In this document: positions 1 through 61,125 of the stretch, in pieces
How the letters are laid out: every line of letters starts with the position of its first letter
Position numbering within the stretch: position 1 is the stretch's first letter
Virus record (IMG/VR): IMGVR_UViG_3300032315_001187
Coordinates: 1-61,125 of that record
From: a virus
Strand: one strand, 5' to 3'
Length of the DNA stretch: 61,125 nucleotides
Position numbers and translations under genes: made by a program
Notes under the pieces: model-generated
What the model was told of the DNA's origin: nothing
What the model saw: the letters and a program-made list of their open reading frames with translations, nothing else
Databases searched by the model: none

Positions 1-160
1 CAGAAGCCACGGCAGCTCCGAAGCGCACCATTTCCAACCAAGGAAATAATGGCAATAGGCCCCACCAAAGGGGCCATGCCATCAAGAAAATAAGGAATCC
101 TTGAATGGGAATTGCGAGCAATAGACCTACCAGATGAGAGCCGGGGGATTTACTGCTCAT
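1..160 (-). CDS. small membrane protein, truncated at window edge
   Basis: The frame opens with ATG at 160..158 and runs off the left end of the window, giving about 53 residues. After a short polar start (MSSKSPGSH) it is strongly hydrophobic, with two likely membrane segments around residues 10-28 and 29-45. It starts 4 bp after the stop of the preceding minus-strand gene, so it is the last visible gene of the recombination operon. A holin-like role is possible but nothing here shows it. Confidence 0.6.
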   Translation of the reverse strand, partial: MSSKSPGSHLVGLLLAIPIQGFLIFLMAWPLWWGLLPLFPWLEMVRFGAAVAS

Positions 161-164
161 GGCT

Positions 165-428
165 TCAGAACAGATCAGTGGAGCTGCTGCCGCCGCCGAG
201 GTCGTCGTTCTGCCACACAGAAGCGTAGCCCTTAGGGCCTTCCTTGTCACCCTTGATCTTGACGGAACCAGTGAAACGAGGGGAACGATCAGAGGTCATC
301 TTGTCGTTGGGCCATACAGCCATGTCGAGGCTGTAGTTGCCGCGATCATTGGCACCAGCCTTCTTCAATGCATTGAGAAGGTCAGGGGTGAGATCAATGG
401 CGGCGGTAATAGTGGGGCGATTTGCCAC
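165..428 (-). CDS. 87-aa protein with acidic-hydrophobic C-terminal tip
   Basis: Not recognised. It is a soluble 87-residue protein ending in a glycine/serine linker and the tip TDLF, which loosely recalls the tail of single-strand binding proteins. It lies directly downstream of the exonuclease gene and within the same minus-strand operon as the annealing protein. A role in handling single-stranded DNA is therefore conceivable, but this rests on context and the tip only. Confidence 0.6.
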   Translation of the reverse strand: MANRPTITAAIDLTPDLLNALKKAGANDRGNYSLDMAVWPNDKMTSDRSPRFTGSVKIKGDKEGPKGYASVWQNDDLGGGSSSTDLF

Positions 429-485
429 GGTGTTGCTCCTTGAAGGATGTTGGATGCCCGTGAGGGCTCGGCCAGCATAGAGGCT

Positions 486-1250
486 CTAAGCCCCCTTGTC
501 AACTGTGATCGTGAAGGGCTTACCGCCTGGATAGAATTCTTCAAAATACCGGCGGGTCTTGTCGTTCATGATGGCCGCCTGACAGGCAAGGTCACAGCCA
601 TCCATGGAAACGATTTGTGCCTCTTCTCCCTCTCCCGTGTCCGGGTCGTAGATGGAGATGGCGCAATAAGCTTCGTTGATTTCAATGCTGTACATTTGTT
701 CAAGTGCCTGTGCGTAGGCGCCAAGTTGCATTTTGTAATCAGACAGGTAGCAGTCAAGCTTGCGCTTGTAGCTGGTTTTCCAATCGAGGAGGGCAATGTT
801 GCCATTCTTCATCGTTGCCAGCATGTCAAACGTGCCGGAATAACCAATCTGCAACTCAGAATTGAAGTAGGCGATGGCGCTCTCTACGAGCAATGGCTGG
901 TCAATGGTTTCCAGGAAGGGTTCGATGGAATGGAAGTAGGGGCGATATTTGCTCTTGGCTTCAAGATGGTGCTCAATATCCTCTCCATTCCATAGATCCT
1001 CCAGAACGCCGTGCAACCACACGCCACGATCAATGGAGCCCATGGTGCGACGATTGGCCTCTGCATCGCCCACGCGACGCCGCCAGTTGATAAGAGCCAT
1101 GATCTTGCCCACGGGTGAGCATGCCCCGGCTACAGTCGTAACAGAGGGCAGAACCAAGCCCGCAGGCACATGGTCCAAACCCTCCGGCACCTTGTAATAG
1201 CGACGATTGTCCAGTTGGATGCGGTCTGGGACAAACTGCTTGAATTTCAC
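486..1250 (-). CDS. PD-(D/E)XK exonuclease (RecB/Cas4/exonuclease VIII type)
   Basis: A 254-residue nuclease of the PD-(D/E)XK superfamily. The signature is visible in order: RGVWLHGVLEDLW (helix with H), the acidic residue in YSGTFDML, the metal/catalytic strand LLDWKTS (D-x-K), and the QLGAYAQAL helix typical of RecB-like nucleases. Together with the Sak3-type annealing protein upstream in the same operon it fits a two-component phage recombination system, in which the nuclease resects ends and the partner anneals strands. It starts 8 bp after the stop of the 44-aa gene. Confidence 0.85.
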   Translation of the reverse strand: MKFKQFVPDRIQLDNRRYYKVPEGLDHVPAGLVLPSVTTVAGACSPVGKIMALINWRRRVGDAEANRRTMGSIDRGVWLHGVLEDLWNGEDIEHHLEAKSKYRPYFHSIEPFLETIDQPLLVESAIAYFNSELQIGYSGTFDMLATMKNGNIALLDWKTSYKRKLDCYLSDYKMQLGAYAQALEQMYSIEINEAYCAISIYDPDTGEGEEAQIVSMDGCDLACQAAIMNDKTRRYFEEFYPGGKPFTITVDKGA

Positions 1251-1257
1251 GAGGGCG

Positions 1258-1392
1258 TTAGTTGTTCTTTACACAATACCCCCCAGAGCGGTAGTAGCCA
1301 AGGGGGCACGTGCCGGAATAGGTGATGGGCTCGTTACACGCCACTGCTGGCAGGGCAAATGCAAAAACAATCAAAGCAATGGTAGTTTTCAT
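1258..1392 (-). CDS. 44-aa secreted or lipoprotein-like peptide
   Basis: A 44-codon gene. Its ATG overlaps the TGA of the zinc-ribbon gene as ATGA, so translation is probably coupled. The product has a clear signal peptide (MKTTIALIVFAFALPAVA) followed at once by Cys19, then a short Cys/Gly/Tyr-rich tail with Cys29 and Cys40. Cys19 could be a lipobox cysteine, although the -3 residue is Ala rather than Leu; otherwise it is a secreted peptide. Function unknown. The tight overlaps on both sides argue that it is real. Confidence 0.7.
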   Translation of the reverse strand: MKTTIALIVFAFALPAVACNEPITYSGTCPLGYYRSGGYCVKNN

Positions 1393-1649
1393 GGTTTAAT
1401 GGAGGTTAATGGACGTTGCATGTCAACTTTGTAGTGGTCAATGATGGCGCCAGTGCCACGGTCCCAAGTAGTGCCACAGTCTGGACATTGCCAGGCATAG
1501 CCACGATCCTCACGCCAGGAAGAAAGATAGATGACTCGTGAGAACCATTCGGAGCCGCCAAAGAGATGACGGCTTTTTTCTGGAATGGGCTGGTCATGCC
1601 ATAGGCTCCCGCATTCTGGACAGTTTTTGATGTCCGAAAAGTTGGTCAC
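1389..1649 (-). CDS. zinc-ribbon protein
   Basis: About 86 residues carrying two CxxC knuckles, CPEC near the N-terminus and CPDC about 50 residues later, which together would bind one zinc ion. I prefer a GTG start at 1649..1647. It overlaps the previous stop as GTGA and has GGGGGAAG 7 bp upstream; the longer frame to 1703 would overlap the upstream gene deeply. The role is unknown; zinc ribbons in such operons often contact nucleic acid. Confidence 0.7.
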   Translation of the reverse strand: MTNFSDIKNCPECGSLWHDQPIPEKSRHLFGGSEWFSRVIYLSSWREDRGYAWQCPDCGTTWDRGTGAIIDHYKVDMQRPLTSIKP

Positions 1650-1813
1650 TTTAAGACTTCCCCCCAACACACGCGATTCGCTTGCCATAGCAGAGCCCTG
1701 CATAAATGATTTTCAGCAGGGTCCGGGTCAGAAGCATATACAGAATGCGCAGATTCCCATGCACTTAACCATTGTTCCTTCGTAGGAAACCTCATTTGAT
1801 TCTGATTGTCCAT
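1646..1813 (-). CDS. 55-aa soluble protein
   Basis: A 55-codon gene between two overlapping neighbours. Its stop overlaps the GTG start of the zinc-ribbon gene and its ATG lies inside the end of the 37-aa membrane gene. The product is Trp-rich (four Trp) and mixed charge, with a KEQWLSAWESA helix. It has no recognised family. Support comes from the consistent overlapping stop/start pattern of this operon. Confidence 0.6.
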   Translation of the reverse strand: MDNQNQMRFPTKEQWLSAWESAHSVYASDPDPAENHLCRALLWQANRVCWGEVLK

Positions 1814-1905
1814 TGATAAATAAGCTCCAAAAGAAAAACAACTGGCAAAGCAATGCAGCCTAATAAAAGCAGGCCAGGGATGGTCGTAAAAAGACTAGTA
1901 ATCAC
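1792..1905 (-). CDS. 37-aa single-pass membrane protein
   Basis: The GTG start (1905..1903) overlaps a preceding TGA as GTGA and the stop lies 20 nt inside the next gene. The product is a classic small membrane protein: a hydrophobic stretch of about 24 residues (GLLLLGCIALPVVFLLEL core) followed by a basic tail ending in RIK. Function unknown; a lysis accessory or membrane-modifying peptide is possible. Confidence 0.6.
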   Translation of the reverse strand: MITSLFTTIPGLLLLGCIALPVVFLLELIYQWTIRIK

Positions 1906-2009
1906 AATGGTTCGTCAAGTGGAATGCCGTCAGAATTGGTGACAATTTGGCCCTTGAAAACAAGAGCCAAACGAGCTGCCGCCAGATCTAAAGCTTTCCC
2001 GCGACGAAT
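1902..2009 (-). CDS. possible 35-aa protein with non-standard start
   Basis: An open frame ending at the TGA that overlaps the next GTG. It lacks ATG or GTG. An ATT at 2009..2007 sits 7 bp after AAAGGAG, and CTG or TTG codons follow further in. The peptide (DLAAARLALVFKGQIVTNSD core) reads like protein, but the start is doubtful; it could be a decayed end of the annealing protein region. Confidence 0.25.
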   Translation of the reverse strand: MRRGKALDLAAARLALVFKGQIVTNSDGIPLDEPL

Positions 2010-2938
2010 ACTTCCACTCCTTTAATTGCTTGCTCAGTGGTGCCTTCAGCGCAGATGGAACGAAGAGTGGCAATCTCCTGGGCCATAGCTGCCTTGGTAA
2101 TCTTGATACCTTTTTCTTTGATCCATGCCGATACCATTGCAATGATTGCATTGGCGAGCATGTGAGCGTCTTTGAGGTCGTCACCTTTAGCAAGGCCAAG
2201 ACTTTCAAGAGCAGTTTTTGCTGCCACTAAACTGGTGCGTTCCTCTGCGTATTGAAGGGGGTTGGCCTTGCAGAAGGCTGTAAGGGCCTCTTTTCCATTG
2301 AAGGCAGCAGTTGCCGCTCCTCCAGTAGCAGGAACGCTTGCTGCAGCAGGCGCCTTGTCCTGTTGCGATACCGCTGTTGGTTTCTTGCTCTCCTGTTGGA
2401 GGGGGAGTTTGGGCGCAGTTTGTACGTTGCCATCGTCAGCAGTGGGAATGTCTTCGCCGGAGTAAAGCTTGAGGCCGAGGCCAGTGAAAGTAGCAATGCA
2501 CTTAACGCTTGCCCGTTGGATGTTGTCACTCACTTGACGAGCATCAAGTTCCTTAACGGCATTGTGCTTATTGTCCATGAGCGGAAAGACCAACGCAGGA
2601 GTGCGACGGCAGCCATCCGTGAGGTAGGCACGCAGAATCCAACAGCCGGTTTGGCCAAACACTGGCCATCCCATTGTGCTCTCCTCAAACGCCACAAACA
2701 ACGTAGGGAATTGCTCCTTTAGGTAGCGAAAAGCAAACGGCCAGGACAGATAGGAGAGACCTTTGTAGTTCTTTTCAACGTGCTCACCAATGGGAAGCTC
2801 GTAAGCAGTCTTGAACTGCTCAGGCGTGATCTCTAGGGGCGAGAACAGACCATTCATGCGGTCAGAAAGGGCCAGCGATGCGGGGGAAGTAAGGTCCATG
2901 GGAAAAGAGAAAAGGTCGGAAAAGCAAGATTGAGTCAC
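1988..2938 (-). CDS. Sak3-type (DUF1071) single-strand annealing protein
   Basis: Up to 316 residues. The N-terminal half matches the DUF1071/Sak3 family: KGLSYLSWPFAFRYLKEQFP, then a beta strand ending LVFPLMDNKHNAV and SDNIQRASVKCIATFTGLGLKLYSGED. These proteins bind single-stranded DNA and anneal complementary strands during phage recombination. A Pro/Ala/Gln-rich linker (about residues 170-215) leads to a helical C-terminal part. The frame starts at GTG 2938; ATG at 2899 (MDLTSPASLA) is an equally likely start. The partner nuclease lies downstream in the operon. Confidence 0.85.
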   Translation of the reverse strand: MTQSCFSDLFSFPMDLTSPASLALSDRMNGLFSPLEITPEQFKTAYELPIGEHVEKNYKGLSYLSWPFAFRYLKEQFPTLFVAFEESTMGWPVFGQTGCWILRAYLTDGCRRTPALVFPLMDNKHNAVKELDARQVSDNIQRASVKCIATFTGLGLKLYSGEDIPTADDGNVQTAPKLPLQQESKKPTAVSQQDKAPAAASVPATGGAATAAFNGKEALTAFCKANPLQYAEERTSLVAAKTALESLGLAKGDDLKDAHMLANAIIAMVSAWIKEKGIKITKAAMAQEIATLRSICAEGTTEQAIKGVEVFVAGKL

Positions 2939-2939
2939 T

Positions 2940-3212
2940 TTACGACCCAGGGACAGAACTGTCTAAGTTCTGAATGAGGTCGTACATAATGACCACTTTG
3001 TTAGTGATTGTTTCTGCATGGTTGATGAGACTTTCACCAGGCAGCGGCCAGTCGCGAGTCACTCGCACGTCCGTAATGCCTTCAACGTGCTTCCAATCGA
3101 AGCCTTCATCCATGGCACCCTCCTCAAAACAGAGCACCACTTCCATGTCTTCATGGTCCATGATGTAGGCAGCTTGAAGGGCTTCAATCAACTGAGAGAT
3201 TTTCATAGTCAT
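2940..3212 (-). CDS. 90-aa hypothetical protein
   Basis: Unrecognised acidic protein of about 90 residues starting MTMKISQLIEALQ. The start at 3212 (or the second Met at 3206) lies inside the end of the ribbon-helix-helix gene, a 29-nt overlap. The frame stays open to 3323, but the extra N-terminus has poor protein character. A similar start and a following acidic strand recur in small phage proteins of unknown role. It probably belongs to the recombination operon. Confidence 0.65.
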   Translation of the reverse strand: MTMKISQLIEALQAAYIMDHEDMEVVLCFEEGAMDEGFDWKHVEGITDVRVTRDWPLPGESLINHAETITNKVVIMYDLIQNLDSSVPGS

Positions 3213-3441
3213 CAAAAGAAGGTGGTAGTTCGGGCGCGGTGTAATCCACGCAAAGGGACCATGCCCCATTGGAAAGACTCGTGGAGCCCTCCCAGGCAGG
3301 AGTGCAACGGATGAGCCGCTCAAGCGCTTCGCTGCGGGACAGCTTTGCTTCTGAGGCGATGTTGTCTAAGTGGTCAACGGCATCTTGCGTGAGCGTGAAG
3401 TGCCTCTTGACCTTGGGGCTGTCGTAACTGGATTTCGGCAT
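3184..3441 (-). CDS. ribbon-helix-helix DNA-binding protein
   Basis: About 85 residues from ATG 3441. Residues 10-46 (VKRHFTLTQDAVDHL then ASEAKLSRSEALERLIR) match a ribbon-helix-helix fold: a beta strand followed by two helices, with the SRSE turn typical of CopG/Arc-like proteins. It is the first gene of the minus operon and faces the primase gene, so it may autoregulate the divergent promoters. The frame extends upstream to 3576 and would add a Cys-rich segment (CRNGSCGYCGEEPRRHC), so a longer zinc-binding form starting at a GTG cannot be excluded. Confidence 0.7.
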   Translation of the reverse strand: MPKSSYDSPKVKRHFTLTQDAVDHLDNIASEAKLSRSEALERLIRCTPAWEGSTSLSNGAWSLCVDYTAPELPPSFDDYENLSVD

Positions 3442-3588
3442 GCAGTGGCGCCGTGGTTCCTCCCCACAATACCCGCAGGAACCATTCCGACAAGCCTTTG
3501 AGCGATAAGAATGCCTTATGGCCACTGGGATTGCAGGAAAACGGCTTGGATGCCATGATGCTAGGTGGCAAACCATATTTTCCTTTTC

Positions 3589-5544
3589 ATGACGTTCTCA
3601 ATCCTGGACTTCCTAGACCAGTTGGAGCCCAGTAAGGAGTCAGGCAAATTCATGTGTCCCGCATGTGGGAACAATGATTTCTCCGTCAACAAGAAAAATG
3701 GTGCCTACACCTGTTGGCATGACGACTCCCCTGCCCACCGCGCAGAGATCAGGGATGTGCTGGCTCCGATGGTGCGATGGGAAAAGCCGCCGAGGGATCC
3801 CGGCAACTACACCTTCTCCTACAGGAACCAAACCGGCTTAGAAGTGGTGAAGGTTCACCGCGACGACACCTCTGGCAACAAGCGCATCTGGCAGGAATTT
3901 CCCACCATCGACCCCACCGCTACGGGGCAGAAGACGCAACTGCAGGAGGTGAAGGCGACCATCCTTCCCTTCATGTATGAGGAGGCTATTGCTGAGAGCG
4001 CTGCCACTGGTCTTCCCATTGTCGTGGTAGAAGGCGAACTCACCTGCCAAGCCGTTTGGTCCATCGGCCTGCCTTCCGTCACCTTCCTGGGTGGCAGCAA
4101 GCAGTACCGCACCAATGGTGACTACGCCAGCCTCTTCAAGAATCAAAAGCTAGTCCTGGCCCCCGACAGGGATGAGCAGGGCGTTGCCTTCATGAAGGAA
4201 GTGGAGGCTGACAATCCTGGAGCGCAATGGCTCTATGCGGATCCACGCTCTTGGGAATGGCAGAACCTGCCCAGTGGGAATGGCCTTGACCTGGCCGACT
4301 ACATTGCTGAGGGCGTCACTAAGGACGATTTGCTTTCCTCCATCGTTTCCAAAGGTAAGCATGCTGGTAAAGACGGCAAGCCCGCATACGAGGAAATCAT
4401 TTCAACAGTGGAAGGTTTTGTTGGCCTCTATGCCAATGATGCTCGTATCACCTACGAAACTGCTAACTGGCTGGAAATGCGTGGCGTGAAGATGAGCCAG
4501 GCCAATGTTGACAAGATTATTGACGAAGCCAAGAGTCGCATTTATGGCAAAGAGGAAATTGAAACCATTGACGCCCTCACCATTGCCAACACCGAACAAT
4601 GCCGCGAATGGTTGATTGCTGGCATCATGCCCCTCGGAAGCGTGATGCTACTGGCTGCATCAGGCGGTACTGGCAAAAGCACCATCGTCTACAACTGGGC
4701 ACTCAATATCGCCCTTGGCCAACCATGGAGCGGAAGGCGCTGCTACAAAGGCAAGAGCCTGATCATTCAAAGTGATGAACCATTGGTGGACACCAGCGAA
4801 AAACTTGGCGTGATTGGCTTCAAGGAAGCTGGCCTGGAAGCTGGCACCATTGCCTTCTGGGAGAACTGGCGCTTTGGCCACATGAAGCAGCTTGAAGACT
4901 ACGTAAGGAAACATCGCCCAGCCTTTGTTGCCATTGACTCCCTCACTGCCTGTCTCGCTGGCATGGACGTGGACTTAGTGAAGAGTAATGCGGGTGACGT
5001 GATTTACGGCCTCCGGGACATTGCTAATCAATACAAATGCAGCATTATCATTCTCCACCACTTAAACAAGAGCGGCGGTCTGAGGGACTCAACAAGTTTT
5101 GTTGATAACGTGAGTGAAGTGGTTAAGCTCACTCGTGCTGAGAACAATGGCGATCCCAATCAATTTGTTCTGGAATGGTTGAAGAGCAGAAGCGGCCTCA
5201 CCGGCAAGCATAATCTGCAACGCGACACGCTGTCCTACGGCTGGCGTTATGCAGGCCCTCAAGGTGGTTCCCTGGAAGAGCTTGACCAAGTGGTGAATAC
5301 TGTCAACATGCGCAAGACTGAACGTTTCACCAAGCAACAAGTGGCGTCCATGTCTGGCACCTGGGATAACTCATCCACGGGCAAGATGCTGGAAGTTGCA
5401 CGTCGGCAAGGCTTAATCACTAGCAGCTTCGAGTTTGGTCCCAATGGGGAACGCAAGCGTCTCTATCATTCCTGGGACTACAAAGAACCAGACACTGATT
5501 TTGTGGAGGCGCCTGAAACTGTTGCCGCTCACGATTTCTTCTAA
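3589..5544 (+). CDS. DNA primase-helicase
   Basis: A 651-residue replication protein. From the N-terminus: a CHC2-like zinc finger (CPAC, then CWH, about residues 23-44), a TOPRIM-like region with VVVVEGELTCQAV (about 143) and LAPDRDEQG (about 190), and a RecA/RepA-type helicase domain with Walker A GGTGKST at 359-365, SLIIQSDEP and IILHHLNKSGG. It would both lay down primers and unwind the fork. ATG 3589 is chosen over GTG 3565. A terminator-like hairpin follows 70 bp downstream. No DNA polymerase is seen in the window. Confidence 0.9.
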   Translation: MTFSILDFLDQLEPSKESGKFMCPACGNNDFSVNKKNGAYTCWHDDSPAHRAEIRDVLAPMVRWEKPPRDPGNYTFSYRNQTGLEVVKVHRDDTSGNKRIWQEFPTIDPTATGQKTQLQEVKATILPFMYEEAIAESAATGLPIVVVEGELTCQAVWSIGLPSVTFLGGSKQYRTNGDYASLFKNQKLVLAPDRDEQGVAFMKEVEADNPGAQWLYADPRSWEWQNLPSGNGLDLADYIAEGVTKDDLLSSIVSKGKHAGKDGKPAYEEIISTVEGFVGLYANDARITYETANWLEMRGVKMSQANVDKIIDEAKSRIYGKEEIETIDALTIANTEQCREWLIAGIMPLGSVMLLAASGGTGKSTIVYNWALNIALGQPWSGRRCYKGKSLIIQSDEPLVDTSEKLGVIGFKEAGLEAGTIAFWENWRFGHMKQLEDYVRKHRPAFVAIDSLTACLAGMDVDLVKSNAGDVIYGLRDIANQYKCSIIILHHLNKSGGLRDSTSFVDNVSEVVKLTRAENNGDPNQFVLEWLKSRSGLTGKHNLQRDTLSYGWRYAGPQGGSLEELDQVVNTVNMRKTERFTKQQVASMSGTWDNSSTGKMLEVARRQGLITSSFEFGPNGERKRLYHSWDYKEPDTDFVEAPETVAAHDFF

Positions 5545-5569
5545 ACTGTAGACAGTTGCTACAACTGTC

Positions 5570-5731
5570 ATGATCATCTGGGACAAAAACTTTATCAAAC
5601 CTGCAGTTACGAAGGAGGAGCCCGTTGAGGCTCCTTTTTCTATGGAAGAAAATACTGAAACGGTAGTCATTGAAATTGAAGACAAGCCTGAGCAAGGCTG
5701 GGCTGGTAAAGGGTTTGGCTGGTCCTTATAG
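5570..5731 (+). CDS. 53-aa acidic protein (uncertain)
   Basis: A 53-codon frame starting MIIWDKNF and ending WAGKGFGWSL, acidic in the middle. It reads like protein, but codons 15-24 lie on a near-perfect intrinsic terminator (see 5612-5639). Either the hairpin is read through and the gene is real, or a shorter 29-codon frame from ATG 5642 is used, or neither is translated. Confidence 0.4.
   Translation: MIIWDKNFIKPAVTKEEPVEAPFSMEENTETVVIEIEDKPEQGWAGKGFGWSL
5612..5639 (+). terminator. intrinsic terminator after the primase gene
   Basis: Stem AGGAGCC / GGCTCCT (5616-5622 with 5629-5635), loop CGTTGA, followed by a run of T to 5639. It would end transcription of the primase-helicase gene, but it also lies within a small open frame. 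Confidence 0.65.
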
Positions 5732-5875
5732 GACAATTTGCCAACTGGCACATTTGAGCTTGGAGGGGGTGTGTAGACTCGTCCCGTTCTTCTCCATCGT
5801 TCCGCTCCTGGGCATCCTTCGCCAGAGCGCCGTGCGAGAGGGTAGGCCCCCAAGGCCGTCATTCGATTGGCGCTC

Positions 5876-5904
5876 TTTACAATTCCCCCCTTCTTCTCTA
5901 TATT
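5876..5904 (+). promoter_or_regulatory. sigma70-type promoter
   Basis: TTTACA at 5876-5881 and TATATT at 5899-5904 with a 17-bp spacer, 24 bp ahead of the ATG at 5928. This is the best canonical promoter on the plus strand of the left half. It probably drives the long run of small genes that begins at 5928. Confidence 0.7.
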
Positions 5905-5927
5905 GGCTACGACATCAACGTCGTCCA

Positions 5928-6167
5928 ATGCCTACCGCTCCACTACCTCCCGACTGGCTTCCTTCCGCCTCCCACAATGGAACGCTCGTGGAGGTGCTGC
6001 AACACCATGGCTATTCCACGCCAGATCGTGGGCCAAGGCCATCGTCGCGAATCATGTATGGCGCTCGTGACAAGAAGGGTGAACGCCATTGGCGATCATC
6101 TCTGCACGAGATTACAAGCTTGATTGATCATGGCTTCAAAACCAACGCTGTTGCTTCTGGAATTTGA
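5928..6167 (+). CDS. 79-aa basic protein
   Basis: Unrecognised. The frame is open from 5670, but ATG 5928 (MPTAPLPPDWLP) lies just downstream of a canonical promoter. The product is basic, with GTLVEVLQHHGYSTPD and a C-terminal helix SSLHEITSLIDHG. It is followed by a gene 3 bp downstream. The composition suggests a small soluble, possibly nucleic-acid-binding protein, though no motif is recognised. Confidence 0.6.
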   Translation: MPTAPLPPDWLPSASHNGTLVEVLQHHGYSTPDRGPRPSSRIMYGARDKKGERHWRSSLHEITSLIDHGFKTNAVASGI

Positions 6168-6169
6168 CA

Positions 6170-6478
6170 ATGGACGAAATTAACGAACTAATTGAAAAGC
6201 TTGCCGTAATTAAGGCAGCACAGAAAGTCTATGCAGAAAAGGAAACTTTCTACAAAGATTTGCTGCTGAAATTCCTTAAAGAGTCAGGGTTAGAAAAAGA
6301 AGAGAGCGATCATGGTTCCGTACGTATTCAACGTCGCTCTGAAAAGGACTATGGGGAAGCCGTAAGGGCACAAGAGGCCAGCGTTAAGGAGTTGAAAAAA
6401 CTTAAGGATGACATTGGTGACTTTACAGTTGTTAGCGTTAAAGAAAGCCTTGTGTTCAATTTGCCTGGCAAATCATGA
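6170..6478 (+). CDS. 102-aa coiled-coil protein
   Basis: A highly charged, mostly helical protein (MDEINELIEKLAVIKAAQK...) with heptad-like leucines over the first 50 residues and a beta-rich end (FTVVSVKESLVFNLP). The layout resembles Gp157-type phage proteins but I cannot assign it firmly. The start at 6170 is preferred to TTG 6164. Its stop overlaps the next start as ATGA. Confidence 0.65.
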   Translation: MDEINELIEKLAVIKAAQKVYAEKETFYKDLLLKFLKESGLEKEESDHGSVRIQRRSEKDYGEAVRAQEASVKELKKLKDDIGDFTVVSVKESLVFNLPGKS

Positions 6479-6537
6479 CCACGTTCCTTATTTGGTTTGC
6501 CATTGGTTTCATGGTTGCTTTCATCTTCACTGAATAA
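6475..6537 (+). CDS. 20-aa membrane micropeptide
   Basis: A 20-codon frame whose ATG overlaps the upstream TGA (ATGA). It encodes one continuous hydrophobic helix: MTTFLIWFAIGFMVAFIFTE. The start/stop overlap and the clean membrane-helix composition suggest a genuine translated micropeptide. Its role is unknown. Confidence 0.45.
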   Translation: MTTFLIWFAIGFMVAFIFTE

Positions 6538-6542
6538 TTATC

Positions 6543-7235
6543 ATGCCTAGTCCCGATATTAATTTTCTCTCAGAAGAAGCCGAGCTTAAATATGGAGTGA
6601 AAACTCTGCTGGAAGCTGGTTTCACTGCGAAACAAATTGATCGTATTAGGCATGAAATTGGTGTGGGCGTTGATAAAACGCCCTACAGCAAGGAGCTAAC
6701 TGGGCAACGTCGTCACATGACGAGCGAATTGCTAGCGGCCAACATGAGCAACAGTCAAATTGCTCGCGTCTTGAAACTGAGCAAGGAAACTGTCAATGCC
6801 GATAGAAAGCACATTAGGCAGCTCTACACCGAGGAAATCCTTAAAAGTGCTGACGTCCATCGTGCCCGTCTCCTCAAGGAACAAATGGACCTCAAGGATG
6901 TGGCAATGAAGAGTTTTGAGGGCAGCAAAAAGAAACGCACCATCACCACTAGTGACAATGGCGAAGAAAATAGTAGTTCGATGATCAAGATTGAAGAAAG
7001 CGCTGGCGATGCCAGCTTTTTAAACGTGGCCAAGAACTGTCTGGTTGAACAAGCTAAGCTCTTGGGCCTCAATGAACTGCGACCACAGCAGGAAGAAAAG
7101 AAAGACTACAAGAGTTTCCTGGATGACCTGGCAAAGACTGTGGGCGACATTAAAGAACGTGAAGCTAATTCCACTGCCATTGATGCCACTGTTGCAGACG
7201 ATGACGCTTCTACTGCCATCGTTTCATTATCTTGA
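6543..7235 (+). CDS. putative terminase small subunit (HTH protein)
   Basis: A 230-residue protein with a helix-turn-helix at about 58-85 (LLAANMSNSQIARVLKLSKETV), a long helical middle and the late element NCLVEQAKLLGL, a phrase common near the end of phage small terminase subunits. Such proteins recognise the packaging site and load the large subunit. It lies 19 kb from the large subunit and on the opposite strand, which is unusual, so a transcriptional regulator is the alternative. Confidence 0.5.
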   Translation: MPSPDINFLSEEAELKYGVKTLLEAGFTAKQIDRIRHEIGVGVDKTPYSKELTGQRRHMTSELLAANMSNSQIARVLKLSKETVNADRKHIRQLYTEEILKSADVHRARLLKEQMDLKDVAMKSFEGSKKKRTITTSDNGEENSSSMIKIEESAGDASFLNVAKNCLVEQAKLLGLNELRPQQEEKKDYKSFLDDLAKTVGDIKEREANSTAIDATVADDDASTAIVSLS

Positions 7236-7283
7236 CAAATCCATAGCAAACCAGTCAGACTGAACGCATTCTCACCTTCCTCC

Positions 7284-7739
7284 ATGGAATTTAGCTCTGT
7301 TGACGACTTTCTTCGTAAAGCCACCAATGCGAAGAAAAGCGAAAAAGACTTGATTGATGAGGAACTTCATGGAATGCTGTCCGATCCAGGCATTGTTGGC
7401 ATCCCCCCGGAACTGGCTAAAACGCTTGAAGGGCTTTATGAAGACTATGGGGACGAGGCTCTCCGGCAAGTGGGAATGTTTGCTCTTGGTAAGTGGATGA
7501 GTCTCCATAGCGAAACCATTCAAAGTCACATTGAGAATGGCGGCTGGCAGGAATCGTTGCTAGTGATGGCCGACACCAGCAAGCTCAGCGCTGCTATGCG
7601 CATGGTGGAGGAGATTGGCAGTTTTAGCGGCACTGAGCAATGGACAAAAATGCTGAGGGAAGTGGTCGGGCAAGCCGTAATGGAAAACTGCGAAGATCAA
7701 GGTATTGACATCTTTTCATTCTTCAAGAACAATGATTGA
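7284..7739 (+). CDS. 151-aa hypothetical protein
   Basis: Unrecognised acidic, helical protein (MEFSSVDDFLRKATNAKKSEKDLI...). It has no Cys pairs, signal peptide or membrane segment. It is preceded by 48 bp without a gene, and its stop overlaps the next start region, so it is probably co-transcribed with the neighbouring small genes. Confidence 0.65.
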   Translation: MEFSSVDDFLRKATNAKKSEKDLIDEELHGMLSDPGIVGIPPELAKTLEGLYEDYGDEALRQVGMFALGKWMSLHSETIQSHIENGGWQESLLVMADTSKLSAAMRMVEEIGSFSGTEQWTKMLREVVGQAVMENCEDQGIDIFSFFKNND

Positions 7740-7902
7740 AGGCAATATGTTTGATGTGTTTGCCGTTCAATTTTCTGACGGACGCGAAGTTTCCCTGATT
7801 GCTAAAGATGCAGACACTGCTCGGGCTTTAGCTCAATACTCACACCCTCAAAAGCAAATTATTAAGGTTTGGGAAATCACCTATTACGATCATGACAAAT
7901 AA
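7732..7902 (+). CDS. 56-aa hypothetical protein
   Basis: A small beta/alpha protein: FDVFAVQFSDGREVSLIAKDADTARALAQY followed by KQIIKVWEITY. ATG 7732 overlaps the upstream stop. ATG 7747 is also possible and has GAAGG just ahead of it. The DGREVSLIAKDADTA pattern resembles small phage proteins in which an Asp-Ala helix follows two strands; no function is known. Confidence 0.6.
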   Translation: MIEGNMFDVFAVQFSDGREVSLIAKDADTARALAQYSHPQKQIIKVWEITYYDHDK

Positions 7903-8293
7903 GCTTCCCCCCATTGTTAATCTCTGCATCCCACCAGCATTGTTGGCTGATGCGGAGGCAATTGCCGCCGAACATCCTCCAGTGCATCCCGCATGGTGCA
8001 AACTGCAGCGTCGTGGCAAGCATTTCGTCATTCGCACGAATGATTTAGAGGACATCACGGAAGTGGCTGACTGGGCCCGGTCAGCTTTAGTAGAACCGGC
8101 TAGCCCTTTAACAAAGACCAAAAGGCAAGCCTTCCAGGCCGTCCTAGACAGGGCTCATCGCTATGCCGAGATGGTGCCACTTGGCTTTTCCCATTGCATT
8201 GCCGTGAAGTGGCGTGACAAGCCATTATCAGGCGGCAGTTTTGTGCGTAGTGATGGCAGCCTCAAAAGCGAGGCTAAAGATAAGAAACACTAA
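7892..8293 (+). CDS. 133-aa hypothetical protein
   Basis: Unrecognised. It starts MTNKLPPIVNLCIPP within the last codons of the upstream gene. The middle contains WCKLQRRGKHFVIRTNDLEDITEVADWARSAL, and the C-terminal third is basic. It ends with the A of TAATGG shared with the next start. No membrane segment. It is a member of the coupled run of small genes. Confidence 0.65.
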   Translation: MTNKLPPIVNLCIPPALLADAEAIAAEHPPVHPAWCKLQRRGKHFVIRTNDLEDITEVADWARSALVEPASPLTKTKRQAFQAVLDRAHRYAEMVPLGFSHCIAVKWRDKPLSGGSFVRSDGSLKSEAKDKKH

Positions 8294-8691
8294 TGGCTAA
8301 CAGGCTTGACACTGCCCATCGTCTCGTTCATTGTGGGCCAGTACCAAACAGACCAGCGATGGTCCCTCTCATGGCTCTCTTCCTAGAAAGCATTCCCAAC
8401 ACCACTAGCGTCTTCACTGACAATGGCGCAATGGTAATGAACCTTGACCAGCCCGTAGTATCCTGGCACTTTCACATTAAAGAGCTTGAGGAGTGGCTCA
8501 CCACTCTTGAGGAGGCAATGGCAAAAGAAACCAATGCTGGCAATCGTCGTTCTTTTGAGGGCATGTATTTCTCAATGAAGACTGCTTATCGCAAGCATCT
8601 TGACCAGCATGAGGAAGTGCAGAGTCAGGCTCCCACTGCTGACGACCTCCAGGCTTATCTTTCTGCTTACGCTGCTGCCATTGCATCATGA
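8293..8691 (+). CDS. 132-aa hypothetical protein
   Basis: Unrecognised. It has a beta-rich first half (AMVMNLDQPVVSWHFHIKELEEWLTTLEEAM) and a helical second half. Its start overlaps the previous stop (TAATG) and its own stop overlaps the next start (ATGA). There is no obvious catalytic signature. Confidence 0.65.
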   Translation: MANRLDTAHRLVHCGPVPNRPAMVPLMALFLESIPNTTSVFTDNGAMVMNLDQPVVSWHFHIKELEEWLTTLEEAMAKETNAGNRRSFEGMYFSMKTAYRKHLDQHEEVQSQAPTADDLQAYLSAYAAAIAS

Positions 8692-9035
8692 CTAATTCTT
8701 TCCCAATCCCCTCCCTACCGCCTGAGCTGGTGCAGCAGTGGCGCCATAGTTGGCTTCCCAGTCATGGTGAGTTTGTTGAATACGTTGCCACCCAAGCCGC
8801 CCAATGGGGCGCCGACCAGGAGCTTTTGGCTTGTGGCAACTACCTCAAACAGTGCGCTGCATGGGAAGAAGAGGATGTGACTGAGTTCTATAACTATCGC
8901 CGCCCGAGGCCACTGGGTTTGAAGGAACTGGCCTTGGAAAGTGTAAAACGATTTGAGAAAAGCGGTGAGTTTTTCTCGGACCAAATGCGTGAACTTGAGC
9001 TTATTCGTAAAGCACTGGAGACCATCAATGACTAA
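8688..9035 (+). CDS. 115-aa protein, paralog of the next gene
   Basis: Shares a clear pattern with the following gene: PPELVQQW, AAQWGADQELLACGNYL, RRPRPLGLKELALES, a basic/acidic tail and a C-terminal IND. I associate this family with picocyanobacteria and their phages; its function is unknown. The two adjacent copies look like a tandem duplication that has since diverged. The start MTNSFPIP overlaps the upstream stop as ATGA. Confidence 0.7.
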   Translation: MTNSFPIPSLPPELVQQWRHSWLPSHGEFVEYVATQAAQWGADQELLACGNYLKQCAAWEEEDVTEFYNYRRPRPLGLKELALESVKRFEKSGEFFSDQMRELELIRKALETIND

Positions 9036-9372
9036 CCAACATCCAATCACCCCACCGCCTGAACTTGTGGAGCAGTGGTTTTCTATTTGGGAGGCCAGCG
9101 ATCAAGAAGAGGTATCTTTTGCGGAGTTTGCTGTTTCTTGTGCCGTTCAATATGGCGCCGACCAGGAGCTGGAGGCGATATGCGCGTGGCTTTGTGAAAT
9201 GCCTGGCGGTTCGGTTATGGCAGAAGAAATCCGCGCCGCCCGCCGCCCCAAGCCGCCGACGCTGAAGGAGCAGGCGCTTACAGCACTGCGACAAGTTGGC
9301 AACTGTGAAGAAATTAACAACGCTACTTTTGAAACCATTCGCACAGCTCTGGAGGCATTGCCCAATGACTGA
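9028..9372 (+). CDS. 114-aa protein, paralog of the previous gene
   Basis: Second copy of the same family: PPPELVEQW, AVQYGADQELEAICAWL, RRPKPPTLKEQAL and a final LPND. The ATG at 9028 overlaps the upstream stop through AATGACTAACC, the junction that recurs in this operon. The conserved QYGADQELEA helix and the RRPKPP turn are the family marks. Function unknown. Confidence 0.75.
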   Translation: MTNQHPITPPPELVEQWFSIWEASDQEEVSFAEFAVSCAVQYGADQELEAICAWLCEMPGGSVMAEEIRAARRPKPPTLKEQALTALRQVGNCEEINNATFETIRTALEALPND

Positions 9373-9715
9373 CCACCTTCCCACCGATCTCAGCCACCTC
9401 AGCGAGGAAGAGTTCAATTCGCTCTGCCCGCAAGGTGAACACGCACCAGGACCAGCAGTGACCACCGACTTCCGCGCCCTGTGCGAAGAACTTAACGGGT
9501 TACTGGAATACATTTCTGACATAAGTCCCCATCTTTGTGAAGACGAAATTAACAACCTGACAAACAGCGCACGCGCCGCCTTGGCTGAGCAGCCGGTGGG
9601 GCCCACGGATGAGGAGCTGTGGGAGGCATGGGGGTGTTTCGAGCACGAGCCTTTCAGTAAGGGGGACACCATTATGCAGTTGCGTGAGTTCCTTGCTCGC
9701 TGGGGGCAGTCATGA
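9365..9715 (+). CDS. 116-aa acidic protein
   Basis: Starts at the AATGACTGACC junction. It is acidic and modular: an N-terminal LSEEEFNSLCPQGEHAPG segment, a middle with Cys and Leu-rich helices, and a C-terminal PVGPTDEELWEAWG motif. I associate the last with small proteins of picocyanobacteria and their phages. Function unknown. It is coupled to both neighbours by overlapping stop and start codons. Confidence 0.65.
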   Translation: MTDHLPTDLSHLSEEEFNSLCPQGEHAPGPAVTTDFRALCEELNGLLEYISDISPHLCEDEINNLTNSARAALAEQPVGPTDEELWEAWGCFEHEPFSKGDTIMQLREFLARWGQS

Positions 9716-9909
9716 CTGATAAACAAACCACAAAAGACGTCGTACGCAATTTCATTATCACAAAGATCTGCTCAACCTCTCGCTATGAGTTGGCGGTTTT
9801 AGCTGAGAAATATGAAATTGAAGATGAATTTGCCCTTGTCGAATGTTTTGAGCATGAAGTTAGCCGCACCAACAAATTCTTTGGCTACCCTATGTACCAT
9901 AATGACTAA
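9712..9909 (+). CDS. 65-aa hypothetical protein
   Basis: Small, helical and acidic in the centre (KYEIEDEFALVECFEHEV); it ends MYHND. The start overlaps the upstream TGA as ATGA, and the end forms another AATGACTAACC junction with the next gene. No family recognised. Confidence 0.6.
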   Translation: MTDKQTTKDVVRNFIITKICSTSRYELAVLAEKYEIEDEFALVECFEHEVSRTNKFFGYPMYHND

Positions 9910-10114
9910 CCTCTCCCCTGCCGCACAAGCAGTGCTGGATGCTGCTATGCAACATTCAGGACCAGCGTTTGAAACTTTAGTTTGCAGGATGCTTGCTGAT
10001 GCTCTTCATGCTGTCGCGTATCAACTAGCCTTTGGCCATGCCACAGGGAGTGGCGTTATTGACGAAGACGACCTCCGTTCCGTAGCAAATGAACTTAAAA
10101 ACCTAAAACGATGA
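9902..10114 (+). CDS. 70-aa LSPAAQAV-family protein
   Basis: Begins MTNLSPAAQAVLDAA and ends SVANELKNLK. The same frame of motifs (LSxxAQAV at the start, an Ala/Leu-rich ALxAVA helix, then a final A-N/D-EL helix) occurs in the genes at 10395 and 13410, so three paralogs lie within 4 kb. Predicted all-helical, function unknown. The stop overlaps the next ATG. Confidence 0.65.
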   Translation: MTNLSPAAQAVLDAAMQHSGPAFETLVCRMLADALHAVAYQLAFGHATGSGVIDEDDLRSVANELKNLKR

Positions 10115-10386
10115 CTGAACAAAAACTCTATACCCACACTCATTACATCTGGCATCGTGTAGTGCTTCGTGCATTCATTATGCTTCCAATTTTGATTCTT
10201 AAGATTCTTTCACAAGTATCTCTGAGTCTGTTTGAAGCACTGTTTGATGTATTCGATGAGATGCTTCCTGCTCATTACAAACAAACAAAAGTGACATTTG
10301 ATCAACTCACTAAGGGAGAACAAGAGGCAATTGAAAGAGTTGCAAAAGCACGGGGAGTTATTTTGTCTCGGGTTCAAACATACTAA
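10111..10386 (+). CDS. 91-aa membrane-associated protein
   Basis: It has one clear hydrophobic segment at about residues 17-40 (VVLRAFIMLPILILKILSQV) and a soluble tail with an LTKGEQEAIERVAKARG helix. The base composition is more AT-rich than that of its neighbours. A holin-like role is possible but a single segment with a long tail is not diagnostic. Confidence 0.6.
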   Translation: MTEQKLYTHTHYIWHRVVLRAFIMLPILILKILSQVSLSLFEALFDVFDEMLPAHYKQTKVTFDQLTKGEQEAIERVAKARGVILSRVQTY

Positions 10387-10394
10387 GAGGTATT

Positions 10395-10613
10395 ATGACT
10401 GGCCTTTCTGCCGTCGCCCAAGCAGTGTGGCGTGCCCATGAACAAGTACTTGGAGAGGAGTGTGTGCTAACAGAAACTGACATGAAGGCACTCGCCGCCG
10501 CCCTTCGCGCTGCTGTAGTGCAAGTAGCTCCTGTGTCAACTAACGCCAGGCAAATGAAGATCCGCGATGAACTTCTGGCTATTGCCAACGAGCTGGAAGG
10601 AATGTCTAATTAG
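10395..10613 (+). CDS. 72-aa LSPAAQAV-family protein
   Basis: Paralog of the genes at 9902 and 13410: MTGLSAVAQAVWRAH, an ALAAALRAAVVQVA helix and a closing ELLAIANELEG helix. It is the last gene of the coupled run and is followed by a strong terminator. Function unknown. Confidence 0.65.
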   Translation: MTGLSAVAQAVWRAHEQVLGEECVLTETDMKALAAALRAAVVQVAPVSTNARQMKIRDELLAIANELEGMSN

Positions 10614-10633
10614 CGCCAAATTAGACGCAGGAA

Positions 10634-10659
10634 AAAAGGGGCCTTCAGGGGCCCCTTTT
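10634..10659 (+). terminator. strong intrinsic terminator
   Basis: A 10-bp stem, AAAAGGGGCC (10634-10643) with GGCCCCTTTT (10650-10659), loop TTCAGG, with the T run forming the last stem bases. It ends the small-gene operon that begins near 5.9 kb. The following 165 bp up to 10824 hold no gene; a TATACT at 10798-10803 may be the -10 box for the HNH gene. Confidence 0.85.
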
Positions 10660-10824
10660 CTTTGACTTAACGAGGTCCGAGAGGCTGAGTGCCTCACAAA
10701 TCAGGTGTTTGCCATCCATACTTCAATACTATACAGCTACAAGAAAAGGATCCTTACGGACCCTCATCTTCATCACCCTCCGATACGAAAAACAAGCTAT
10801 ACTGTGTAAAAGTTTTTCAAGATT

Positions 10825-11454
10825 ATGGATTTGCCATCCAGTAGAAAGGAGGCCCGAAAAGCTGGATCTATAAGGTTTTTCAATGGAATACCTTGTAAAA
10901 AGGGTCACGTCTCACCACGTTACGCAAGAAACTCCAACTGCTGTGAATGCCAAAGAATTGGCAAAAACGAATACAGATCTAAGAATATTGATCGATTGAG
11001 ACAGCAAGACAGAGATTACGCTCGCCTCAATTCCGGCAAAAGATTGGAAACGTCCACCAAGTGGAGGCAGCAGAACCGTGAAAAATGTTTGGCAAATAAT
11101 TCTGCAACCGGCTCCTTTCGTAGAGCGGCTAAAAGGCAGGCGATTCCGCCTTGGTTAACGAAGGAGCAACGTCTCGAAATTGCAAGAATTTATGCGCTTT
11201 CGCGATGGATGACTAGTGCAACTGGTGAAAAATTTCAGGTGGATCATATTTATCCATTGGTTAGCGATTTTGTGTGCGGGCTTCATGTTCCGTCAAACTT
11301 AATAGTGCTTTCCCGGCCTGACAATGCAAGAAAAAATGCATATTGGTGGCCAGGCCAGCTTGACTGTCAAAAGGGAAGGGGTGCCAGTCATGATTGGTGG
11401 AAGCAACTGCAACAATCAGACGAAGTTAAGACTGCCTTTAATTTAGTTGCATGA
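10825..11454 (+). CDS. HNH endonuclease (free-standing, homing-type)
   Basis: 209 residues. An N-terminal zinc knuckle (CKKGH then CCEC) precedes a basic helical linker. The C-terminal half carries an HNH core, FQVDHIYPLVSDF, followed by GLHVPSNLIVLSRPDNARKN. The DH pair and the final N are the expected metal and catalytic residues. The gene stands alone with its own terminator at 11473, as expected for a selfish endonuclease. AT content is higher than in its neighbours. Confidence 0.85.
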   Translation: MDLPSSRKEARKAGSIRFFNGIPCKKGHVSPRYARNSNCCECQRIGKNEYRSKNIDRLRQQDRDYARLNSGKRLETSTKWRQQNREKCLANNSATGSFRRAAKRQAIPPWLTKEQRLEIARIYALSRWMTSATGEKFQVDHIYPLVSDFVCGLHVPSNLIVLSRPDNARKNAYWWPGQLDCQKGRGASHDWWKQLQQSDEVKTAFNLVA

Positions 11455-11472
11455 TGCTCAAAGGCAAAAGAA

Positions 11473-11491
11473 AAGGCCCTTGCGGGCCTTT
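11473..11491 (+). terminator. terminator of the HNH gene
   Basis: Stem AAGGCCC (11473-11479) with GGGCCTT (11484-11490), loop TTGC, then TCTTCTG. It lies 19 bp past the stop codon of the endonuclease gene. Confidence 0.75.
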
Positions 11492-11847
11492 CTTCTGTTA
11501 CCTTCCGATTGTAAATTTCCCCTCCAGCGAAAATCTCCCAAAAATCGCTGCCCAAGGTGTATGGGATCCTTCGCGAGGGGGAAAGGGATCCAAACAGGCA
11601 AACCACGAAGCCCGGTCAATCCTTACGGAGAAACCATCCCTTCCATACCGTCCACCCTCGCGGGCCTTGCGTGGGAACGCAAAGCGAAGCCGAAGCTCCA
11701 GGACCAAGTAACTTGCAAATCATACCATGCTGCCTGCTGCCCTAGTCACGATGGGAAGAAGTGCGGTTAACCGGCCCTTAAATCGTGCTAGCGTCAAGGT
11801 GCTGGTCAGGCGACTGTCAGCCCAAACTGACATTCTTCTTTTTTCCT
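11492..11847 (+). other. gene-free leader with hairpins upstream of the RlpA-like gene
   Basis: No convincing gene. It contains a GGGATCC direct pair, a perfect hairpin TTGCGT-GGGA-ACGCAA near 11670, and TGTCAG-CCCAAA-CTGACA (11815-11832) followed by a pyrimidine/T-rich run to 11845. The last ends 2 bp before the GTG start of the secreted protein gene and has the form of a terminator or attenuator. No ribosome-binding site is visible before that GTG. Confidence 0.5.
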
Positions 11848-12207
11848 GTGATCAAAACACTATTTTCCGTTTGCTTTGCTGCCCTCACCTTTGTGCCAGT
11901 GGTCAGTGAAGCTGCTTCATCGCGTCAATGTGGCCAAGCCTCATGGTATGGACCAGGCTTCGAGGGCAGGCGCACTGCTAATGGGGAGCGCTTTAGCCCC
12001 TACGCATTGACCGCTGCTCACCGCTCATTGCCCTTTGGGAGCCGCGTGAGGGTGACCAATCAAGCCAATGGTCGTAGCGTGGTTTTGCGAATCAACGACC
12101 ATGGGCCCGTCTATTCAGATCGCATTATTGATTTGTCCAGAACTGCTTTTGCGGGCATCGCAAGCACTGGACAGGGATTGGCGAGAGTCTGCATCGCTCG
12201 CGCCTAG
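11848..12207 (+). CDS. secreted RlpA-like double-psi beta-barrel protein
   Basis: 119 residues from GTG 11848. A signal peptide (VIKTLFSVCFAALTFVPVVSEA) precedes an RlpA-like double-psi beta-barrel: QASWYGPGFEGRRTANGE, LPFGSRVRVTNQANG, then RINDHGPVYSDRIIDLSR. Bacterial RlpA proteins are lytic transglycosylases that cut peptidoglycan strands lacking stem peptides; the Asp of INDHGP belongs to the conserved set. Secretion plus this fold makes it a candidate lysis or superinfection-related enzyme. No other endolysin is recognised in the window. A strong terminator follows. Confidence 0.85.
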   Translation: MIKTLFSVCFAALTFVPVVSEAASSRQCGQASWYGPGFEGRRTANGERFSPYALTAAHRSLPFGSRVRVTNQANGRSVVLRINDHGPVYSDRIIDLSRTAFAGIASTGQGLARVCIARA

Positions 12208-12232
12208 TGGTACGATGGTTTCGGAAAGTGCT

Positions 12233-12267
12233 AAGCGTCCTCTCGGCTGAAGGGGGCGCTTTTTTTT
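12233..12267 (+). terminator. terminator of the RlpA-like gene
   Basis: A stem of about 10 bp between 12233-12242 and 12252-12261 (core AGCGTCC with GGGGCGCT), followed by a run of T to 12267. The run merges into the first repeated promoter motif. Confidence 0.8.
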
Positions 12268-12316
12268 GTAAAGAATTGTTACAGCGTTGGCATGGGAGGC
12301 CATTTGGCTGTATTCT
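12266..12316 (+). promoter_or_regulatory. repeated promoter cassette, copy 1
   Basis: Motif TTGTAAAGAATTGTTACA at 12266-12283, then 28 bp from the end of TTAC to TATTCT at 12311-12316. A conserved leader with GAGGCGCG and CACCACC follows and leads to the ATG at 12360. There is no -35 hexamer at the usual place, so the 18-bp imperfect palindrome, centred near -50, may be an activator site. Copies 2-4 are at 12839, 13892 and 14791. Confidence 0.6.
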
Positions 12317-12359
12317 TCTTTCACGAGGCGCGACCCTCACCACCCTACTCACTACAACC

Positions 12360-12650
12360 ATGTTCAAGCCCCAAACCAAAACCGACATTATCAAGCGCTT
12401 CATCTGCGACGCAGGCAGCAGCATCATCAGCGTTGAATTCGTCAAGGCCGATGGCAGCATCCGCAAGCTGCAGTTCAACCCCCGCGACACGCAGGAAATT
12501 AAAGGCACTGGCCACGCCCTGAAGAAGCCCAGCATCGTCCGCTGCCGCGACTTTGCAGTGGCTCGTAAAGAAGGCGAGGGCGCATGGCGTTCGTTTGATT
12601 GCGAGCGCGTGGTCAAGATTCAAGCCCACGGCGCCGTCATCTCTTTCTGA
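12360..12650 (+). CDS. 96-aa SH3-like beta-barrel phage protein
   Basis: All-beta protein with the pattern VEFVKADGSIRKLQFN, RCRDFA and FDCERVVKIQAHG. This matches a widespread small phage family with an SH3-like barrel, in which a VxFxKxDGSxR strand and a final RVxxIKAxG strand are kept. Function unknown. It is expressed from repeated cassette copy 1 and is followed 3 bp later by a membrane protein gene. Confidence 0.65.
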   Translation: MFKPQTKTDIIKRFICDAGSSIISVEFVKADGSIRKLQFNPRDTQEIKGTGHALKKPSIVRCRDFAVARKEGEGAWRSFDCERVVKIQAHGAVISF

Positions 12651-12653
12651 ACC

Positions 12654-12836
12654 ATGAAAGATACATTCATGAATGGCCTTGCCCTTGGTGCGGCCACTGG
12701 TGCTCTAGGCTTTATGGTGTTTGGCATCATGACTGATTTCCCTGCCCCACAGAAGGATCCGCAAGCCCTTGCCATCTGCCTAAAGCTGCATCCTGAACGC
12801 TACTGCCGCATCACTTACGACGGCCTCGAGCCCTGA
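12654..12836 (+). CDS. 60-aa membrane protein with a Cys pair
   Basis: An N-terminal membrane helix (GLALGAATGALGFMVFGIM) followed by a short outer or lumenal tail with C-x8-C (CLKLHPERYC) and ITYDG. The same plan occurs in the 55-aa gene at 18762, so this is a small family within the phage. The Cys pair could form a disulfide outside the membrane. Function unknown. Confidence 0.6.
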   Translation: MKDTFMNGLALGAATGALGFMVFGIMTDFPAPQKDPQALAICLKLHPERYCRITYDGLEP

Positions 12837-12838
12837 CT

Positions 12839-12888
12839 TTGTAAAGTTTTGCAACAGCCCCGGAAAGGGGGCGTTTCTGCTGTATTGT
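12839..12888 (+). promoter_or_regulatory. repeated promoter cassette, copy 2
   Basis: TTGTAAAGTTTTGCAACA (12839-12856), a GCCCC/GGGGGC hairpin, then TATTGT at 12883-12888, a 27-bp gap. The leader GGGCGCGAGTCCACCAC follows, then ATG 12924. It is a diverged copy of the cassette at 12266. Confidence 0.55.
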
Positions 12889-12923
12889 TCTCTCAAGGGC
12901 GCGAGTCCACCACTTTTAAAACC

Positions 12924-13136
12924 ATGGCCTCCTATCTCGAAAAAATCGAAGCTGACCGTCAGGCACAGCACAGCGGCACCGGCATCCGCAAGTACCAAAC
13001 CAGCGATGGCATCAAGTGGGAAGTGTACTGTTGGGAGCGCGTGACTGAACTGCAACACACCTCCTACCCTGTGTCTGACTTGTTCGACCACGAATGGCAG
13101 GCTCAACGTTTCCTCACCGCCCTCAAGCACCGCTGA
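12924..13136 (+). CDS. 70-aa hypothetical protein
   Basis: Starts MASYLEKIEADRQAQHSG and continues into a beta-rich part (IRKYQTSDGIKWEVYCWERV) with a final helix. No family recognised. It is translated from the leader of cassette copy 2 and followed 2 bp after its stop by the next ATG, so the two genes form a unit. Confidence 0.6.
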   Translation: MASYLEKIEADRQAQHSGTGIRKYQTSDGIKWEVYCWERVTELQHTSYPVSDLFDHEWQAQRFLTALKHR

Positions 13137-13138
13137 TC

Positions 13139-13417
13139 ATGCCTAAGCAAACACCGATTGAAGCGGCCAGGCAGACTGGCAATGGATGGCGAGGTATCCA
13201 GCTTGCTTTGGTTGCTGATCTTGACCTTGCTGATGTCTGTCGCGAATGGATTAAAGGCTGCACGTGCAGCCCAAGAGACAGGCCGCAAGACTGCCCGGAT
13301 TGTACTGACGGTTTCCTAAAAGCTGTGTTGGACAGAGCGCAGCGCCATGGGCTTGCCATTGGCGAGAATTCATTGTTTGACCAGTTCGGCAGTTTCGGAG
13401 AAATGCCCAATGACTAA
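13139..13417 (+). CDS. 92-aa protein with a Cys cluster
   Basis: Contains CTC and CPDC separated by a basic turn (CTCSPRDRPQDCPDC), compatible with one zinc site, between two helices. It ends MPND at an AATGACTAACC junction with the following gene. The pattern resembles small zinc-binding phage proteins of unknown role. Confidence 0.6.
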   Translation: MPKQTPIEAARQTGNGWRGIQLALVADLDLADVCREWIKGCTCSPRDRPQDCPDCTDGFLKAVLDRAQRHGLAIGENSLFDQFGSFGEMPND

Positions 13418-13664
13418 CCAATTTCCTGGCGCCACGAAAATGGTCCTCTCCCCCGCCGCGCAGGCAATCGAAGAAGCAGTGGACAACGCATGGTCGAACA
13501 GCAGAGCCCGAGCCGCCGCCGCCCTTCGCGCTGTTGCGGATCAAGCCGAAAACGTCCATCCAGCAAGACCTTCCACCGAATGGGGTGAGGGCTGGCTAGA
13601 AGGCGTTCAAGATGTCGTCGCAGGCTTCCGTCGCATTGCCGATGAGTTGGATGCACAACCATGA
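13410..13664 (+). CDS. 84-aa LSPAAQAV-family protein
   Basis: Third member of the family seen at 9902 and 10395: VLSPAAQAIEEAVDNAW, AAAALRAVADQ, then GFRRIADELDAQ. It begins at the repeated AATGACTAACC junction. The small Trp/Gly insert (STEWGEGWLEG) is specific to this copy. Function unknown. Confidence 0.65.
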   Translation: MTNQFPGATKMVLSPAAQAIEEAVDNAWSNSRARAAAALRAVADQAENVHPARPSTEWGEGWLEGVQDVVAGFRRIADELDAQP

Positions 13665-13897
13665 CTAATTACAAAGCCGATTTACAATGCTGGGCAGACC
13701 TTGAAGCATGGGCTGGCAGTGGAGCCAGGGCTTCAACAGACCATTGCATTCTTGAGCTGCGCTCTCGCATTGAAAGCCTGGAGGAAGATAGCTACGAAGA
13801 AAACAAAAGCAATCATCATTGTTTCGAGGCTCTTGTGCAGCGCATTGAAAAGCTAGAAAAGACTGTTCGTTTCCTTGAGCAACAGGATCGTTTGTAA
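13661..13897 (+). CDS. 78-aa coiled-coil protein
   Basis: Acidic helical protein with heptad leucines in its second half (LVQRIEKLEKTVRFLEQQ). The start overlaps the upstream stop as ATGA. It is the last gene of this unit; the third copy of the promoter motif overlaps its final codons. Confidence 0.6.
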   Translation: MTNYKADLQCWADLEAWAGSGARASTDHCILELRSRIESLEEDSYEENKSNHHCFEALVQRIEKLEKTVRFLEQQDRL

Positions 13898-13943
13898 ACA
13901 ATTGTTACAGCCCATGGTTTTGACTGTCTGTCTGGTCTACCTT
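13892..13943 (+). promoter_or_regulatory. repeated promoter cassette, copy 3
   Basis: TTGTAAACAATTGTTACA at 13892-13909, overlapping the end of the upstream gene, then TACCTT at 13938-13943 (29-bp gap) as a weak -10. GGCGCGAGC in the leader precedes ATG 13979. The hairpin found in copies 2 and 4 is poor here. Confidence 0.45.
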
Positions 13944-13978
13944 GCTCTTGTTCAGGCGCGAGCCGCTTCCATTTCGTC

Positions 13979-14254
13979 ATGAGAACTGCACCTCCTACTC
14001 CCATCGTTCCCACCATCCATCTCAATGGCACCAGCGGCCAGGATTTAAAGGCTGAGTACTATGCCGCCTATGAGGCCATTGAAGCTGCTGTAGAGGCCCT
14101 CGCAGCGGCAACCTCCAATTGTCGAGATTTTTACGTGCAAAGTGCTGATGCGTATTATCAGCATAAGGAAGAAAGGGCCGAAGCCTTTGCTAGCTTGAGA
14201 AAAGCGCAGGACTATGTAGAAGAAGTGCTGGTGGGCATTTGTAACCAACTTTAA
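13979..14254 (+). CDS. 91-aa helical protein
   Basis: Starts with a Pro/Thr-rich stretch, then becomes an Ala/Glu-rich helical protein (YEAIEAAVEALAAATS, EERAEAFASLRKAQDYVEEVL). It looks like a short coiled coil. No family recognised; expressed from cassette copy 3. Confidence 0.6.
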   Translation: MRTAPPTPIVPTIHLNGTSGQDLKAEYYAAYEAIEAAVEALAAATSNCRDFYVQSADAYYQHKEERAEAFASLRKAQDYVEEVLVGICNQL

Positions 14255-14276
14255 GCCGTGCTATCATTCTTATTCG

Positions 14277-14777
14277 TTGACTACTAGGCGAGTGAAGCAC
14301 TGGAGAGGCATACCCCCGTGGCAAAGGCTATGGGGCAGTATTACAGAGGCACCAATCGATCTTTGCTGGGAATGGAAGGCAACTTCAAGGCTTAAGTCTG
14401 GTTACGGATGTCTCTCCATGAATGGCAAATCATGCTTGGCGCATCGAGCTGCTTACGAATGGGTTTTTGGCCAAATCCCTAAGGGAATGCTTGTTCGTCA
14501 CAAATGCGACAATCCCTCATGTTGCAATCCATTTCATTTGGAACTTGGCACGGATAAGGATAATTACAATGACATGATTGAAAGAGGCAGGCGTGTTTTT
14601 AACGGAGCAAAAGGAGAGCGTAATTGCAAAGCAAAACTATCTGAAGAGCAAGTGAAGAAGATTCGTGCAATGTACGAAGCTGGCGGAGAATCTACAAATA
14701 CTTTGGCGCGCAAATTTGATGTGACCCAGGCATTGATTAGCCAGATTGTTCTGCGCAAGATCTGGAGACACGTTTGA
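14277..14777 (+). CDS. HNH homing endonuclease
   Basis: 166 residues, apparently from TTG 14277, since no ATG or GTG lies nearer. The HNH core is complete: CWEWKA, AHRAAYEWVFG, LVRHKCDNPSCCNPFHLELGT, then DNYNDM. A C-terminal helix-turn-helix (LARKFDVTQALISQIV) would add DNA specificity. This is the common architecture of phage homing endonucleases. The gene is AT-richer than its surroundings and sits between two cassette-driven genes, which suggests insertion. Confidence 0.85.
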   Translation: MTTRRVKHWRGIPPWQRLWGSITEAPIDLCWEWKATSRLKSGYGCLSMNGKSCLAHRAAYEWVFGQIPKGMLVRHKCDNPSCCNPFHLELGTDKDNYNDMIERGRRVFNGAKGERNCKAKLSEEQVKKIRAMYEAGGESTNTLARKFDVTQALISQIVLRKIWRHV

Positions 14778-14790
14778 CCAGACCAAGCCT

Positions 14791-14841
14791 TTGTAAACAA
14801 TTGTTACAACGGGGCCTCCAGGCCCCTTTTGGCTGTATTGT
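14791..14841 (+). promoter_or_regulatory. repeated promoter cassette, copy 4, with terminator hairpin
   Basis: TTGTAAACAATTGTTACA (14791-14808), hairpin GGGGCC-TCCA-GGCCCC with a TTTT tail (14811-14830), and TATTGT at 14836-14841, again 28 bp from TTAC. The hairpin can end transcription of the HNH gene while the -10 box restarts it. Leader GAGGCGCGAGC and CACCACC follow. Confidence 0.6.
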
Positions 14842-14881
14842 TCTCTCACGAGGCGCGAGCTTCACCACCCCGGTTACAACC

Positions 14882-15241
14882 ATGGCCATCATTAACCACA
14901 CTGTTGAGCAGATCGCTCCAAACCTCGATTCCTACACCAAGTTCGAGGGGCTAGAGCGCCTTGATTTCAAAGTGGTGCTGCCTGACTTTGCCGAGCCCTT
15001 CCCCGCGAACGTGCGCAACGGCTATCCCCAGCATCTGCTCCGCACGCTTGAAATGCACGGTCTGCTGCACGTGTGCCACCGTTGGTATATCAATGGGCCA
15101 GTGAGGGGCGAGTGGACTATTTCCACTATGGTGGGACCCATCACTGTTCCCGGTGGCACTCGCATTATCTCCGAAGAAGTGCCCTCCACCATGAAGGCCA
15201 TTAAAAAGCCAGCCTCTCTTGGTAAGCGCATCTGGGACTAA
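14882..15241 (+). CDS. 119-aa hypothetical protein
   Basis: Mixed alpha/beta protein (MAIINHTVEQIAPNLDSY..., then GEWTISTMVGPITVPGGTRII). It has no recognised family, membrane segment or Cys motif. It is translated from cassette copy 4 and followed by a terminator hairpin. Confidence 0.6.
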   Translation: MAIINHTVEQIAPNLDSYTKFEGLERLDFKVVLPDFAEPFPANVRNGYPQHLLRTLEMHGLLHVCHRWYINGPVRGEWTISTMVGPITVPGGTRIISEEVPSTMKAIKKPASLGKRIWD

Positions 15242-15256
15242 TCATAAAATATTACA

Positions 15257-15280
15257 AAGGGGCCATAAGGCCCCTCTTAT
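15257..15280 (+). terminator. terminator hairpin
   Basis: Stem GGGGCC (15259-15264) with GGCCCC (15269-15274), loop ATAA, followed by TCTTATTCC. It lies between the 119-aa gene and the 63-aa gene. Confidence 0.65.
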
Positions 15281-15292
15281 TCCTTCCAAACC

Positions 15293-15484
15293 ATGATTCT
15301 TGTTGATTTCTTTTCCCATCGTTCCTGTTTAGGCACAGAACTTATTGAAGGATGGTATTGGTATGAAGACGATGGGGAAGAAAGTGGTGGGCCTTTTGAT
15401 GATGAAGAAGATGCTACTTTTGCTGCGCAATTAGGAGAAAAATCTAGGCCGCATGAAGATTTTACTTTTCCTTTCAAACGATGA
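15293..15484 (+). CDS. 63-aa acidic protein
   Basis: Very acidic in its centre (YEDDGEESGGPFDDEEDATF) with a hydrophobic start and a basic end. Such charge patterns occur in DNA-mimic inhibitors, but this is speculation from composition. Its stop codon abuts the first 22-bp repeat of the control region. Confidence 0.5.
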   Translation: MILVDFFSHRSCLGTELIEGWYWYEDDGEESGGPFDDEEDATFAAQLGEKSRPHEDFTFPFKR

Positions 15485-15572
15485 AGGGACTTGCTCAAAG
15501 GCGGTAAGGACTTGCCAGAAAGCGGTAAGGGACTTGCTGGGAAACGGTATGGGGACTTGCTGAAAGACGGTA
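15485..15572. repeat. four tandem 22-bp direct repeats
   Basis: Copies at 15485-15506, 15507-15527, 15528-15549 and 15551-15572. All keep GGACTTGC near the left and CGGTA at the right end; the middle varies. The 21-22-bp period is about two helical turns, so a bound protein would sit on one face of the DNA. Confidence 0.9.
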
Positions 15573-15575
15573 TAG

Positions 15576-15587
15576 AGCGCTAGCGCT
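15576..15587. repeat. 12-bp perfect palindrome
   Basis: AGCGCTAGCGCT, followed by a short GCC/GCT-rich stretch. It separates the 22-bp direct repeats from the AGTAC palindromes. Confidence 0.8.
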
Positions 15588-15613
15588 AAAGGCCGCCGCC
15601 GCCCGCTGCTGCT

Positions 15614-15659
15614 AGTACGCTTGTACCATAGTACACACATACTATAGTACGTTTGTACT
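15614..15659. repeat. three AGTAC-N4-GTACT palindromes, exact 16-bp period
   Basis: Copies at 15614-15627, 15630-15643 and 15646-15659. Two have AGTAC-N4-GTAC; the middle one is a looser version. Their centres are exactly 16 bp apart. Confidence 0.85.
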
Positions 15660-15661
15660 AT

Positions 15662-15854
15662 ATAAGCAAAACTTATCATTCCGGGCTGAATCATAAGCTC
15701 AGCTTATACTATAAGCCCAGCTTATCAATCGGGCCTCAATCATAAGCCTGGCTTATTATATAAGCCCAGCTTATCTTTCACGAGCAAACCATAGTCCCTG
15801 CTTATTTTATAAGCTCAGTTTATGGTTTGAGAATAAACCATAAGCTGCGCTAAT
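15662..15854. repeat. eight palindromic 15-bp iterons in a 49-bp higher-order repeat
   Basis: Consensus ATAAGC-NNN-GCTTAT. Copies start at 15662, 15693, 15711, 15742, 15760, 15791, 15809 and 15840. Centre-to-centre distances alternate exactly 31, 18, 31, 18, 31, 18, 31 bp. Outer copies are slightly degenerate; copy 6 is ATAGTC-CCT-GCTTAT. Spacers alternate between 3 and 16 bp. No gene crosses the array. The form is that of an iteron origin or a centromere-like site. Confidence 0.95.
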
Positions 15855-15916
15855 TATAAAGAATTGTTAAGATTTTAGGGTTGGGCCGTGTTAACGGGCC
15901 CACCGTGGGCACAATG
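15854..15916 (+). promoter_or_regulatory. promoter-like element of the GC-rich block, copy A
   Basis: TTATAAAGAATTGTTAAG (15854-15871) overlaps the end of the last iteron. About 40 bp later, past a GGGCCG...CGGGCCC hairpin, comes ACAATG/CACAAT at 15910-15916. The same layout recurs at 16576 and 18413. Confidence 0.45.
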
Positions 15917-15987
15917 GGCGAGACAACGGGCAGGCCGGATGCGCCGCCCTTGTCAAGTCCTTCTCTGTCCCCTCGCTACTTCTCCCA

Positions 15988-16575
15988 ATGCTCGCTTCTC
16001 TCCATGCCCTGCAGGGCCTCGAGGCCCTCGCTCTCACCGCCGCCCGTATCTGGGCCGCCGCTGGTGAACTGCTAACCGCCGGAGCGATCCTATGGGCCCT
16101 GGATGCCCTCGCCCGATCAATCCGCCTCGCCTATTCAATGGGCCGCACCATGGGCCGCCTTCTCTGGCCCGTCCTCCATGCTCTCGCGGCTGGTGGCCGG
16201 TGGTTCGCCGCCCACATCGACTGGGCAGAGGTGGCCGCCGTGGTGGTTGACTGCTTAAAGGCCCTGGCTGTGCTCTGCTGGCTGGTGGCTGTTGAGGGCC
16301 GCCGCCTCCTTATCTCCGCCTCCGCCGATATGGGCCGCCGTTACTCCGCCGCCCTCGCTCCTTCTCTGCCGGTGGTGGTGGCCTCCGCTCCCTCCGCTCC
16401 CTCCGCTCTGCCCGTTGCCCCTCTGCTGGTGGTGGTGGATCCCTCTCCCCATCCTCTCGCCGTGGTGGCCGCTTCGCTTGAGGCCCTCACTTGTAAGGAA
16501 CTCCGGGCCCTTACCGGCACCCGCCGGAAACTACCCAAGGCCTCGCTGGTGGCCCTCGCCCTCGCCCTCGCTTAA
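15988..16575 (+). CDS. 195-aa membrane protein with SAP-like C-terminus
   Basis: Ala/Leu-rich, with about three hydrophobic segments in residues 1-110, then a Pro/Ala/Val-rich linker (residues 125-160). A final LTCKELRALTGTRRKLPKASLVALAL helix pair resembles the SAP/HeH-type DNA-binding motif. A membrane anchor joined to a DNA-binding tip could tether DNA to the membrane next to the iteron array, but this is inference. Codon use is extreme (GCC, CTC, CGC) like the rest of this block. Confidence 0.55.
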   Translation: MLASLHALQGLEALALTAARIWAAAGELLTAGAILWALDALARSIRLAYSMGRTMGRLLWPVLHALAAGGRWFAAHIDWAEVAAVVVDCLKALAVLCWLVAVEGRRLLISASADMGRRYSAALAPSLPVVVASAPSAPSALPVAPLLVVVDPSPHPLAVVAASLEALTCKELRALTGTRRKLPKASLVALALALA

Positions 16576-16688
16576 TTGTAAAGAATTGTAACGATGGGGG
16601 CCGCCCGTGCTGGTGGCCTCCCTCGCCCGTGCCATGCTCTCCATGCCGGAGCGATCCGGCCCAACCGTCAACCACCGCACCGCTCTTC
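16576..16688 (+). promoter_or_regulatory. promoter/leader of the Gp88-like gene, copy B
   Basis: TTGTAAAGAATTGTAACG (16576-16593), 40 bp with a GGGGGCC/GGCCTCCC hairpin, then CATGCT. The leader contains the tetraloop hairpin CCGGA-GCGA-TCCGG about 30 bp before the ATG at 16689. The hairpin recurs in the leader at 18484-18499. Confidence 0.45.
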
Positions 16689-17816
16689 ATGGCCTCCGCC
16701 CTCGCCTCCGCTCCCTCCGCCCTCTCCTCTGCTGATCGTGCCGCCTTTAGGGCCGCTGATGCCCCTGCTAAGGCCCACCTCGCCCGGTTCGGCCTGACGC
16801 TTGAGGGCCTGCTAACCGTGGGGGCCTCCAATGCGAAACTAGCCAAGGGGGCCGCTCAGGCCCGCGCCGTGATTCTGCACCACTTACCGGCCCGCTCCCT
16901 CTCCCAGGCGGTCTATGGTGCCGCCGCCGGCCCTACTGCCCCGCGCTCTCGCATTGATGGTTTGGAGGCCCTCGCCCTCCGGAATGAAATAGGCGGGCTA
17001 GTGGGCTCCCATGATGGGTGCCCGTGGAAGTCGGCAGGCTGTGAAAACGGCTGCCTCGCATGGGCTGGGCACGGTGGCATCAGTAGCACCGTGGCATCCT
17101 GCAGGGCCCGCCGGACCATGGCTTTCATCTACAACCCCGGCGGCTACGCTGTGGCTGTGCTGTGGGCGATTGCCCGCGAATACAAAAAGGCACAAGCCCA
17201 GAGCCTCCCTCTTGCGGTTCGCCTCCGGGGAACGGATGATCTCCCTTGGCACGAGCTCCGATTCACTCTCTACGCTGACGAGGCCCGCGCCATGGCCCAC
17301 CGTTACGGGCTGCCCGTGGTGCCGGGCCTGGGAACCACCATCCCCGAGGCCCTCGCTTTGGTGCCTGGTTTGGAACAATACGAATATTCCAAGGCTCCCC
17401 TAGAGGGCCCCTACGGTCTCAGAGCGCAACGGGCCGCCGGAGTTGATACCACCGCCTCCCTTGCTGCTGATCGCCCTCAAGGCCTCGCCCGTAGCCTTGA
17501 GGCCGTGGCTGCAGGGTTCCGCCTCGCCGTTCCCGCAGGGTTCCCCAAGGGTTCCGCCCTTCCCTCCGCTCTCCTTCTCCGGGCCGATAGCGTCTCGCCC
17601 GTGGTTCGCCTCGCCTGCCTTGATGGTGACGTGACGGATCACCGCTGGGCCGATCCCCAAGGGCCGCAGGGCCTGGTTTGGGATGGCGTGGCTGTGATCC
17701 TGCGGACTAAGCGCTCCGCTGGTGCTGGGGCCGCCTCCAAGGCTTTCAGCCTCTCGCCCGTGGTGGGAGAGTGGCAGGCCCTCGCTGGTGGTGGCCTCGC
17801 CCAGTGGGAGGCCTGA
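16689..17816 (+). CDS. Gp88-like phage protein
   Basis: 375 residues. The core matches the phage Gp88-type family by eye: a Cys cluster GCPWKSAGCENGCLAWAGHGG, a basic helix (CRARRTMAFIYNP), LAVRLRGTDDLPWHE and a late YEYSKAPLEG. Members occur in many phages and mobile elements; their biochemical role is unknown. The Cys residues suggest a metal site. The start at 16689 gives SD-poor but consistent spacing after the leader hairpin. The codons are dominated by CTC, GCC and CGC. Confidence 0.65.
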   Translation: MASALASAPSALSSADRAAFRAADAPAKAHLARFGLTLEGLLTVGASNAKLAKGAAQARAVILHHLPARSLSQAVYGAAAGPTAPRSRIDGLEALALRNEIGGLVGSHDGCPWKSAGCENGCLAWAGHGGISSTVASCRARRTMAFIYNPGGYAVAVLWAIAREYKKAQAQSLPLAVRLRGTDDLPWHELRFTLYADEARAMAHRYGLPVVPGLGTTIPEALALVPGLEQYEYSKAPLEGPYGLRAQRAAGVDTTASLAADRPQGLARSLEAVAAGFRLAVPAGFPKGSALPSALLLRADSVSPVVRLACLDGDVTDHRWADPQGPQGLVWDGVAVILRTKRSAGAGAASKAFSLSPVVGEWQALAGGGLAQWEA

Positions 17817-17819
17817 GCA

Positions 17820-18059
17820 GTGGGGCCCTCTCGCTTCCATGGCACCCGCCGCATTGTTCGCCTCGCCCTTCTCCGCCCTCCCTCCCATGCTCCGCTGGTG
17901 GGGGCCGCCCGTTATAAGGTCTGGCCCTCCCGCCCCGTGGGCCATCGTGATTCTCGCTCCCTTCTCCTCCGCCTCCCTGGTGGCCGCCTTCTCCGCCTTC
18001 TCTATCGGACTGCCACAACCACGGCCCAGCAGATCCGCCGCCTGGGTCTGGTGGACTGA
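17820..18059 (+). CDS. 79-aa very basic protein (uncertain frame)
   Basis: GTG start 4 bp after the upstream stop. Arg-rich protein with a C-terminal TARTATTAQ-like helix ending RRLGLVD (YRTATTTAQQIRRLGLVD). Other frames are also open here because the block is GC-rich, so the frame is chosen for gene-like spacing and the plausible end. Function unknown. Confidence 0.4.
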   Translation: MGPSRFHGTRRIVRLALLRPPSHAPLVGAARYKVWPSRPVGHRDSRSLLLRLPGGRLLRLLYRTATTTAQQIRRLGLVD

Positions 18060-18113
18060 TCGCCTCTCCCAGGGCCCCTCTCCCTCTCCCTCTCCCCTCC
18101 GCTCTCCCTCTCC

Positions 18114-18416
18114 ATGACCTCCCTCTCGGTTCCCTTCTCTCCCCTCGCCTCCCGTGGTTCCGCCCTGCGATCAGTGGGCCTGTCCCCTCACCTTCCGCCG
18201 CCCTCGCCCTACCGCCTACACTCCGCCGCCTCCGCCCATCGCCTCGCCTCTCCCGTGGCTGATCTGCTCGCCCAACGGTGGGCCTCCGTTGTGATCCGCC
18301 TGGGCCCCGATGCGTTCAACGACTGGGCAGATCGGGCCCTCCCTGAGCTGGTGGCCACTGGTGGGGCCTTCGCTACTCTCCGCTGGCTACTAGCAGAGGG
18401 GCCAGCCGATTATTAA
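18114..18416 (+). CDS. 100-aa hypothetical protein
   Basis: Low-complexity Ser/Pro-rich first half, then a folded-looking end (RWASVVIRLGPDAFNDWADRALPELVATGGAFATLRWLL). Start ATG 18114. The second half has an ordered amphipathic pattern that supports translation in this frame. No family recognised. Confidence 0.5.
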   Translation: MTSLSVPFSPLASRGSALRSVGLSPHLPPPSPYRLHSAASAHRLASPVADLLAQRWASVVIRLGPDAFNDWADRALPELVATGGAFATLRWLLAEGPADY

Positions 18417-18519
18417 GAAAAGTAACAATGGGGGCGGCTGGTGGTTGACCGCCTCGCCCTGGGGCCCATAATGGTTGCAAGCCCGGAGCGATCCGGGCCG
18501 CCCTCCGCTACTGTCTCCC
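18413..18519 (+). promoter_or_regulatory. promoter/leader, copy C
   Basis: A degenerate motif TTAAGAAAAGTAACA ends 40 bp before CATAAT, with a GGGGGCGG/CCGCC hairpin between them. The leader holds CCCGGA-GCGA-TCCGGG at 18484-18499, the same tetraloop hairpin as copy B. The gene starts at GTG 18520. Confidence 0.5.
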
Positions 18520-18699
18520 GTGATTGCCTACAACACCCCGACCAAGACTTGGATTGTTACCGCCCCTAACGGCTTTGGCCTAATGGAGCAGATCGGGCAC
18601 GATCACCCCACCGAGAGGGCCGCTCTCGCCGCCCTCGCCCGCCTCCGCCGCCCTCAAGCTGGACGCATTGAGACCGTCACCCGCACTTACAGGGCCTGA
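18520..18699 (+). CDS. 59-aa hypothetical protein
   Basis: From GTG 18520: VIAYNTPTKTWIVTAPNG, a strand-turn-strand, then PTERAALAALARLR and IETVTRTYRA. It reads like a compact alpha/beta protein with a common 'repeat a helix between two strands' plan. Upstream codons of the frame lie on the leader hairpin and are not included. A GGGCCCC/GGGGCCC hairpin follows at 18706-18725. Confidence 0.55.
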   Translation: MIAYNTPTKTWIVTAPNGFGLMEQIGHDHPTERAALAALARLRRPQAGRIETVTRTYRA

Positions 18700-18761
18700 T
18701 CGCCCAGGGCCCCCATCGGGGCCCTCTCCTTCTCCTTACAATCCCCTCCGCTCTGCTCTCC

Positions 18762-18929
18762 ATGCTCTCCCTCTTTATCCGCCGCCCTTGTTTCGTGGCT
18801 GGTGGCCTCGCTGCCGCCGCTCTCCTCTCCCTCGGTGCCGCCCTCCATGCTCAAGATCGGGCCCTTCTCAAGGCCTGCCTGGCAGGGCCGGAGCCCGCAG
18901 CCTGCCATCTCCGCCTCTATGGGCGGTGA
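18762..18929 (+). CDS. 55-aa membrane protein with a Cys pair
   Basis: N-terminal basic MLSLFIRRP, a membrane helix (FVAGGLAAAALLSLGAAL), then a tail with C-x8-C (CLAGPEPAAC) and LRLYG. The plan and the C-x8-C spacing match the gene at 12654. A GGGCCC hairpin follows the stop codon. Confidence 0.5.
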   Translation: MLSLFIRRPCFVAGGLAAAALLSLGAALHAQDRALLKACLAGPEPAACHLRLYGR

Positions 18930-19044
18930 TGGCCCTAGGGCCCCCCATGGGCCCTCTCCTCTCCTCTGCAGTCACTAGGCCTTAGGGCCGCCCGCCAACA
19001 CCGTCACAGCTCCGCCTAGGGGCCGTAGGCTGTCTTCGTTATTC

Positions 19045-19072
19045 AAGGCCTCCCGTAGTGGGGGCCTTTCTT
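19045..19072 (+). terminator. terminator closing the GC-rich block
   Basis: Stem AAGGCCTCC (19045-19053) with GGGGGCCTT (19060-19068), then TTCTTTATGC. The region between 18930 and 19184 holds only this and the facing minus-strand terminator. The CCTTTCTTTATGC end of this one is repeated in inverted orientation in the other. Confidence 0.8.
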
Positions 19073-19141
19073 TATGCTTGGCAAGGGGGATAATCTTTAA
19101 ACCCGACCCCTGCGGTAGGGAATAAATAGCGCCTAACAGTA

Positions 19142-19173
19142 GGCATAAAGAAAGGGGCCCCGATTAGGGCCCC
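19142..19173 (-). terminator. terminator of the minus-strand gene at 19185
   Basis: Stem GGGGCCC (19154-19160) with GGGCCCC (19167-19173), loop CGATTA. Reading leftward on the minus strand it is followed by TTTCTTTATGCC. Confidence 0.8.
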
Positions 19174-19184
19174 ATTGTTGTTAG

Positions 19185-19325
19185 TTACTCGTCGTCTAGT
19201 TTGGTTAATTTATTGAGTAGAATGTCGCATCGTTTGAGTGTGTCTTGAATGTCGCGGTTGAGTTCATCATCCCGCTGTTTCAATTCATCTAACATAGCGG
19301 CAAACGTGTCAGCTATAACGCCCAT
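19185..19325 (-). CDS. 46-aa coiled-coil protein
   Basis: MGVIADTFAAMLDELKQRDDEL..., a single charged amphipathic helix. The frame is open to a GTG at 19373, but a good promoter has its -10 box at 19377-19382, so transcripts would start inside the longer version. ATG 19325 is therefore the better start. A terminator follows. It stands alone as a monocistronic minus-strand gene; function unknown. Confidence 0.55.
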   Translation of the reverse strand: MGVIADTFAAMLDELKQRDDELNRDIQDTLKRCDILLNKLTKLDDE

Positions 19326-19376
19326 AGTGATTGTGGGGTAGTTTGAATAACGAACTGGTCGCCCAGTCCGCACCCC

Positions 19377-19404
19377 ATTTTACACTAACTGCGCACAGTG
19401 TCAA
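19377..19404 (-). promoter_or_regulatory. sigma70-type minus-strand promoter
   Basis: On the minus strand: TTGACA (19404-19399), 16-bp spacer, TAAAAT (19382-19377). GTTAACTTAAC repeats lie just upstream and could be operator half-sites. Confidence 0.65.
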
Positions 19405-19470
19405 GTTAACTTAACAACACTTAACATAAGATATCCTGATCGTTCCCATAAGCAATCCTTATCTGATCGT

Positions 19471-19512
19471 GATCCGTATCCGTATGGAGCAGTAACCCGG
19501 ATCCGTATCCGC
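19471..19512. repeat. GATCCGTATCCG direct repeats
   Basis: GATCCGTATCCG at 19471-19482 and again at 19500-19511, 29 bp apart, in a stretch (19405-19684) without genes. The rest of that stretch shows AATTG and GTTAA short repeats only. Confidence 0.6.
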
Positions 19513-19684
19513 ATCCAGAGGGGCCTATCCCCCAAAAAATGCGACACCATTTTTCATCCGGTTTTTACCCTTTTTTCTCGCACGTCCGTATATTTACCAA
19601 CGTGTTCGTAATTGTCACCAATTGCGCGTAAAGCTAGTCGCGGCTGCGCGAACGGTCGAGCATGGACGATGGGAAGTGAGCGCA

Positions 19685-20200
19685 TTAAAACTCTAATGAT
19701 CTAACAATTGCTTCGCCCACTGCTTTTGTTACAAGCTTTAGTTCCTCGTGCGTGGCATTATTTTTAATTGTATTTGCTTTATAACTAATAATCCATACAT
19801 TGCCTTTAATGTAACCTTTCGTGGGATCTATGCGATCCAATGAGGGGCTGTTAGCAATCACGCCCTTTCCCTGCAAAGTTGACCACTCAAGAGGAATTCC
19901 CAATACTGGACAACGCGCGACTATAAGGGAGCGCACGTATTCCCCGTCAATATTAAATTCCAAGTGTTTTCTTTTTGCTCTATTTCTAGCGTCGCTTACC
20001 ATCGCACTCGTCTGAATTCTTACTGGATTTGCTTTGACGTATTTATTTTTTCTCTTGTGTTCACATTCTTTACAATAAGACCGAAGACCATCTTTCGCCC
20101 GTGAGCGCTTATAAAAAGCTGTCAATGGCAACTCTTCGCCACATTTTCGGCATCGCTTAGTCAGTACAACGTCTCTTAGAGAAGCAGTAATGTCAGGCAT
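19685..20200 (-). CDS. HNH-type endonuclease
   Basis: 171 residues: an N-terminal zinc ribbon (CRKCGEELPLTAFYKR then CKECEHKRK) and a C-terminal nuclease core with CPVLGIPLEWS, SPSLDRIDPTKGYIKGNVWIISYKANTIKNNAT. This is the arrangement of phage HNH-like endonucleases whose core is SxDRIdPxkGYxxGNv. It stands alone on the minus strand and is AT-rich, as expected of an invading selfish gene. Confidence 0.8.
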   Translation of the reverse strand: MPDITASLRDVVLTKRCRKCGEELPLTAFYKRSRAKDGLRSYCKECEHKRKNKYVKANPVRIQTSAMVSDARNRAKRKHLEFNIDGEYVRSLIVARCPVLGIPLEWSTLQGKGVIANSPSLDRIDPTKGYIKGNVWIISYKANTIKNNATHEELKLVTKAVGEAIVRSLEF

Positions 20201-20700
20201 GAACAGCTATAAGTTGCGCCAATCATATCAGGAATCCTGATAAATGGCAAATATCGAGATTCTCAATAATCGCCTGTTTTTCCCATTGCCTCTTGGGGCT
20301 CATCGAGCAGGTAGCTCCCCAAGAGCGTCATAGCTTGAGCCCTTTCTTCCTTCTTTTTTCTCTTTTTTCTTCCTGGCCGTGTGCGAGCACAGTTTCAGCG
20401 GCTTCAGGCTCTCGCGGGAATAATTGAAAAGGAGATGGAGGGGAGGGAGCCTAGTGATCGTAGTCGCTTGAGGCTCTTCTCGAAGGCTCCCTTGGCGGAG
20501 GTGCTAAAGGAAGAAGGAGAAGAGCCGCTGGGGAAGGATCGCCTTGGGGGCTCCCGCTCGTAGCGGCTCATGGAGCTAAACGTTACGAGCGTGTGCATCG
20601 CCTTTCCCTATCATAAAGTTTATTGCGAGGGAGTGTTTTACTCCCGACAGCGGAGAGGTGCTAGTATTTGCAGTGTTTCAACAATTTCAGGGAGTAGTTC
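20201..20700. other. 500-bp region without a convincing gene, several inverted repeats
   Basis: Two weak open frames (20381-20563 plus, 20404-20598 minus) overlap antisense and have no family. Inverted repeats: CTTGGGG...CCCCAAG (about 20292-20325), GAGCCGCT...AGCGGCTC (about 20522-20571) and GGGAGT-GTTTT-ACTCCC (about 20629-20645). A structured transcript or leader of the GIY-YIG gene is possible. Confidence 0.4.
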
Positions 20701-21435
20701 ATGGGAAATTTGCCAGTCAGAAAGCCAGCGGAGGTACGGCAACCCGTACCAACTGGTTGGATTTATATTATCCAATGGGAAAACGATCCACACAGCGTCA
20801 AGATTGGCTTCTCCACTGACCTGCTTTCAAGGATGGCTTCGTTCCTGACGGCATGCCGCCATAGTCTTCTCATCTTGAAAGTCTTTAAGGGCCCCCAAGA
20901 GGAAGAACAAAGGCTTCACGAGCGCTTCGATAGCTGCAGGGGCGATGGGGAATGGTTTGATTTCACTCCTGGCCTGCAACGTTTCATCCGACAGGAAATG
21001 CCATGCCACACAAAAGAAGCTCGCACATTATTCGGGGGCAAGATGAGTGCTCGCGTGAAGTGGCAACCACTCACTAGCACCAAAAGGGAATTGTTGGAGG
21101 TGGCACAGAAGGCTTGCCGTGTGCCTAAGTTTGTCAATAACGCTAGGGACTATGTGCTTTGGACAATTGAGGATATTGACGGTCAAGGTTTCTTTTGCAC
21201 GTCAAACGGAATCATCCACCACCCATCGAACCAAGGATTGTATGAAGTGAAAACCATTTACAACTCATTGGCAAGTGTTGTTGCCGATGGTTTGGCCACT
21301 AAGAACTCAGCCAAGTGCTACAGGCTCACTGACGAGGGCATGGCCATGCTGCTTAAAGCCGAGCAGGATTACGAAGACCAACTTCCGGCTAGGAAAAGCG
21401 CACCATCTACTCGTCTTGGCAGGGGCATGTTGTGA
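20701..21435 (+). CDS. GIY-YIG/T5orf172-type endonuclease
   Basis: 244 residues. The N-terminal domain (GWIYIIQWENDPHSVKIGFS, then EEEQRLHERFDSCRGDGEWFDFT) matches the GIY-YIG-like T5orf172/MUG113 group: the first strand pair replaces GIY-YIG, and the R/H and E residues follow. The C-terminal half has no recognised fold. ATG 20701 has GGGAG 8 bp upstream. Possible roles are homing or host DNA damage. Coupled to the next gene by GTGATG. Confidence 0.7.
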   Translation: MGNLPVRKPAEVRQPVPTGWIYIIQWENDPHSVKIGFSTDLLSRMASFLTACRHSLLILKVFKGPQEEEQRLHERFDSCRGDGEWFDFTPGLQRFIRQEMPCHTKEARTLFGGKMSARVKWQPLTSTKRELLEVAQKACRVPKFVNNARDYVLWTIEDIDGQGFFCTSNGIIHHPSNQGLYEVKTIYNSLASVVADGLATKNSAKCYRLTDEGMAMLLKAEQDYEDQLPARKSAPSTRLGRGML

Positions 21436-21872
21436 TGGGCCTCAGTAATGGTATGATTCCTGCGTTTCCCGACAAAACCATGGACAAAACCTTCAGTCAA
21501 TTCAGCAAAGCCGTCAACAAGCACGTGCTGGGCAATCAAGACGAATTTGTGCGTCTCAAAGACAAGCTAGAGATGTGCGAGTATGCCACCAGTAAGGCAG
21601 GTGCAGCAGCCCTTGGCTACCTCATGGCAATGGAGGAAATGGAGGAGCTGAAAAGCGAGGCCGGAAATTCCGTCTACGACAAGGTGCTAGAAATCGTCGA
21701 TGGCCTCATCTCCGCCAATGGCCAACACTTTGCCGAAAGCGCTTGCGACGAAATCTTTACAATTATCTACGAATGGTTGGACAGGGTTCTCGCGGCCGAA
21801 GGTTACGGAAAAGGCAACTACATCAGGGAATTAATTGCATTAAATTTTAAGGAATACACTGTGCAAGAGTAG
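21435..21872 (+). CDS. 145-aa acidic helical protein
   Basis: Start ATG 21435 overlaps the upstream TGA (TGATG); ATG 21480 (MDKTFSQFSKAVNKHV) is an alternative. The protein is acidic and helical, with MAMEEMEELKSEAG and a Phe/Ile-rich C-terminal helix. It lies between the GIY-YIG gene and the reductase genes and ends before a strong terminator. Function unknown. Confidence 0.6.
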   Translation: MGLSNGMIPAFPDKTMDKTFSQFSKAVNKHVLGNQDEFVRLKDKLEMCEYATSKAGAAALGYLMAMEEMEELKSEAGNSVYDKVLEIVDGLISANGQHFAESACDEIFTIIYEWLDRVLAAEGYGKGNYIRELIALNFKEYTVQE

Positions 21873-21897
21873 TTATTGTTACAATTCTTTTCCCATC

Positions 21898-21928
21898 GCC
21901 TCTAGCGTGACCAACGTTAGGGGCTTTT
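21898..21928 (+). terminator. strong terminator before the reductase genes
   Basis: A long stem between 21898-21908 (GCCTCTAGCGT) and 21914-21924 (ACGTTAGGGGC), about 11 pairs including two G-T, then TTTT. TTGTTACAATTCTTTT just upstream is a reverse-oriented relative of the repeated 18-bp motif. Confidence 0.8.
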
Positions 21929-22013
21929 CCATGGATGCCGTTTTATTGGCCAGGGAAATGCTAGGGTGATGCCGTTGATCGTTTGGGGGGCCTGGCGCCC
22001 CTTTTGTTGTCTC

Positions 22014-23453
22014 ATGAATCTCAAGGAAAGCGCAAAGTGCGACAAAGTGGCTCGCACTGGCAGAGTTGAAAGTTGGATGGAAGATCCCCAGGGGCGCCTG
22101 CCCGTTAGCTGTGCGGTGATCGTCGTAGAAGACTCCATGGAAGGGAAAGATGGCATTGAAGCATCGTGGCGCTTTGTCTCCCATGGTCTTCGCAACGGTG
22201 CTGGCGTAGCAGTGCATCTTTCCAAGCTGCGTCCCAAGGGCGAAGAAAATGGTAAGGGTCTTACAGCTTCTGGTCCATGCTCATTCGGAAAAATCTATTC
22301 CACCCTGAATGAAATTCTTCGCCGTGGGGGGAAATTTAAGAACGGGGCCGTGGTGCTCCATCTTGATTACGATCACCCCGATGCCATGGAATTTGTCTCC
22401 ATGGAACGCAAAGAGCTTCAATGGGCAAAGCGGGCAATTAATGTTGATGAACAATTCTTCGAGCGCACGTCTCCCGAATTTCGTGCCGCACTAATTAAGA
22501 GCATTGCCAATGGTGATGTGTGGCTGGTTAAGAAAAAATACAATGCCAAGGGCGAGCGCGTTTATTTTCAAGTGTGCCTTGAAGTGGCAATGCCTTCCCG
22601 TGGCACTTGTTTGCTTGAGCATGTCAACATGGGCGCGTGTTCTATCGAAGAAGTTGAGGAAGCGTTTGTTGAAGGGATGACTGAACTATGTGAGCTTCAT
22701 GCTCGCACGGGTGTGGGTGATACTGGTGAATACCTCAGCCACGATGAAGATAAGCAAGTCGGTCTTGGCATGCTTGGACTAGCCAATTTTCTTGCCATTC
22801 ATGAGGTTTCTTACGAAGATTTTGGCGAGGCTCTTGATGCGTTTTTAATAGACGATCCACATCCTTGGGCTCATTATTGGACGGATACCGTGGCCGGGGA
22901 AGCCGTCTACGCCTTGTACAACGGCATTAACAGTGCTGCTGGCATTGCTCGTAAGCATGGCATGGAACGTGCATTTGCCATTGCTCCCACTGCCTCATGC
23001 TCTTATCGCTATCTGGATGCTCGTGGTTTTACTACGGCTCCTGAAATTGCTCCTCCCATCGCCCGTCTTGTAGATCGCGATAGCGAAACAATGGGTGTGG
23101 AGAGGTTTGAATATGGTCCAGTGGAGATTGCCGAGGAAGTGGGCTGGGAAACGTTCCGTAAAGTGGCTGATGGCATTTGCCAGTTACTTGAACGCACTGG
23201 ATTGTTTCATGGTTATTCTGCAAATTGGTGGTCTGATTTAGTTACCTGTGATGAAACTTTTATCAGGCAATGGTTAGATAGTCCGCAAACTTCTATTTAT
23301 TATGCACTGCAAGTTCAAAGCGGCACCCAATCCAAGGACGATGTTGGAGTAGAATTAGGAGAGACTCTGACCAGCTTCTTTGGGCTGGAAGATAAAGATC
23401 AGGACCAGTCTGATCTTATTGATACAGGCTTTTGTGCGGCCTGCGCGGAGTAA
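22014..23453 (+). CDS. nrdA: ribonucleotide reductase large subunit, class I-like
   Basis: 479 residues from ATG 22014. It reduces ribonucleotides to deoxyribonucleotides for phage DNA synthesis. Visible family marks: redox Cys in LPVSCAVIV, the radical-Cys region QVCLEVAMPS, second redox Cys in GTCLLEHVNMGA, APTASCSYRY, the radical-transfer pair SIYYAL and a C-terminal Cys pair CAAC. It is short and lacks an N-terminal ATP cone. By manual alignment the Asn normally two residues before the radical Cys (NLC) is Gln (QVC). A terminator and 85 bp separate it from its partner gene. Confidence 0.85.
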   Translation: MNLKESAKCDKVARTGRVESWMEDPQGRLPVSCAVIVVEDSMEGKDGIEASWRFVSHGLRNGAGVAVHLSKLRPKGEENGKGLTASGPCSFGKIYSTLNEILRRGGKFKNGAVVLHLDYDHPDAMEFVSMERKELQWAKRAINVDEQFFERTSPEFRAALIKSIANGDVWLVKKKYNAKGERVYFQVCLEVAMPSRGTCLLEHVNMGACSIEEVEEAFVEGMTELCELHARTGVGDTGEYLSHDEDKQVGLGMLGLANFLAIHEVSYEDFGEALDAFLIDDPHPWAHYWTDTVAGEAVYALYNGINSAAGIARKHGMERAFAIAPTASCSYRYLDARGFTTAPEIAPPIARLVDRDSETMGVERFEYGPVEIAEEVGWETFRKVADGICQLLERTGLFHGYSANWWSDLVTCDETFIRQWLDSPQTSIYYALQVQSGTQSKDDVGVELGETLTSFFGLEDKDQDQSDLIDTGFCAACAE

Positions 23454-23480
23454 CTTTGTTACCGCTTATTGTTTCTCATT

Positions 23481-23505
23481 GGGCCGTTATATCGGCCCTT
23501 TGTTT
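23481..23505 (+). terminator. hairpin between the reductase genes
   Basis: GGGCCG-TTATAT-CGGCCC (23481-23498) followed by TTTGTTT. It would lower expression of the small subunit relative to the large one unless a promoter follows. Confidence 0.75.
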
Positions 23506-23537
23506 CTTGTCGTTTCTTTTTATTGCATTAACTCAAA

Positions 23538-24269
23538 ATGGCCGTCCTTGATTACTTTTCCGCTGTAGCCCGTAAGCGTCCCTGGCAAGCCGTGCCCGTG
23601 ACGAAGGGAGAGTTTGTGCCGGGTTCCGAAGAAACCATCTTTCGCGCCCTTGCTATCCGCCACCTAGAGCTTCCCGTGAAGGACATGCTGTTGGAGGGGC
23701 TTAAGAGCGACCTTCCCAACTCTCCTGGCCTTCTGGAGAGCATTGAAAGCAACTGGCAGGATGAAGAGCGTCATGACATGGCCTTGGGATATGTGGCGGC
23801 TGCACACGGGCTTGATGAGAAAGCGGAAGCAGAAGCAATGAAGATTCGCCAAGCATGGATTGACCACCCCGCTTTCCCCATTGCCAAAGTGGCCATCTTA
23901 GAACGCAGTATTTTCTTTACAATTCTTCCCTTTTTCCGTTTCAATGGTGACAAGGGCCTTCGCACTGTTGCTTCGGACGTGAGCAGAGATGAAATCTGTC
24001 ACGCATTTTGTAATACAAAAATTTGCGAGGAAATGGGAGAAAAATATGGTGAAAGCCTGAACAAACTGCGCAAGATGACCGCACTATGGATTTACGATGG
24101 GCTTGGCAAATCGTCTAACAAGTATTTGGACAAAGATTTTTGGCTGCGTCAAAGTGATAGCTTGTTTCTTAGTGGCAAAGCTCCCGAGCTAAATGCTACA
24201 ACGGCAAGCGTCATGCCAAGCTTCTTTGAGTGTAATTCGCTAAATCTGCCTGCTTACGGCCAAGCTTGA
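23538..24269 (+). CDS. nrdB: ribonucleotide reductase small-subunit-like di-metal protein
   Basis: 243 residues with the ferritin-like ligand pattern of class I small subunits: an early Glu in SEETIFRALAIRH, ExxH in DEERHD, Glu in AILERSIFF and ExxH in DEICHAF. It should bind two metal ions and generate the oxidant for the large subunit. The residue four after the first His, where the radical Tyr sits in class Ia, is Leu. It is shorter than the usual 320-380 residues. Its place next to nrdA supports the assignment. Confidence 0.7.
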   Translation: MAVLDYFSAVARKRPWQAVPVTKGEFVPGSEETIFRALAIRHLELPVKDMLLEGLKSDLPNSPGLLESIESNWQDEERHDMALGYVAAAHGLDEKAEAEAMKIRQAWIDHPAFPIAKVAILERSIFFTILPFFRFNGDKGLRTVASDVSRDEICHAFCNTKICEEMGEKYGESLNKLRKMTALWIYDGLGKSSNKYLDKDFWLRQSDSLFLSGKAPELNATTASVMPSFFECNSLNLPAYGQA

Positions 24270-24473
24270 TGCTACACTGATCAACGACGGAGGGCAGTCC
24301 CCTGCTTGCACGGCTGCTCCATCGCCCCCGCTCTGCGTGGTCTGGAAATTTCCGGGTGTAGCATCGGGCCAGAAGGGACGCCTTCTTACGGTATGGTCAG
24401 CCGCCATGGACCTTCGGGCCTCTGATGGGAAATGGACTCATCGCCCCTAAGCCTCTCAACGATGCTCAAACCT
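24268..24473 (+). ncRNA. structured RNA candidate next to a tRNA-like gene
   Basis: About 200 bp without coding potential. GATGCTACAC (24268-24277) pairs perfectly with GTGTAGCATC (24356-24365). Inside lie GGAGggCAG/CTGCTCC (24289-24297 with 24314-24320) and a CTGGAAATTTCCGG palindrome, giving a multi-branched fold. Outside it are AGAAGG-GACG-CCTTCT (24371-24386) and ATGG-N7-CCAT. GGCAGTCCCC occurs here (24293-24302) and again as the acceptor strand of the tRNA. Not recognised as a known family. Confidence 0.4.
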
Positions 24474-24550
24474 GGGGCTGCTGGATCTGAAGTGTTGGCA
24501 CACGCTAGGCTCATAGCCTAGAATTCCGGGTTCGATTCCCGGCAGTCCCC
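24474..24550 (+). tRNA. tRNA-Met-like gene (anticodon CAT), unusual D domain
   Basis: A 7-bp acceptor (GGGGCTG with CAGTCCC, one G-U), a 5-bp anticodon stem CTAGG/CCTAG with loop CTCATAG, a 4-nt variable loop, and a perfect T arm CCGGG-TTCGATT-CCCGG. No CCA is encoded. The D region is abnormal: 24 nt lie between the acceptor and anticodon stems, with only GTG-TTGGCA-CAC as a stem. An alternative acceptor strand (GGATCTG, 24483-24489) gives normal spacing but two mismatches. Confidence 0.55.
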
Positions 24551-24567
24551 ATTATTTCTTTCTCTTG

Positions 24568-24822
24568 ATGGCAAAGTCGGACGGATATTTTGCTCGCCGT
24601 ACTGCGTGGGTGTGGTTTAAGAATGGTTTAAACTTACCGAGTAAATGGGAGCCAGGATTTACTGCCATTGCAGAACCAATTCCTGGCTTTTATCGAGTGG
24701 AGCACCGTGAATATCGCACTGAACTTTTACCTTCGTGGCGTATTTCCTTTTCTAAGCCTGATGATATTGACAAGGGCCCTCCCATTGAACTAAATGTAGA
24801 ATGGCGTTACGCTCCTGGATGA
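24568..24822 (+). CDS. 84-aa hypothetical protein
   Basis: Compact beta-rich protein (TAWVWFKNGLNLPSKWEPGFTAIAEPIPGFYRVEH...) with five Trp. ATG 24568 is used; an in-frame TTG precedes it. It begins 17 bp after the tRNA-like gene, so it may share its transcript. No family recognised. Confidence 0.6.
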   Translation: MAKSDGYFARRTAWVWFKNGLNLPSKWEPGFTAIAEPIPGFYRVEHREYRTELLPSWRISFSKPDDIDKGPPIELNVEWRYAPG

Positions 24823-24852
24823 GTATTCTCTTCCATTCGTCATTCGCGAACC

Positions 24853-25056
24853 ATGAACGAACGTCGAACGTGGAATAATCCCACGCGTGAACCGTGGAAC
24901 CCAGTGATTCATCAACTTTTACGTGCTGTTGATCATCACAACGAAGCATTTTTCAAAGATGGCAAGGAATGGCATCTAGAAAAAGCTGCAATGCTGAGGC
25001 AATATGTCAGAGAGTTAAAGGAATGGATTCAAGAAGAAGAAAGCATAAATGAATAA
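24853..25056 (+). CDS. 67-aa hypothetical protein
   Basis: Small helical protein with RAVDHHNEAFFKDGKEWHLEKAAMLRQYV and an acidic tail. ATG 24853. It is the last plus-strand gene before the convergent terminase operon. The heptad-like pattern suggests a short coiled coil; no family recognised. Confidence 0.55.
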   Translation: MNERRTWNNPTREPWNPVIHQLLRAVDHHNEAFFKDGKEWHLEKAAMLRQYVRELKEWIQEEESINE

Positions 25057-25254
25057 AAAAGAAGCAGCAACTATTGCTCATGCGCGAACTATTGCATAAT
25101 TTTGAGCAAGGTTAGAGCGCATTAGCTCACGAACTGGTGCGGCCAGTCCCTTGCATCGTTTCACCATTGCCTAAAGGGGCCTGAACCCTAAAGAAATGAT
25201 GTAGCCAGTGGCCACTGGGCTCCTGCAGAAGCTCTAGAAGCTTAGCACGTCTGT
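25057..25254. other. convergent intergenic region with hairpins
   Basis: Lies between convergent gene sets. Holds GAGC-GCATTA-GCTC, ACTGG-TGCGG-CCAGT, the perfect 14-bp palindrome CCAGTGGCCACTGG (about 25206-25219) and AGCT-N5-AGCT. A 16-codon frame at 25049 is not convincing. Likely a bidirectional termination region. Confidence 0.5.
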
Positions 25255-25494
25255 TCACAAATCAAAACATTTGCACTCGTCGCAGGATGGGTTTTGCTTG
25301 CAGCGCTTGTCCCACCATTGCTCACGTTGATCGTTTTCGTTCATTGCGTAATATTTGTCCATGAGTCGCCTGTACTCCCCATTGGCTTGGCTCATTTGCT
25401 CGCTTTGCAGGCCATGGATTTGCCCCACTGTCTGCATCTTGTATGCGGCTTCGATGGCTTGGTTAAAGGCGGTTTCAGTGGCTGGCGAAAGCAT
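25255..25494 (-). CDS. 79-aa protein with C-terminal Cys cluster
   Basis: An acidic helical body (LSPATETAFNQAIEAAYKMQ..., YRRLMDKYYAMNENDQREQWW) and a C-terminal C-x5-C-x2-C-x-C group (CKQNPSCDECKC) that may bind zinc. It is the last gene of the minus-strand terminase operon. Small Cys-tailed proteins beside terminases are sometimes HNH remnants, but no nuclease residues are visible here. Confidence 0.6.
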   Translation of the reverse strand: MLSPATETAFNQAIEAAYKMQTVGQIHGLQSEQMSQANGEYRRLMDKYYAMNENDQREQWWDKRCKQNPSCDECKCFDL

Positions 25495-25521
25495 GGCGGT
25501 TAATTCGCAAGTTTCAACAGT

Positions 25522-25740
25522 CTACTCATTGCTCTCCTTTTGGATTTTCATTGTCTGTGTTAGTTTCCTCAAACGGGGAAGGAGCGATGGCTGGTAGAAA
25601 TGGTCTGCAGCCAGTAATTGCAAGGCCATTTGCTTGTTACCTTCCAGTAGTGCCACGAGAAAAACTGCCTCCTTTTGAGAGAGTTGGAAATTGTTCACTA
25701 GTGAATAATGCTTAATTTTCCCAACAATACTACATGCCAA
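25522..25740 (-). CDS. 72-aa helical protein
   Basis: TTG start directly after the TAA of the terminase gene. Helical, with LSQKEAVFLVALLEGNKQMALQLLAA and a basic end. The tight junction implies co-transcription with the large terminase subunit. No family recognised. Confidence 0.5.
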   Translation of the reverse strand: MACSIVGKIKHYSLVNNFQLSQKEAVFLVALLEGNKQMALQLLAADHFYQPSLLPRLRKLTQTMKIQKESNE

Positions 25741-27120
25741 TTATCGAATGAGACTATCTATCCAATGAAGATCGTCGTCCTTTGAGGCTTGTAAGATTGC
25801 GGCTGCCATGGCAAATGCATAGTCATCCACGCCCACTTCCTTGCCGCCACTAATTGACCATTGTCCTGATGCTTTATACACCACGCTTAGATTTTTAAGC
25901 TGCTTAATCGCCTTCTCATGGTTGTAAATATCTACGAGGCCAGCATTAAACAATTCTTTCATCTTGCTGAATGCTTTCATCTTGCTGCTGACGGACCAAG
26001 TGAGTTCTTCAATGGGGAAATCAGCGGCAAGGGATTGAATGGTGGCGGAACTGTTGTATTGGTCAAGCACAATGCTGTCAAAATTGTAAAGTTTATGGTG
26101 CTCTCGTATCCAATCCTCTACTGCCTGAATACTCACTTCCTTTTTCCCATTGATCTCAAAATCTGCAAGGAACGTGTGGAACTTATCCACCACTAGCGTT
26201 TCGCCATCAAAATGCACAATACATGCCGTGTAGTCATCTCGTCCCACGCCCCCGCGAGCAGGGTCAAGCGCCAGCACGTATTTGCCATGGAAGTGAACTG
26301 ATGGTGGCAGCAAGCTCCTGTGTTTGTTGATTGCTGCATCTACCACTTCAGAGGCCAGCAGCGCTGACATGTTACGAGCAAATTGCGCTCCATATTCAAT
26401 CATGAACTTATCCGGGTCCCGCTTACGTTCTGCCTGCATGAAGGCACAGTCGTAAGGCAATTCAGGGTTCATCTCCCACGTGGGAGTGTTTACTGGCTGC
26501 ATAAAGGGAAACTCCCCACTGGTAGCCTCGCAGAAATGCTGGTAGAACAGACCGTCAGTGAGCCATGGCGAAGAGAGTTCCAGGATGCGACCATGATTGC
26601 CGAACTGAGCAATGGACGGCGATAGTGCGTCGTAGATAGCTTTTGCGCCAGCGTTGGCATCGCCTTCCTGACTGAAGGCAAGCTCGTCCATAATGATTGC
26701 CGCCACAGCACGACCACGAGATGCACGAGCACTGCTGGAGATGGCCCTAAACACACAACCATTGCTTATTTCAAGCGTGTCAGTGGTTTCCCTTACGATT
26801 TCCTGAGCAAAGGGACTTTCAACAATCAATCCGCGAATGGTGTTGAGGGCAATCTTTGCCTGGTCAATACCGTTGGCAATGGTGCAAATGTACCAACTCT
26901 CTCCTTTGCGAATCTTGCGTTTGTATTTTTCCTCTAGAACAAAGCAGATGTAGGTGCAGGCAACTGCTGCCATGAGCGTCTTGCCAGATCGTCGGCCCAG
27001 CGCCCACACTGCATGAGTCTTTCCCCCATGGAAAAATTCATCGAGAATATCAGCCTGCTTTTCCCATAGCGGGAGCTTTAGCGCATGCCGCGCAAAGTCC
27101 GAACATTTAATTACTGCCAT
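25741..27120 (-). CDS. terL: terminase large subunit
   Basis: 459 residues, the packaging motor and headful/site nuclease. The ATPase domain has Walker A GRRSGKT (42-48), Walker B AIIMDE (141-146) and the coupling motif LELSSPW. The nuclease domain has LALDPARGG, SIVLDQYNSS and the late VDDYAFAMAAA, giving three acidic metal ligands. Length is normal for a short TerL. It is transcribed away from the portal gene, with a 14-nt overlap with the upstream nuclease-fold gene. Confidence 0.93.
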   Translation of the reverse strand: MAVIKCSDFARHALKLPLWEKQADILDEFFHGGKTHAVWALGRRSGKTLMAAVACTYICFVLEEKYKRKIRKGESWYICTIANGIDQAKIALNTIRGLIVESPFAQEIVRETTDTLEISNGCVFRAISSSARASRGRAVAAIIMDELAFSQEGDANAGAKAIYDALSPSIAQFGNHGRILELSSPWLTDGLFYQHFCEATSGEFPFMQPVNTPTWEMNPELPYDCAFMQAERKRDPDKFMIEYGAQFARNMSALLASEVVDAAINKHRSLLPPSVHFHGKYVLALDPARGGVGRDDYTACIVHFDGETLVVDKFHTFLADFEINGKKEVSIQAVEDWIREHHKLYNFDSIVLDQYNSSATIQSLAADFPIEELTWSVSSKMKAFSKMKELFNAGLVDIYNHEKAIKQLKNLSVVYKASGQWSISGGKEVGVDDYAFAMAAAILQASKDDDLHWIDSLIR

Positions 27121-27607
27121 TGAGAGTGCTCATCGGCATCAATGCCGTTTTGGGAACAAAATATGCTGGTCTACCGCCAGCGGGATCGGACCAATATTGT
27201 TCTTTCATTGCATCCTTGCCACGAATCCAGCCATGAATGACGGTTTTCTTGTCTTGAATGGTGACAAGAACAAATTTCTTATTGGGACTTTCGTTCTTTT
27301 GCACGATTAAATCATAACTATGGCGACTGCGGGTTTTCACATCTATGCCGGGCAGATCGCAGGAACCACGCTTGGCCTCGGTTTCTTTATAAAGAAATTC
27401 TTTAAGACCAAGATACGAAGCAACTGCCATTTCCCCTGCGGCGCCCAACAAGTGAATGGTGAGAGCCATTGCTCCCGTTGCTACTCCCCCATTGCGCCCC
27501 TTGAGTCCCCGTATTTCGTTAATTGCTTGCCTGCGGAAGGCTTCCTTGCAGGCCGCTTTGCGTTCTTCCTCGGTAAAGACGAATTCAATGGGGAGAGTGG
27601 GGGCCAT
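27107..27607 (-). CDS. PD-(D/E)XK-fold protein next to the terminase
   Basis: 166 residues. LLGAAGEMAVASYLGL provides the first Glu, and CDLPGIDVKTRS gives the D...(I)DVK core; SYDLIVQKNES follows. This matches restriction-endonuclease-like folds found in phage proteins. A packaging-linked or host-DNA nuclease role is likely but unproven. It is the first gene of the minus-strand packaging operon, behind the promoter at 27628-27655. Confidence 0.65.
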   Translation of the reverse strand: MAPTLPIEFVFTEEERKAACKEAFRRQAINEIRGLKGRNGGVATGAMALTIHLLGAAGEMAVASYLGLKEFLYKETEAKRGSCDLPGIDVKTRSRHSYDLIVQKNESPNKKFVLVTIQDKKTVIHGWIRGKDAMKEQYWSDPAGGRPAYFVPKTALMPMSTLNGSN

Positions 27608-27627
27608 AATGTGGAGGCATCAGGGCC

Positions 27628-27655
27628 ACTATACCCACTGTTAGCATAGAAACAA
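27628..27655 (-). promoter_or_regulatory. promoter for the terminase operon
   Basis: On the minus strand: TTGTTT (27655-27650), 16-bp spacer, TATAGT (27633-27628), 21 bp before the ATG at 27607. It lies in the 63-bp divergent gap before the portal gene. Confidence 0.6.
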
Positions 27656-27670
27656 CCCCACAATAGAGAA

Positions 27671-29755
27671 ATGGCTGAGGAAATTGTTGACTTAGGGCAT
27701 GCCACTGAAGCTGGCCTGCGGAACGACGGGCTTGCCAATGCTCTGACTGGCATGGGAAGCGGCAGGGATAAGAGCCAATACACCTACACCAAGCCAATCA
27801 CTTTCCTCGTACAGGAAGAACTGGAGGGACTCTATGGGGAATGGTTGCCACGCCGCATCATCGACATTTATGCAGAGCAGGCCACGCGCAAGGGCTTCAA
27901 AGTGTTGTTTGGTGGCGAAGGGGCAAAAGCCGAGGAAGTGGCTGGCGTGGAGCAAGTGATTGAAGATTTGTACATCCTTGAAAGCTTAATGCTGGCATCG
28001 AAGAATTCTCGTCTTTACGGCGGTGCAGTTATTCTGATGTACATTGACGATGGCCGCCCCGCTGATCAGCCAGTAGACAAGAACAACATCTACAAAGTTG
28101 AAGGCCTGGAAGTGTTGGATAGGTATCAAATTGCGCCAGTAATTAACGAAGAAAATATCTACGATTATTCCAGGGCAACGTATTATCAAATTATCTCCGG
28201 CGACCTCATCCGCCAGCCACAGTTAACTTACATCCACAAAGATAGGATTTTACGTTTTGATGGCGATTGGCTTCCCTATCGCATTAGGCAGAGGAACTAT
28301 GGGTGGGGAATGAGTAATTTACAAGTGATTTACGACAGCTTCCGTCACTATTGGACTGGTTTAAATTCTGCTGCCACACTGCTCACTGAGTTTGATATTT
28401 TTGTTCACAAGATTCGCGGCTTGGCTTCCATGCTTGCCGCTGGTAAAGAAGGACAAGTGAGGGACAGGCTCGTGCTGAACGACATGAGCAAGAGCATTTA
28501 TCGCGGCTATGCCATTGACGCAGAGAAAGAAGAACTTAGCTTTGAAAGCCGCAATCTTGGTGGTATTGGCGAAATCCTTGAGAAGCTGCGTATTGATATT
28601 ATTGGTGCCTCCAAAATCCCTCACACCTTGTTGTTTGGCGAGAGCCCTGGCGGCCTTGGTTCCACTGGCCGCAGTGAAGAGCGTGACTTCGCCAAGACGC
28701 TTGCTGATTATCAAACGGCAGTGTTCAAGCGCCCGCTTAAGCAATTGATGGAATACATCATGCTCAGCAAGACCGGACCGACCAACGGGCGGCTGCCTGA
28801 GTCCTGGCGCGTCCATTTCAACGATCTGTATGAGCTGAACGAGCGCGAGAAAGCTGACGTGCGGGCTCGCGTGGCAGCCGTTGACGGTCGCTATATTCAA
28901 CTGGGCGTTCTTCATCCACAAGAAGTGGCTGATGCTCGTTACGGCGGCAGCGAGTGGTCAATGGAACTCACTCTTGACCCATCGCTTCCTCGTGAACTGC
29001 CCGTGCAGGGGCAGAGTGGAGGGCAGAGTCAAGGGCAGAGTGGCATGGCAGTGCCCCCTGGTGGCCGTGATCCCCTGAACGAGGAGAATGGCACGTTACC
29101 AATGGATGGCAGCAGAGAAGTGGAAGATTCCGCTGGATTGTTTCTAGAAGGCGATTTAGAAAAAATCAGGGGCGATGTGAAATTTGCTGACAAAAGCCTT
29201 CATCAGCAAGCCATTGCAGCCGCAAAGGCTAAGTTCAAAGTGTGGCCCAGCGCTTATGCCAGTGCCTACATGGTCAAGCAATACAAGGAATTGTACAAAC
29301 GTAAGCATGGTTCATCGGGCGGAGCATTTAGTGGCAAGGATGGCGAGGAGATCCACGCTGATGATCTTGAGCAATGGTTTAAAGAGGAGTGGGTGAGGAT
29401 TGGCGCCAATGGGGAAATTCTTGGCGAATGTGGTGGACGTGAAGAAAAGGAAGGAAAACCTAAATGCTTGCCAAAGGCTAAGGCGGAAGCGATGAGCAAG
29501 GAAGAGCGTCATACTATTGTTGCTCGCAAGCGCAAGTCAGATCCCGATCCTGATCGTGAAGGGCCAGCGAAAATGGTCAGCAGTAAAGTAGACGCAATCG
29601 AACCCTTGAAAGTTTCTGGACTGTTGCTTAACGATTATGACGAGGCTGCGTTGGTGAACCAGGCAGATATTGATGCTGCTTTAAACGAATGGAAGAGCGA
29701 AGCGCCAGAACGTTTCAAGGACATCCTAGAGGCTGACAATGTTGAGCCTCGATAA
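27671..29755 (+). CDS. portal protein (DUF1073 type) fused to a DUF5872-like domain
   Basis: 694 residues. Residues 1-430 read as a DUF1073-type portal: FLVQEELEGLYGEWLPRRIIDIYAEQATRKGF, a central region with IPHTLLFGESPGGLGSTG and a helical end. The portal forms the ring through which DNA enters and leaves the head. After a Gln/Gly-rich linker, residues about 520-640 match a DUF5872-like domain: FKVWPSAYASAYMVKQY, EEWVRI, CGGREEKEGKPKCLP, ERHTIVARKR. That domain is usually a separate small protein, so the fusion is notable. Confidence 0.85.
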   Translation: MAEEIVDLGHATEAGLRNDGLANALTGMGSGRDKSQYTYTKPITFLVQEELEGLYGEWLPRRIIDIYAEQATRKGFKVLFGGEGAKAEEVAGVEQVIEDLYILESLMLASKNSRLYGGAVILMYIDDGRPADQPVDKNNIYKVEGLEVLDRYQIAPVINEENIYDYSRATYYQIISGDLIRQPQLTYIHKDRILRFDGDWLPYRIRQRNYGWGMSNLQVIYDSFRHYWTGLNSAATLLTEFDIFVHKIRGLASMLAAGKEGQVRDRLVLNDMSKSIYRGYAIDAEKEELSFESRNLGGIGEILEKLRIDIIGASKIPHTLLFGESPGGLGSTGRSEERDFAKTLADYQTAVFKRPLKQLMEYIMLSKTGPTNGRLPESWRVHFNDLYELNEREKADVRARVAAVDGRYIQLGVLHPQEVADARYGGSEWSMELTLDPSLPRELPVQGQSGGQSQGQSGMAVPPGGRDPLNEENGTLPMDGSREVEDSAGLFLEGDLEKIRGDVKFADKSLHQQAIAAAKAKFKVWPSAYASAYMVKQYKELYKRKHGSSGGAFSGKDGEEIHADDLEQWFKEEWVRIGANGEILGECGGREEKEGKPKCLPKAKAEAMSKEERHTIVARKRKSDPDPDREGPAKMVSSKVDAIEPLKVSGLLLNDYDEAALVNQADIDAALNEWKSEAPERFKDILEADNVEPR

Positions 29756-30422
29756 TCTCGCTTCATTTAGCGATGCCGTGCTGTCCACGAGAATGGACGC
29801 TAGCTGGTCTTATGACCCCGTTAGCGGTCGTTATCGCGGCGAAAATGGCCGTTTCCTGGGTCAAAAAGCCGTTGAAGCCCTCGTTGACGGTCGCATTGGT
29901 AAGCTGTCAATGCAACTCAAGGACTACACGAGACGACTCTCCGATGGTTCAATCACCATTGATCAATGGCAGGGCAGTGTACGTGAGGCCCTCAAGGCGG
30001 CGCACATTCAAGCGGCGGTTTTGGGGCAAGGTGGACGCAATGCGCTGTCGCCTTCGGACTATGGTCGCATCGGTCAAAAGCTTCGTCAGGAATACCGTTA
30101 TCTTGAACGTTTTGTTCGTGATATGCTTGACGGCTCTGTGTCTAGCGCCCACGCTCTTAATCGTGTTGGCTTATACGCTGAAAGCGTTCGCTCAAGTTAC
30201 TGGGAGGGAACTACGGTTCGTCAGAACCAGCAAGGCTACTCGCTCATGCGGCGAATCCTGGATGGCCAAGCTGTCCACTGTCAGGATTGTATTGGTTACG
30301 CACAACGAGGAATAGTGCCAATTGGTAGCCTTCCAATGCCCGGTCAACGGTGTGAATGTCGCGCACGATGCAAATGCACCGTTGAATATCTCAGGCAGCA
30401 AGCGCCAACTGTGCCAATATAG
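29739..30422 (+). CDS. MuF-like head morphogenesis protein
   Basis: 227 residues, overlapping the portal end by 17 bp. The C-terminal part holds the MuF-type Cys/His pattern: HCQDCIGYAQRGIVPIG, then PGQRCECRARCKCTVEY. Such proteins are minor head components ejected or used in assembly. The N-terminal half is basic and helical. The overlap and position directly after the portal are typical. Confidence 0.8.
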   Translation: MLSLDNLASFSDAVLSTRMDASWSYDPVSGRYRGENGRFLGQKAVEALVDGRIGKLSMQLKDYTRRLSDGSITIDQWQGSVREALKAAHIQAAVLGQGGRNALSPSDYGRIGQKLRQEYRYLERFVRDMLDGSVSSAHALNRVGLYAESVRSSYWEGTTVRQNQQGYSLMRRILDGQAVHCQDCIGYAQRGIVPIGSLPMPGQRCECRARCKCTVEYLRQQAPTVPI

Positions 30423-30440
30423 GACAGAGAATTAAAACAC

Positions 30441-31193
30441 ATGAAAGTCCTCGTCGGAGATACTGGCTTGGTTGGCAGCGTTTTGCGTCAGTCTGTTAAT
30501 TTTGATGCCACCTTCAATTCCACAAATATTCACGAGTTGCCCATTATTGCCTCGATGCCGGGGAGAGTGGAAGAGCTGTATCTTGCATGTCTACCCGCAA
30601 CAAAATGGCTGGTCAATCAAGATCCCGCCAAGGACTTGAACAATATTCTTTCTATCGTTGATGTGCTCTCCAAGGTGTGGGCCTCAAAGGTTATTTTGAT
30701 TTCTACCATTGACATTTACCAGCAAACAAATACTGGCGCTGACGAAGCAAATTGGACGCAATTTGGCTCGTTGAGCTATGGGGCAAACAGGCTGCTATTT
30801 GAAGCACTTGTTCGAGATACACTTGCGTTTAACACTTGCATTGTGCGGTTGCCAGCAGTATTTCACCCGCTCATTAAAAAGAACATTTTGTTCGACCTGC
30901 TTAATGACAATAACGTAGAGCAAATTAATGGCAATTCATCCTACCAATGGTATCCACTAAAGCGACTGTGGCAAGACATTCAATCAATCAAGGATAATGA
31001 TGTAACAAATTTATTCCCTCCTCCCATCGAAACTCTTGACATTATTAATAAATTCTTCCCAAATACAGAAGTGGCTTCGGGGCAGCGAGTATTGTACGAT
31101 TATTGCACTGATGCCACTGAAAGTGGTTATTGGCTTTCAAGGGACGAAGTTATGCAAGAAATGGAGGCATTTATCAATGAAACTCGGAATTAG
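30441..31193 (+). CDS. NAD-dependent epimerase/dehydratase-like protein
   Basis: 250 residues with a Rossmann start (MKVLVGDTGLVGSVL, GxxGxxG) and a short-chain dehydrogenase core: VILISTIDIYQQ, then SYGANRLLFEALVR. The catalytic YxxxK is YxxxR here, which may weaken catalysis. It is a likely nucleotide-sugar modifying enzyme. First gene of the sugar block set inside the head operon, overlapping the next gene by 17 bp. Confidence 0.75.
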   Translation: MKVLVGDTGLVGSVLRQSVNFDATFNSTNIHELPIIASMPGRVEELYLACLPATKWLVNQDPAKDLNNILSIVDVLSKVWASKVILISTIDIYQQTNTGADEANWTQFGSLSYGANRLLFEALVRDTLAFNTCIVRLPAVFHPLIKKNILFDLLNDNNVEQINGNSSYQWYPLKRLWQDIQSIKDNDVTNLFPPPIETLDIINKFFPNTEVASGQRVLYDYCTDATESGYWLSRDEVMQEMEAFINETRN

Positions 31194-31896
31194 TGCGATT
31201 GGCTGGGAAGCAGAAGATCATGCGGCAATGGTGCTGCACTTTCCTGACGGCGTTGAGCTACTAGAAGCCGTGCCCTTCAAGAGACACAGTTATTTTTCCG
31301 GCTATTTACAAAAATATTCCGCCCAATCACTGTTCTACGGGATGGACATTGAGACGTTTTGGGATACACAGGCAATTGATTTATGCTTGACAAAGTTAAC
31401 CGCCATGGCGCACCAACATGGATGGAAGCGAATGGTGCTTGGCAGTCCAAGTCTGCGCAGGGGTGACAGGCGATACTTAATGGACGCGCTCGCGAGAATT
31501 AATGATACTTTGGCGGCCATTGACTGCATTATTTGTATTGAACCCGTGGCCAGACAGTATGGGGGCGAATATTTTTTTACGGTGGAAGAAATTGTACAAA
31601 GTCTTGCCGAATATTCATTGTCTCATGCCGCCACAATGATTGACACCAATAGCGTGTGGTTAGAAAGTCAGCTCCCGGAAGACGTGCTTGTTCAGTATTT
31701 CCCCTATATCAAGCATGTTCACATTAGTGATCAAAAAATTGGCCCCATTGTTTCGCAGGAAAAACACGAGCGCTTTGCCAAGGCATTACAAGATACAAAG
31801 TACGAAGGCGGAGTAATTCGCGAGCTGTTAAAGGCAAAAAATTATCCCGGCGAGTACCATTATTTCGCTCAAATTTACAAGCCATCCAGCATCTGA
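31177..31896 (+). CDS. sugar isomerase/epimerase-like TIM-barrel protein
   Basis: 239 residues with features of the xylose isomerase-like/AP endonuclease 2 fold: a LGISAIGWE start, RMVLGSPSLRRGD, IICIEPVARQYGGEYF, then TMIDTNSVWL and HVHISDQ. The Glu, Asp and His residues are where the metal ligands usually sit. It probably converts a sugar used by the neighbouring glycosyltransferases. The start at 31177 overlaps the previous gene. Its 3' end overlaps the convergent oxidoreductase gene by 22 bp. Confidence 0.7.
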   Translation: MKLGISAIGWEAEDHAAMVLHFPDGVELLEAVPFKRHSYFSGYLQKYSAQSLFYGMDIETFWDTQAIDLCLTKLTAMAHQHGWKRMVLGSPSLRRGDRRYLMDALARINDTLAAIDCIICIEPVARQYGGEYFFTVEEIVQSLAEYSLSHAATMIDTNSVWLESQLPEDVLVQYFPYIKHVHISDQKIGPIVSQEKHERFAKALQDTKYEGGVIRELLKAKNYPGEYHYFAQIYKPSSI

Positions 31897-32858
31897 CGCA
31901 CTCGTTCCTCAATTAAGTAGATGCCTTGAATTTTGCCTGTGTAGCAAGACAGAAAATTGCCTTGCTGTTTAAACAATGGCGCCCGATAAGCGCTGGCATT
32001 ATTTCGCTTGCTTTTTATTGAAAGCACAATGCTGTCCTGTGAAAGATGGCTTGAAAAGTCGGGCCAATAATGACGAACATGGATTTCCGCTTTATGCCTA
32101 AGTTGCTCCAATTGTTCGTCTGATGGCTTTTTGTTGACAGGCGTGACCGACTTCGCTGCAACGCTATGCACCACGTGACTTAAGGAAATGGTGCCGTCGT
32201 GGAATGGATAAAAAGAAAACAATGGTCCATCAATATAAGTAAGAGCGCCAAATGGTAAAGGTTTTTGGATGCTGTAAAGAAACATTGCCACTGCTTCAAA
32301 GTATTCATTGTCTGATGGCTTCAGCAGTGCATTATTAGTACAATCAATTACTAAATCAAATTCGCATTTTAATTTTTCCACGCCCTTCATTATAATTTCG
32401 TTTTGCTTGAACAATGGGGATAGCTGCGCAGAAAAGAATTTCTTGGCCTCTATGGGAGAGATGTAGCGTTCCTGCGTACGCCAGACCATAGAGGTGTCAC
32501 GAAGAAAACTGGTTTCAACTTCTTCGTGCTGCCAAAGCGGTGAAGGGAAAATAGTTTCAATAGTTCCAGCATCCAGAAGGCTCTCATCTTCTGGCACTGC
32601 GTATAAATTATCTTTTACAGCGTAAGTAAGCGCCCCGTAATCATGCATAAAGCGATCAAAGGTGAGCTGGCATAGTGCGCGTGTGGCGGAATTTCTGGCG
32701 TAGTGGTAGCCAAGGTGAAGGCGGTTTTGGTTTATTAGTGAAGCGCCGTGAAACGGCTTGGGTTCGCGATCAAAAAGCGTGATGCAATGTTCATCTCTAA
32801 GCTGATAAGCCAAGTGGCATCCCACCCAGCCAGCGCCAATAATTGCCAGGCGTTTCAT
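31875..32858 (-). CDS. FAD-dependent oxidoreductase
   Basis: 327 residues with the dinucleotide fold MKRLAIIGAGWVGCHLA (GxGxxG) and the DAO-type continuation (LFDREPKP, then SLINQNRLHLGYHYARN). A late KIQGIYLIEERV closes the FAD domain. It would oxidise an amine or alcohol, presumably on a sugar or glycan precursor. It is transcribed against the flanking genes in a two-gene minus-strand unit, an unusual arrangement inside a virion operon. Confidence 0.75.
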   Translation of the reverse strand: MKRLAIIGAGWVGCHLAYQLRDEHCITLFDREPKPFHGASLINQNRLHLGYHYARNSATRALCQLTFDRFMHDYGALTYAVKDNLYAVPEDESLLDAGTIETIFPSPLWQHEEVETSFLRDTSMVWRTQERYISPIEAKKFFSAQLSPLFKQNEIIMKGVEKLKCEFDLVIDCTNNALLKPSDNEYFEAVAMFLYSIQKPLPFGALTYIDGPLFSFYPFHDGTISLSHVVHSVAAKSVTPVNKKPSDEQLEQLRHKAEIHVRHYWPDFSSHLSQDSIVLSIKSKRNNASAYRAPLFKQQGNFLSCYTGKIQGIYLIEERVRQMLDGL

Positions 32859-33553
32859 TAAATGTCAATGCAAAGGTGAGGTTGAACACCCTGCCAATTA
32901 CTTTTCGCTTTGGACAAGTCCAGTTGAGGAAAGTATTCAATGCGGCGTTGTGCGCCAGTCCCATACGGATCTGCGTGCCCCTGGTAATTCCATTCGTCAG
33001 GGCCATGGCGATCTGGGTGGTAAATATGGCAGTGTACGTCTTGAAGTTTCCAAAGCATGTAATCCTCGTTTGGCACCCCCCATTGCTTCCACTGTTGAAG
33101 TGCATCTGGCGAGCTGTCCATGTTTTTAATGGCCATTAAGCGATCTCGATGCTGCATGAGATAGTCGTGACGATACAGGCCAATACTCATTGACGGCGTA
33201 CATTTCATTGCAACTTTCTCCGGCGCTTCCACGGGGGGGTCATAGGCTAATTGCTTAAAGGCGGCGCCTGCAATACAGGTGTCATGCAAAAGAAACCAAT
33301 ATTTACTTTCCATGGAGTGCTCAACAATTTCGATGAGCGGGGTGTATTCAAAAGAATTTTGCTGCGTTAGCAGCATTGGCACACCTTCGCACTCTGTCAA
33401 AGCATGAGTGGCCTGCCCACCGTTTACGATTAATATTTTCTCTGGTTCGATGCCAGCCGCAAGCAAGCTTGGAATGATCACTGGAATGGTATGCGGGGCA
33501 AACTTCTTGCAGGTACTGATGCAGAAGCGAATTGAGCCGCCTGGAAGTGCCAT
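32858..33553 (-). CDS. putative glycosyltransferase-like protein
   Basis: 231 residues from ATG 33553 (an in-frame start at 33571 is possible). RFCISTCKKFAPHTIPVIIPSLLAAG, EKILIVNGGQ and YWFLLHDTCI give a GT-A-like alternation of strands and helices, with HDT in the place of a DxD motif. Late WGVPNEDYMLWKLQDV also fits. Assignment as a transferase is tentative. Its stop coincides with the start of the oxidoreductase gene. Confidence 0.5.
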   Translation of the reverse strand: MALPGGSIRFCISTCKKFAPHTIPVIIPSLLAAGIEPEKILIVNGGQATHALTECEGVPMLLTQQNSFEYTPLIEIVEHSMESKYWFLLHDTCIAGAAFKQLAYDPPVEAPEKVAMKCTPSMSIGLYRHDYLMQHRDRLMAIKNMDSSPDALQQWKQWGVPNEDYMLWKLQDVHCHIYHPDRHGPDEWNYQGHADPYGTGAQRRIEYFPQLDLSKAKSNWQGVQPHLCIDI

Positions 33554-33614
33554 GTGGTTCCCTTTTGTCATCAGTATAAAAGCCCACTAAGATGGCGAAG
33601 ATTCACGAAGGATT

Positions 33615-34835
33615 ATGGCTCGCATTCTTTACTGCGGTGATGTTGGCTGCGAAACGGGCTTTGGTCGCGTTGCCGAATACCTGATTCCCGCATTGGCCAA
33701 AGAGCATGAAGTGCATGCTCTTGCAGTCAATTACGGTGGCGATCCCAACAAGATGCAGCAAGTGTGTCAGATGTATCCCGCAATGGCATATGGCAGCGAT
33801 CCGTTCGGCTCCCATCGCATTGCCGAGCTAGTGCAGCGTATCAGCCCTGATATTGTGTGGGTGACCAACGACTTTTGGATTGGCATCAATCTTTGGCATC
33901 ACATCAAGGAACTGAAAGACAAGCTGGGTTTTAAGTTCTTTTGCTACACCCCCATCGACTCCTACGGCATCTATCCAGAGACGATGCCTCCCGTGCAAGA
34001 TTGGGACGGTATTGCCACTTACACGCAATTTGCAGCAGAAGAACTGCGCAAAGCTGGTTACGAAAAGCATATTGATGTGGTGGGTCATGGCACGGACTTT
34101 TCTAAGTTCTTCCCGCTAGATCAAACAGAATGTCGGACTGCTTTGGGCGTACCACAGGACGTGTTTATCGTCTTCAACGGCAATCGCAATCAACCACGCA
34201 AGCGCATTGACCTAACCATTAAAGGCTTCATTGAATTTGCCCTTGACAAGCCCGACGCTCGTCTCTGGCTTCACATGGGTCAGAAGGACATGGGCTGGGA
34301 TATCGTGCCATTGTTCAAGCGCGTTGCTCGTGATATGGGATATGACAGTGTTGGCAAGCTCATCCTTACCAATCCGGCATTCTCCACTGATAATTGTTTG
34401 CCCATTGAACAGCTCAATCAAGTGTATAACGCTGTTGACATTGGCGTGAACACTTGCATTGGCGAGGGATGGGGCCTCGTCAACACGGAGCATGCTGCCA
34501 CTGGCGTGGCGCAATTAGTGCCTGATCATACGAGCTTGAAGGAAATCTTTAAGGACATGCCGCGCATCCCCATCGAAAGCTGGGAAGTAGATAGGAACTA
34601 TGGGCTAGATAGGGGGCAGCCCTCGCCCAGTGCAATGGCAAGCCTTCTCACGCAATACTATGAGGACCGCGAGCTGCTTGCTTCCGTTGGCCAGCAATGT
34701 TACGAACGCATTCACGAGGCGGAATTGACCTGGCCCGCTGTAACAAGCAAAATGGAGGCAATCGTAAAACGCTTGCTCACGGAACCAGCGGCACAAGAAT
34801 TCAAAGGTTTTGGCACTCCCGCGAGGATTGATTGA
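33615..34835 (+). CDS. glycosyltransferase, GT-B fold (family 4-like)
   Basis: 406 residues. ILYCGDVGCETGFGRVAEYLIPAL at the N-terminus, VFIVFNGNRNQPRKRIDLTIKGF in the linker and the donor-binding ICGEGWGLVNTEHAATG-like segment (GEGWGLVNTEHAA) with the E-x7-E pattern of retaining family-4 enzymes. It transfers sugar from a nucleotide donor, here probably to a phage component or a host surface glycan. Head of a four-gene plus-strand run. Confidence 0.85.
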   Translation: MARILYCGDVGCETGFGRVAEYLIPALAKEHEVHALAVNYGGDPNKMQQVCQMYPAMAYGSDPFGSHRIAELVQRISPDIVWVTNDFWIGINLWHHIKELKDKLGFKFFCYTPIDSYGIYPETMPPVQDWDGIATYTQFAAEELRKAGYEKHIDVVGHGTDFSKFFPLDQTECRTALGVPQDVFIVFNGNRNQPRKRIDLTIKGFIEFALDKPDARLWLHMGQKDMGWDIVPLFKRVARDMGYDSVGKLILTNPAFSTDNCLPIEQLNQVYNAVDIGVNTCIGEGWGLVNTEHAATGVAQLVPDHTSLKEIFKDMPRIPIESWEVDRNYGLDRGQPSPSAMASLLTQYYEDRELLASVGQQCYERIHEAELTWPAVTSKMEAIVKRLLTEPAAQEFKGFGTPARID

Positions 34836-34837
34836 TC

Positions 34838-35554
34838 ATGGAAATTTCACAAATCTTTTTGAGCGATGACAAGGACGCGCAACTGTCACCATTCCTAGAG
34901 ATGGCGACTGGCAGCGTCAAAGCAGCCTTTCCCGAGGCTAATCACACCATCTACACAAATGAAACACTTCGTCAATTTATTGTTGATAATTACGACTCTG
35001 CTGTTGTTTGGGCTTACGATTCACTTCGCCCCTATTCGTATAAGGCAGACCTCGGGCGATTCTGCCTCTTGAGCACTCTTGGTGGTTGGTATTTTGATAT
35101 TGCCATCAGAGTGGTGAATCCAGTGAGCGTTGGAGATCGCATTGAATTTTTGGCTTTCCGCGACATCCAACGCTTCTCCTACACCACTTGGGCCTGTGCC
35201 ACAACAGTGCTCTATTCCAAGCCTGGCAACATTGCCCTGGAAACTGCCATTGACATGATTGTTGACAATTGCCGTGAAAAATACTATGGCATTACGCCAT
35301 TGTGTCCCACTGGCCCAACGCTCTTGGGAGCTGCATTAGCAACTCACGGTGGCAATGTCAATCATGTGTTTGGCGACTATCTGGAACTCACGCCCACTCA
35401 TGAACAGAAAAATCGTGCATTTGTGCTGCCCGATGGCACAATCATGGCATGGAGTAAGCCGTCTGGCGGCGGGGACCTCACGCAACTAGGGGCCAAGGGT
35501 ACTAATAATTACAATGAGCTATGGGCCGCGAGGGACGTATATGCAACCGTCTGA
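34838..35554 (+). CDS. GT32-like glycosyltransferase
   Basis: 238 residues. YSYKADLGRFCLLSTLGGWYFDI carries the DxD-type motif region of GT32 (OCH1-like) capsular enzymes: (K/S)D..R...L...GG.Y.D. GITPLCPTGPTLLGAAL and HVFGDYLELTP complete the family look. It starts 3 bp after the previous stop. Confidence 0.8.
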   Translation: MEISQIFLSDDKDAQLSPFLEMATGSVKAAFPEANHTIYTNETLRQFIVDNYDSAVVWAYDSLRPYSYKADLGRFCLLSTLGGWYFDIAIRVVNPVSVGDRIEFLAFRDIQRFSYTTWACATTVLYSKPGNIALETAIDMIVDNCREKYYGITPLCPTGPTLLGAALATHGGNVNHVFGDYLELTPTHEQKNRAFVLPDGTIMAWSKPSGGGDLTQLGAKGTNNYNELWAARDVYATV

Positions 35555-36257
35555 TTGGGCAATTTATGCTGTGTGCATTCCTGGCAAAGAAGTGCGCTAT
35601 TCGTCGCGTGCCCCACTAATTCCAATTATGGGCGGAGCTTGTACTTTGTCCGAAGATATGCGCACTGAGCTTTCCTCCAGGGGGTATAGCTTTGACGACG
35701 AGGGATGTAATTTGTCATCGTTAAATGCCAGATTTGGAGAATTGTCTTGTATTAAATGGATTGTCAATAATGCGCCGCAGTTAAATATTGGCAATGCACA
35801 GTACCGTCGCAATTGGATTGAGCCCAGTGATGAATGGTACGACGCAAATACTTTATACGTGCCAGAATTTGCAGAGTTTAGCTGTAGCCTTGAGCAGCAA
35901 TTTTATGGTGGACATTCAGCTTTTGACGCGCCATCAATTACCAGGACGCTAGCTGATACTGGTCAATGGTTATTTTCCCGCGAAGAAATAGATAAAATTT
36001 GGAAGCAAAATTTATTCATTGGTTGCAACATGGCGCGTGGACCACGTGGTCAGTACCAAAAGTTTATGACCACTCTTCTTGAGGCATTAATGCCAATCTG
36101 GAGGGAGAATAAAGAATCTTTTCTACAGATTGAAGGCTACGACAAAAGGGCAATTGCTTTTATCGCAGAGCGACTAATCACTGGCATGGTCTTGTATCGC
36201 GAGAAGCTTTTTCCTGACATAAACATTGCCACGGCCCCCATAGGCTTCATACCTTGA
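35541..36257 (+). CDS. DUF4422-like glycosyltransferase
   Basis: 238 residues from ATG 35541, overlapping the previous end. WAIYAVCIPGKEVRYS, then CNLSSLNARFGELSCIKWIVNN and the motif YRRNW resemble DUF4422 family transferases. LFIGCNMARGPRGQYQKF and a final helix follow. It is the last enzyme of the block; a small DUF6496-like gene follows 26 bp later. Confidence 0.65.
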   Translation: MQPSDWAIYAVCIPGKEVRYSSRAPLIPIMGGACTLSEDMRTELSSRGYSFDDEGCNLSSLNARFGELSCIKWIVNNAPQLNIGNAQYRRNWIEPSDEWYDANTLYVPEFAEFSCSLEQQFYGGHSAFDAPSITRTLADTGQWLFSREEIDKIWKQNLFIGCNMARGPRGQYQKFMTTLLEALMPIWRENKESFLQIEGYDKRAIAFIAERLITGMVLYREKLFPDINIATAPIGFIP

Positions 36258-36283
36258 CTATGCTTTTAGAAAGCCTTTGAACC

Positions 36284-36529
36284 ATGACAAAAAAACAAAA
36301 GCAAGCAAAAATTGCCAAGGTGATGCGCGAGTTTAAGGCTGGCACTCTCAAGGGCAGCGACAAGAAAGCCATTACCAACCGCAAGCAGGCAATTGCCATT
36401 GCTCTTTCCGAAGCTGGCATGTCGATGCAAGGCAAGAGCGACGAATATTGGGACAGCTACGTGGTGACAATCATGGGCGAAGAAGAGGAAGAAGAAGAAA
36501 TGGAGGATCCCGAAGAGGGAAAGTCCTAA
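36284..36529 (+). CDS. DUF6496-like protein, frame 0 of a predicted frameshift gene
   Basis: 81 residues. KKQKQAKIAKVMREFKAGTLKG followed by ITNRKQAIAIALSEAGMS is the DUF6496 pattern found in small phage and bacterial proteins. A run of Glu (EEEEEEEMEDPEEG) leads to the stop. The last codons contain a slippery heptamer, so a fraction of ribosomes would continue into the -1 frame and make a product of about 197 residues (see the following entries). Confidence 0.8.
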   Translation: MTKKQKQAKIAKVMREFKAGTLKGSDKKAITNRKQAIAIALSEAGMSMQGKSDEYWDSYVVTIMGEEEEEEEMEDPEEGKS

Positions 36530-36555
36530 GGGGAGACGCCGAATCCTTCTCCCCT
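36502..36555 (+). promoter_or_regulatory. programmed -1 frameshift signal (first)
   Basis: SD-like GGAGG 36502-36506; 10 nt; heptamer G-GGA-AAG at 36517-36523 in the zero frame; 5-nt spacer; hairpin AGGGGAGA (36529-36536) with TCTCCCCT (36548-36555), an 8-bp perfect stem. GGGAAAG is the heptamer used by lambda G/GT. The zero-frame stop is 36527-36529. Confidence 0.75.
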
Positions 36556-36876
36556 CCATCGTCTGTACGGTCTGCAGCGCGTCGTGGGCTTGAATTGCGT
36601 AAGAAGTATCGCAAGGGCGGCTTAACCACCCAGGAAGCCGGTAAACAGGGCATTGGGAGCGGCGTGGCGCGTGCAACGAGCTTGGCTAATGGGCAAAGCG
36701 TAAGTTTTGAAACAATCAAGCGCATGGCGGCATTCTTTTCTCGTCACGAAAAAAATAAAAGTGGTGGTGAAAATGATGCTGGATTTATCAGCCATCAATT
36801 ATGGGGAGGAGACGCGGGTAGGGCGTGGGCGATTCGTGTGATTAAGATGGTTGAAAATCGCCAATCAAAACAGTGA
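36517..36876 (+). CDS. -1 frame extension: conserved phage domain without its own start
   Basis: From the slip site the -1 frame reads 119 codons: SPPSSVRSAARRGLELRKKYRKGG, QGIGSGVARATSLANG, SFETIKRMAAFFSRHEKN and GFISHQLWGGDAGRAWA. This is a domain common in phage head-region proteins. No ATG, GTG or TTG precedes the domain in this frame except a TTG at 36448 deep inside the previous gene, and the next in-frame start (TTG) is already inside the domain. Its end overlaps the following gene as GTGA. Confidence 0.75.
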   Translation, partial: GKVLRGDAESFSPPSSVRSAARRGLELRKKYRKGGLTTQEAGKQGIGSGVARATSLANGQSVSFETIKRMAAFFSRHEKNKSGGENDAGFISHQLWGGDAGRAWAIRVIKMVENRQSKQ

Positions 36877-37184
36877 GCGAATACGTAAGAGTGATCGAAG
36901 CTGAAGAGGATGGCATTGGCGTGATGAAAGCGCTTGCCATTCTTTCATCCAATGAGCATCGCGACACCAGCGAGTGGCACTTGGTGGAGAAGCAATGCTT
37001 CAAGAATGGACGACTGGACGAAACGCATATTTACTGCGAGAGTCACTATGACAAGCCCGTTCCTTATTTTGAAAAAACCAAGTTTCTCACTTTTGAAGTG
37101 GAGGCAATGGCAAAGGCATATGTGATGGAAAGCATTGAAGAACAACTGCGTGACATTCGTGAGGGAGATGACGGCGAGGATTAA
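36873..37184 (+). CDS. 103-aa acidic protein
   Basis: GTG start overlapping the upstream TGA. Acidic alpha/beta protein: EYVRVIEAEEDGIGVMKALAIL, HLVEKQCFKNGRLDETHIYCESHY, ending in GDDGED. No family recognised. It ends 4 bp inside the convergent repressor-like gene. Confidence 0.55.
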   Translation: MSEYVRVIEAEEDGIGVMKALAILSSNEHRDTSEWHLVEKQCFKNGRLDETHIYCESHYDKPVPYFEKTKFLTFEVEAMAKAYVMESIEEQLRDIREGDDGED

Positions 37185-37465
37185 TCCCTTACGGCATTGA
37201 CAATAAAGCTGGGCATTCCCAGGAGCCACAATACGGATAGGCCGTAGAGTCCACTAATAGTTGCTAACTGCACGGCACTTGGTTCCGTTTCTCCGCTTTC
37301 AATGCGACAGTAAGTGGATTGTCCAATGTGCAATACCGCTGCCACGTCACGCTGACTCAGGCCGCTATTTAAGCGTGCATCTTTCAACCGTGAAGCTACC
37401 AACGCACGACGTTGGTAGTGTGGCATGTTCAACGCATTGACACTGCTGGCCATCATCCTAGTCAT
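37181..37465 (-). CDS. Cro/CI-type helix-turn-helix regulator
   Basis: 94 residues. RLKDARLNSGLSQRDVAAVLHIGQSTYCRIESGETEPS is an XRE/CI helix-turn-helix; the C-terminal LATISGLYGLSVLWLLGM is hydrophobic and may dimerise. It is the only such regulator in the window. It is oriented against the head operon and diverges from the protease gene, so it could control the late promoter in the 60-bp gap at 37466-37525. That gap holds TTGTTTGCTATTCT and AAGAAT half-sites in opposite orientation. Confidence 0.8.
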   Translation of the reverse strand: MTRMMASSVNALNMPHYQRRALVASRLKDARLNSGLSQRDVAAVLHIGQSTYCRIESGETEPSAVQLATISGLYGLSVLWLLGMPSFIVNAVRD

Positions 37466-37525
37466 GTGATCTATCTCTGGCTCAAGAATCGCAATCTAAC
37501 ACAAATTGTTTGCTATTCTTAATGC

Positions 37526-38719
37526 ATGAGCACCACATGCTTTCGCTACGATGTAGCGCCAATTGAAAAATACGAAACCACACCCGAGGGCTACCTGAGG
37601 TGCTGGTCTACTATTGCTCGGACAGGCGTACAAATGTACACCGATGCCGATGGTTCAATTCGTCGCGAATATCGTCCCGAAGTTGAAGTGGCGTCTCCAG
37701 AAAGCTTGGCCTCGTTTGCGGGCAAGGCAATCACTCTTGAACATCCTCCAGTCTTGCTTGATAGTTCCAATACAAAGGACTATCAAATTGGGTTTAGTGG
37801 CACTGAAGTGGTATATGACGACGGCTTTGTCCGTGCCGTTATGACTATCACTGATAAAGACGCCATTGAACGCATCATGAAGGGCGATGCGAAAGAGGTA
37901 AGCGCTGGCTATAGGGTTTCCTATAACCCCACTCCCGGCGTCACTGACAGCGGTGAGAATTACGATGGCATCCAAACGGGTATCAGCGGGAATCACATTG
38001 CCGTGGTGCGTAGGGGGCGGGCTGGCCCGCAAGTGAAGCTCCATCTAGACCGTCTAGATGCCGCTGATCCATCTCTAATGAATACTGAGGATTCATCAAT
38101 GACTGCAAAGGTCGTGTTTGATGGCGCCGAGTTCGAGGTGACCGAGAGCGTTGCTCTGGCAATCACCAAAGAACGTGAAGACGCCAAGATGTCCTACGAG
38201 GACATGAAGAAAAAATACGATGGCATGATGTCCGAAGCTTCCAAAATGAAGGAAGAAATGGACGCCATGAAAAAGGAAATGAGCGGTAAGTGCGACTCTG
38301 CTGAAGGTCGTGCTGACGCACTTGCTGAAGAAGTGGAAGTCCTTAAAACAGACCTCTCTGCTGCTCAACAAGTCAACGTTGACAGCCTCATCGAGGAGCG
38401 CATTGCTCTGATCGACAAGGCTCGCACCTCTCTTGATTCCGCTTTCGATTTTGCTGGCAAGTCTGCTCGTGAAATCATGGAAGCTTCCATCAAAACCGTT
38501 CGTGGCGATGACTGTGATCTCTCGGAGCGTTCCGATGATTACGTGACTGCCATGTTCGACACTCTGGCTGCAACTGGCGCTCGCGCTGATTCGGCCACCA
38601 CCGATGAGCTGCGTAAAGCCGTTGCTTCCATCGCCTCCCCGCTTTCTGCTCCTGACTCCTACATGGATAAGCTGCAGAACGCTTGGAAATCCCCCCTCTC
38701 CGTCTCTAAGGAGCGCTGA
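37526..38719 (+). CDS. prohead protease (DUF2213 type) fused to scaffold
   Basis: 397 residues. The first half matches the DUF2213 prohead protease: FAGKAITLEHPPVLLDSSNTKDYQIGFSG, KEVSAGYRVSYN and GISGNHIAVVRRGRAGPQVKL, with the HP and S/GNHIAVV elements. The second half is a charged coiled coil (about 220-290) plus a helical end, as expected for a scaffold. An internal ATG at 38099 with GAGGA 8 bp upstream could yield scaffold alone. Confidence 0.85.
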   Translation: MSTTCFRYDVAPIEKYETTPEGYLRCWSTIARTGVQMYTDADGSIRREYRPEVEVASPESLASFAGKAITLEHPPVLLDSSNTKDYQIGFSGTEVVYDDGFVRAVMTITDKDAIERIMKGDAKEVSAGYRVSYNPTPGVTDSGENYDGIQTGISGNHIAVVRRGRAGPQVKLHLDRLDAADPSLMNTEDSSMTAKVVFDGAEFEVTESVALAITKEREDAKMSYEDMKKKYDGMMSEASKMKEEMDAMKKEMSGKCDSAEGRADALAEEVEVLKTDLSAAQQVNVDSLIEERIALIDKARTSLDSAFDFAGKSAREIMEASIKTVRGDDCDLSERSDDYVTAMFDTLAATGARADSATTDELRKAVASIASPLSAPDSYMDKLQNAWKSPLSVSKER

Positions 38720-38722
38720 TCC

Positions 38723-39283
38723 ATGGCCGTAACTTTCTCTGCCTCGGGGACCGCTACCGCTGGTGGCGTGCAACAGAGCTACGCTCTGACTCACGTTGCT
38801 CTGCTGGAAGGCCAACTCTCCGACATCCGCGACAATACCATTAACACCCACGTCAACGAAACCGGCGCCGTCCTGGCTTTCGGTAACGTTGTTGTGTACA
38901 ACTCTGCTGGTACTGTCCCCAACTCTACCAAGACCATTTCTGCCAGCGGCGACAGTGTTCGTGGCGTCAACGTCCTCACCTATGTGGACGAAACCGCCCT
39001 CGATGCCAACAGCCGTCCCGGCGTTAAGACTGCTCAAGCTGTCAACGTGGCTAACGAAGGTGCCGTTGCCGTGTATGTACACGGTAGTGTCAACCCCACC
39101 ACTGCTGTTCGCGTGATGCACACCACTTCTGGTGTTCGTTATGCAGGCCAGTTTACTGCCGCTGCTGTCCCCACTCGCTCGGCACTGTTGACCAATGCTC
39201 GTTACCTCAACTCCGTCACTGGCTCCGGCCTGGCGATTCTTGAGCTGAACGGTCCGTCCTTCACCCTCACTGGCGATTCGTAA
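38723..39283 (+). CDS. head decoration/structural cement-like protein
   Basis: 186 residues, rich in Ala, Thr, Val and Gly with a beta pattern. It lies between the protease and capsid genes, where DUF2190-type cement proteins are typical. VVVYNSAGTVPNST, VNVANEGAVAVYVHGSVNPTT and ILELNGP resemble that family. It would bind the outside of the expanded capsid. Confidence 0.65.
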   Translation: MAVTFSASGTATAGGVQQSYALTHVALLEGQLSDIRDNTINTHVNETGAVLAFGNVVVYNSAGTVPNSTKTISASGDSVRGVNVLTYVDETALDANSRPGVKTAQAVNVANEGAVAVYVHGSVNPTTAVRVMHTTSGVRYAGQFTAAAVPTRSALLTNARYLNSVTGSGLAILELNGPSFTLTGDS

Positions 39284-39295
39284 GAGGAACCCCCA

Positions 39296-40210
39296 ATGAA
39301 CGATTTTCGTATGGATGATGCGGGTCTGTTTCTTGAGCGTCAGCTTGAGTACATCCGCCCGCAAGTATTTGAAGTTCAGTACGCTGACATCAAATACCCC
39401 ACAATTCTGCCTGTAACCAGCGAAGCTGGTCCTGGCGCACAGACCTTCACCTATCGGATCATGGATTCGACCGGTGAGTTCCGTCTGATTGCTGATGCTG
39501 CTGACGATCTGCCCCGCGCCGACATCAGCCAAGTTGAAAAGAGCATCAACATCCGCTCTTTCGGTGGTTCCTTCGGTTATACCGTGCAGGAACTGCGTGC
39601 CGCACAAATGGCCAACATTGCTCTTGAGCAGCGTCGTGCCACTGCTGTGCGTCGTGCTTACGAAGAGAAAGTGGAAAGCGTTGCCATGTTTGGCGAATCT
39701 TCCGTTGGTCTCACCGGCTTCTTCAACAATGCCACTGTTGACATTGTTGCTGCTGACAAGTGGTTCACCACTGTTTCGATCACTGCCCAGGAAATGCTTG
39801 AACTGCTGAACTATGGCGTTAGCGCCATCATCAACGGTTCCAACATGAAGGAGCAGCCCGACACGATTCTGCTGGCTTACGAGGACTACAACAAAATTAG
39901 CACCACTCGCAACTCCGATTCTTCGGACGTGACTGTGCTTGAGTATTTCCTCCGCACCAACCCCTACATCAACAACATTGAGCCCATCAATCAACTGACG
40001 AAGGGTAAGAACGCCGGTCGCCTCAACACGAGCCGCATGGTGGTGTACAAGCGTGATCCCGAGAAAGTGCAACTGCACATTCCTCAACCCCTTGAGCTGT
40101 TCCCCGCTCAACAACGTGGTCTTGAGTTCATTGTTCCTGCTCACGCTCGCGTGGGTGGTGTGGCTCTGTACTATCCCAAGAGCATGATCTACGTTCAAGC
40201 TTCTTCTTGA
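39296..40210 (+). CDS. major capsid protein (DUF2184-type)
   Basis: 304 residues, HK97-fold type. The start FLERQLEYIRPQVFEVQYADIKYPTILPV and the conserved AGPGAQTFTYRIMD and SFGGSFGYTVQELRAAQMAN belong to the DUF2184 family; FFNNATV and the final GGVALYYPKSMIYV close the domain. It forms the shell lattice. The RBS is AGAGGAA 7 bp upstream. A perfect 12-bp palindrome GTTCTTAAGAAC follows at 40246-40257, without a T run. Confidence 0.85.
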   Translation: MNDFRMDDAGLFLERQLEYIRPQVFEVQYADIKYPTILPVTSEAGPGAQTFTYRIMDSTGEFRLIADAADDLPRADISQVEKSINIRSFGGSFGYTVQELRAAQMANIALEQRRATAVRRAYEEKVESVAMFGESSVGLTGFFNNATVDIVAADKWFTTVSITAQEMLELLNYGVSAIINGSNMKEQPDTILLAYEDYNKISTTRNSDSSDVTVLEYFLRTNPYINNIEPINQLTKGKNAGRLNTSRMVVYKRDPEKVQLHIPQPLELFPAQQRGLEFIVPAHARVGGVALYYPKSMIYVQASS

Positions 40211-40263
40211 GCCTAGACGAGTGAAGGGCGCTAAGCTAATCGTCAGTTCTTAAGAACATTCAA

Positions 40264-40650
40264 ATGTTGATTGCTTATCGCCCTGAACTTGAAAATCCAC
40301 CTCGTGAAGGCGGGTTTGGTATTATCACCGAATCAGGCATGATTCAACTTGCTCCTGGCCTTAACCAGGAAATTCCAGAGCAACAATGGGCAAAGGCTCG
40401 TGAAAACGCTGCCATCAAACGTCTCATGACAATTGGTGCCATTGAAGAAGTGAGGGAGCAACTGACAGTGGAAGAGATTCCGCATGATGTGCAAACTCTT
40501 TCAAACATGCCTCTCATTGAAGCCATCCGCACCATTGAAATCATTCATGACCTTGGCCAACTGGCTGAGTGGAAGAAGATTGAAGGGCGCGTGAGGGTTC
40601 GTAATGCCATCGCCAAACGTCAAGAAGCTATCAAAATTGGCAGGGCATAA
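40264..40650 (+). CDS. 128-aa head-tail region protein
   Basis: Unrecognised. Starts MLIAYRPELENPPREGGFGIITESG, then helical with an EVREQLTVEEIPHDVQTL segment and a basic final helix. Its place between capsid and connector suggests a minor head or connector role. A short gap with a palindrome precedes it. Confidence 0.6.
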   Translation: MLIAYRPELENPPREGGFGIITESGMIQLAPGLNQEIPEQQWAKARENAAIKRLMTIGAIEEVREQLTVEEIPHDVQTLSNMPLIEAIRTIEIIHDLGQLAEWKKIEGRVRVRNAIAKRQEAIKIGRA

Positions 40651-40652
40651 TA

Positions 40653-40967
40653 ATGACTGTCACTTATGCAAGCTTCCTTGATCGGTTTCCTGAATTCCTT
40701 CCCCATCCATCGGGGATTGTCAATGGGGCCATTTCCGAGGCAACTGCTGATGCGTCTGAAGATGTGTTTGGAGATCAAACAGATCGAGCAGTGAAGCATT
40801 TAGCAGCTCACATTATTGCCATTCAACTTGCACAAATGGGCGTTCAAATTGGCGCCACCGATGGCAAGGTTTATGGCAAAGGGCTGGAGGCCACTCAATA
40901 TGGCCAAGAGTTCAAACGAATGCTTGAAACCGTCGCTGGTTCTTTCACCATTGGTTTTGTCGCATGA
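40653..40967 (+). CDS. DUF4054-like head-tail connector
   Basis: 104 residues. SFLDRFPEFLP at the start, AVKHLAAHIIAIQLAQMG and YGQEFKRMLETVAG match the DUF4054 connector family. Such proteins form the adaptor ring under the portal. Start overlap with the next gene (GCATGA) supports co-translation. Confidence 0.75.
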   Translation: MTVTYASFLDRFPEFLPHPSGIVNGAISEATADASEDVFGDQTDRAVKHLAAHIIAIQLAQMGVQIGATDGKVYGKGLEATQYGQEFKRMLETVAGSFTIGFVA

Positions 40968-41353
40968 TCAACGGACTGTCGCCATTAGCAAACGCTACGC
41001 TCACGTGGAGCGTTGCTTCTGGCTACACCACTGATTCCGAGACTGGCAATTACATTCCCGTGACAAGCGGCGTTGTGTACTACGCCAGTCTCAAGCAGAA
41101 AGCCAATCCACGGTACGATTATTTGCTAGGCGCTGATAATACGGCTGTGTACATGGAGGGACGCTTGACAGGGCCCTTGGCCCTCTCTGGCATCACTCCT
41201 GGCAGTAATGCTTCTGCAACAATCAATGGGAGGGAAGGACGGTTTGAGCTTCTGCCTAACGAGCAAATTGCTGAACACTATTGGCAATTTCTTGGCACGC
41301 CAATCAGAGGAATATTTAGACTGGTTGGCAAAGGAAGCGTCTTGAACGCTTAA
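40964..41353 (+). CDS. head closure/stopper-like protein
   Basis: 129 residues, beta-rich (ATLTWSVASGYTTDSETGNYIPVTSGVVYYASLKQK...). The position after the connector and the strand pattern fit head-completion proteins. No clear family word is visible; assignment is by context. Confidence 0.5.
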   Translation: MINGLSPLANATLTWSVASGYTTDSETGNYIPVTSGVVYYASLKQKANPRYDYLLGADNTAVYMEGRLTGPLALSGITPGSNASATINGREGRFELLPNEQIAEHYWQFLGTPIRGIFRLVGKGSVLNA

Positions 41354-41383
41354 CCGTTCCTTCTTTTATCCCATTGAGGACAA

Positions 41384-41962
41384 ATGACTCTCTACCATCC
41401 AACTGAATTGGTTAAGAGCCAAGACGTTATCGTTCGTGTTGGCTCTATTTCCGGTACTGCTCGCCCTGTGATCACTCAGAGCGGCGCTACCTTCACCGTG
41501 AGCGGTGCTCCCACCCTTTACACCCTGCAAGCGGCTACGACGGCTTCCATTGCCTTCAACGACAACAACACTGAGTTCTACTTGCTTGGCGGCGGTGGCT
41601 TCTCTGATAGCGTTATCACCAGCTCTGCTGCAACGGCTGCCGTCACCTCCTACTTCCAGAAGGATGTTGATGGTACTACGTTCCTGCCCGATAGTTTTGA
41701 CGAAGCCTTCCAGGTGATCGCCACTGCTCGTTACGATAAAAACGCCGAAGTGTATGTTGAAATCAACAAGCAACTCGGTTCTAGCGGCACCACTTTCTAC
41801 TACGACCGCGTTGCGTTTGTTAGCCGCGTGATGAACTATAACGAGAGCTATCCTGCTGATAATCTCGTGGAATGCACCTTCGACCTTATGAGCCGTGGCC
41901 GCATTGGTATTCACCAGAATGCTACCAACACTGGTTCCATCATTCCTTCTGCTCCCAACTAA
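41384..41962 (+). CDS. major tail tube protein
   Basis: 192 residues, beta-rich, with a Thr/Ser-rich first half (LVKSQDVIVRVGSISGTA, FTVSGAPTLYTLQA) and a C-terminal VAFVSRVMNYNESYPADNLVECTFDLM that resembles the last strands of tail tube folds. Together with position before a terminator and the tail chaperones it fits the tube. A strong terminator follows. Confidence 0.65.
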   Translation: MTLYHPTELVKSQDVIVRVGSISGTARPVITQSGATFTVSGAPTLYTLQAATTASIAFNDNNTEFYLLGGGGFSDSVITSSAATAAVTSYFQKDVDGTTFLPDSFDEAFQVIATARYDKNAEVYVEINKQLGSSGTTFYYDRVAFVSRVMNYNESYPADNLVECTFDLMSRGRIGIHQNATNTGSIIPSAPN

Positions 41963-41987
41963 GCGCTGTTTCCCATTGTTTTTGCTA

Positions 41988-42013
41988 GCCTTCCCTTACG
42001 GGGAGGCCTTTTT
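41988..42013 (+). terminator. terminator after the tail tube gene
   Basis: Stem GCCTTCCC (41988-41995) with GGGGAGGC (42000-42007), loop TTAC, then a run of T. It would partly separate the high-level head/tube transcripts from the tail genes. Confidence 0.8.
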
Positions 42014-42016
42014 ATT

Positions 42017-42427
42017 GTGAATATTACCCAGCTACGCGACACTGTTAGCAGCTTGCTCGGAGCGTCTCCAAGTCTTCTTGGCACTTATACGCTGCCCAAC
42101 AATACAACAACACCAGCCCTTTACATAGTTGGGCGTCAAAGTGTGCCTTCGGACTGGAAAGTTACTGGCTTGGAAGCATCAATAAGCGAGTTTCCTGAAA
42201 TATCCCCCAAGCCAATGGTGGGTACTCTTCGTAATCGGCAGACTTGGACGGTCATGCTTGTTGACTACACTACAGCCTCAAACAAATTACAAACTGCTGC
42301 TCAGCGAATGGCAAGGGTCTTTCCAGACGCTGTTTTCTCCTTTTCTCCCGAGTCTGATATTGCCTATGGTCAATATCGCATTAGGATTCCAGATGTACAG
42401 TTGCTCAATCTTTACCCCCCATCGTGA
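42017..42427 (+). CDS. tail terminator-like protein
   Basis: 136 residues from GTG 42017, only 4 bp after the terminator. QTWTVMLVDYTTASNKLQTAAQRMARVFPDAVF and YGQYRIRIPDVQL fit the small tail terminator/completion fold (strand-helix-strand). No RBS is visible. Assignment is by fold impression and position. Confidence 0.5.
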   Translation: MNITQLRDTVSSLLGASPSLLGTYTLPNNTTTPALYIVGRQSVPSDWKVTGLEASISEFPEISPKPMVGTLRNRQTWTVMLVDYTTASNKLQTAAQRMARVFPDAVFSFSPESDIAYGQYRIRIPDVQLLNLYPPS

Positions 42428-42657
42428 AATTACTTAAGAGCAAATGCGAGAAGGCATGGTTTTTTGATGCGCGAAAAACAAAGGACATGCTTGATGTTGG
42501 TTTTTGCTGCTTTCTTCCCGAATGCCCGCCGGAAGTAGAAATAACTTTCAGGGGAGTGCGCATGATGGCAATGGTTCCCAAGCGGGCCGCCTACTCTGCT
42601 GTGCCAACTCGTGCAATCAATGTTAAGCTATTCCTGTTTCCAATAGACGACAAATGA
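42424..42657 (+). CDS. 77-aa small tail-region protein
   Basis: GTG start overlapping the upstream TGA. Cys-containing beta protein (DVGFCCFLPECPPEVEITFRGVRMMAMV) with a hydrophobic end. It is coupled to the next gene by ATGA. No family recognised. Confidence 0.55.
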   Translation: MKLLKSKCEKAWFFDARKTKDMLDVGFCCFLPECPPEVEITFRGVRMMAMVPKRAAYSAVPTRAINVKLFLFPIDDK

Positions 42658-43196
42658 GTAAATACTCAGAAATTTTCCTTGTCGGTAGTGCCGAATACGA
42701 AGAACTTGGTTCGCATTTGCGCGTAAGAAAATATGGCAGTTGGCTGGCAGAGGAGTCATGGGTGAAGGAAGATCAATCACGGGATCGCGCTCAGTTCACG
42801 CTTAAAGCCATTCAACTTGCTCGTCGCATTGCAAAAGAAAAAGGCATTTCAGAAGAAGAAGCTTTTCAGCTCCTGCAGGGCGGCGGCGGCGAAAATTCTG
42901 TCTATCTCAACGAATTTTCGGAAGAAGCGGCTGACTTAATGGCATGCATGCCTTCTTACCGCGAGCAATTTGAGCAACTGGCGACGGTCTTCCTTCGCAA
43001 TAGAGGCGAGGTATTGAGTGGTAAAAAGTGGATAGCAACAGAAGACTGGGGAAAGGAAGACACTGCAAAACTCACTACAGAGATGATGCAGAATCTTGAG
43101 CTTTTCATGGCCAAGGAAGATAATAGTCAGCTTGACAATGAAGCTACAGATGATGAAGATAGCGGCGAGGAGGCAGAAGCCAGCCCAAAGGACTAG
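42654..43196 (+). CDS. tail assembly chaperone (gpG-like), frame 0
   Basis: 180 residues. GLY/acidic tail assembly chaperone: LARRIAKEKGISEEEAFQLLQG, a helical middle and a very acidic end (NEATDDEDSGEEAEASPKD). Such proteins coat the tape measure before tube assembly. The last codons carry the slippery heptamer CCCAAAG. In lambda the G protein has the same placement, length class and frameshift. Confidence 0.75.
   Translation: MSKYSEIFLVGSAEYEELGSHLRVRKYGSWLAEESWVKEDQSRDRAQFTLKAIQLARRIAKEKGISEEEAFQLLQGGGGENSVYLNEFSEEAADLMACMPSYREQFEQLATVFLRNRGEVLSGKKWIATEDWGKEDTAKLTTEMMQNLELFMAKEDNSQLDNEATDDEDSGEEAEASPKD
43168..43190 (+). promoter_or_regulatory. programmed -1 frameshift signal (second, tail chaperone)
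   Basis: SD-like AGGAGG 43168-43173; 10 nt; heptamer C-CCA-AAG at 43184-43190 in the zero frame. The zero-frame stop is 43194-43196. After a -1 slip the frame stays open and enters the downstream gene in frame (its ATG is 43220). No strong downstream hairpin is seen. Confidence 0.7.
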
Positions 43197-43219
43197 TAGA
43201 GCGTCTGGAGGCTAATGCA

Positions 43220-43603
43220 ATGGCAACAGCCAGTCAACGCACTGATTGGACTGATATTTATTGCCGCATTGCTTCACTTGGACTCTCTGATCCATTGTTC
43301 CACGCATCTAATTTCAGGCGGATTCCCACCCGCCTAGTTGTTGCCCTGCTCAACTATCAAACAAAAGATAGGAAGCAGACTATTAATGCTCAGAGTATTA
43401 GCACTGCTAAATTGGGAATGGTTGTGATTGGAGCGCTTGCGGGTAAGAAGGCAAAGGCTTCCATTAGTGATTTTCTACCTTTTGAAAGCGAAGCGGATTC
43501 AACTGGTATGCAACCATCGACAATTGAAGCCCTGAAGTGGGCGCTCAAGAACGAAAAACTTCCTCCAGTGATAGTGGGCTTAATCGGTATTGAGCTGGCA
43601 TAG
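43220..43603 (+). CDS. tail assembly chaperone extension (gpT-like)
   Basis: 127 residues if started at ATG 43220, or a -1 extension of the upstream chaperone from 43184. RTDWTDIYCRIASLGLSDPLFHASNF then RIPTRLVVALLNYQTKDR. It matches the role of lambda T: the fused protein recruits tail tube subunits to the tape. Free initiation at 43220 is also possible (GGAGG lies 7 bp upstream). Confidence 0.7.
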   Translation: MATASQRTDWTDIYCRIASLGLSDPLFHASNFRRIPTRLVVALLNYQTKDRKQTINAQSISTAKLGMVVIGALAGKKAKASISDFLPFESEADSTGMQPSTIEALKWALKNEKLPPVIVGLIGIELA

Positions 43604-43644
43604 AATGTTAGATTATGACTAACTGCTAACCGGTCGTTGCTCTA

Positions 43645-44163
43645 ATGGCATATACTCTGCGATTTGAAAGCAATGCAATGCAGCAAGACAATAGAATTCG
43701 ACAATTTTTAGAACAACTGGCAGTTTTTGGTCGCAATGTTAGGCGCATTGCTCGTGCTGAGGTGGAAGAGACTCGCATTAATGAACTTCGCCAATTTTAC
43801 GGAATTTCCCAAAGAACATTTGGGCGAGCGATGGACTGGGCTGACAACGATTTTGATCAGCAAATTACTTCCGATCAATGGGACTGGAAAGGACCAGACG
43901 GCAGAACACGAAGAAAAAATGGACAAGTGGTTACTGAACCACGCGACATTGTTGACACTGGCACCTTACTTAGGAGCAAGCAGCGCAATAATATCAATGG
44001 TTCCACCACTGAATTCACTTGGAATGCAGACCATGCGGAAGGCATCCACGATGGTTATGTGGCTCGTGGGGGAGGAACCAATCCGGCTCGCCCATGGACA
44101 GAACCCACCCTGCAGGAAATTGACGAAGTGATCAATACAATCTTTGCTCGGAGGGCTCAATAG
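43645..44163 (+). CDS. 172-aa tail completion-like protein
   Basis: HK97-gp10-like plan: a basic helical start (RIRQFLEQLAVFGRNVRRIARAEVEE), then RTRRKNGQVVTEPRDIVDTGTLLRSKQ and HAEGIHDGYVARGG, ending in PARPWTEPTLQEID. The D-T-G-x-L and AxGIHDGYV words are typical of that family. It sits unusually between the chaperones and the tape measure. Confidence 0.65.
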   Translation: MAYTLRFESNAMQQDNRIRQFLEQLAVFGRNVRRIARAEVEETRINELRQFYGISQRTFGRAMDWADNDFDQQITSDQWDWKGPDGRTRRKNGQVVTEPRDIVDTGTLLRSKQRNNINGSTTEFTWNADHAEGIHDGYVARGGGTNPARPWTEPTLQEIDEVINTIFARRAQ

Positions 44164-47100
44164 ATGACTTATTCAATTAATTTCTCTACTAATGCTTCTC
44201 AGGCTATTCGCGACATCCAGCGGATTAATCAGAGCATTGGAGATCTTGGAAGGCTGGGCCAAAATATCCCACTAAATTTAAACGCTGCACGACTAAGCGG
44301 AAATATTAGAGAAACATTTAGGCAGCTCAATACTGAGATTGGCCGAATGGAGACAAGGCTGTCCAGGCTGCAAATTGGCAGCAGAGCCTTTACGCAGATG
44401 AACGCAGCCATTGGCTATCGCCAAGGCAGGGTAGAGCGTGGGCAAATGATAGGCGAGCCATTGCGCTTGCGTGGACAGGCTCAAGCATTCGGAGAGGGAA
44501 CGTCTGTTCGACTTAACAAAGAACTCCAAGCCGCTCAGATTGAAGCATCACAGCTAGCGCCCAATACTGCACCATGGATTGAACTTCAGCAGCAGATTGG
44601 GCGAATCAATACACAGCTACAGCAAAGCCAGCGACTAGCCCAAACTGTTCAGATGAGAGAAAGCCTGGGAGCTTTTGCCCCTGGCAGCCTTGCAAGCCTG
44701 GAAACGAGATTAACAATTTTAAAAAATTCAGCCAGAAATATTTCTCCTAATACAAATGAATGGAGGCAATTCAATCAAGAAATACAGCGTACTGAAAAAT
44801 CAATAGAAAGAATTAATAAAAAGCCTTTGGGAACTGGTCAACGTCTGGGAGCCGCTGGTGGCGCCTTTCTCTATGGAGGAGGGCTCGGAGGCGGCGCTGG
44901 CAGCGCTCTTGGCGGTATTGCTGGCGGTTTACTCGGAGGTGTTCCTGGTGCCTTTACTGGTGCCGCTGTTGGCCAGTTTGTTGACAATATAGGACAACAG
45001 GCTGCGGCGGTGGCCACACTAGTGGCTGAAATTAATAAATCAAAAATTGCATTGGCCGGTGTTTCGACCAATGTTGATGACTACAACAAATCCATCGCTG
45101 CCGCAACCGAAATTAGTGATAAATTTCTTCTTCCAGTGTCTGACGGAATCAGACAATTTGCAAAGCTCAAGGCGAGTGTTGTGGGCGCTGGTTTCAGCAC
45201 TCAAACTACAATTGATGCCTTCAATGGTATTGGAGCTGCAGTCATTGCAACTGGTGGTTCAACTGAAGATTTAAACGGTGCCCTTCTTGCAACTTCTCAA
45301 GTATTTAGCAAGGGAAAAGTTAGCGCGGAAGAATTGCGTGGACAAATTGGTGAAAGACTTGCTGGTGCATTTACTACCTTTGCCAAATCCATTGCCAAGA
45401 CCCCTCAAGAGCTTGATGACCTTCTCGGCAAGGGGCAGGTAAGTCTTAAGGACTTCATGAAATTTATTGCAGAATTAAATACTAAGTATGGCTCTACAGC
45501 CGAACTATTAGCAAAAGCACCGGAGAATGCAGGGGCAAGACTTAATGTTGCATTACAACGTGCGGCCCTTACATTTGGCGGCTTCTTCCAGCGTGTTGGA
45601 GCAGGATTTCAAATTTATGCCACCGACCTCCTGGATTTTGTATCAAATAACGAGCAACAATTAAAAACTGCTTTTGCTTCTTTTGCCGTATTTGGAGAAG
45701 GTTTGTTTAAACTTTTTAAGGATATTGCCGCAGGTCTTGCTGGAACATTTGGTCCTTTCTTTGGCTGGTTGTTTGACAATATTGGAAAGGCAATGCGTGG
45801 CTTTGCTCGCATGATGAATACCGCCGGAAGGGAAAGAGCTGCAATGGCTCAAGGTAAAAATGTTTTCGAGCTGGGAGATCAAGCTGCCACTCGCGCTCGC
45901 GAAGAATTGGGAATCAACAGGGTTCAAGCACTTGGCAACAAGCAGTATCAAGCGCTTCAGCGTAAATATTATGATCAGGCTCTTGGTGGACAAACATACG
46001 ATCAATCAGTTGCAGCATACCAAAAACAATTTGCTGAATTTAAGCCAACAAAATTTGGAGGTGGAGTACAAGGAACTGGAATGTCAAGCGACCTGATGGG
46101 TGATGGCAAAGGGAAGGGCAAGCGTAAAAAAGAATTACAGGAGTATGTGACAGATGAAGTCAAGGCACTACAGGAAATCCAAGCGGCAAAAGAAGCTGCC
46201 ATCGATAAAAACGCCAGCTACTCGGATCGTGAGCGAGAAATTCAAAAAGCTACGGCCCAATATTTTACCGATACTGCCATTGCGGTGGCTCAATACAACG
46301 CCGCCATTAGAGATCAATCTCAGTACACTCCAGCCACTCGTGGCCAAAGAATGCAAGACCTGGCCACTTCCAGGGATCGAGCTAGGGATTTAGCCAGCAT
46401 TTCTTATACAAATAAACTGACTGGTCCATTCAGAAGCAGAGCCGAAGAGGAGAGGCAGGGCATTGTTGATCTGGAAGGAAGAATTGAAAGCTTGAAGAAA
46501 GGCAGAGAGGAATTAAGTATTGTTGAAGCAGCAGAAGTGTTTATCAAAAAGAATTTGGTGGGTGTAGATGCAACTGCTGCTGCTGCAATGCAGGAAAACA
46601 TTAATATTGTAAGGGCTCTTGCCAGGGAAAGGCAGAATCTATTAAGTATTGAACAACAGGCTGCTGCATTGGCACCACTCCGCAATCAACTGGCATTGGC
46701 GCAGGCAATTAATCCGGATGATGAGCTTCGGTTGCAATTGCAACAAAGACGACCAGACGCAACTGCAGGTCAAATAGACGAAGAGTTTAAACTTACAAAG
46801 CAAATTGAAAATGCAAACAAACTAAAAGAGGCTTATCGAGGCGTGGCTGGTGCCATTGGAGATTCTTTTGCTCAAGCATTTAAGGGAGTGGTGTCTGGTT
46901 CTATGACGGCGCAAGAAGCTCTAGCTGGGTTCTTCCAAAGCGTTGCATCTTCATTCACCGATATGCTTGCTCAAATGATTGCCGAATGGCTGAAGGCCCA
47001 ATTGGTTAAAGGATTCCTGGGCATTATCAGCTCGATTATTCCAGGGTTTGGCGGAAAAGGCGGCGGCTTGTCAGATCTCAATGCTCCAGTTAGCCCTAGC

Positions 47101-47451
47101 AATCCACTGGGAAGGTTTGCCAACGGCGGCATTGCAACTGGCGGCTTCCGCGCATTTGCCTCCGGAGGCGTCGTTACAGGCCCCACGCTTGGCCTTGTAG
47201 GCGAGGGCCGTTACAATGAGGCAGTCATTCCTCTACCAGACGGCAAGAGCGTCCCAGTGGACCTCGGGGGCGCTGGTGGCAGCGGTCAAGTTATCAGCAA
47301 CATCGTCGTCAATGTCAACTCCGATGGTCAAAGTCAAAGTCAGCAATCAGGCAATGGCAACGCAGAACTCGGCAAGAAAATTGAAGGTGCGGTCAAGCAG
47401 GTTATCGTTGGTGAACTTCGCCCCGGCGGCCTCCTAGCAAATAGAAGATAA
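44164..47451 (+). CDS. tape measure protein
   Basis: 1095 residues, setting the tail length. Residues 1-225: helical, many Arg/Gln. Residues about 230-275: Gly/Ala-rich, membrane-like. Residues about 290-430: the conserved tape measure domain, including GFSTQTTIDAFNGIGAAVIATGGS and VSAEELRGQIGERLAGAF. A long helical body follows. C-terminal GPTLGLVGEGRYNEAVIPLPDG matches the usual end. At about 3 nt of DNA per residue-length logic it predicts a long flexible tail of siphovirus type (roughly 160 nm at 1.5 Angstrom per residue). Confidence 0.9.
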   Translation: MTYSINFSTNASQAIRDIQRINQSIGDLGRLGQNIPLNLNAARLSGNIRETFRQLNTEIGRMETRLSRLQIGSRAFTQMNAAIGYRQGRVERGQMIGEPLRLRGQAQAFGEGTSVRLNKELQAAQIEASQLAPNTAPWIELQQQIGRINTQLQQSQRLAQTVQMRESLGAFAPGSLASLETRLTILKNSARNISPNTNEWRQFNQEIQRTEKSIERINKKPLGTGQRLGAAGGAFLYGGGLGGGAGSALGGIAGGLLGGVPGAFTGAAVGQFVDNIGQQAAAVATLVAEINKSKIALAGVSTNVDDYNKSIAAATEISDKFLLPVSDGIRQFAKLKASVVGAGFSTQTTIDAFNGIGAAVIATGGSTEDLNGALLATSQVFSKGKVSAEELRGQIGERLAGAFTTFAKSIAKTPQELDDLLGKGQVSLKDFMKFIAELNTKYGSTAELLAKAPENAGARLNVALQRAALTFGGFFQRVGAGFQIYATDLLDFVSNNEQQLKTAFASFAVFGEGLFKLFKDIAAGLAGTFGPFFGWLFDNIGKAMRGFARMMNTAGRERAAMAQGKNVFELGDQAATRAREELGINRVQALGNKQYQALQRKYYDQALGGQTYDQSVAAYQKQFAEFKPTKFGGGVQGTGMSSDLMGDGKGKGKRKKELQEYVTDEVKALQEIQAAKEAAIDKNASYSDREREIQKATAQYFTDTAIAVAQYNAAIRDQSQYTPATRGQRMQDLATSRDRARDLASISYTNKLTGPFRSRAEEERQGIVDLEGRIESLKKGREELSIVEAAEVFIKKNLVGVDATAAAAMQENINIVRALARERQNLLSIEQQAAALAPLRNQLALAQAINPDDELRLQLQQRRPDATAGQIDEEFKLTKQIENANKLKEAYRGVAGAIGDSFAQAFKGVVSGSMTAQEALAGFFQSVASSFTDMLAQMIAEWLKAQLVKGFLGIISSIIPGFGGKGGGLSDLNAPVSPSNPLGRFANGGIATGGFRAFASGGVVTGPTLGLVGEGRYNEAVIPLPDGKSVPVDLGGAGGSGQVISNIVVNVNSDGQSQSQQSGNGNAELGKKIEGAVKQVIVGELRPGGLLANRR

Positions 47452-47804
47452 TGACACAGCCCACTCTTGCCCTTCCTTGTGAATACGGACTAACAGTCCA
47501 GCGTGGCAGTCGCACGCAGAAAATTAGCTTTGGTGATGGGTATGAGCAAGTAAGTCCAGACGGCATCAACTCTGACATCAGACAGTACCAAATCGACACT
47601 GCGCCCATTGCAGACTCCACCGCCATTGCGCTAGACAAGCAACTTTCCGCACTCGTGGGAGATTTCTTCTATTCGCAATTCTTCATGGATGACCAGATGT
47701 ACAAATATCGTCTAGAGCCAAATCAATGGCAATGGAAAATTATTGGACCAGATAACAATGTGTTTTCATTTGCGGTGAGGAGGATTTATGACACTAGAAG
47801 CTGA
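47451..47804 (+). CDS. minor tail protein, lambda gpM-like
   Basis: 117 residues. LALPCEYGLTVQRGSRTQKISFGDGYEQVSPDGIN is the gpM N-terminal pattern (SFGDGYEQ), followed by YRLEPNQWQWKIIGPDNNVFSFAVRRIYD. It forms part of the tail tip distal to the tape measure end. It overlaps the tape measure stop and the next start. Confidence 0.85.
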   Translation: MTQPTLALPCEYGLTVQRGSRTQKISFGDGYEQVSPDGINSDIRQYQIDTAPIADSTAIALDKQLSALVGDFFYSQFFMDDQMYKYRLEPNQWQWKIIGPDNNVFSFAVRRIYDTRS

Positions 47805-48954
47805 CGTACAAAAAGGCTGGCATAGTGCCATTGTCGAGATGTTCGACATTGACCTTACTGCCATCACTGGCGACGCTCAGGATATTTTTTACTTCACCAA
47901 TCAACTCAAGCCCGACGAAACTAAAATTCAATGGAAGGGCAATATTTACGAGCCTCTCTCATTGCTCTCTAGTGGTTACGAAACAAACACCACAGGACAA
48001 ATTGCGCAGCCAACATTAACTGTTGCCAATATTCTCGGCACTTTCACTGACGTGGTGGAGAACCTAGAGGATTTAGTTGGTGGCAAAGTCACAAGGCGAC
48101 GCACGTTTGCAAAGTATTTAGACGGCGAGCCCGAAGCTGACACTTTACAGGAATTTCCCATTGATATTTATTATATTGAGCGCAAGACTGAAGAAACAGC
48201 AATAAGCATCACGTGGCAACTTGGAAGCGTAATGGACCTGGAGGGCTTGCAACTTCCTCGTCGAGTTATCACGCAAAATCATTGCCTGTGGAAATATAGA
48301 GGCAGCGAATGTGGCTATGTGGGAGCGCCAGTATTTAATGTCAATGATGAAGTGATTTCCACTACTGGACTATCCGCTCAAGCCGTTACAGTGATTAACG
48401 CTTGGACTTTAAATGAACAGCGCAAAGCTGAATACAACAATGCCGTATCAATAAGAAATAAAGCATTTGAAACGCAACAAAATGAATGTGATTCCAACGT
48501 AAAAATTGAAACTAAATACAGCAGAACGGCGCCGGAATCGTATGTGGTAAGCAGCAGCAGTTTGTATTCCTTTGCCAATGCCTTCTGGGATGGCGCAGAA
48601 GTATCGCTGGGTCAGTTTTATAGGCAGGGAATACTGCGAGAGAGCCCAACGGGCGATGGCGATAGGTTTGATCTTGGCATTGAATATTACGAAATAGAAC
48701 GATGGGGCGGAGATCCAGCACGCTGCGGCATTGCAAATACTGCCCTCTCCAATGCCAACGCAGCACTTGCCACTGCCACGAGCAACTACAACGCTTCCCA
48801 GGCGGCGCTCACGGCGGCCCTAGCGGCACTTCCCGCTCTTGACCCATTGTGGAATATTGACGTGTGTGGCAAGCGCGTAAGGAGCTGTCAGTTGCACTTT
48901 CCCGAACAGTCCATTCCTTTCGGCGGCTTTCCAGGGGCCAATTTGTCACGATGA
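47788..48954 (+). CDS. minor tail protein, lambda gpL-like, with an insertion
   Basis: 388 residues, longer than lambda gpL (232). The N-terminal domain (WHSAIVEMFDIDLTAI, PTLTVANILG) is typical. The C-terminal four Cys that hold an iron-sulfur cluster in lambda are present as two pairs, CLWKYRGSEC and CGKRVRSC, but about 180 residues are inserted between them, including two extra Cys and an Ala/Thr helix (SNANAALATATSNYNASQ). The final HFPEQSIPFGGFPG is conserved. Confidence 0.85.
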   Translation: MTLEADVQKGWHSAIVEMFDIDLTAITGDAQDIFYFTNQLKPDETKIQWKGNIYEPLSLLSSGYETNTTGQIAQPTLTVANILGTFTDVVENLEDLVGGKVTRRRTFAKYLDGEPEADTLQEFPIDIYYIERKTEETAISITWQLGSVMDLEGLQLPRRVITQNHCLWKYRGSECGYVGAPVFNVNDEVISTTGLSAQAVTVINAWTLNEQRKAEYNNAVSIRNKAFETQQNECDSNVKIETKYSRTAPESYVVSSSSLYSFANAFWDGAEVSLGQFYRQGILRESPTGDGDRFDLGIEYYEIERWGGDPARCGIANTALSNANAALATATSNYNASQAALTAALAALPALDPLWNIDVCGKRVRSCQLHFPEQSIPFGGFPGANLSR

Positions 48955-49664
48955 ATTTTTCCTTCAGTCATCTACATGCAGAGATGAAAATCTATGCACT
49001 TAAGCAGTTTCCTGAGGAAGCATGCGGATTGATTGTTAATGACAAATTTATCCCATGCAAAAATGTTCATTTTGAGCCGCTCGCTAATTTTGCCATTGAT
49101 GCGAAAGCCTATGCAAGGGCAGAGAAGAAGGGCACAATTCAAGCAATCTTTCACTCCCATCCGGGCAAACTAAATACTTTCAGCATGCACGACATTCAAT
49201 CTTGCAAAGAAAGTAATTTACCATGGGTGATGTATTGTACGGTCACTGGAGAATGGTTTGAAATTGATCCGTCTGGCAACGCACCGTACATTGGAAGGCG
49301 ATGGCAGTATGGCATTTATGATTGCTATTCGTTATTTAGAGATTTTTACCGTCGTGAATTCAACATTGTCCTCGATGATTTTAGTCGAGGGGAAGAGGGA
49401 GAATGGACCAAGCCTGAATGGCGCATGTTTGAGAAGAACGTAGAACGGCAAGGTTTTGTTGATATTGAGGGGCCATTGCGGAGAGGCGACATGCTGCTCA
49501 TGCAAATGCAATCGTCGTTCATCAACCATGCTGGTTTTATTGCCATTCCAGAACGCAATGTTTTCTACCAGCACTTGACCGACAGACTGTCAGAAGAAAG
49601 TATCTATGGGGGATATTGGGCTAAAGTAACGAATAGGATCATGCGACACAAGGAGCTGCTGTGA
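48951..49664 (+). CDS. tail tip peptidase, lambda gpK-like (JAB + NlpC/P60)
   Basis: 237 residues from ATG 48951, overlapping the upstream stop (ATGA). An N-terminal JAB/MPN metallopeptidase domain (EEACGLIV, FHSHPGKLNTFSMHD, giving E, HxH and D) is joined to an NlpC/P60-type domain with YGIYDCYSLFRDFYR (catalytic Cys) and SSFINHAGFIAI (His). It cleaves peptidoglycan cross-links and processes tail components at infection. Confidence 0.9.
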   Translation: MNFSFSHLHAEMKIYALKQFPEEACGLIVNDKFIPCKNVHFEPLANFAIDAKAYARAEKKGTIQAIFHSHPGKLNTFSMHDIQSCKESNLPWVMYCTVTGEWFEIDPSGNAPYIGRRWQYGIYDCYSLFRDFYRREFNIVLDDFSRGEEGEWTKPEWRMFEKNVERQGFVDIEGPLRRGDMLLMQMQSSFINHAGFIAIPERNVFYQHLTDRLSEESIYGGYWAKVTNRIMRHKELL

Positions 49665-50287
49665 TGCAACTAGTAGAAGTCAGTCTTCTTGGCGAATTAG
49701 GGCGTAAATTTGGCCGTAAGTACTCTTTTATGGCGACTTCGCCCAAGGATATTTTTTCGGCATTGTGCAATCAATTAGAGGGTTTTAAGGAGTACATGAG
49801 CAATGCCCATGAAAATGGCATTGGCTTTCGTCTTGTTGACGGTGACCCGGAAGGTATGGACTATGCCAATCTTTTCCTTGGATGCAGAAAGCTTGTTATT
49901 GCTCCCATCGTGTCTGGCGGTGGCACCGTTGGACGTATTTTGATTGGCGTGGCGCTTGTTGCCTTAGCATTTATTCCTGGTGTTGGCTGGGCCGCAGCCA
50001 CTGCCGCAACAGCAGCCAAGGCAGCTACTGCTGCTGGATTTACAGTGGCTGGAAGTCTTTTATTCTCGTTGGGAACAAGTTTAGTGCTCAGCGGTGTTGC
50101 CAGTCTGCTCACTCCGCCAGTCAGTAATCCCAAAAGCGACACTGACAAGAAAGATAGTTTTCTATTTGACCGAGCGGCAGAACTTACCACGCAAGGAAAT
50201 CCAGTGCCAATTCTTTATGGACGTTTCCTGGCTGGTAGTCCCTTGGTTATTAGTTCTGCAATTACCACTCAACAAGTGCCCGTTTGA
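49664..50287 (+). CDS. tail assembly protein, lambda gpI-like
   Basis: 207 residues. A ubiquitin-like start (MQLVEVSLLGELGRKFGRKY), then an Ala/Gly-rich hydrophobic segment (about 80-150, with SGGGTVGRILIGVALVAL and AAATAATAAKAATAAG) and GNPVPILYGRFLAGSPLVIS at the end. The order K-I-J is conserved with lambda. Junctions on both sides are of the TGATG type. Confidence 0.85.
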   Translation: MQLVEVSLLGELGRKFGRKYSFMATSPKDIFSALCNQLEGFKEYMSNAHENGIGFRLVDGDPEGMDYANLFLGCRKLVIAPIVSGGGTVGRILIGVALVALAFIPGVGWAAATAATAAKAATAAGFTVAGSLLFSLGTSLVLSGVASLLTPPVSNPKSDTDKKDSFLFDRAAELTTQGNPVPILYGRFLAGSPLVISSAITTQQVPV

Positions 50288-52422
50288 TGGAGAATTCAAG
50301 CTTGCAAAAGAAGAACGGTGGCTGGACAACTGTCATCACTGGTGCTGGCGGCGGAGGCGGCGGCGGAGGCGGCAAGAAAGGCGGCAAGAAACCCACTGAA
50401 GACGCCGAGTCCCTTAGGAGCAGATCAGAGGCCATCTTTGTTGCAATACTTTCCGAGGGCGAGATACAAGGTTTTGAGGACGGCGTAGACCCGCTCACTC
50501 GCATCTATTTAGATGATGTGCCAATTAAAAATAAAGATGGTAGTTTTAACTTTACAATCAATGGTTTCTTCACTGGCTCTCCTGCGTCTGCGCTTGGCAA
50601 GGGAAGTTTAATTCCAGCAATTTCTACTTCTATTCCATCGTTACAACGAACTAACGCAACTGGTGCAGTTGATTCGATTGTTGTTGACTATCGAGTGGGC
50701 ACTCAGAATCAGGATCCCATGCCGGGTTTTGATGATATCAAAGCAGAGCAAGGAGTAAATATTAAGCTGTCAAGCGTCACTGGACCAGTCGCTAGAGTTA
50801 CAACTAGCAATATTTTCACAAGACTTCGCGTGAGAATGGGCGTCGGCAGTTTGTTCAAGATTAACAAAGACAGTGGAGACGTAAAAGGAAGTGACGTAAC
50901 TTTCAACATCAGAATTAGACCAGAGGGAGGATCAGATATTTTCAACGAAAACAAAACTATCAGTGGCAAATCACGCGGTCCTGTTGATTTTGAATATGAA
51001 TATGCGCTAACTGGTAACGGTCCATGGTTGGTGACGGTGCAACGCATTACGGCAGATCCCACCACTACTGCCACGAGTGACGACCTTTATTTCAAGGCAA
51101 TTGTTGGCATTGTTGATCAATCTTTCCGCTATCCCAATACTTCACTATTTGGTCTAAAAATTGGCGCCGAGAACTTTTCCTCTGTGCCAAAAGTTGCTAT
51201 TGACATGCTGGGGATAAAAGTAAAAATTCCTACCAATTACAACCCCATTGCTCGTTCGTATAGTGGCATTTGGAATGGAGTGTTTAAGACTGAATACAGC
51301 AACAATCCTGCATGGATTTTTTATGACTTGCTAACCAATAGTCGCTATGGATGTGGGCAGTTTATTGATGAAAGTCAAGTGGACAGATATAGTCTTTATT
51401 CCATCGCTCAATATTGTGACGAACTGGTGCCCGATGGCAAAGGAGGAATGGAACCGCGCCTAACGTTTAATGCTTATGTGACCGATAGAGGAGAAGCTTA
51501 TGACGTGCTGAACAGTCTTGCTGCTGCGTTTCGTGGCATGTTGTACTTTGCCGAAGGTAGCGTTGTCGCCATTCAAGACAGGCCCAAGACAATTAGTAAG
51601 ATTTTCTCTCCAGCTAATGTCATTCAAGAAACGGACGACAATGGCAATGTAAGCACACCACCATTCAACTATGAAGGCACGGCTCGCAAGGCCCGCAAGA
51701 CTGTTGCTCTAGTTAGCTGGAATGACCCAGACGATTCTTACAAGAGCAAGATTGAATATGTGGAGGATGCGCCCGGCATCGACCGCTACGGCTATCACGA
51801 GACGGAGGTGAGGGCCTTTGGCACCACTTCTCAAGGACAGGCCCAGCGTGTTGGACGGTGGATCCTGACCACAAACCAACTGGAAACTGAAACCGTCACC
51901 TTCAAGACTGGTACGGAAGGATTCTTTGTCCTTCCCGGTGAAATCATTGGCATTGCAGATCCAGCTAAGGGAGGGAAGCGCTATGGAGGCAGAGTGGTGA
52001 GTGCCACAACTTCTGAAATTATTCTCGATCAGGAATTTACCATTACAGGCGGCAAGTCTTATTCACTGTCAACAATGCTGCCCAATGGCACGCTAGAAAC
52101 TCGTGCTGTCATCAATTCTCCCGGAGACTTTGCTGCGATTGCCGTGAGCCCTGCTTTTTCCATTGCTCCTGAATCTAGCGCTCCATGGGTGATGCAAGAA
52201 GACGCCGAAGGCATTCGTACTTTCAGAGTGATTTCCTTGACAGAGAACGATGGAAAAATAACAGTGCTGGCCTCTCTTTATGACGACAGTAAATTTAGCA
52301 CCACTGACAATGCCACTGTCCTCAGCAAGCCTCGCATATCTCTTGCCACCACTCAAATTGTGCCGCAAGTAATAAATGGTAGCATTATCTTAGGCGTACC
52401 TTCTGATGTGGCTCCCGCATAA
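50287..52422 (+). CDS. tail tip host-specificity protein, lambda gpJ-like
   Basis: 711 residues (lambda J 1132). A Gly-rich start (GAGGGGGGGGKKGG) leads to RSRSEAIFVAILSEGEIQGFEDG, the usual gpJ opening. NPAWIFYDLLTNSRYGCG and LTFNAYVTDRGEAYDVLNSLAAAFRGMLY mark the central hub domains. It ends shortly after the third hub domain, so the receptor-binding part is missing and is presumably taken over by the downstream adhesin genes. Confidence 0.88.
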   Translation: MENSSLQKKNGGWTTVITGAGGGGGGGGGKKGGKKPTEDAESLRSRSEAIFVAILSEGEIQGFEDGVDPLTRIYLDDVPIKNKDGSFNFTINGFFTGSPASALGKGSLIPAISTSIPSLQRTNATGAVDSIVVDYRVGTQNQDPMPGFDDIKAEQGVNIKLSSVTGPVARVTTSNIFTRLRVRMGVGSLFKINKDSGDVKGSDVTFNIRIRPEGGSDIFNENKTISGKSRGPVDFEYEYALTGNGPWLVTVQRITADPTTTATSDDLYFKAIVGIVDQSFRYPNTSLFGLKIGAENFSSVPKVAIDMLGIKVKIPTNYNPIARSYSGIWNGVFKTEYSNNPAWIFYDLLTNSRYGCGQFIDESQVDRYSLYSIAQYCDELVPDGKGGMEPRLTFNAYVTDRGEAYDVLNSLAAAFRGMLYFAEGSVVAIQDRPKTISKIFSPANVIQETDDNGNVSTPPFNYEGTARKARKTVALVSWNDPDDSYKSKIEYVEDAPGIDRYGYHETEVRAFGTTSQGQAQRVGRWILTTNQLETETVTFKTGTEGFFVLPGEIIGIADPAKGGKRYGGRVVSATTSEIILDQEFTITGGKSYSLSTMLPNGTLETRAVINSPGDFAAIAVSPAFSIAPESSAPWVMQEDAEGIRTFRVISLTENDGKITVLASLYDDSKFSTTDNATVLSKPRISLATTQIVPQVINGSIILGVPSDVAPA

Positions 52423-52820
52423 TGGCTCAAAATGAAGTGTCGTGGAAGTTTCCACAGTATTCCGGCTATTCCATTCTTAATGCAGCAGTTCATCCGTTGA
52501 TCTGCTGGAATCCAGTGCAGAACAATCCGTTGATTGCTGCCTTTGAAGTGGCATATTTGGACATTGAAAACAATTTATGGATTGATCTTGGCCGCACATC
52601 AACAAATTACATTCGTTTCCCATCGGATGATTACAATGCGGAAGCCGTTTATCAGATTAGAGTTGCTACAATTGGCGTTAACGGCACCCGTTCCTCCTAT
52701 TCGTATAGTACGGTTACGCTGTCCAGCCCGTTGTGCTTTAACTTCACGGCTAGTCAGACAGTAGTATTGGCTAATGGCACGCAAGTGCAAAATCAGCGCT
52801 ATCTCTTCCTCGTTCTTTAA
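52422..52820 (+). CDS. 132-aa FN3-like tail protein
   Basis: TAATG overlap with gpJ. A single beta-sandwich: VAYLDIENNLWIDLGRTSTNYIRFPSDDY, AVYQIRVATIGVNGTRSSYSYSTVTL, the run of a fibronectin type III domain as found in the C-terminal half of long gpJ proteins. It looks as if that part of J was split off as a separate gene. Confidence 0.6.
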   Translation: MAQNEVSWKFPQYSGYSILNAAVHPLICWNPVQNNPLIAAFEVAYLDIENNLWIDLGRTSTNYIRFPSDDYNAEAVYQIRVATIGVNGTRSSYSYSTVTLSSPLCFNFTASQTVVLANGTQVQNQRYLFLVL

Positions 52821-52822
52821 GC

Positions 52823-53233
52823 ATGGCTAATCTTTACGGACTTGATGCGGGCGGCAATGCAGCTTATGTAAAGGCTACTGGCGCTGGTTCTAACGGCGAT
52901 CCGTTCCTCGTGCAGAACGATGCGTTTACCACGCAAATGAAAAGTGCCTTCATCACTGGCAGTGCTAGTGCTGATGTGGTGGCCGCAATTGGTAGTACAA
53001 AGCTTCGAGTGATGTCAATGGCAATCACTTCGGTATCTGGCTGTACAGTAAAGATTCAGAGTGGTGGCTCCACTGACAAGACCCCTCCGTTTCACATTGC
53101 GGCCAATGGCAATTTGACGCTCTCGAATAGTCTCGGCATCTTTGAAAGCAATACTGGCGAAAAGCTTAATGCCGTGGTGAGTGGCACCACTACCTACACG
53201 GTGATGCTCTCCTATCGTGAAGTGACAGCATGA
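52823..53233 (+). CDS. 136-aa structural protein
   Basis: Gly/Ser/Thr-rich beta protein: NLYGLDAGGNAAYVKATGAG, TKLRVMSMAITSVSGCTVKI, TYTVMLSYREV. Such short beta proteins sit between gpJ and fibres in marine phages. No function is known. The stop overlaps the next start (GCATGAG). Confidence 0.55.
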   Translation: MANLYGLDAGGNAAYVKATGAGSNGDPFLVQNDAFTTQMKSAFITGSASADVVAAIGSTKLRVMSMAITSVSGCTVKIQSGGSTDKTPPFHIAANGNLTLSNSLGIFESNTGEKLNAVVSGTTTYTVMLSYREVTA

Positions 53234-53928
53234 GCGATTTTCTGGCTACTTCCATTGTCCCTCGTGTTGACCTTCACCTGTTGAGGAGGGATTATTTTGA
53301 TGGCGTTAGCCTTTTACTGCAAACTGCTAGTGGCACTCCATATGATTTAAGCGGAGTGCAAGTGTGTGCCACCATTTGGAAGAAAACTGGTGGTTCTTCA
53401 TACACGCAAATCACTTCAGTCAATGTGGAAGAGCAGGAACCGCTTAGGGCTGGGCAGGTGCGGCTTTGGCTTACATCTTCTCAAACTGCTGCAATTTGGG
53501 ATGCATACGGACCAAGTAATTCGACTGGTGGCGTTTTCTTCCCAACGGCCTACACTGAGGATGCGTCCATCGCTTCATTTTCTTCCTTGTTCTGGGACGT
53601 TCGCATTGAAACGTTGGAGCCATTGACGGATTTGATTTCAGTGAGCAGCGGTACGTTTATTTCTCAAAACAATCATACGCTTGGTTCCTCCGAGCGAGTT
53701 ACTTTCAGTGGCACCACAGTTTCTGGCATCAATTTCAACTATACTAGTGCTACCGTGTATAGCGGTTTGACCAACATTTCTTACCTTCCCCCGTATTCTT
53801 TTAGAATTCCAGCCTTGTCTGGGGTGACAAATGGCGCGGTGGGTGGAGAAGTTTATAGACTAAAGCAAGACACTGTAATTGCTGGCAATGTTGTTGTTGG
53901 CACTACTTTATCAAATTGTTTCCCTTGA
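53230..53928 (+). CDS. 232-aa baseplate/fibre-like protein
   Basis: Begins DFLATSIVPRVDLHLLRRDYFDGVSLLLQTASGTPYDLSG, a BppU-like N-terminal beta-domain opening, followed by VCATIWKK and an Asn/Ser/Thr-rich second half. It would attach to the tail tip. Assignment by opening motif and position only. Confidence 0.5.
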   Translation: MSDFLATSIVPRVDLHLLRRDYFDGVSLLLQTASGTPYDLSGVQVCATIWKKTGGSSYTQITSVNVEEQEPLRAGQVRLWLTSSQTAAIWDAYGPSNSTGGVFFPTAYTEDASIASFSSLFWDVRIETLEPLTDLISVSSGTFISQNNHTLGSSERVTFSGTTVSGINFNYTSATVYSGLTNISYLPPYSFRIPALSGVTNGAVGGEVYRLKQDTVIAGNVVVGTTLSNCFP

Positions 53929-53934
53929 TAAATC

Positions 53935-55680
53935 ATGGCTGACCTTCAAGAAGGCGTAAGCGTTGTTACTATTGGGCGCACTGCGCCAATTCCGCCTGGT
54001 CAGCAGACGATGGCGGCCAGCCTTCCTGTTGTAATTGCTAGCGATCAAACTGCGGTGCCCGTAACAGTTGCAAACCAACAAATTAGTGAAGTTAGCCTTA
54101 GCCTTCTTGGCATTCCTCGTGCTGAAGTTGCACTTGGTATTTTTGCTGATGTTACAACGTATGATATCAACCCCAACGAATGGCAAAGTGAAGGCGGAGG
54201 TTCCACCACTCACATTCCCACTGAAAGCGCAGCAAAAGTTGCATTGGGTGCGGCAACAACTAATAACTATCAAATTCTGAGCAGCAGGCGTTTCTTCCGC
54301 TACCAGCCTGGTCGTGTTAGTGCAGCCACTTTTGGCGTTAGAACGACAACGACTAATGACCTCACCGATATTAAGAAGTTTGGCGCCTTTGACAAGCGCG
54401 ATGGCTATTACGTGGAAATTCAAGGTGGAAGTCAAACAAGTCCTGCTGAAAAGGAATTCAATTTCTATTGCGTAAGGCGCACCAGTGCTCTTGAAAGCAA
54501 TGAAAGTGGCATTCGCACGCCCAACGCTCTAGACGGCGACATCGGGACTGCTGGCACGGATCTAGTGATTGTAAGGGCTGGACTTACCTACATCCATGCT
54601 GGCTTGTACGACCGTAGCGTGCGGGGCGCTGGTGGCGTCAATATTGGAGGCATTGCATCGTCTGATGGTACTACGAGTGTATCGTCTTCATTCATCTCGG
54701 TGGAGGCTTCCTATCGCTACACCTATGAGTATCGCGTGCCTCGTAAATATTTCAGCCATGATCGCCTTGATGGGGAAACTAAGGCTCAATACTATGCAGA
54801 TAAAACTCCTGGCCGCAGTTCCTTCACTCTTTCCATTGGTGGCACCGCTTCGGCCCCAGCAGTCACCTATACCAATGGCAGTACAGTCATTGACGCCAAT
54901 GGTGACGTGGTTAGTGATACAAGCGTTTGGGACATTGACTTTTCAAAAGTCACCATGTTCAAGACTGAATACAGTTGGTATGGTGCAGTTGGCGGCCACT
55001 TCTTGGCTTATGTGCCAGATGCTACTAGCACAGGAGATGCACGATGGGTGAGGATTCATCATCTTCGCGCTTCAAACCAGCTAACAAGTCCTAGTCTGGC
55101 CAACCCAACGCTGCCCATTTCGTACTTGGCGCAAAAGGCTACCAGCGCTAATGAATGTGCCGTTTATAAATATGGCGCATCGTATTACATTGATGGAGGG
55201 GACAAGGGCACGGTTGTAGCACGCTCCCAAAGCAATCCTATTGATCGTACCGTTACAACTAGTGGCACCATGCTTATTGGCTTGCAAGTGAAGGAAAATA
55301 TCAACTCCATTCGCAATCGCATGCAGGTGTACCCCACTCGGCTTGGTGTGGGTAGCAGTGGTCGCGCAGTGGTGAAACTAGTGAAGAATCCCACAACGGT
55401 ATCTACCACTCCAACGTTTGCTAGCGCTGCTGATTTGAGCCCATTGAATGTTACCACTACTAGTGGCGTGACAACTGTCAGCGGAGGTACTACAGTTGCA
55501 ACATTTTATGTTGGAGAGGGCGGCGTAGATCTTGACTTGGCTCCATACTTTGGTTATAACAAAGACTATCTTTCCTACCCATTGACAGCCAATGCTGGTG
55601 ACAGTCTGTATGTATTCGCTCAAGGCATTGGAGCAAGTACAAGCGTAAGCGCTGCGTTAACCTGGGAAGAGCAGGTGTGA
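53935..55680 (+). CDS. tail fibre/adhesin, paralog of the next gene
   Basis: 581 residues. Three blocks are shared with the following gene: a start block SEVSLSLLGIPRAEVALGIF, FFRYQPGRVSAATFGVR, and VTMFKTEYSWYGAVGGHFLAYVPD, plus a common end SAALTWEEQ. It also shares VYIDGGDKGTV-like wording (YYIDGGDKGTV). The repeated Tyr/Trp blocks suggest a beta-sandwich binding domain. Likely receptor-binding or side-fibre protein. Confidence 0.65.
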   Translation: MADLQEGVSVVTIGRTAPIPPGQQTMAASLPVVIASDQTAVPVTVANQQISEVSLSLLGIPRAEVALGIFADVTTYDINPNEWQSEGGGSTTHIPTESAAKVALGAATTNNYQILSSRRFFRYQPGRVSAATFGVRTTTTNDLTDIKKFGAFDKRDGYYVEIQGGSQTSPAEKEFNFYCVRRTSALESNESGIRTPNALDGDIGTAGTDLVIVRAGLTYIHAGLYDRSVRGAGGVNIGGIASSDGTTSVSSSFISVEASYRYTYEYRVPRKYFSHDRLDGETKAQYYADKTPGRSSFTLSIGGTASAPAVTYTNGSTVIDANGDVVSDTSVWDIDFSKVTMFKTEYSWYGAVGGHFLAYVPDATSTGDARWVRIHHLRASNQLTSPSLANPTLPISYLAQKATSANECAVYKYGASYYIDGGDKGTVVARSQSNPIDRTVTTSGTMLIGLQVKENINSIRNRMQVYPTRLGVGSSGRAVVKLVKNPTTVSTTPTFASAADLSPLNVTTTSGVTTVSGGTTVATFYVGEGGVDLDLAPYFGYNKDYLSYPLTANAGDSLYVFAQGIGASTSVSAALTWEEQV

Positions 55681-55691
55681 GGAAAAAATAA

Positions 55692-58064
55692 ATGACAACA
55701 ATATCGGGGTATTATCAACTGCCTGATGATGCCCAGAATGCTGGTAGTGAATTAATCAACGCAGAATTGATTGATTTTCTCACTGGAGATTCTTTGATTG
55801 ATGCGCAAGATCAAGAAATTCTCACTGGAGATGCACGGGGCACTTTAGTGCTGAGTAATGAAGAAGGTATTACTTCCGTCACTCCATGCAATACTGCTGA
55901 CAGTGACATTCCAGTGGATGTTACCAACACTTCTCAAAGCGAAGTGGAAGTTAGCCTGCTTGGTATTCCACGAAGTGAAACAGCGCTGGGACTGTTTGAT
56001 GCAGTAAATATCTATGGCGTCAACAGTAAAGAATTTTACTCTGGTCCCATTGCTGCTGGCTATGTCTATGCTGAAGATCCCTCGGATTGGACTTTTGCTG
56101 ATGAATATGGTTATTTTTGGAGACATATTCCCGCTGAAAGCGCCTTGCAAGCCTATGCATTTCCACCACCAGTAAGCTTTACTTATTTGGTCGATGACAA
56201 TACTGGACGGTTTCCTGGCGGCCAAACCAATGGCACAATGACTGCCTTCTGGGAGAGCAAGCGTTCTTTCCGCTACCAGCCAGGCAGGGTGAACGGCTTT
56301 ACCTTCGGCGTGAGAATGTCAACTGGTAGTGATTACAATGGGGAGGTAGTGCGATGGGGATGCAGGAATAGCGTTGGAGATGGTTATTATTTCCAGCTTG
56401 AAGGTGGTAGTGATTTGTATATTGTCCGCACCTCTCCTGATCTTGGCACTGTAAAAATTCACAGGGACGATTGGAGTGGTGATCCCATTCAACCAAACAA
56501 GGGAAGCACTGGATGGAACCTTGACTTGTCCCGCGTGACAATGTTCAAGATTGAATTTAGCTGGTATGGTGCTGTTGGTGCAAGATTCCTGGCTTATGTG
56601 CCAATTGATCACGATGAAGCTCGATGGGTGGCATTGCATTATGTACTGGCAGAAAATCAATTTGTCTATCCCAGTCTGCGCAGTCCATTCCTAAAGCTTT
56701 TTGTCGAGGCCCAAACAACTGCTGGCGCCACGTCTCCTGCCTTTATCAATCTTTACGGCAGCAGTGTTTACATTGATGGCGGCGACAAGGGCACTGTTAC
56801 CACGGGTTCCGCTGGTTTGGACGTGCCAAAGCAAATTGACTCTACGCCTAGATCTATTCTTGGGCTGCAAGTGAAGAGTGCAATCAATAATATTGCCAAC
56901 AAAAAATCAGTTTTTCCAACCAATCTTTCAGTGTACGCCGATACAAACGCACGTTTTGATTTAGTCTTTCAGGAAAATAGCATTTGCGGCCAGGAAAGTT
57001 ATTTCTATGGCAATGGAACAAGTTTGACCAGCGCCGCTGCTTCTGGCATCACTGTTGTTCAGCTTGGTGGTAGTACATTGGCCACTCCATCGGGACAATT
57101 CTTTCCAGACATTAGAAATGAAATTAATGGCAGCTATGACTATTTAACTGGACGTAAGGTTAAAGTTGTTGGTGCTGGAATTCTGTCCACGCATGTTGTT
57201 TCAATTTCTGACGATCTCACTCGTATTACGACAGATCGTGGACTTCCAGGCGTAAGCACTATCACTTTTGGCCGCATGAATTCATATGCCGTTAGCAGCG
57301 GAGTGATTGCCAGCGGCATTACGCAGGGAACAATTTTTAGGCAATTTAGTAGCGGCTATGCTCGCATTGGCTTATTGCCAAATGCTTCGGGCTTATCTTA
57401 TAACCCAGCGAGTGACAATGTTTTGTGGTTTGCCTCCACTTATCCCGGCTTGAATTTTAATCGCGTTGGTCAAGTGATAGGAGAAAGACAATTTCCTCTT
57501 TATTGCAATCAAGCCACTGATTTTTCCATTGCGTTTCCCTCCATCAGTTCAACTGTTATCAGCGCTGGTGGACGTTCCATCACTGTTTCAGGCAACAATC
57601 CATGGCCAATGAGGGTGGTGGTTGAAGCCCATCCTGGCAGCGTGGTGTCTGATGTGGTGATTGCCCAGCAGCCTTTGTCTGTTCGATTGGTGCCCAACAA
57701 TGGATCGACGCAGGCCCAAACATCATGGCCCCTCGTGAGCGGCATGACGCAAGATGCCACTGCGGCTGGTGGTACCAGCTACATTGCCAACAAATTTGAG
57801 AACAGCTTGGCGGATCCTCTCAGTGCAGCATTGGCGGATAGACAAGGTTATCGCACTTTATTTGGTGGTCAACGAGTGGCATCATATTTTATTGGCAGTG
57901 GTGAAAGTAAATCATTTGACCTCAGTCCATTGTTTGGACCAGATAAAATGTTTATAACAGGCCAGCCTGGAAGCATTGAAAGCACTGGAGGGCTATTCGT
58001 AGTTGCCACTGCTCGCACTGCATCCGGCGAAGCAAGCGCCAGTATCACCTGGGAGGAACAATAA
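55692..58064 (+). CDS. tail fibre/adhesin, larger paralog
   Basis: 790 residues. Contains the shared blocks SEVEVSLLGIPRSETALGLF, FRYQPGRVNGFTFGVR, VTMFKIEFSWYGAVGARFLAYVP and YIDGGDKGTV, and ends ASITWEEQ like its neighbour. It differs in a longer middle and C-terminal region (about 400-720) of Gly/Ser/Thr-rich repeats. The pair looks like duplication followed by divergence of the parts that meet the host. Confidence 0.65.
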   Translation: MTTISGYYQLPDDAQNAGSELINAELIDFLTGDSLIDAQDQEILTGDARGTLVLSNEEGITSVTPCNTADSDIPVDVTNTSQSEVEVSLLGIPRSETALGLFDAVNIYGVNSKEFYSGPIAAGYVYAEDPSDWTFADEYGYFWRHIPAESALQAYAFPPPVSFTYLVDDNTGRFPGGQTNGTMTAFWESKRSFRYQPGRVNGFTFGVRMSTGSDYNGEVVRWGCRNSVGDGYYFQLEGGSDLYIVRTSPDLGTVKIHRDDWSGDPIQPNKGSTGWNLDLSRVTMFKIEFSWYGAVGARFLAYVPIDHDEARWVALHYVLAENQFVYPSLRSPFLKLFVEAQTTAGATSPAFINLYGSSVYIDGGDKGTVTTGSAGLDVPKQIDSTPRSILGLQVKSAINNIANKKSVFPTNLSVYADTNARFDLVFQENSICGQESYFYGNGTSLTSAAASGITVVQLGGSTLATPSGQFFPDIRNEINGSYDYLTGRKVKVVGAGILSTHVVSISDDLTRITTDRGLPGVSTITFGRMNSYAVSSGVIASGITQGTIFRQFSSGYARIGLLPNASGLSYNPASDNVLWFASTYPGLNFNRVGQVIGERQFPLYCNQATDFSIAFPSISSTVISAGGRSITVSGNNPWPMRVVVEAHPGSVVSDVVIAQQPLSVRLVPNNGSTQAQTSWPLVSGMTQDATAAGGTSYIANKFENSLADPLSAALADRQGYRTLFGGQRVASYFIGSGESKSFDLSPLFGPDKMFITGQPGSIESTGGLFVVATARTASGEASASITWEEQ

Positions 58065-58621
58065 TGGCATTTGTTGGACTAGCTTCCGCCAATAACTTGT
58101 CTGACGTGGCAAGCGCAGAACTTGCCTGGGATAATCTTGGGGAAAGCATTAGCTATACAATCAACAACGTTACCACTAGTGGAGTGGTGATCAAGGGTGC
58201 TGATATTCTTGCCCTCAATGGAGTAAGCAGAATTAGTGCTAGGGACTTGCTTCTATTACGCGGCTTGACAAGCAATGCGCAGGTTCGTTTAAATACCATT
58301 TCACAACAAATTGCTAGTGGCATTGTCTTGCAAGATAATGCACTGCTGAAAGCTTCTCCAACATCTGCTGGTAATTATTCGCTTTCGGGGAACTTGGTTT
58401 TCTCTTCGGTGCGCATCAATGGTATTGTGGCACGATCACTATCAACCACGCCATTTGCAAGCGGAGTGGCCACAACGTCCATTTATCTCGATAAAGTTAT
58501 TATTGCCAGCGGCTTCACGGTACGCAATACTACTGCTTCCGGCAGTGTAGCTTCTCCCGAACTTGCCATTCCCATTGAAGACAATGGCTATATTTACTAT
58601 ATAAAGGCAGGGCAGTCATGA
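58064..58621 (+). CDS. 185-aa fibre protein with NLSD-type N-terminus
   Basis: Starts AFVGLASANNLSDVASAELAWDNLG, the short attachment motif used by many phage fibres (NNLSD...NLG), then a Ser/Ile-rich beta body. TAATG overlap with the previous gene. The same motif starts the genes at 58618 and 59958, indicating that the three share an attachment mode. Confidence 0.65.
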   Translation: MAFVGLASANNLSDVASAELAWDNLGESISYTINNVTTSGVVIKGADILALNGVSRISARDLLLLRGLTSNAQVRLNTISQQIASGIVLQDNALLKASPTSAGNYSLSGNLVFSSVRINGIVARSLSTTPFASGVATTSIYLDKVIIASGFTVRNTTASGSVASPELAIPIEDNGYIYYIKAGQS

Positions 58622-59958
58622 CGCAACAGTTTGGTTTCCGTGCCTCTCGGAGTCTGGCAGAAGTTGAAAATAGAAATGAATGCTGGGACAATTTAGGCAT
58701 TGACAGGAGAGATTTAGCACTTCTGGTGGGGACAAGCGCTGCTGGCGTGACAGAAGGCGACTATTTTAATTGCAGGAATTTAACAACTTTTCTTGAGCCG
58801 CAAATTAGTGGACTGACCATCGGAGCTGGTTCTGGCCTCACTGCAATGCTTGGTAAAATTAGCAAGAATGGTGATTCTGCAGTTGGCACACTTTCTGGCG
58901 TAACGATTAATAACGATAGGGCTTATTACAACGCCAACCTTGATATTATCTCCGCGTCTAGCAATAGTTATTTCTCTCCCACTACTGCCAGTGGCTATGT
59001 GGGCGGTGCTCAGTATTTAATCGGACCAGCTTACATTCCATCGTTAACAATTAGCGGGTTTAACTTTCGCGGACAAACACAACCCTGGTCCAATTATTTT
59101 ATAAAATACAAAACCGCTTTACGGCTGACGGACAGTGGTAGCACTGTACGCTATTCCCCCCTTTACCTAGCACCTCCCACAGCCCTTGAGTCAAACGTTT
59201 TATGGCTTGATGCCGAGTACAGTGCCATCACGCTTGATGGGGCAGGAGTGAGACGATGGGATGACGTGCTGTTGCGGGCCAATGCCTCTCAATCAGAAGC
59301 AGCTTACAGGCCAACTGTTATCGCTGATGATATTGCGGGCAAACCTGGCATTGCATTTGATGGCAGCAATGATTTTTTGAATCTTGGCGCAATCGGAGGA
59401 ATTCTCCCCACTGGAGCCACAGTAATTATTGCTTTTAGCCTGAGCAATGCACTAACTTCTGGAGACGATGTTTACTCTCTCATTAGTTCGCTTGCAAACA
59501 TTTCTAGTTCCTGGCGAAATGGCACTGAAAATGGCTACTGGGGGCTATTCACTTCTTCTATCATCTTTAACTTTCCCGTGTCAATGCCAGTAAACGGCAC
59601 ACTTATTGCCAGCGTCAGGGCAAGTACTGCTTACGGTTTAGAGGTGAGGCTCAATAGTATTGTCCAGTCTGCAATTGCTCCCGGAAGTTACACTTATAGC
59701 AACGCTGGTAATTTTGTCATTGGTGTGAGCGATTCAGTGAGTCTTTCCAATGCCTTCAGGGGAAGCATTCATTCTATTGCTTTCTATGACAAAGTTTTAG
59801 ACACCACAGAGCTCAATTCTCAAGAAGAATACATGCGATGGAGGTATGGATTTGTATTTAATCCTGATGACGCTCCCTTCTCCTTCTCAAACACTCTTCA
59901 TGATGAAAGAGCCACTGCTTTTAGACTTGAAGACGATTCAATTCTGGAGGCAGCATAA
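58618..59958 (+). CDS. 446-aa fibre protein with LamG-like lectin domain
   Basis: Start motif RSLAEVENRNECWDNLG as in its neighbours. Residues about 205-400 have a concanavalin/LamG-type sandwich: LWLDAEYSAITLDGAGVRRWDD, GKPGIAFDGSNDFLNLG, TVIIAFSLS and RGSIHSIAFYDKVL. Such domains bind sugars, so this is a candidate for recognising host lipopolysaccharide. Coupled by ATGA and TAATG overlaps. Confidence 0.7.
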   Translation: MTQQFGFRASRSLAEVENRNECWDNLGIDRRDLALLVGTSAAGVTEGDYFNCRNLTTFLEPQISGLTIGAGSGLTAMLGKISKNGDSAVGTLSGVTINNDRAYYNANLDIISASSNSYFSPTTASGYVGGAQYLIGPAYIPSLTISGFNFRGQTQPWSNYFIKYKTALRLTDSGSTVRYSPLYLAPPTALESNVLWLDAEYSAITLDGAGVRRWDDVLLRANASQSEAAYRPTVIADDIAGKPGIAFDGSNDFLNLGAIGGILPTGATVIIAFSLSNALTSGDDVYSLISSLANISSSWRNGTENGYWGLFTSSIIFNFPVSMPVNGTLIASVRASTAYGLEVRLNSIVQSAIAPGSYTYSNAGNFVIGVSDSVSLSNAFRGSIHSIAFYDKVLDTTELNSQEEYMRWRYGFVFNPDDAPFSFSNTLHDERATAFRLEDDSILEAA

Positions 59959-60485
59959 TGGCAAGAGGACTGGTCAGGAAAAACAATTTAAGCGATCTGA
60001 CGGATCCCGTACAGGCTCGCATTAATCTTGGCCTACAAGTGCCAGATTATAAGCGCATCAGGGGACTGGTTTTGTCTTCTGGCGTGAATAATTTAGACGT
60101 GCAGAAGATTGCCAATTCTTCTACTAATTTTCAAAATCAAATTGGTAGCTCAACAGCGTTACTGGCAACAATTACTTCCAATCTCTATGCCAACAAAGCT
60201 GGGGACACGCTTACTGGCACATGGACAAACACGGGAAAGATTTCAGCCAATACCATTGTTAGCGCTTCCGTTGTCCTTTCTGGCAGTACGGACGCCTTAT
60301 TTTCTCGCTCTTCCCCATTGTCATCCCTTCAAATTGAAACGGCTTCTGGTGTGACCATGCCAAGTGGCTTAAGCGTCAATAATCTGGTAAGCAGTGGTAA
60401 TGTTTTGTTGGTATCAGGGCAAACCGTCACTCGTACAATGGCAATTGCAATCAATGGCATTCCCTATCGGATTGATTTGGTTTGA
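59958..60485 (+). CDS. 175-aa fibre protein with NLSD-type N-terminus
   Basis: Starts GLVRKNNLSDLTDPVQARINLGL, the clearest copy of the fibre attachment motif. The rest is Ser/Thr/Ala-rich with TSNLYANKAGDTLTGTW, a common fibre word. It overlaps the previous stop (TAATG). Confidence 0.65.
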   Translation: MARGLVRKNNLSDLTDPVQARINLGLQVPDYKRIRGLVLSSGVNNLDVQKIANSSTNFQNQIGSSTALLATITSNLYANKAGDTLTGTWTNTGKISANTIVSASVVLSGSTDALFSRSSPLSSLQIETASGVTMPSGLSVNNLVSSGNVLLVSGQTVTRTMAIAINGIPYRIDLV

Positions 60486-60525
60486 TTGGTTGTAGAATAT
60501 TTGATATTGTGAGCATGCTGCCGTC

Positions 60526-61125
60526 GTGACTAAAATTTCTCAGCTTTCATCCATCGGAGACTCTCTGGCCGTTGATGACCAGTTTCTCATTCGTGATGTT
60601 AGTGATATTAGCACTCCCAATAAAAGCGTTACGGTAAGTGGCATCACGAGGGCATTGCCTTTGGGCACTGCTGCTGCGCCTGCCATTGCTTTTGCAAGTG
60701 ATAAAAATACCGGCATCTATTCCCCTGGCGCAGACCAAATAGCCATCAGCACGGGTGGCACGGGCAAGCTCTATATCAATAGCAATGGTGATATAAACAT
60801 TGGACATAATTCAAGCGCATACGCTACAGCAGGGCGTGGTTTGATTTCTGTCAATGGAACATCAAGTTCAATTCTTGATTTGCAGACCAGCGCAACAAGC
60901 AGATTCAGAATTTTCTGTAACGGTACTGACACTGAATTTTACAATACGGAAGCTACTGGAGCAATTAAGTTTGGCACGAATAGCAGTGAGGCTTTACGTA
61001 TAACCTCCGCTGGCAACGTAGGGATTGGCACTACTAGCCCTGCTGCAACTTTAGATGTTGTTGGAACAACCAATATCACGTCTACAGGAGCAACTTTAAC
61101 TCTTGATAGGACAGGCGGTGGAGAA
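60526..61125 (+). CDS. tail fibre protein, truncated at window end
   Basis: GTG start at 60526 and an open frame of 200 codons to the window end. KISQLSSIGDSLAVDDQFLIRDVSD, TAAAPAIAFASDKNTGIYSPGADQIAIST and EALRITSAGNVGIGTTSPAATLDV are standard fibre words that usually precede an intramolecular chaperone or receptor-binding tip. The C-terminus is outside the window. A 40-bp gap with a TATTGT box precedes it. Confidence 0.85.
   Translation, partial: MTKISQLSSIGDSLAVDDQFLIRDVSDISTPNKSVTVSGITRALPLGTAAAPAIAFASDKNTGIYSPGADQIAISTGGTGKLYINSNGDINIGHNSSAYATAGRGLISVNGTSSSILDLQTSATSRFRIFCNGTDTEFYNTEATGAIKFGTNSSEALRITSAGNVGIGTTSPAATLDVVGTTNITSTGATLTLDRTGGGE

Follow-up and report, generated by a model that had tools for sequence, protein, structure and literature searches.

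A dyad array with 31/18-bp spacing upstream of a Gp88-family gene in relatives of Synechococcus phage S-CBS4, most likely a stress-linked operator

Eight 15-bp dyads, with centre spacings that alternate between 31 and 18 bp, form an array upstream of a Gp88-family gene in an uncultivated viral contig from fresh water (IMG/VR record IMGVR_UViG_3300032315_001187; the 61,125-nucleotide stretch analysed is called the window here), and no fewer than 19 distinct relatives have the array in the same place. The array most probably serves as an operator linked to host stress. In its full form, to which we give close to even confidence, this reading describes a composite cis-regulatory operator upstream of gp88 that would be bound cooperatively by a phage-encoded dimer next to host LexA, with a ribbon-helix-helix (RHH) protein of the phage as the most likely regulator. 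The papers searched contained no description of this locus.

Dyads and flanking boxes in the window

TerL of the window is 68% identical to that of Synechococcus phage S-CBS4, and phage homologues were found for the primase-helicase, an exonuclease, a Sak-like annealing protein and both ribonucleotide reductase subunits; the host is probably a picocyanobacterium. A tyrosine integrase (PF00589) was found in two of 13 records and not in the window, so there is no evidence that the phage is temperate. S-CBS4 belongs to the same phage group and likewise has an RHH gene upstream of a RecA-family ATPase gene and an annotated transcriptional repressor before the head protease, but the small ORF that anchors the locus described here was not found in it, and neither a dyad array nor a cluster of LexA boxes was detected. 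The RHH homologue of S-CBS4 (NC_016766.1) is unannotated, and can be read on the minus strand upstream of gp082.

The array occupies positions 15662–15854 (no strand assigned) and consists of four 49-bp units with two dyads each. Dyads of the form ATAAGC-NNN-GCTTAT start at 15662, 15693, 15711, 15742, 15760, 15791, 15809 and 15840, and their centres, seven positions further on, lie at 15669, 15700, 15718, 15749, 15767, 15798, 15816 and 15847, giving steps of 31, 18, 31, 18, 31, 18 and 31 bp. Compared with ATAAGCNNNGCTTAT, dyads one to eight have 1, 0, 0, 0, 0, 2, 1 and 1 mismatches; the full consensus occurs exactly four times in the window, always inside the array. These centres and spacings are, to the base, those reported in the earlier note, which had been made from the letters of the window, and its 49-bp unit in four copies was returned independently by a repeat finder (49-nt copies at 15661, 15710, 15759 and 15808, spaced 49/49/49 and 63–76% identical). 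Seven dyads with at most one mismatch fall within 300 bp at the array, whereas 2000 shuffles of the same composition averaged 0.116 and never exceeded 2, and chance origin is thereby ruled out. The half-site ATAAGC/GCTTAT given in the earlier note was found as stated, but its inner G/C is less conserved across relatives, and the site is better written ATMAG-N5-CTKAT. Exact dyads of this form number nine in the window, against 0.23 expected per shuffled window.

The gap around the array holds several features that the earlier note left out. Downstream of a terminator-like, bidirectional hairpin (15256–15277) lies a small ORF of 63 amino acids on the plus strand (15293–15484), which served as the locus anchor in relatives (80 loci). 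Between this ORF and the next one, at 15988, come in order a set of direct repeats, tandem palindromes and the dyad array. The direct repeats are four iteron-like copies of approximately 22 bp, GGACTTGCT-NNAANNCGGTA, of the form GGACTTGCT...CGGTA (15484–15572, plus strand). Similar repeats of 21–23 bp (GGACTTGCT..CGGTA or GGNCCGGCTGG..GTAT) directly follow the small ORF in many relatives, even where the dyad array has been replaced. The tandem 16-bp palindromes, TAGTACNNNNGTACYA / TAGTACNNNNGTACTA (15613–15660), are LexA-type boxes: positions 15614–15627 and 15646–15659 fit exactly the LexA box consensus of cyanobacteria, RGTACNNNDGTWCB / AGTACWNWTGTACT (PMC3091678), with a degenerate copy at 15629–15642. 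The gap showed no convincing promoter.

Among 64 homologous regions, 34 contain LexA-type boxes, where shuffles give an expectation of 1.15, and 15 contain Fur-like boxes of the form AATGA-N-AATCATT (0.05 expected). In 16 of the 19 distinct arrays the first dyad has a LexA-type box no more than 60 bp away, and in eight of the 19 the distance between the two, centre to centre, is 14.5–17.5 bp. Sequences resembling Fur boxes (e.g. AATGAGAATCATT) were seen in locus L059 (180–480 after the small ORF), L034, L062, L065 and L087, at several loci near LexA-type boxes, and L059 also has a long tandem array of 16-bp LexA-like elements after the small ORF. In three further loci (L045, L063 and L095) a gene that by eye resembles a homing endonuclease stands between the small ORF and the array.

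The first ORF downstream of the array (15988–16575, plus strand) encodes a membrane-like protein of 195 amino acids with a C-terminal SAP-like motif, recognized by eye, and among 12 relatives it is present only in the closest, G001. It is followed by the putative target gene, encoding a Gp88-family protein (PF17338; 16629–17816, plus strand) with invariant Cys131, Cys138 and Cys142. A profile search placed a Gp88-family gene after the locus in 10 of 13 records, and in G006 the protein at this position has a Cys motif that looks similar by eye. A structure model of Gp88, of moderate confidence, had no match in the PDB. The gp88 gene lies in an island of 67–68% GC (16000–19000) in a genome otherwise of approximately 49% GC; the plus strand of the island has a strong excess of C and T, with a GC skew of −0.09 to −0.25 and an AT skew down to −0.31. 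Islands of this kind are also present in G001, G002, G004 and G009.

Spacing and slot content among relatives

Relatives were gathered by searches with the Gp88-like protein, with the small ORF and with the dyad pair itself, and the 19 arrays counted are those, out of 38, that are mutually no more than 90% identical. Consecutive dyads in them are separated by 18 bp in 39 cases, 31 bp in 42 and 32 bp in six; three further steps of 49 or 50 bp reflect one decayed site skipped, and steps of 13, 22 and 42 bp occur once each. Since every array was retrieved through an exact 18-bp pair, 19 of the 39 18-bp steps are there by selection. The counts do not rest on a lattice walk along the arrays, since that walk allowed steps of 18, 31 or 32 bp only. 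Steps of 17, 19, 30 or 33 bp were not seen in any of the 19 arrays. Half-sites drift among relatives between ATAAG, ATCAG and ATTAG, with ACAAG/CCTAT-like forms in G003 and G009, while the distances hold, and a 16-bp linker in the long step, CATTCCGGGCCGAACC, is conserved across arrays. With a helical repeat of 10.5 bp, three turns (31.5 bp) fall between 31 and 32 bp, and 18 bp corresponds to 1.7 turns.

The earlier proposal that spacing outlasts the decay of half-sites is thus borne out by no fewer than 19 distinct arrays in related phages. Its alternation without exception is true of the window, and the 18-bp step is never off by one base, but the long step can be 31 or 32 bp among relatives. 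Relatives with intact function and no conserved array, which the earlier note had named as evidence against its reading, were found in part: G012 and others have a different array in the slot.

The same slot is indeed occupied by quite different arrays in other phages of the group. Three loci (L071, L037 and L043) have TAGCATCTCGYGCTA dyads, for the most part with distances of 21 and 17 bp; L052 has CTTAAC repeats with a period of 38; L034 has 34-bp repeats, L035 and L013 have 25-bp repeats, and L033/G012 have TGCTGCACT repeats. A search for a gene that tracks array type by presence or absence yielded antisense or spurious ORFs only. The Fur-like boxes, the unrelated arrays in one slot and the LexA boxes beside the first dyad together point to regulation. 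The fixed slot could conceivably be a modular specificity cassette, for immunity or origin type, in which interchangeable arrays, each probably with its own binder, lie beside host LexA and Fur boxes, so that the cassette would set the compatibility of co-infecting phages and sense host stress; we consider this unlikely. Swaps of unrelated arrays within a single slot could be exploited to match regulators to the arrays that they recognize.

Candidate binders and alternative readings

The leading candidate binder is an RHH protein of 85 amino acids, counted from an internal ATG and encoded on the minus strand (3187–3441). It matches PF01402 with 21.1 bits against a cut-off of 20.5, and its structure model resembles CopG and Arc, with a match probability of 0.94 for CopG (PDB 1b01) and weak Foldseek E-values. 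The gene is core and adjoins the primase gene in 11 of 13 records, the region being missing or cut in the other two contigs. A search of 386 genomes of the cyanobacterial phylum did not find the protein, save for one marginal match.

A single dyad, ATAAGAATGCCTTAT (3505–3519), lies in the divergent promoter region between the RHH and primase-helicase genes. We compared 63 deduplicated RHH promoters, which fall into two subtypes by protein motif, A ([KR][RKH]H[FVL]T[LI]) and B (K[GS]RH[FL][TS]). An exact dyad at a fixed position, approximately 77 bp upstream of the RHH gene, is present in 35 of 41 promoters of subtype A versus 0 of 22 of subtype B (Fisher p = 7e-12, with kinship of the phages ignored), and subtype-B promoters have 9-bp direct repeats, ATRGCC, in place of the dyad. 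Because the promoter dyad follows the subtype, subtype-A RHH proteins very likely recognize it, and the RHH protein at 3187–3441 would then be the most likely array binder in phages of this subtype. This agrees with the earlier note, which had listed the RHH protein among its candidates, of which it is the best. The array itself is not restricted to the matching subtype: the subtype-B phages G002, 3300042539_001764 and 3300035187_003955 carry the 31/18 array, and the RHH protein of G012 is 89% identical to that of the window, yet its slot holds a different array. Flanks also differ, the RHH operator being (GGCC)ATMAG...CTKAT(GGCC) and the array having the conserved CATTCCGGGCCGAACC linker. An XRE-type protein (37184–37465) was considered as binder and set aside; it is conserved, but no such dyad was seen at its own promoter in the window.

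In the composite operator that we favour, each 15-bp dyad would be bound by a phage-encoded dimeric regulator. Direct contact between dimers 18 bp apart, with pairs stacked in phase, would be the simplest reading of the spacing: the contact would fix the short distance, and the repetition of dyad pairs at about three helical turns (31–32 bp) would place them on one face of the DNA, where they could stack and bind cooperatively. One further dyad lies between the promoters of the RHH gene and the primase-helicase gene. Host LexA may occupy the boxes beside the first dyad, adjoining the array, and DNA damage could lift a block on gp88. Phage GIL01, in which the LexA boxes of a phage promoter need a phage protein, gp7, to work (PMC4551915), naturally leads one to expect that DNA damage would release repression in this way. 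In both systems LexA boxes of the host type lie in a control region of the phage, and a phage factor is likely to help; the difference is that gp7 does not bind DNA, whereas here, judged from sequence, a phage-specific dyad array adjoins putative LexA boxes. The likeness to CopG and Arc lies in the RHH fold, in a palindrome in the promoter region of the RHH gene and in half-sites about one turn apart. Unlike in those repressors, the candidate targets here are eight sites in 31/18 alternation, and promoters of the other RHH subtype contain 9-bp direct repeats. Little is known about how cyanophages perceive host stress or about whether many of them can be temperate. LexA-type boxes joined to a helically phased, phage-specific array would connect DNA damage to the control of phage genes in a concrete way that experiments can test. 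The rigid steps of 18 bp and of three turns would also lend themselves as a clean natural model for cooperative binding to DNA.

The earlier note had placed the array among iteron origins or partition sites. A replication origin is a minority possibility, in which the 22-bp direct repeats and the dyad array would be iterons of a phage initiator, the LexA and Fur boxes would regulate initiation, and array types would be swapped like the replicon specificities of PLEs, satellites of Vibrio cholerae with a modular origin and RepA domain, semi-palindromic iterons of approximately 30 bp and an initiator domain that covaries with the repeats (PMC8263062). The intergenic repeats here are likewise semi-palindromic and exchanged for other versions between relatives, but no covarying gene was found by presence or absence. 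The four direct repeats of approximately 22 bp (21–23 bp among relatives) that adjoin the array recall theta-plasmid iteron origins, which differ from this locus in that no Rep protein was found here and the array consists of dyads at two alternating distances. With the small ORF set as the start of each of 11 records, cumulative GC skew reached its minimum within 5 kb downstream of this ORF in eight and its maximum 28–44 kb away in nine, and third-codon skew of plus-strand genes was lower to the left of the locus than 10–33 kb to its right in all 11. These minima are not independent, since the genomes are homologous and share a gene order, and the C-rich island at 16–19 kb contributes in some. 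The skew therefore lends the origin proposed earlier weak support, against which stand the lack of a recognized initiator (the primase-helicase is core), the replication-competent isolate S-CBS4, in which no comparable array or LexA-box cluster was detected, and the single occurrence of the same dyad in promoter gaps.

It is improbable that the array serves an as yet unmatched transcription factor of the host, either as its operator or as a decoy that titrates it, in the way that the LexA- and Fur-like boxes would serve LexA and Fur. The other boxes in the gap do resemble host sites, the array occurs in phages of both RHH subtypes, and no phage gene tracked array type by presence or absence; however, the 18-bp dyad pair, the unit that was searched for, was absent from all 292 sampled genomes of the cyanobacterial phylum, its 12 matches among all genome contigs are scattered over taxa and chance-like (one in a Gastranaerophilales MAG), and the dyad at the phage RHH promoter follows the RHH subtype. 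A packaging (pac) site for the small terminase seems very improbable. Multi-site recognition is typical of pac sites and would suit an array of many sites, and an HTH protein of uncertain function (6543–7235) is conserved in 12 of 13 records, but the array lies 10 kb from terL, the ends of long contigs are not all at one place, and dyads are found at promoters too.

We regard the two remaining readings as remote. RHH proteins together with repeat arrays resemble ParR/parC-type systems, and this phage has both, which would suit a centromere-like partition site of a phage-plasmid; a search that covered ParA-type ATPases (PF13614) found none in 13 records, and no relative was found as a plasmid, so this part of the earlier interpretation is not upheld. 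As for an RNA structure or terminator in place of DNA sites, the strand gives a much better fold than shuffled sequence does (z = −5.9), but any set of palindromes folds in this way, which makes the z-score uninformative; there is no Rfam match at the array, and in many dyads one half-site has changed with no compensating change in the other (e.g. ACAAGC paired with GCCTAT in L020). An abiF RNA (Rfam RF03085, 50.7 bits) is present elsewhere in the window, at 24443–24550, with a tRNA following after 3 bp; both are unrelated to the array.

Further dyads outside the array

Two pairs of satellite dyads, absent from the earlier note like the single dyad at 3505, lie beyond gp88. One pair, 22 bp apart (19426/19448; 19426–19462), is 53 bp upstream of a small minus-strand ORF (19185–19373). 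The other, 18 bp apart (20209/20227; 20209–20241), with 20209 the weaker site, is upstream of an HNH-like gene and is conserved in G012 at 4091/4109. An ATAAG-N5-CTAAT at 8280, conserved with its equivalents, was set aside as a regulatory site; it looks like start-codon context (ATGG follows). A second small promoter-like module is present past gp88 in G003 (9607–9662) and G010 (27494–27549), with one dyad, an AGTAC-N4-GTACT palindrome and a shared AGCAGTA. Near the 18-bp satellite pair of the window is a gene for a T5orf172/MUG113 (GIY-YIG type) nuclease-like protein (20701–21435); Odn, the origin-directed nuclease of ICP1, has a T5orf172 domain (PMC8263062).
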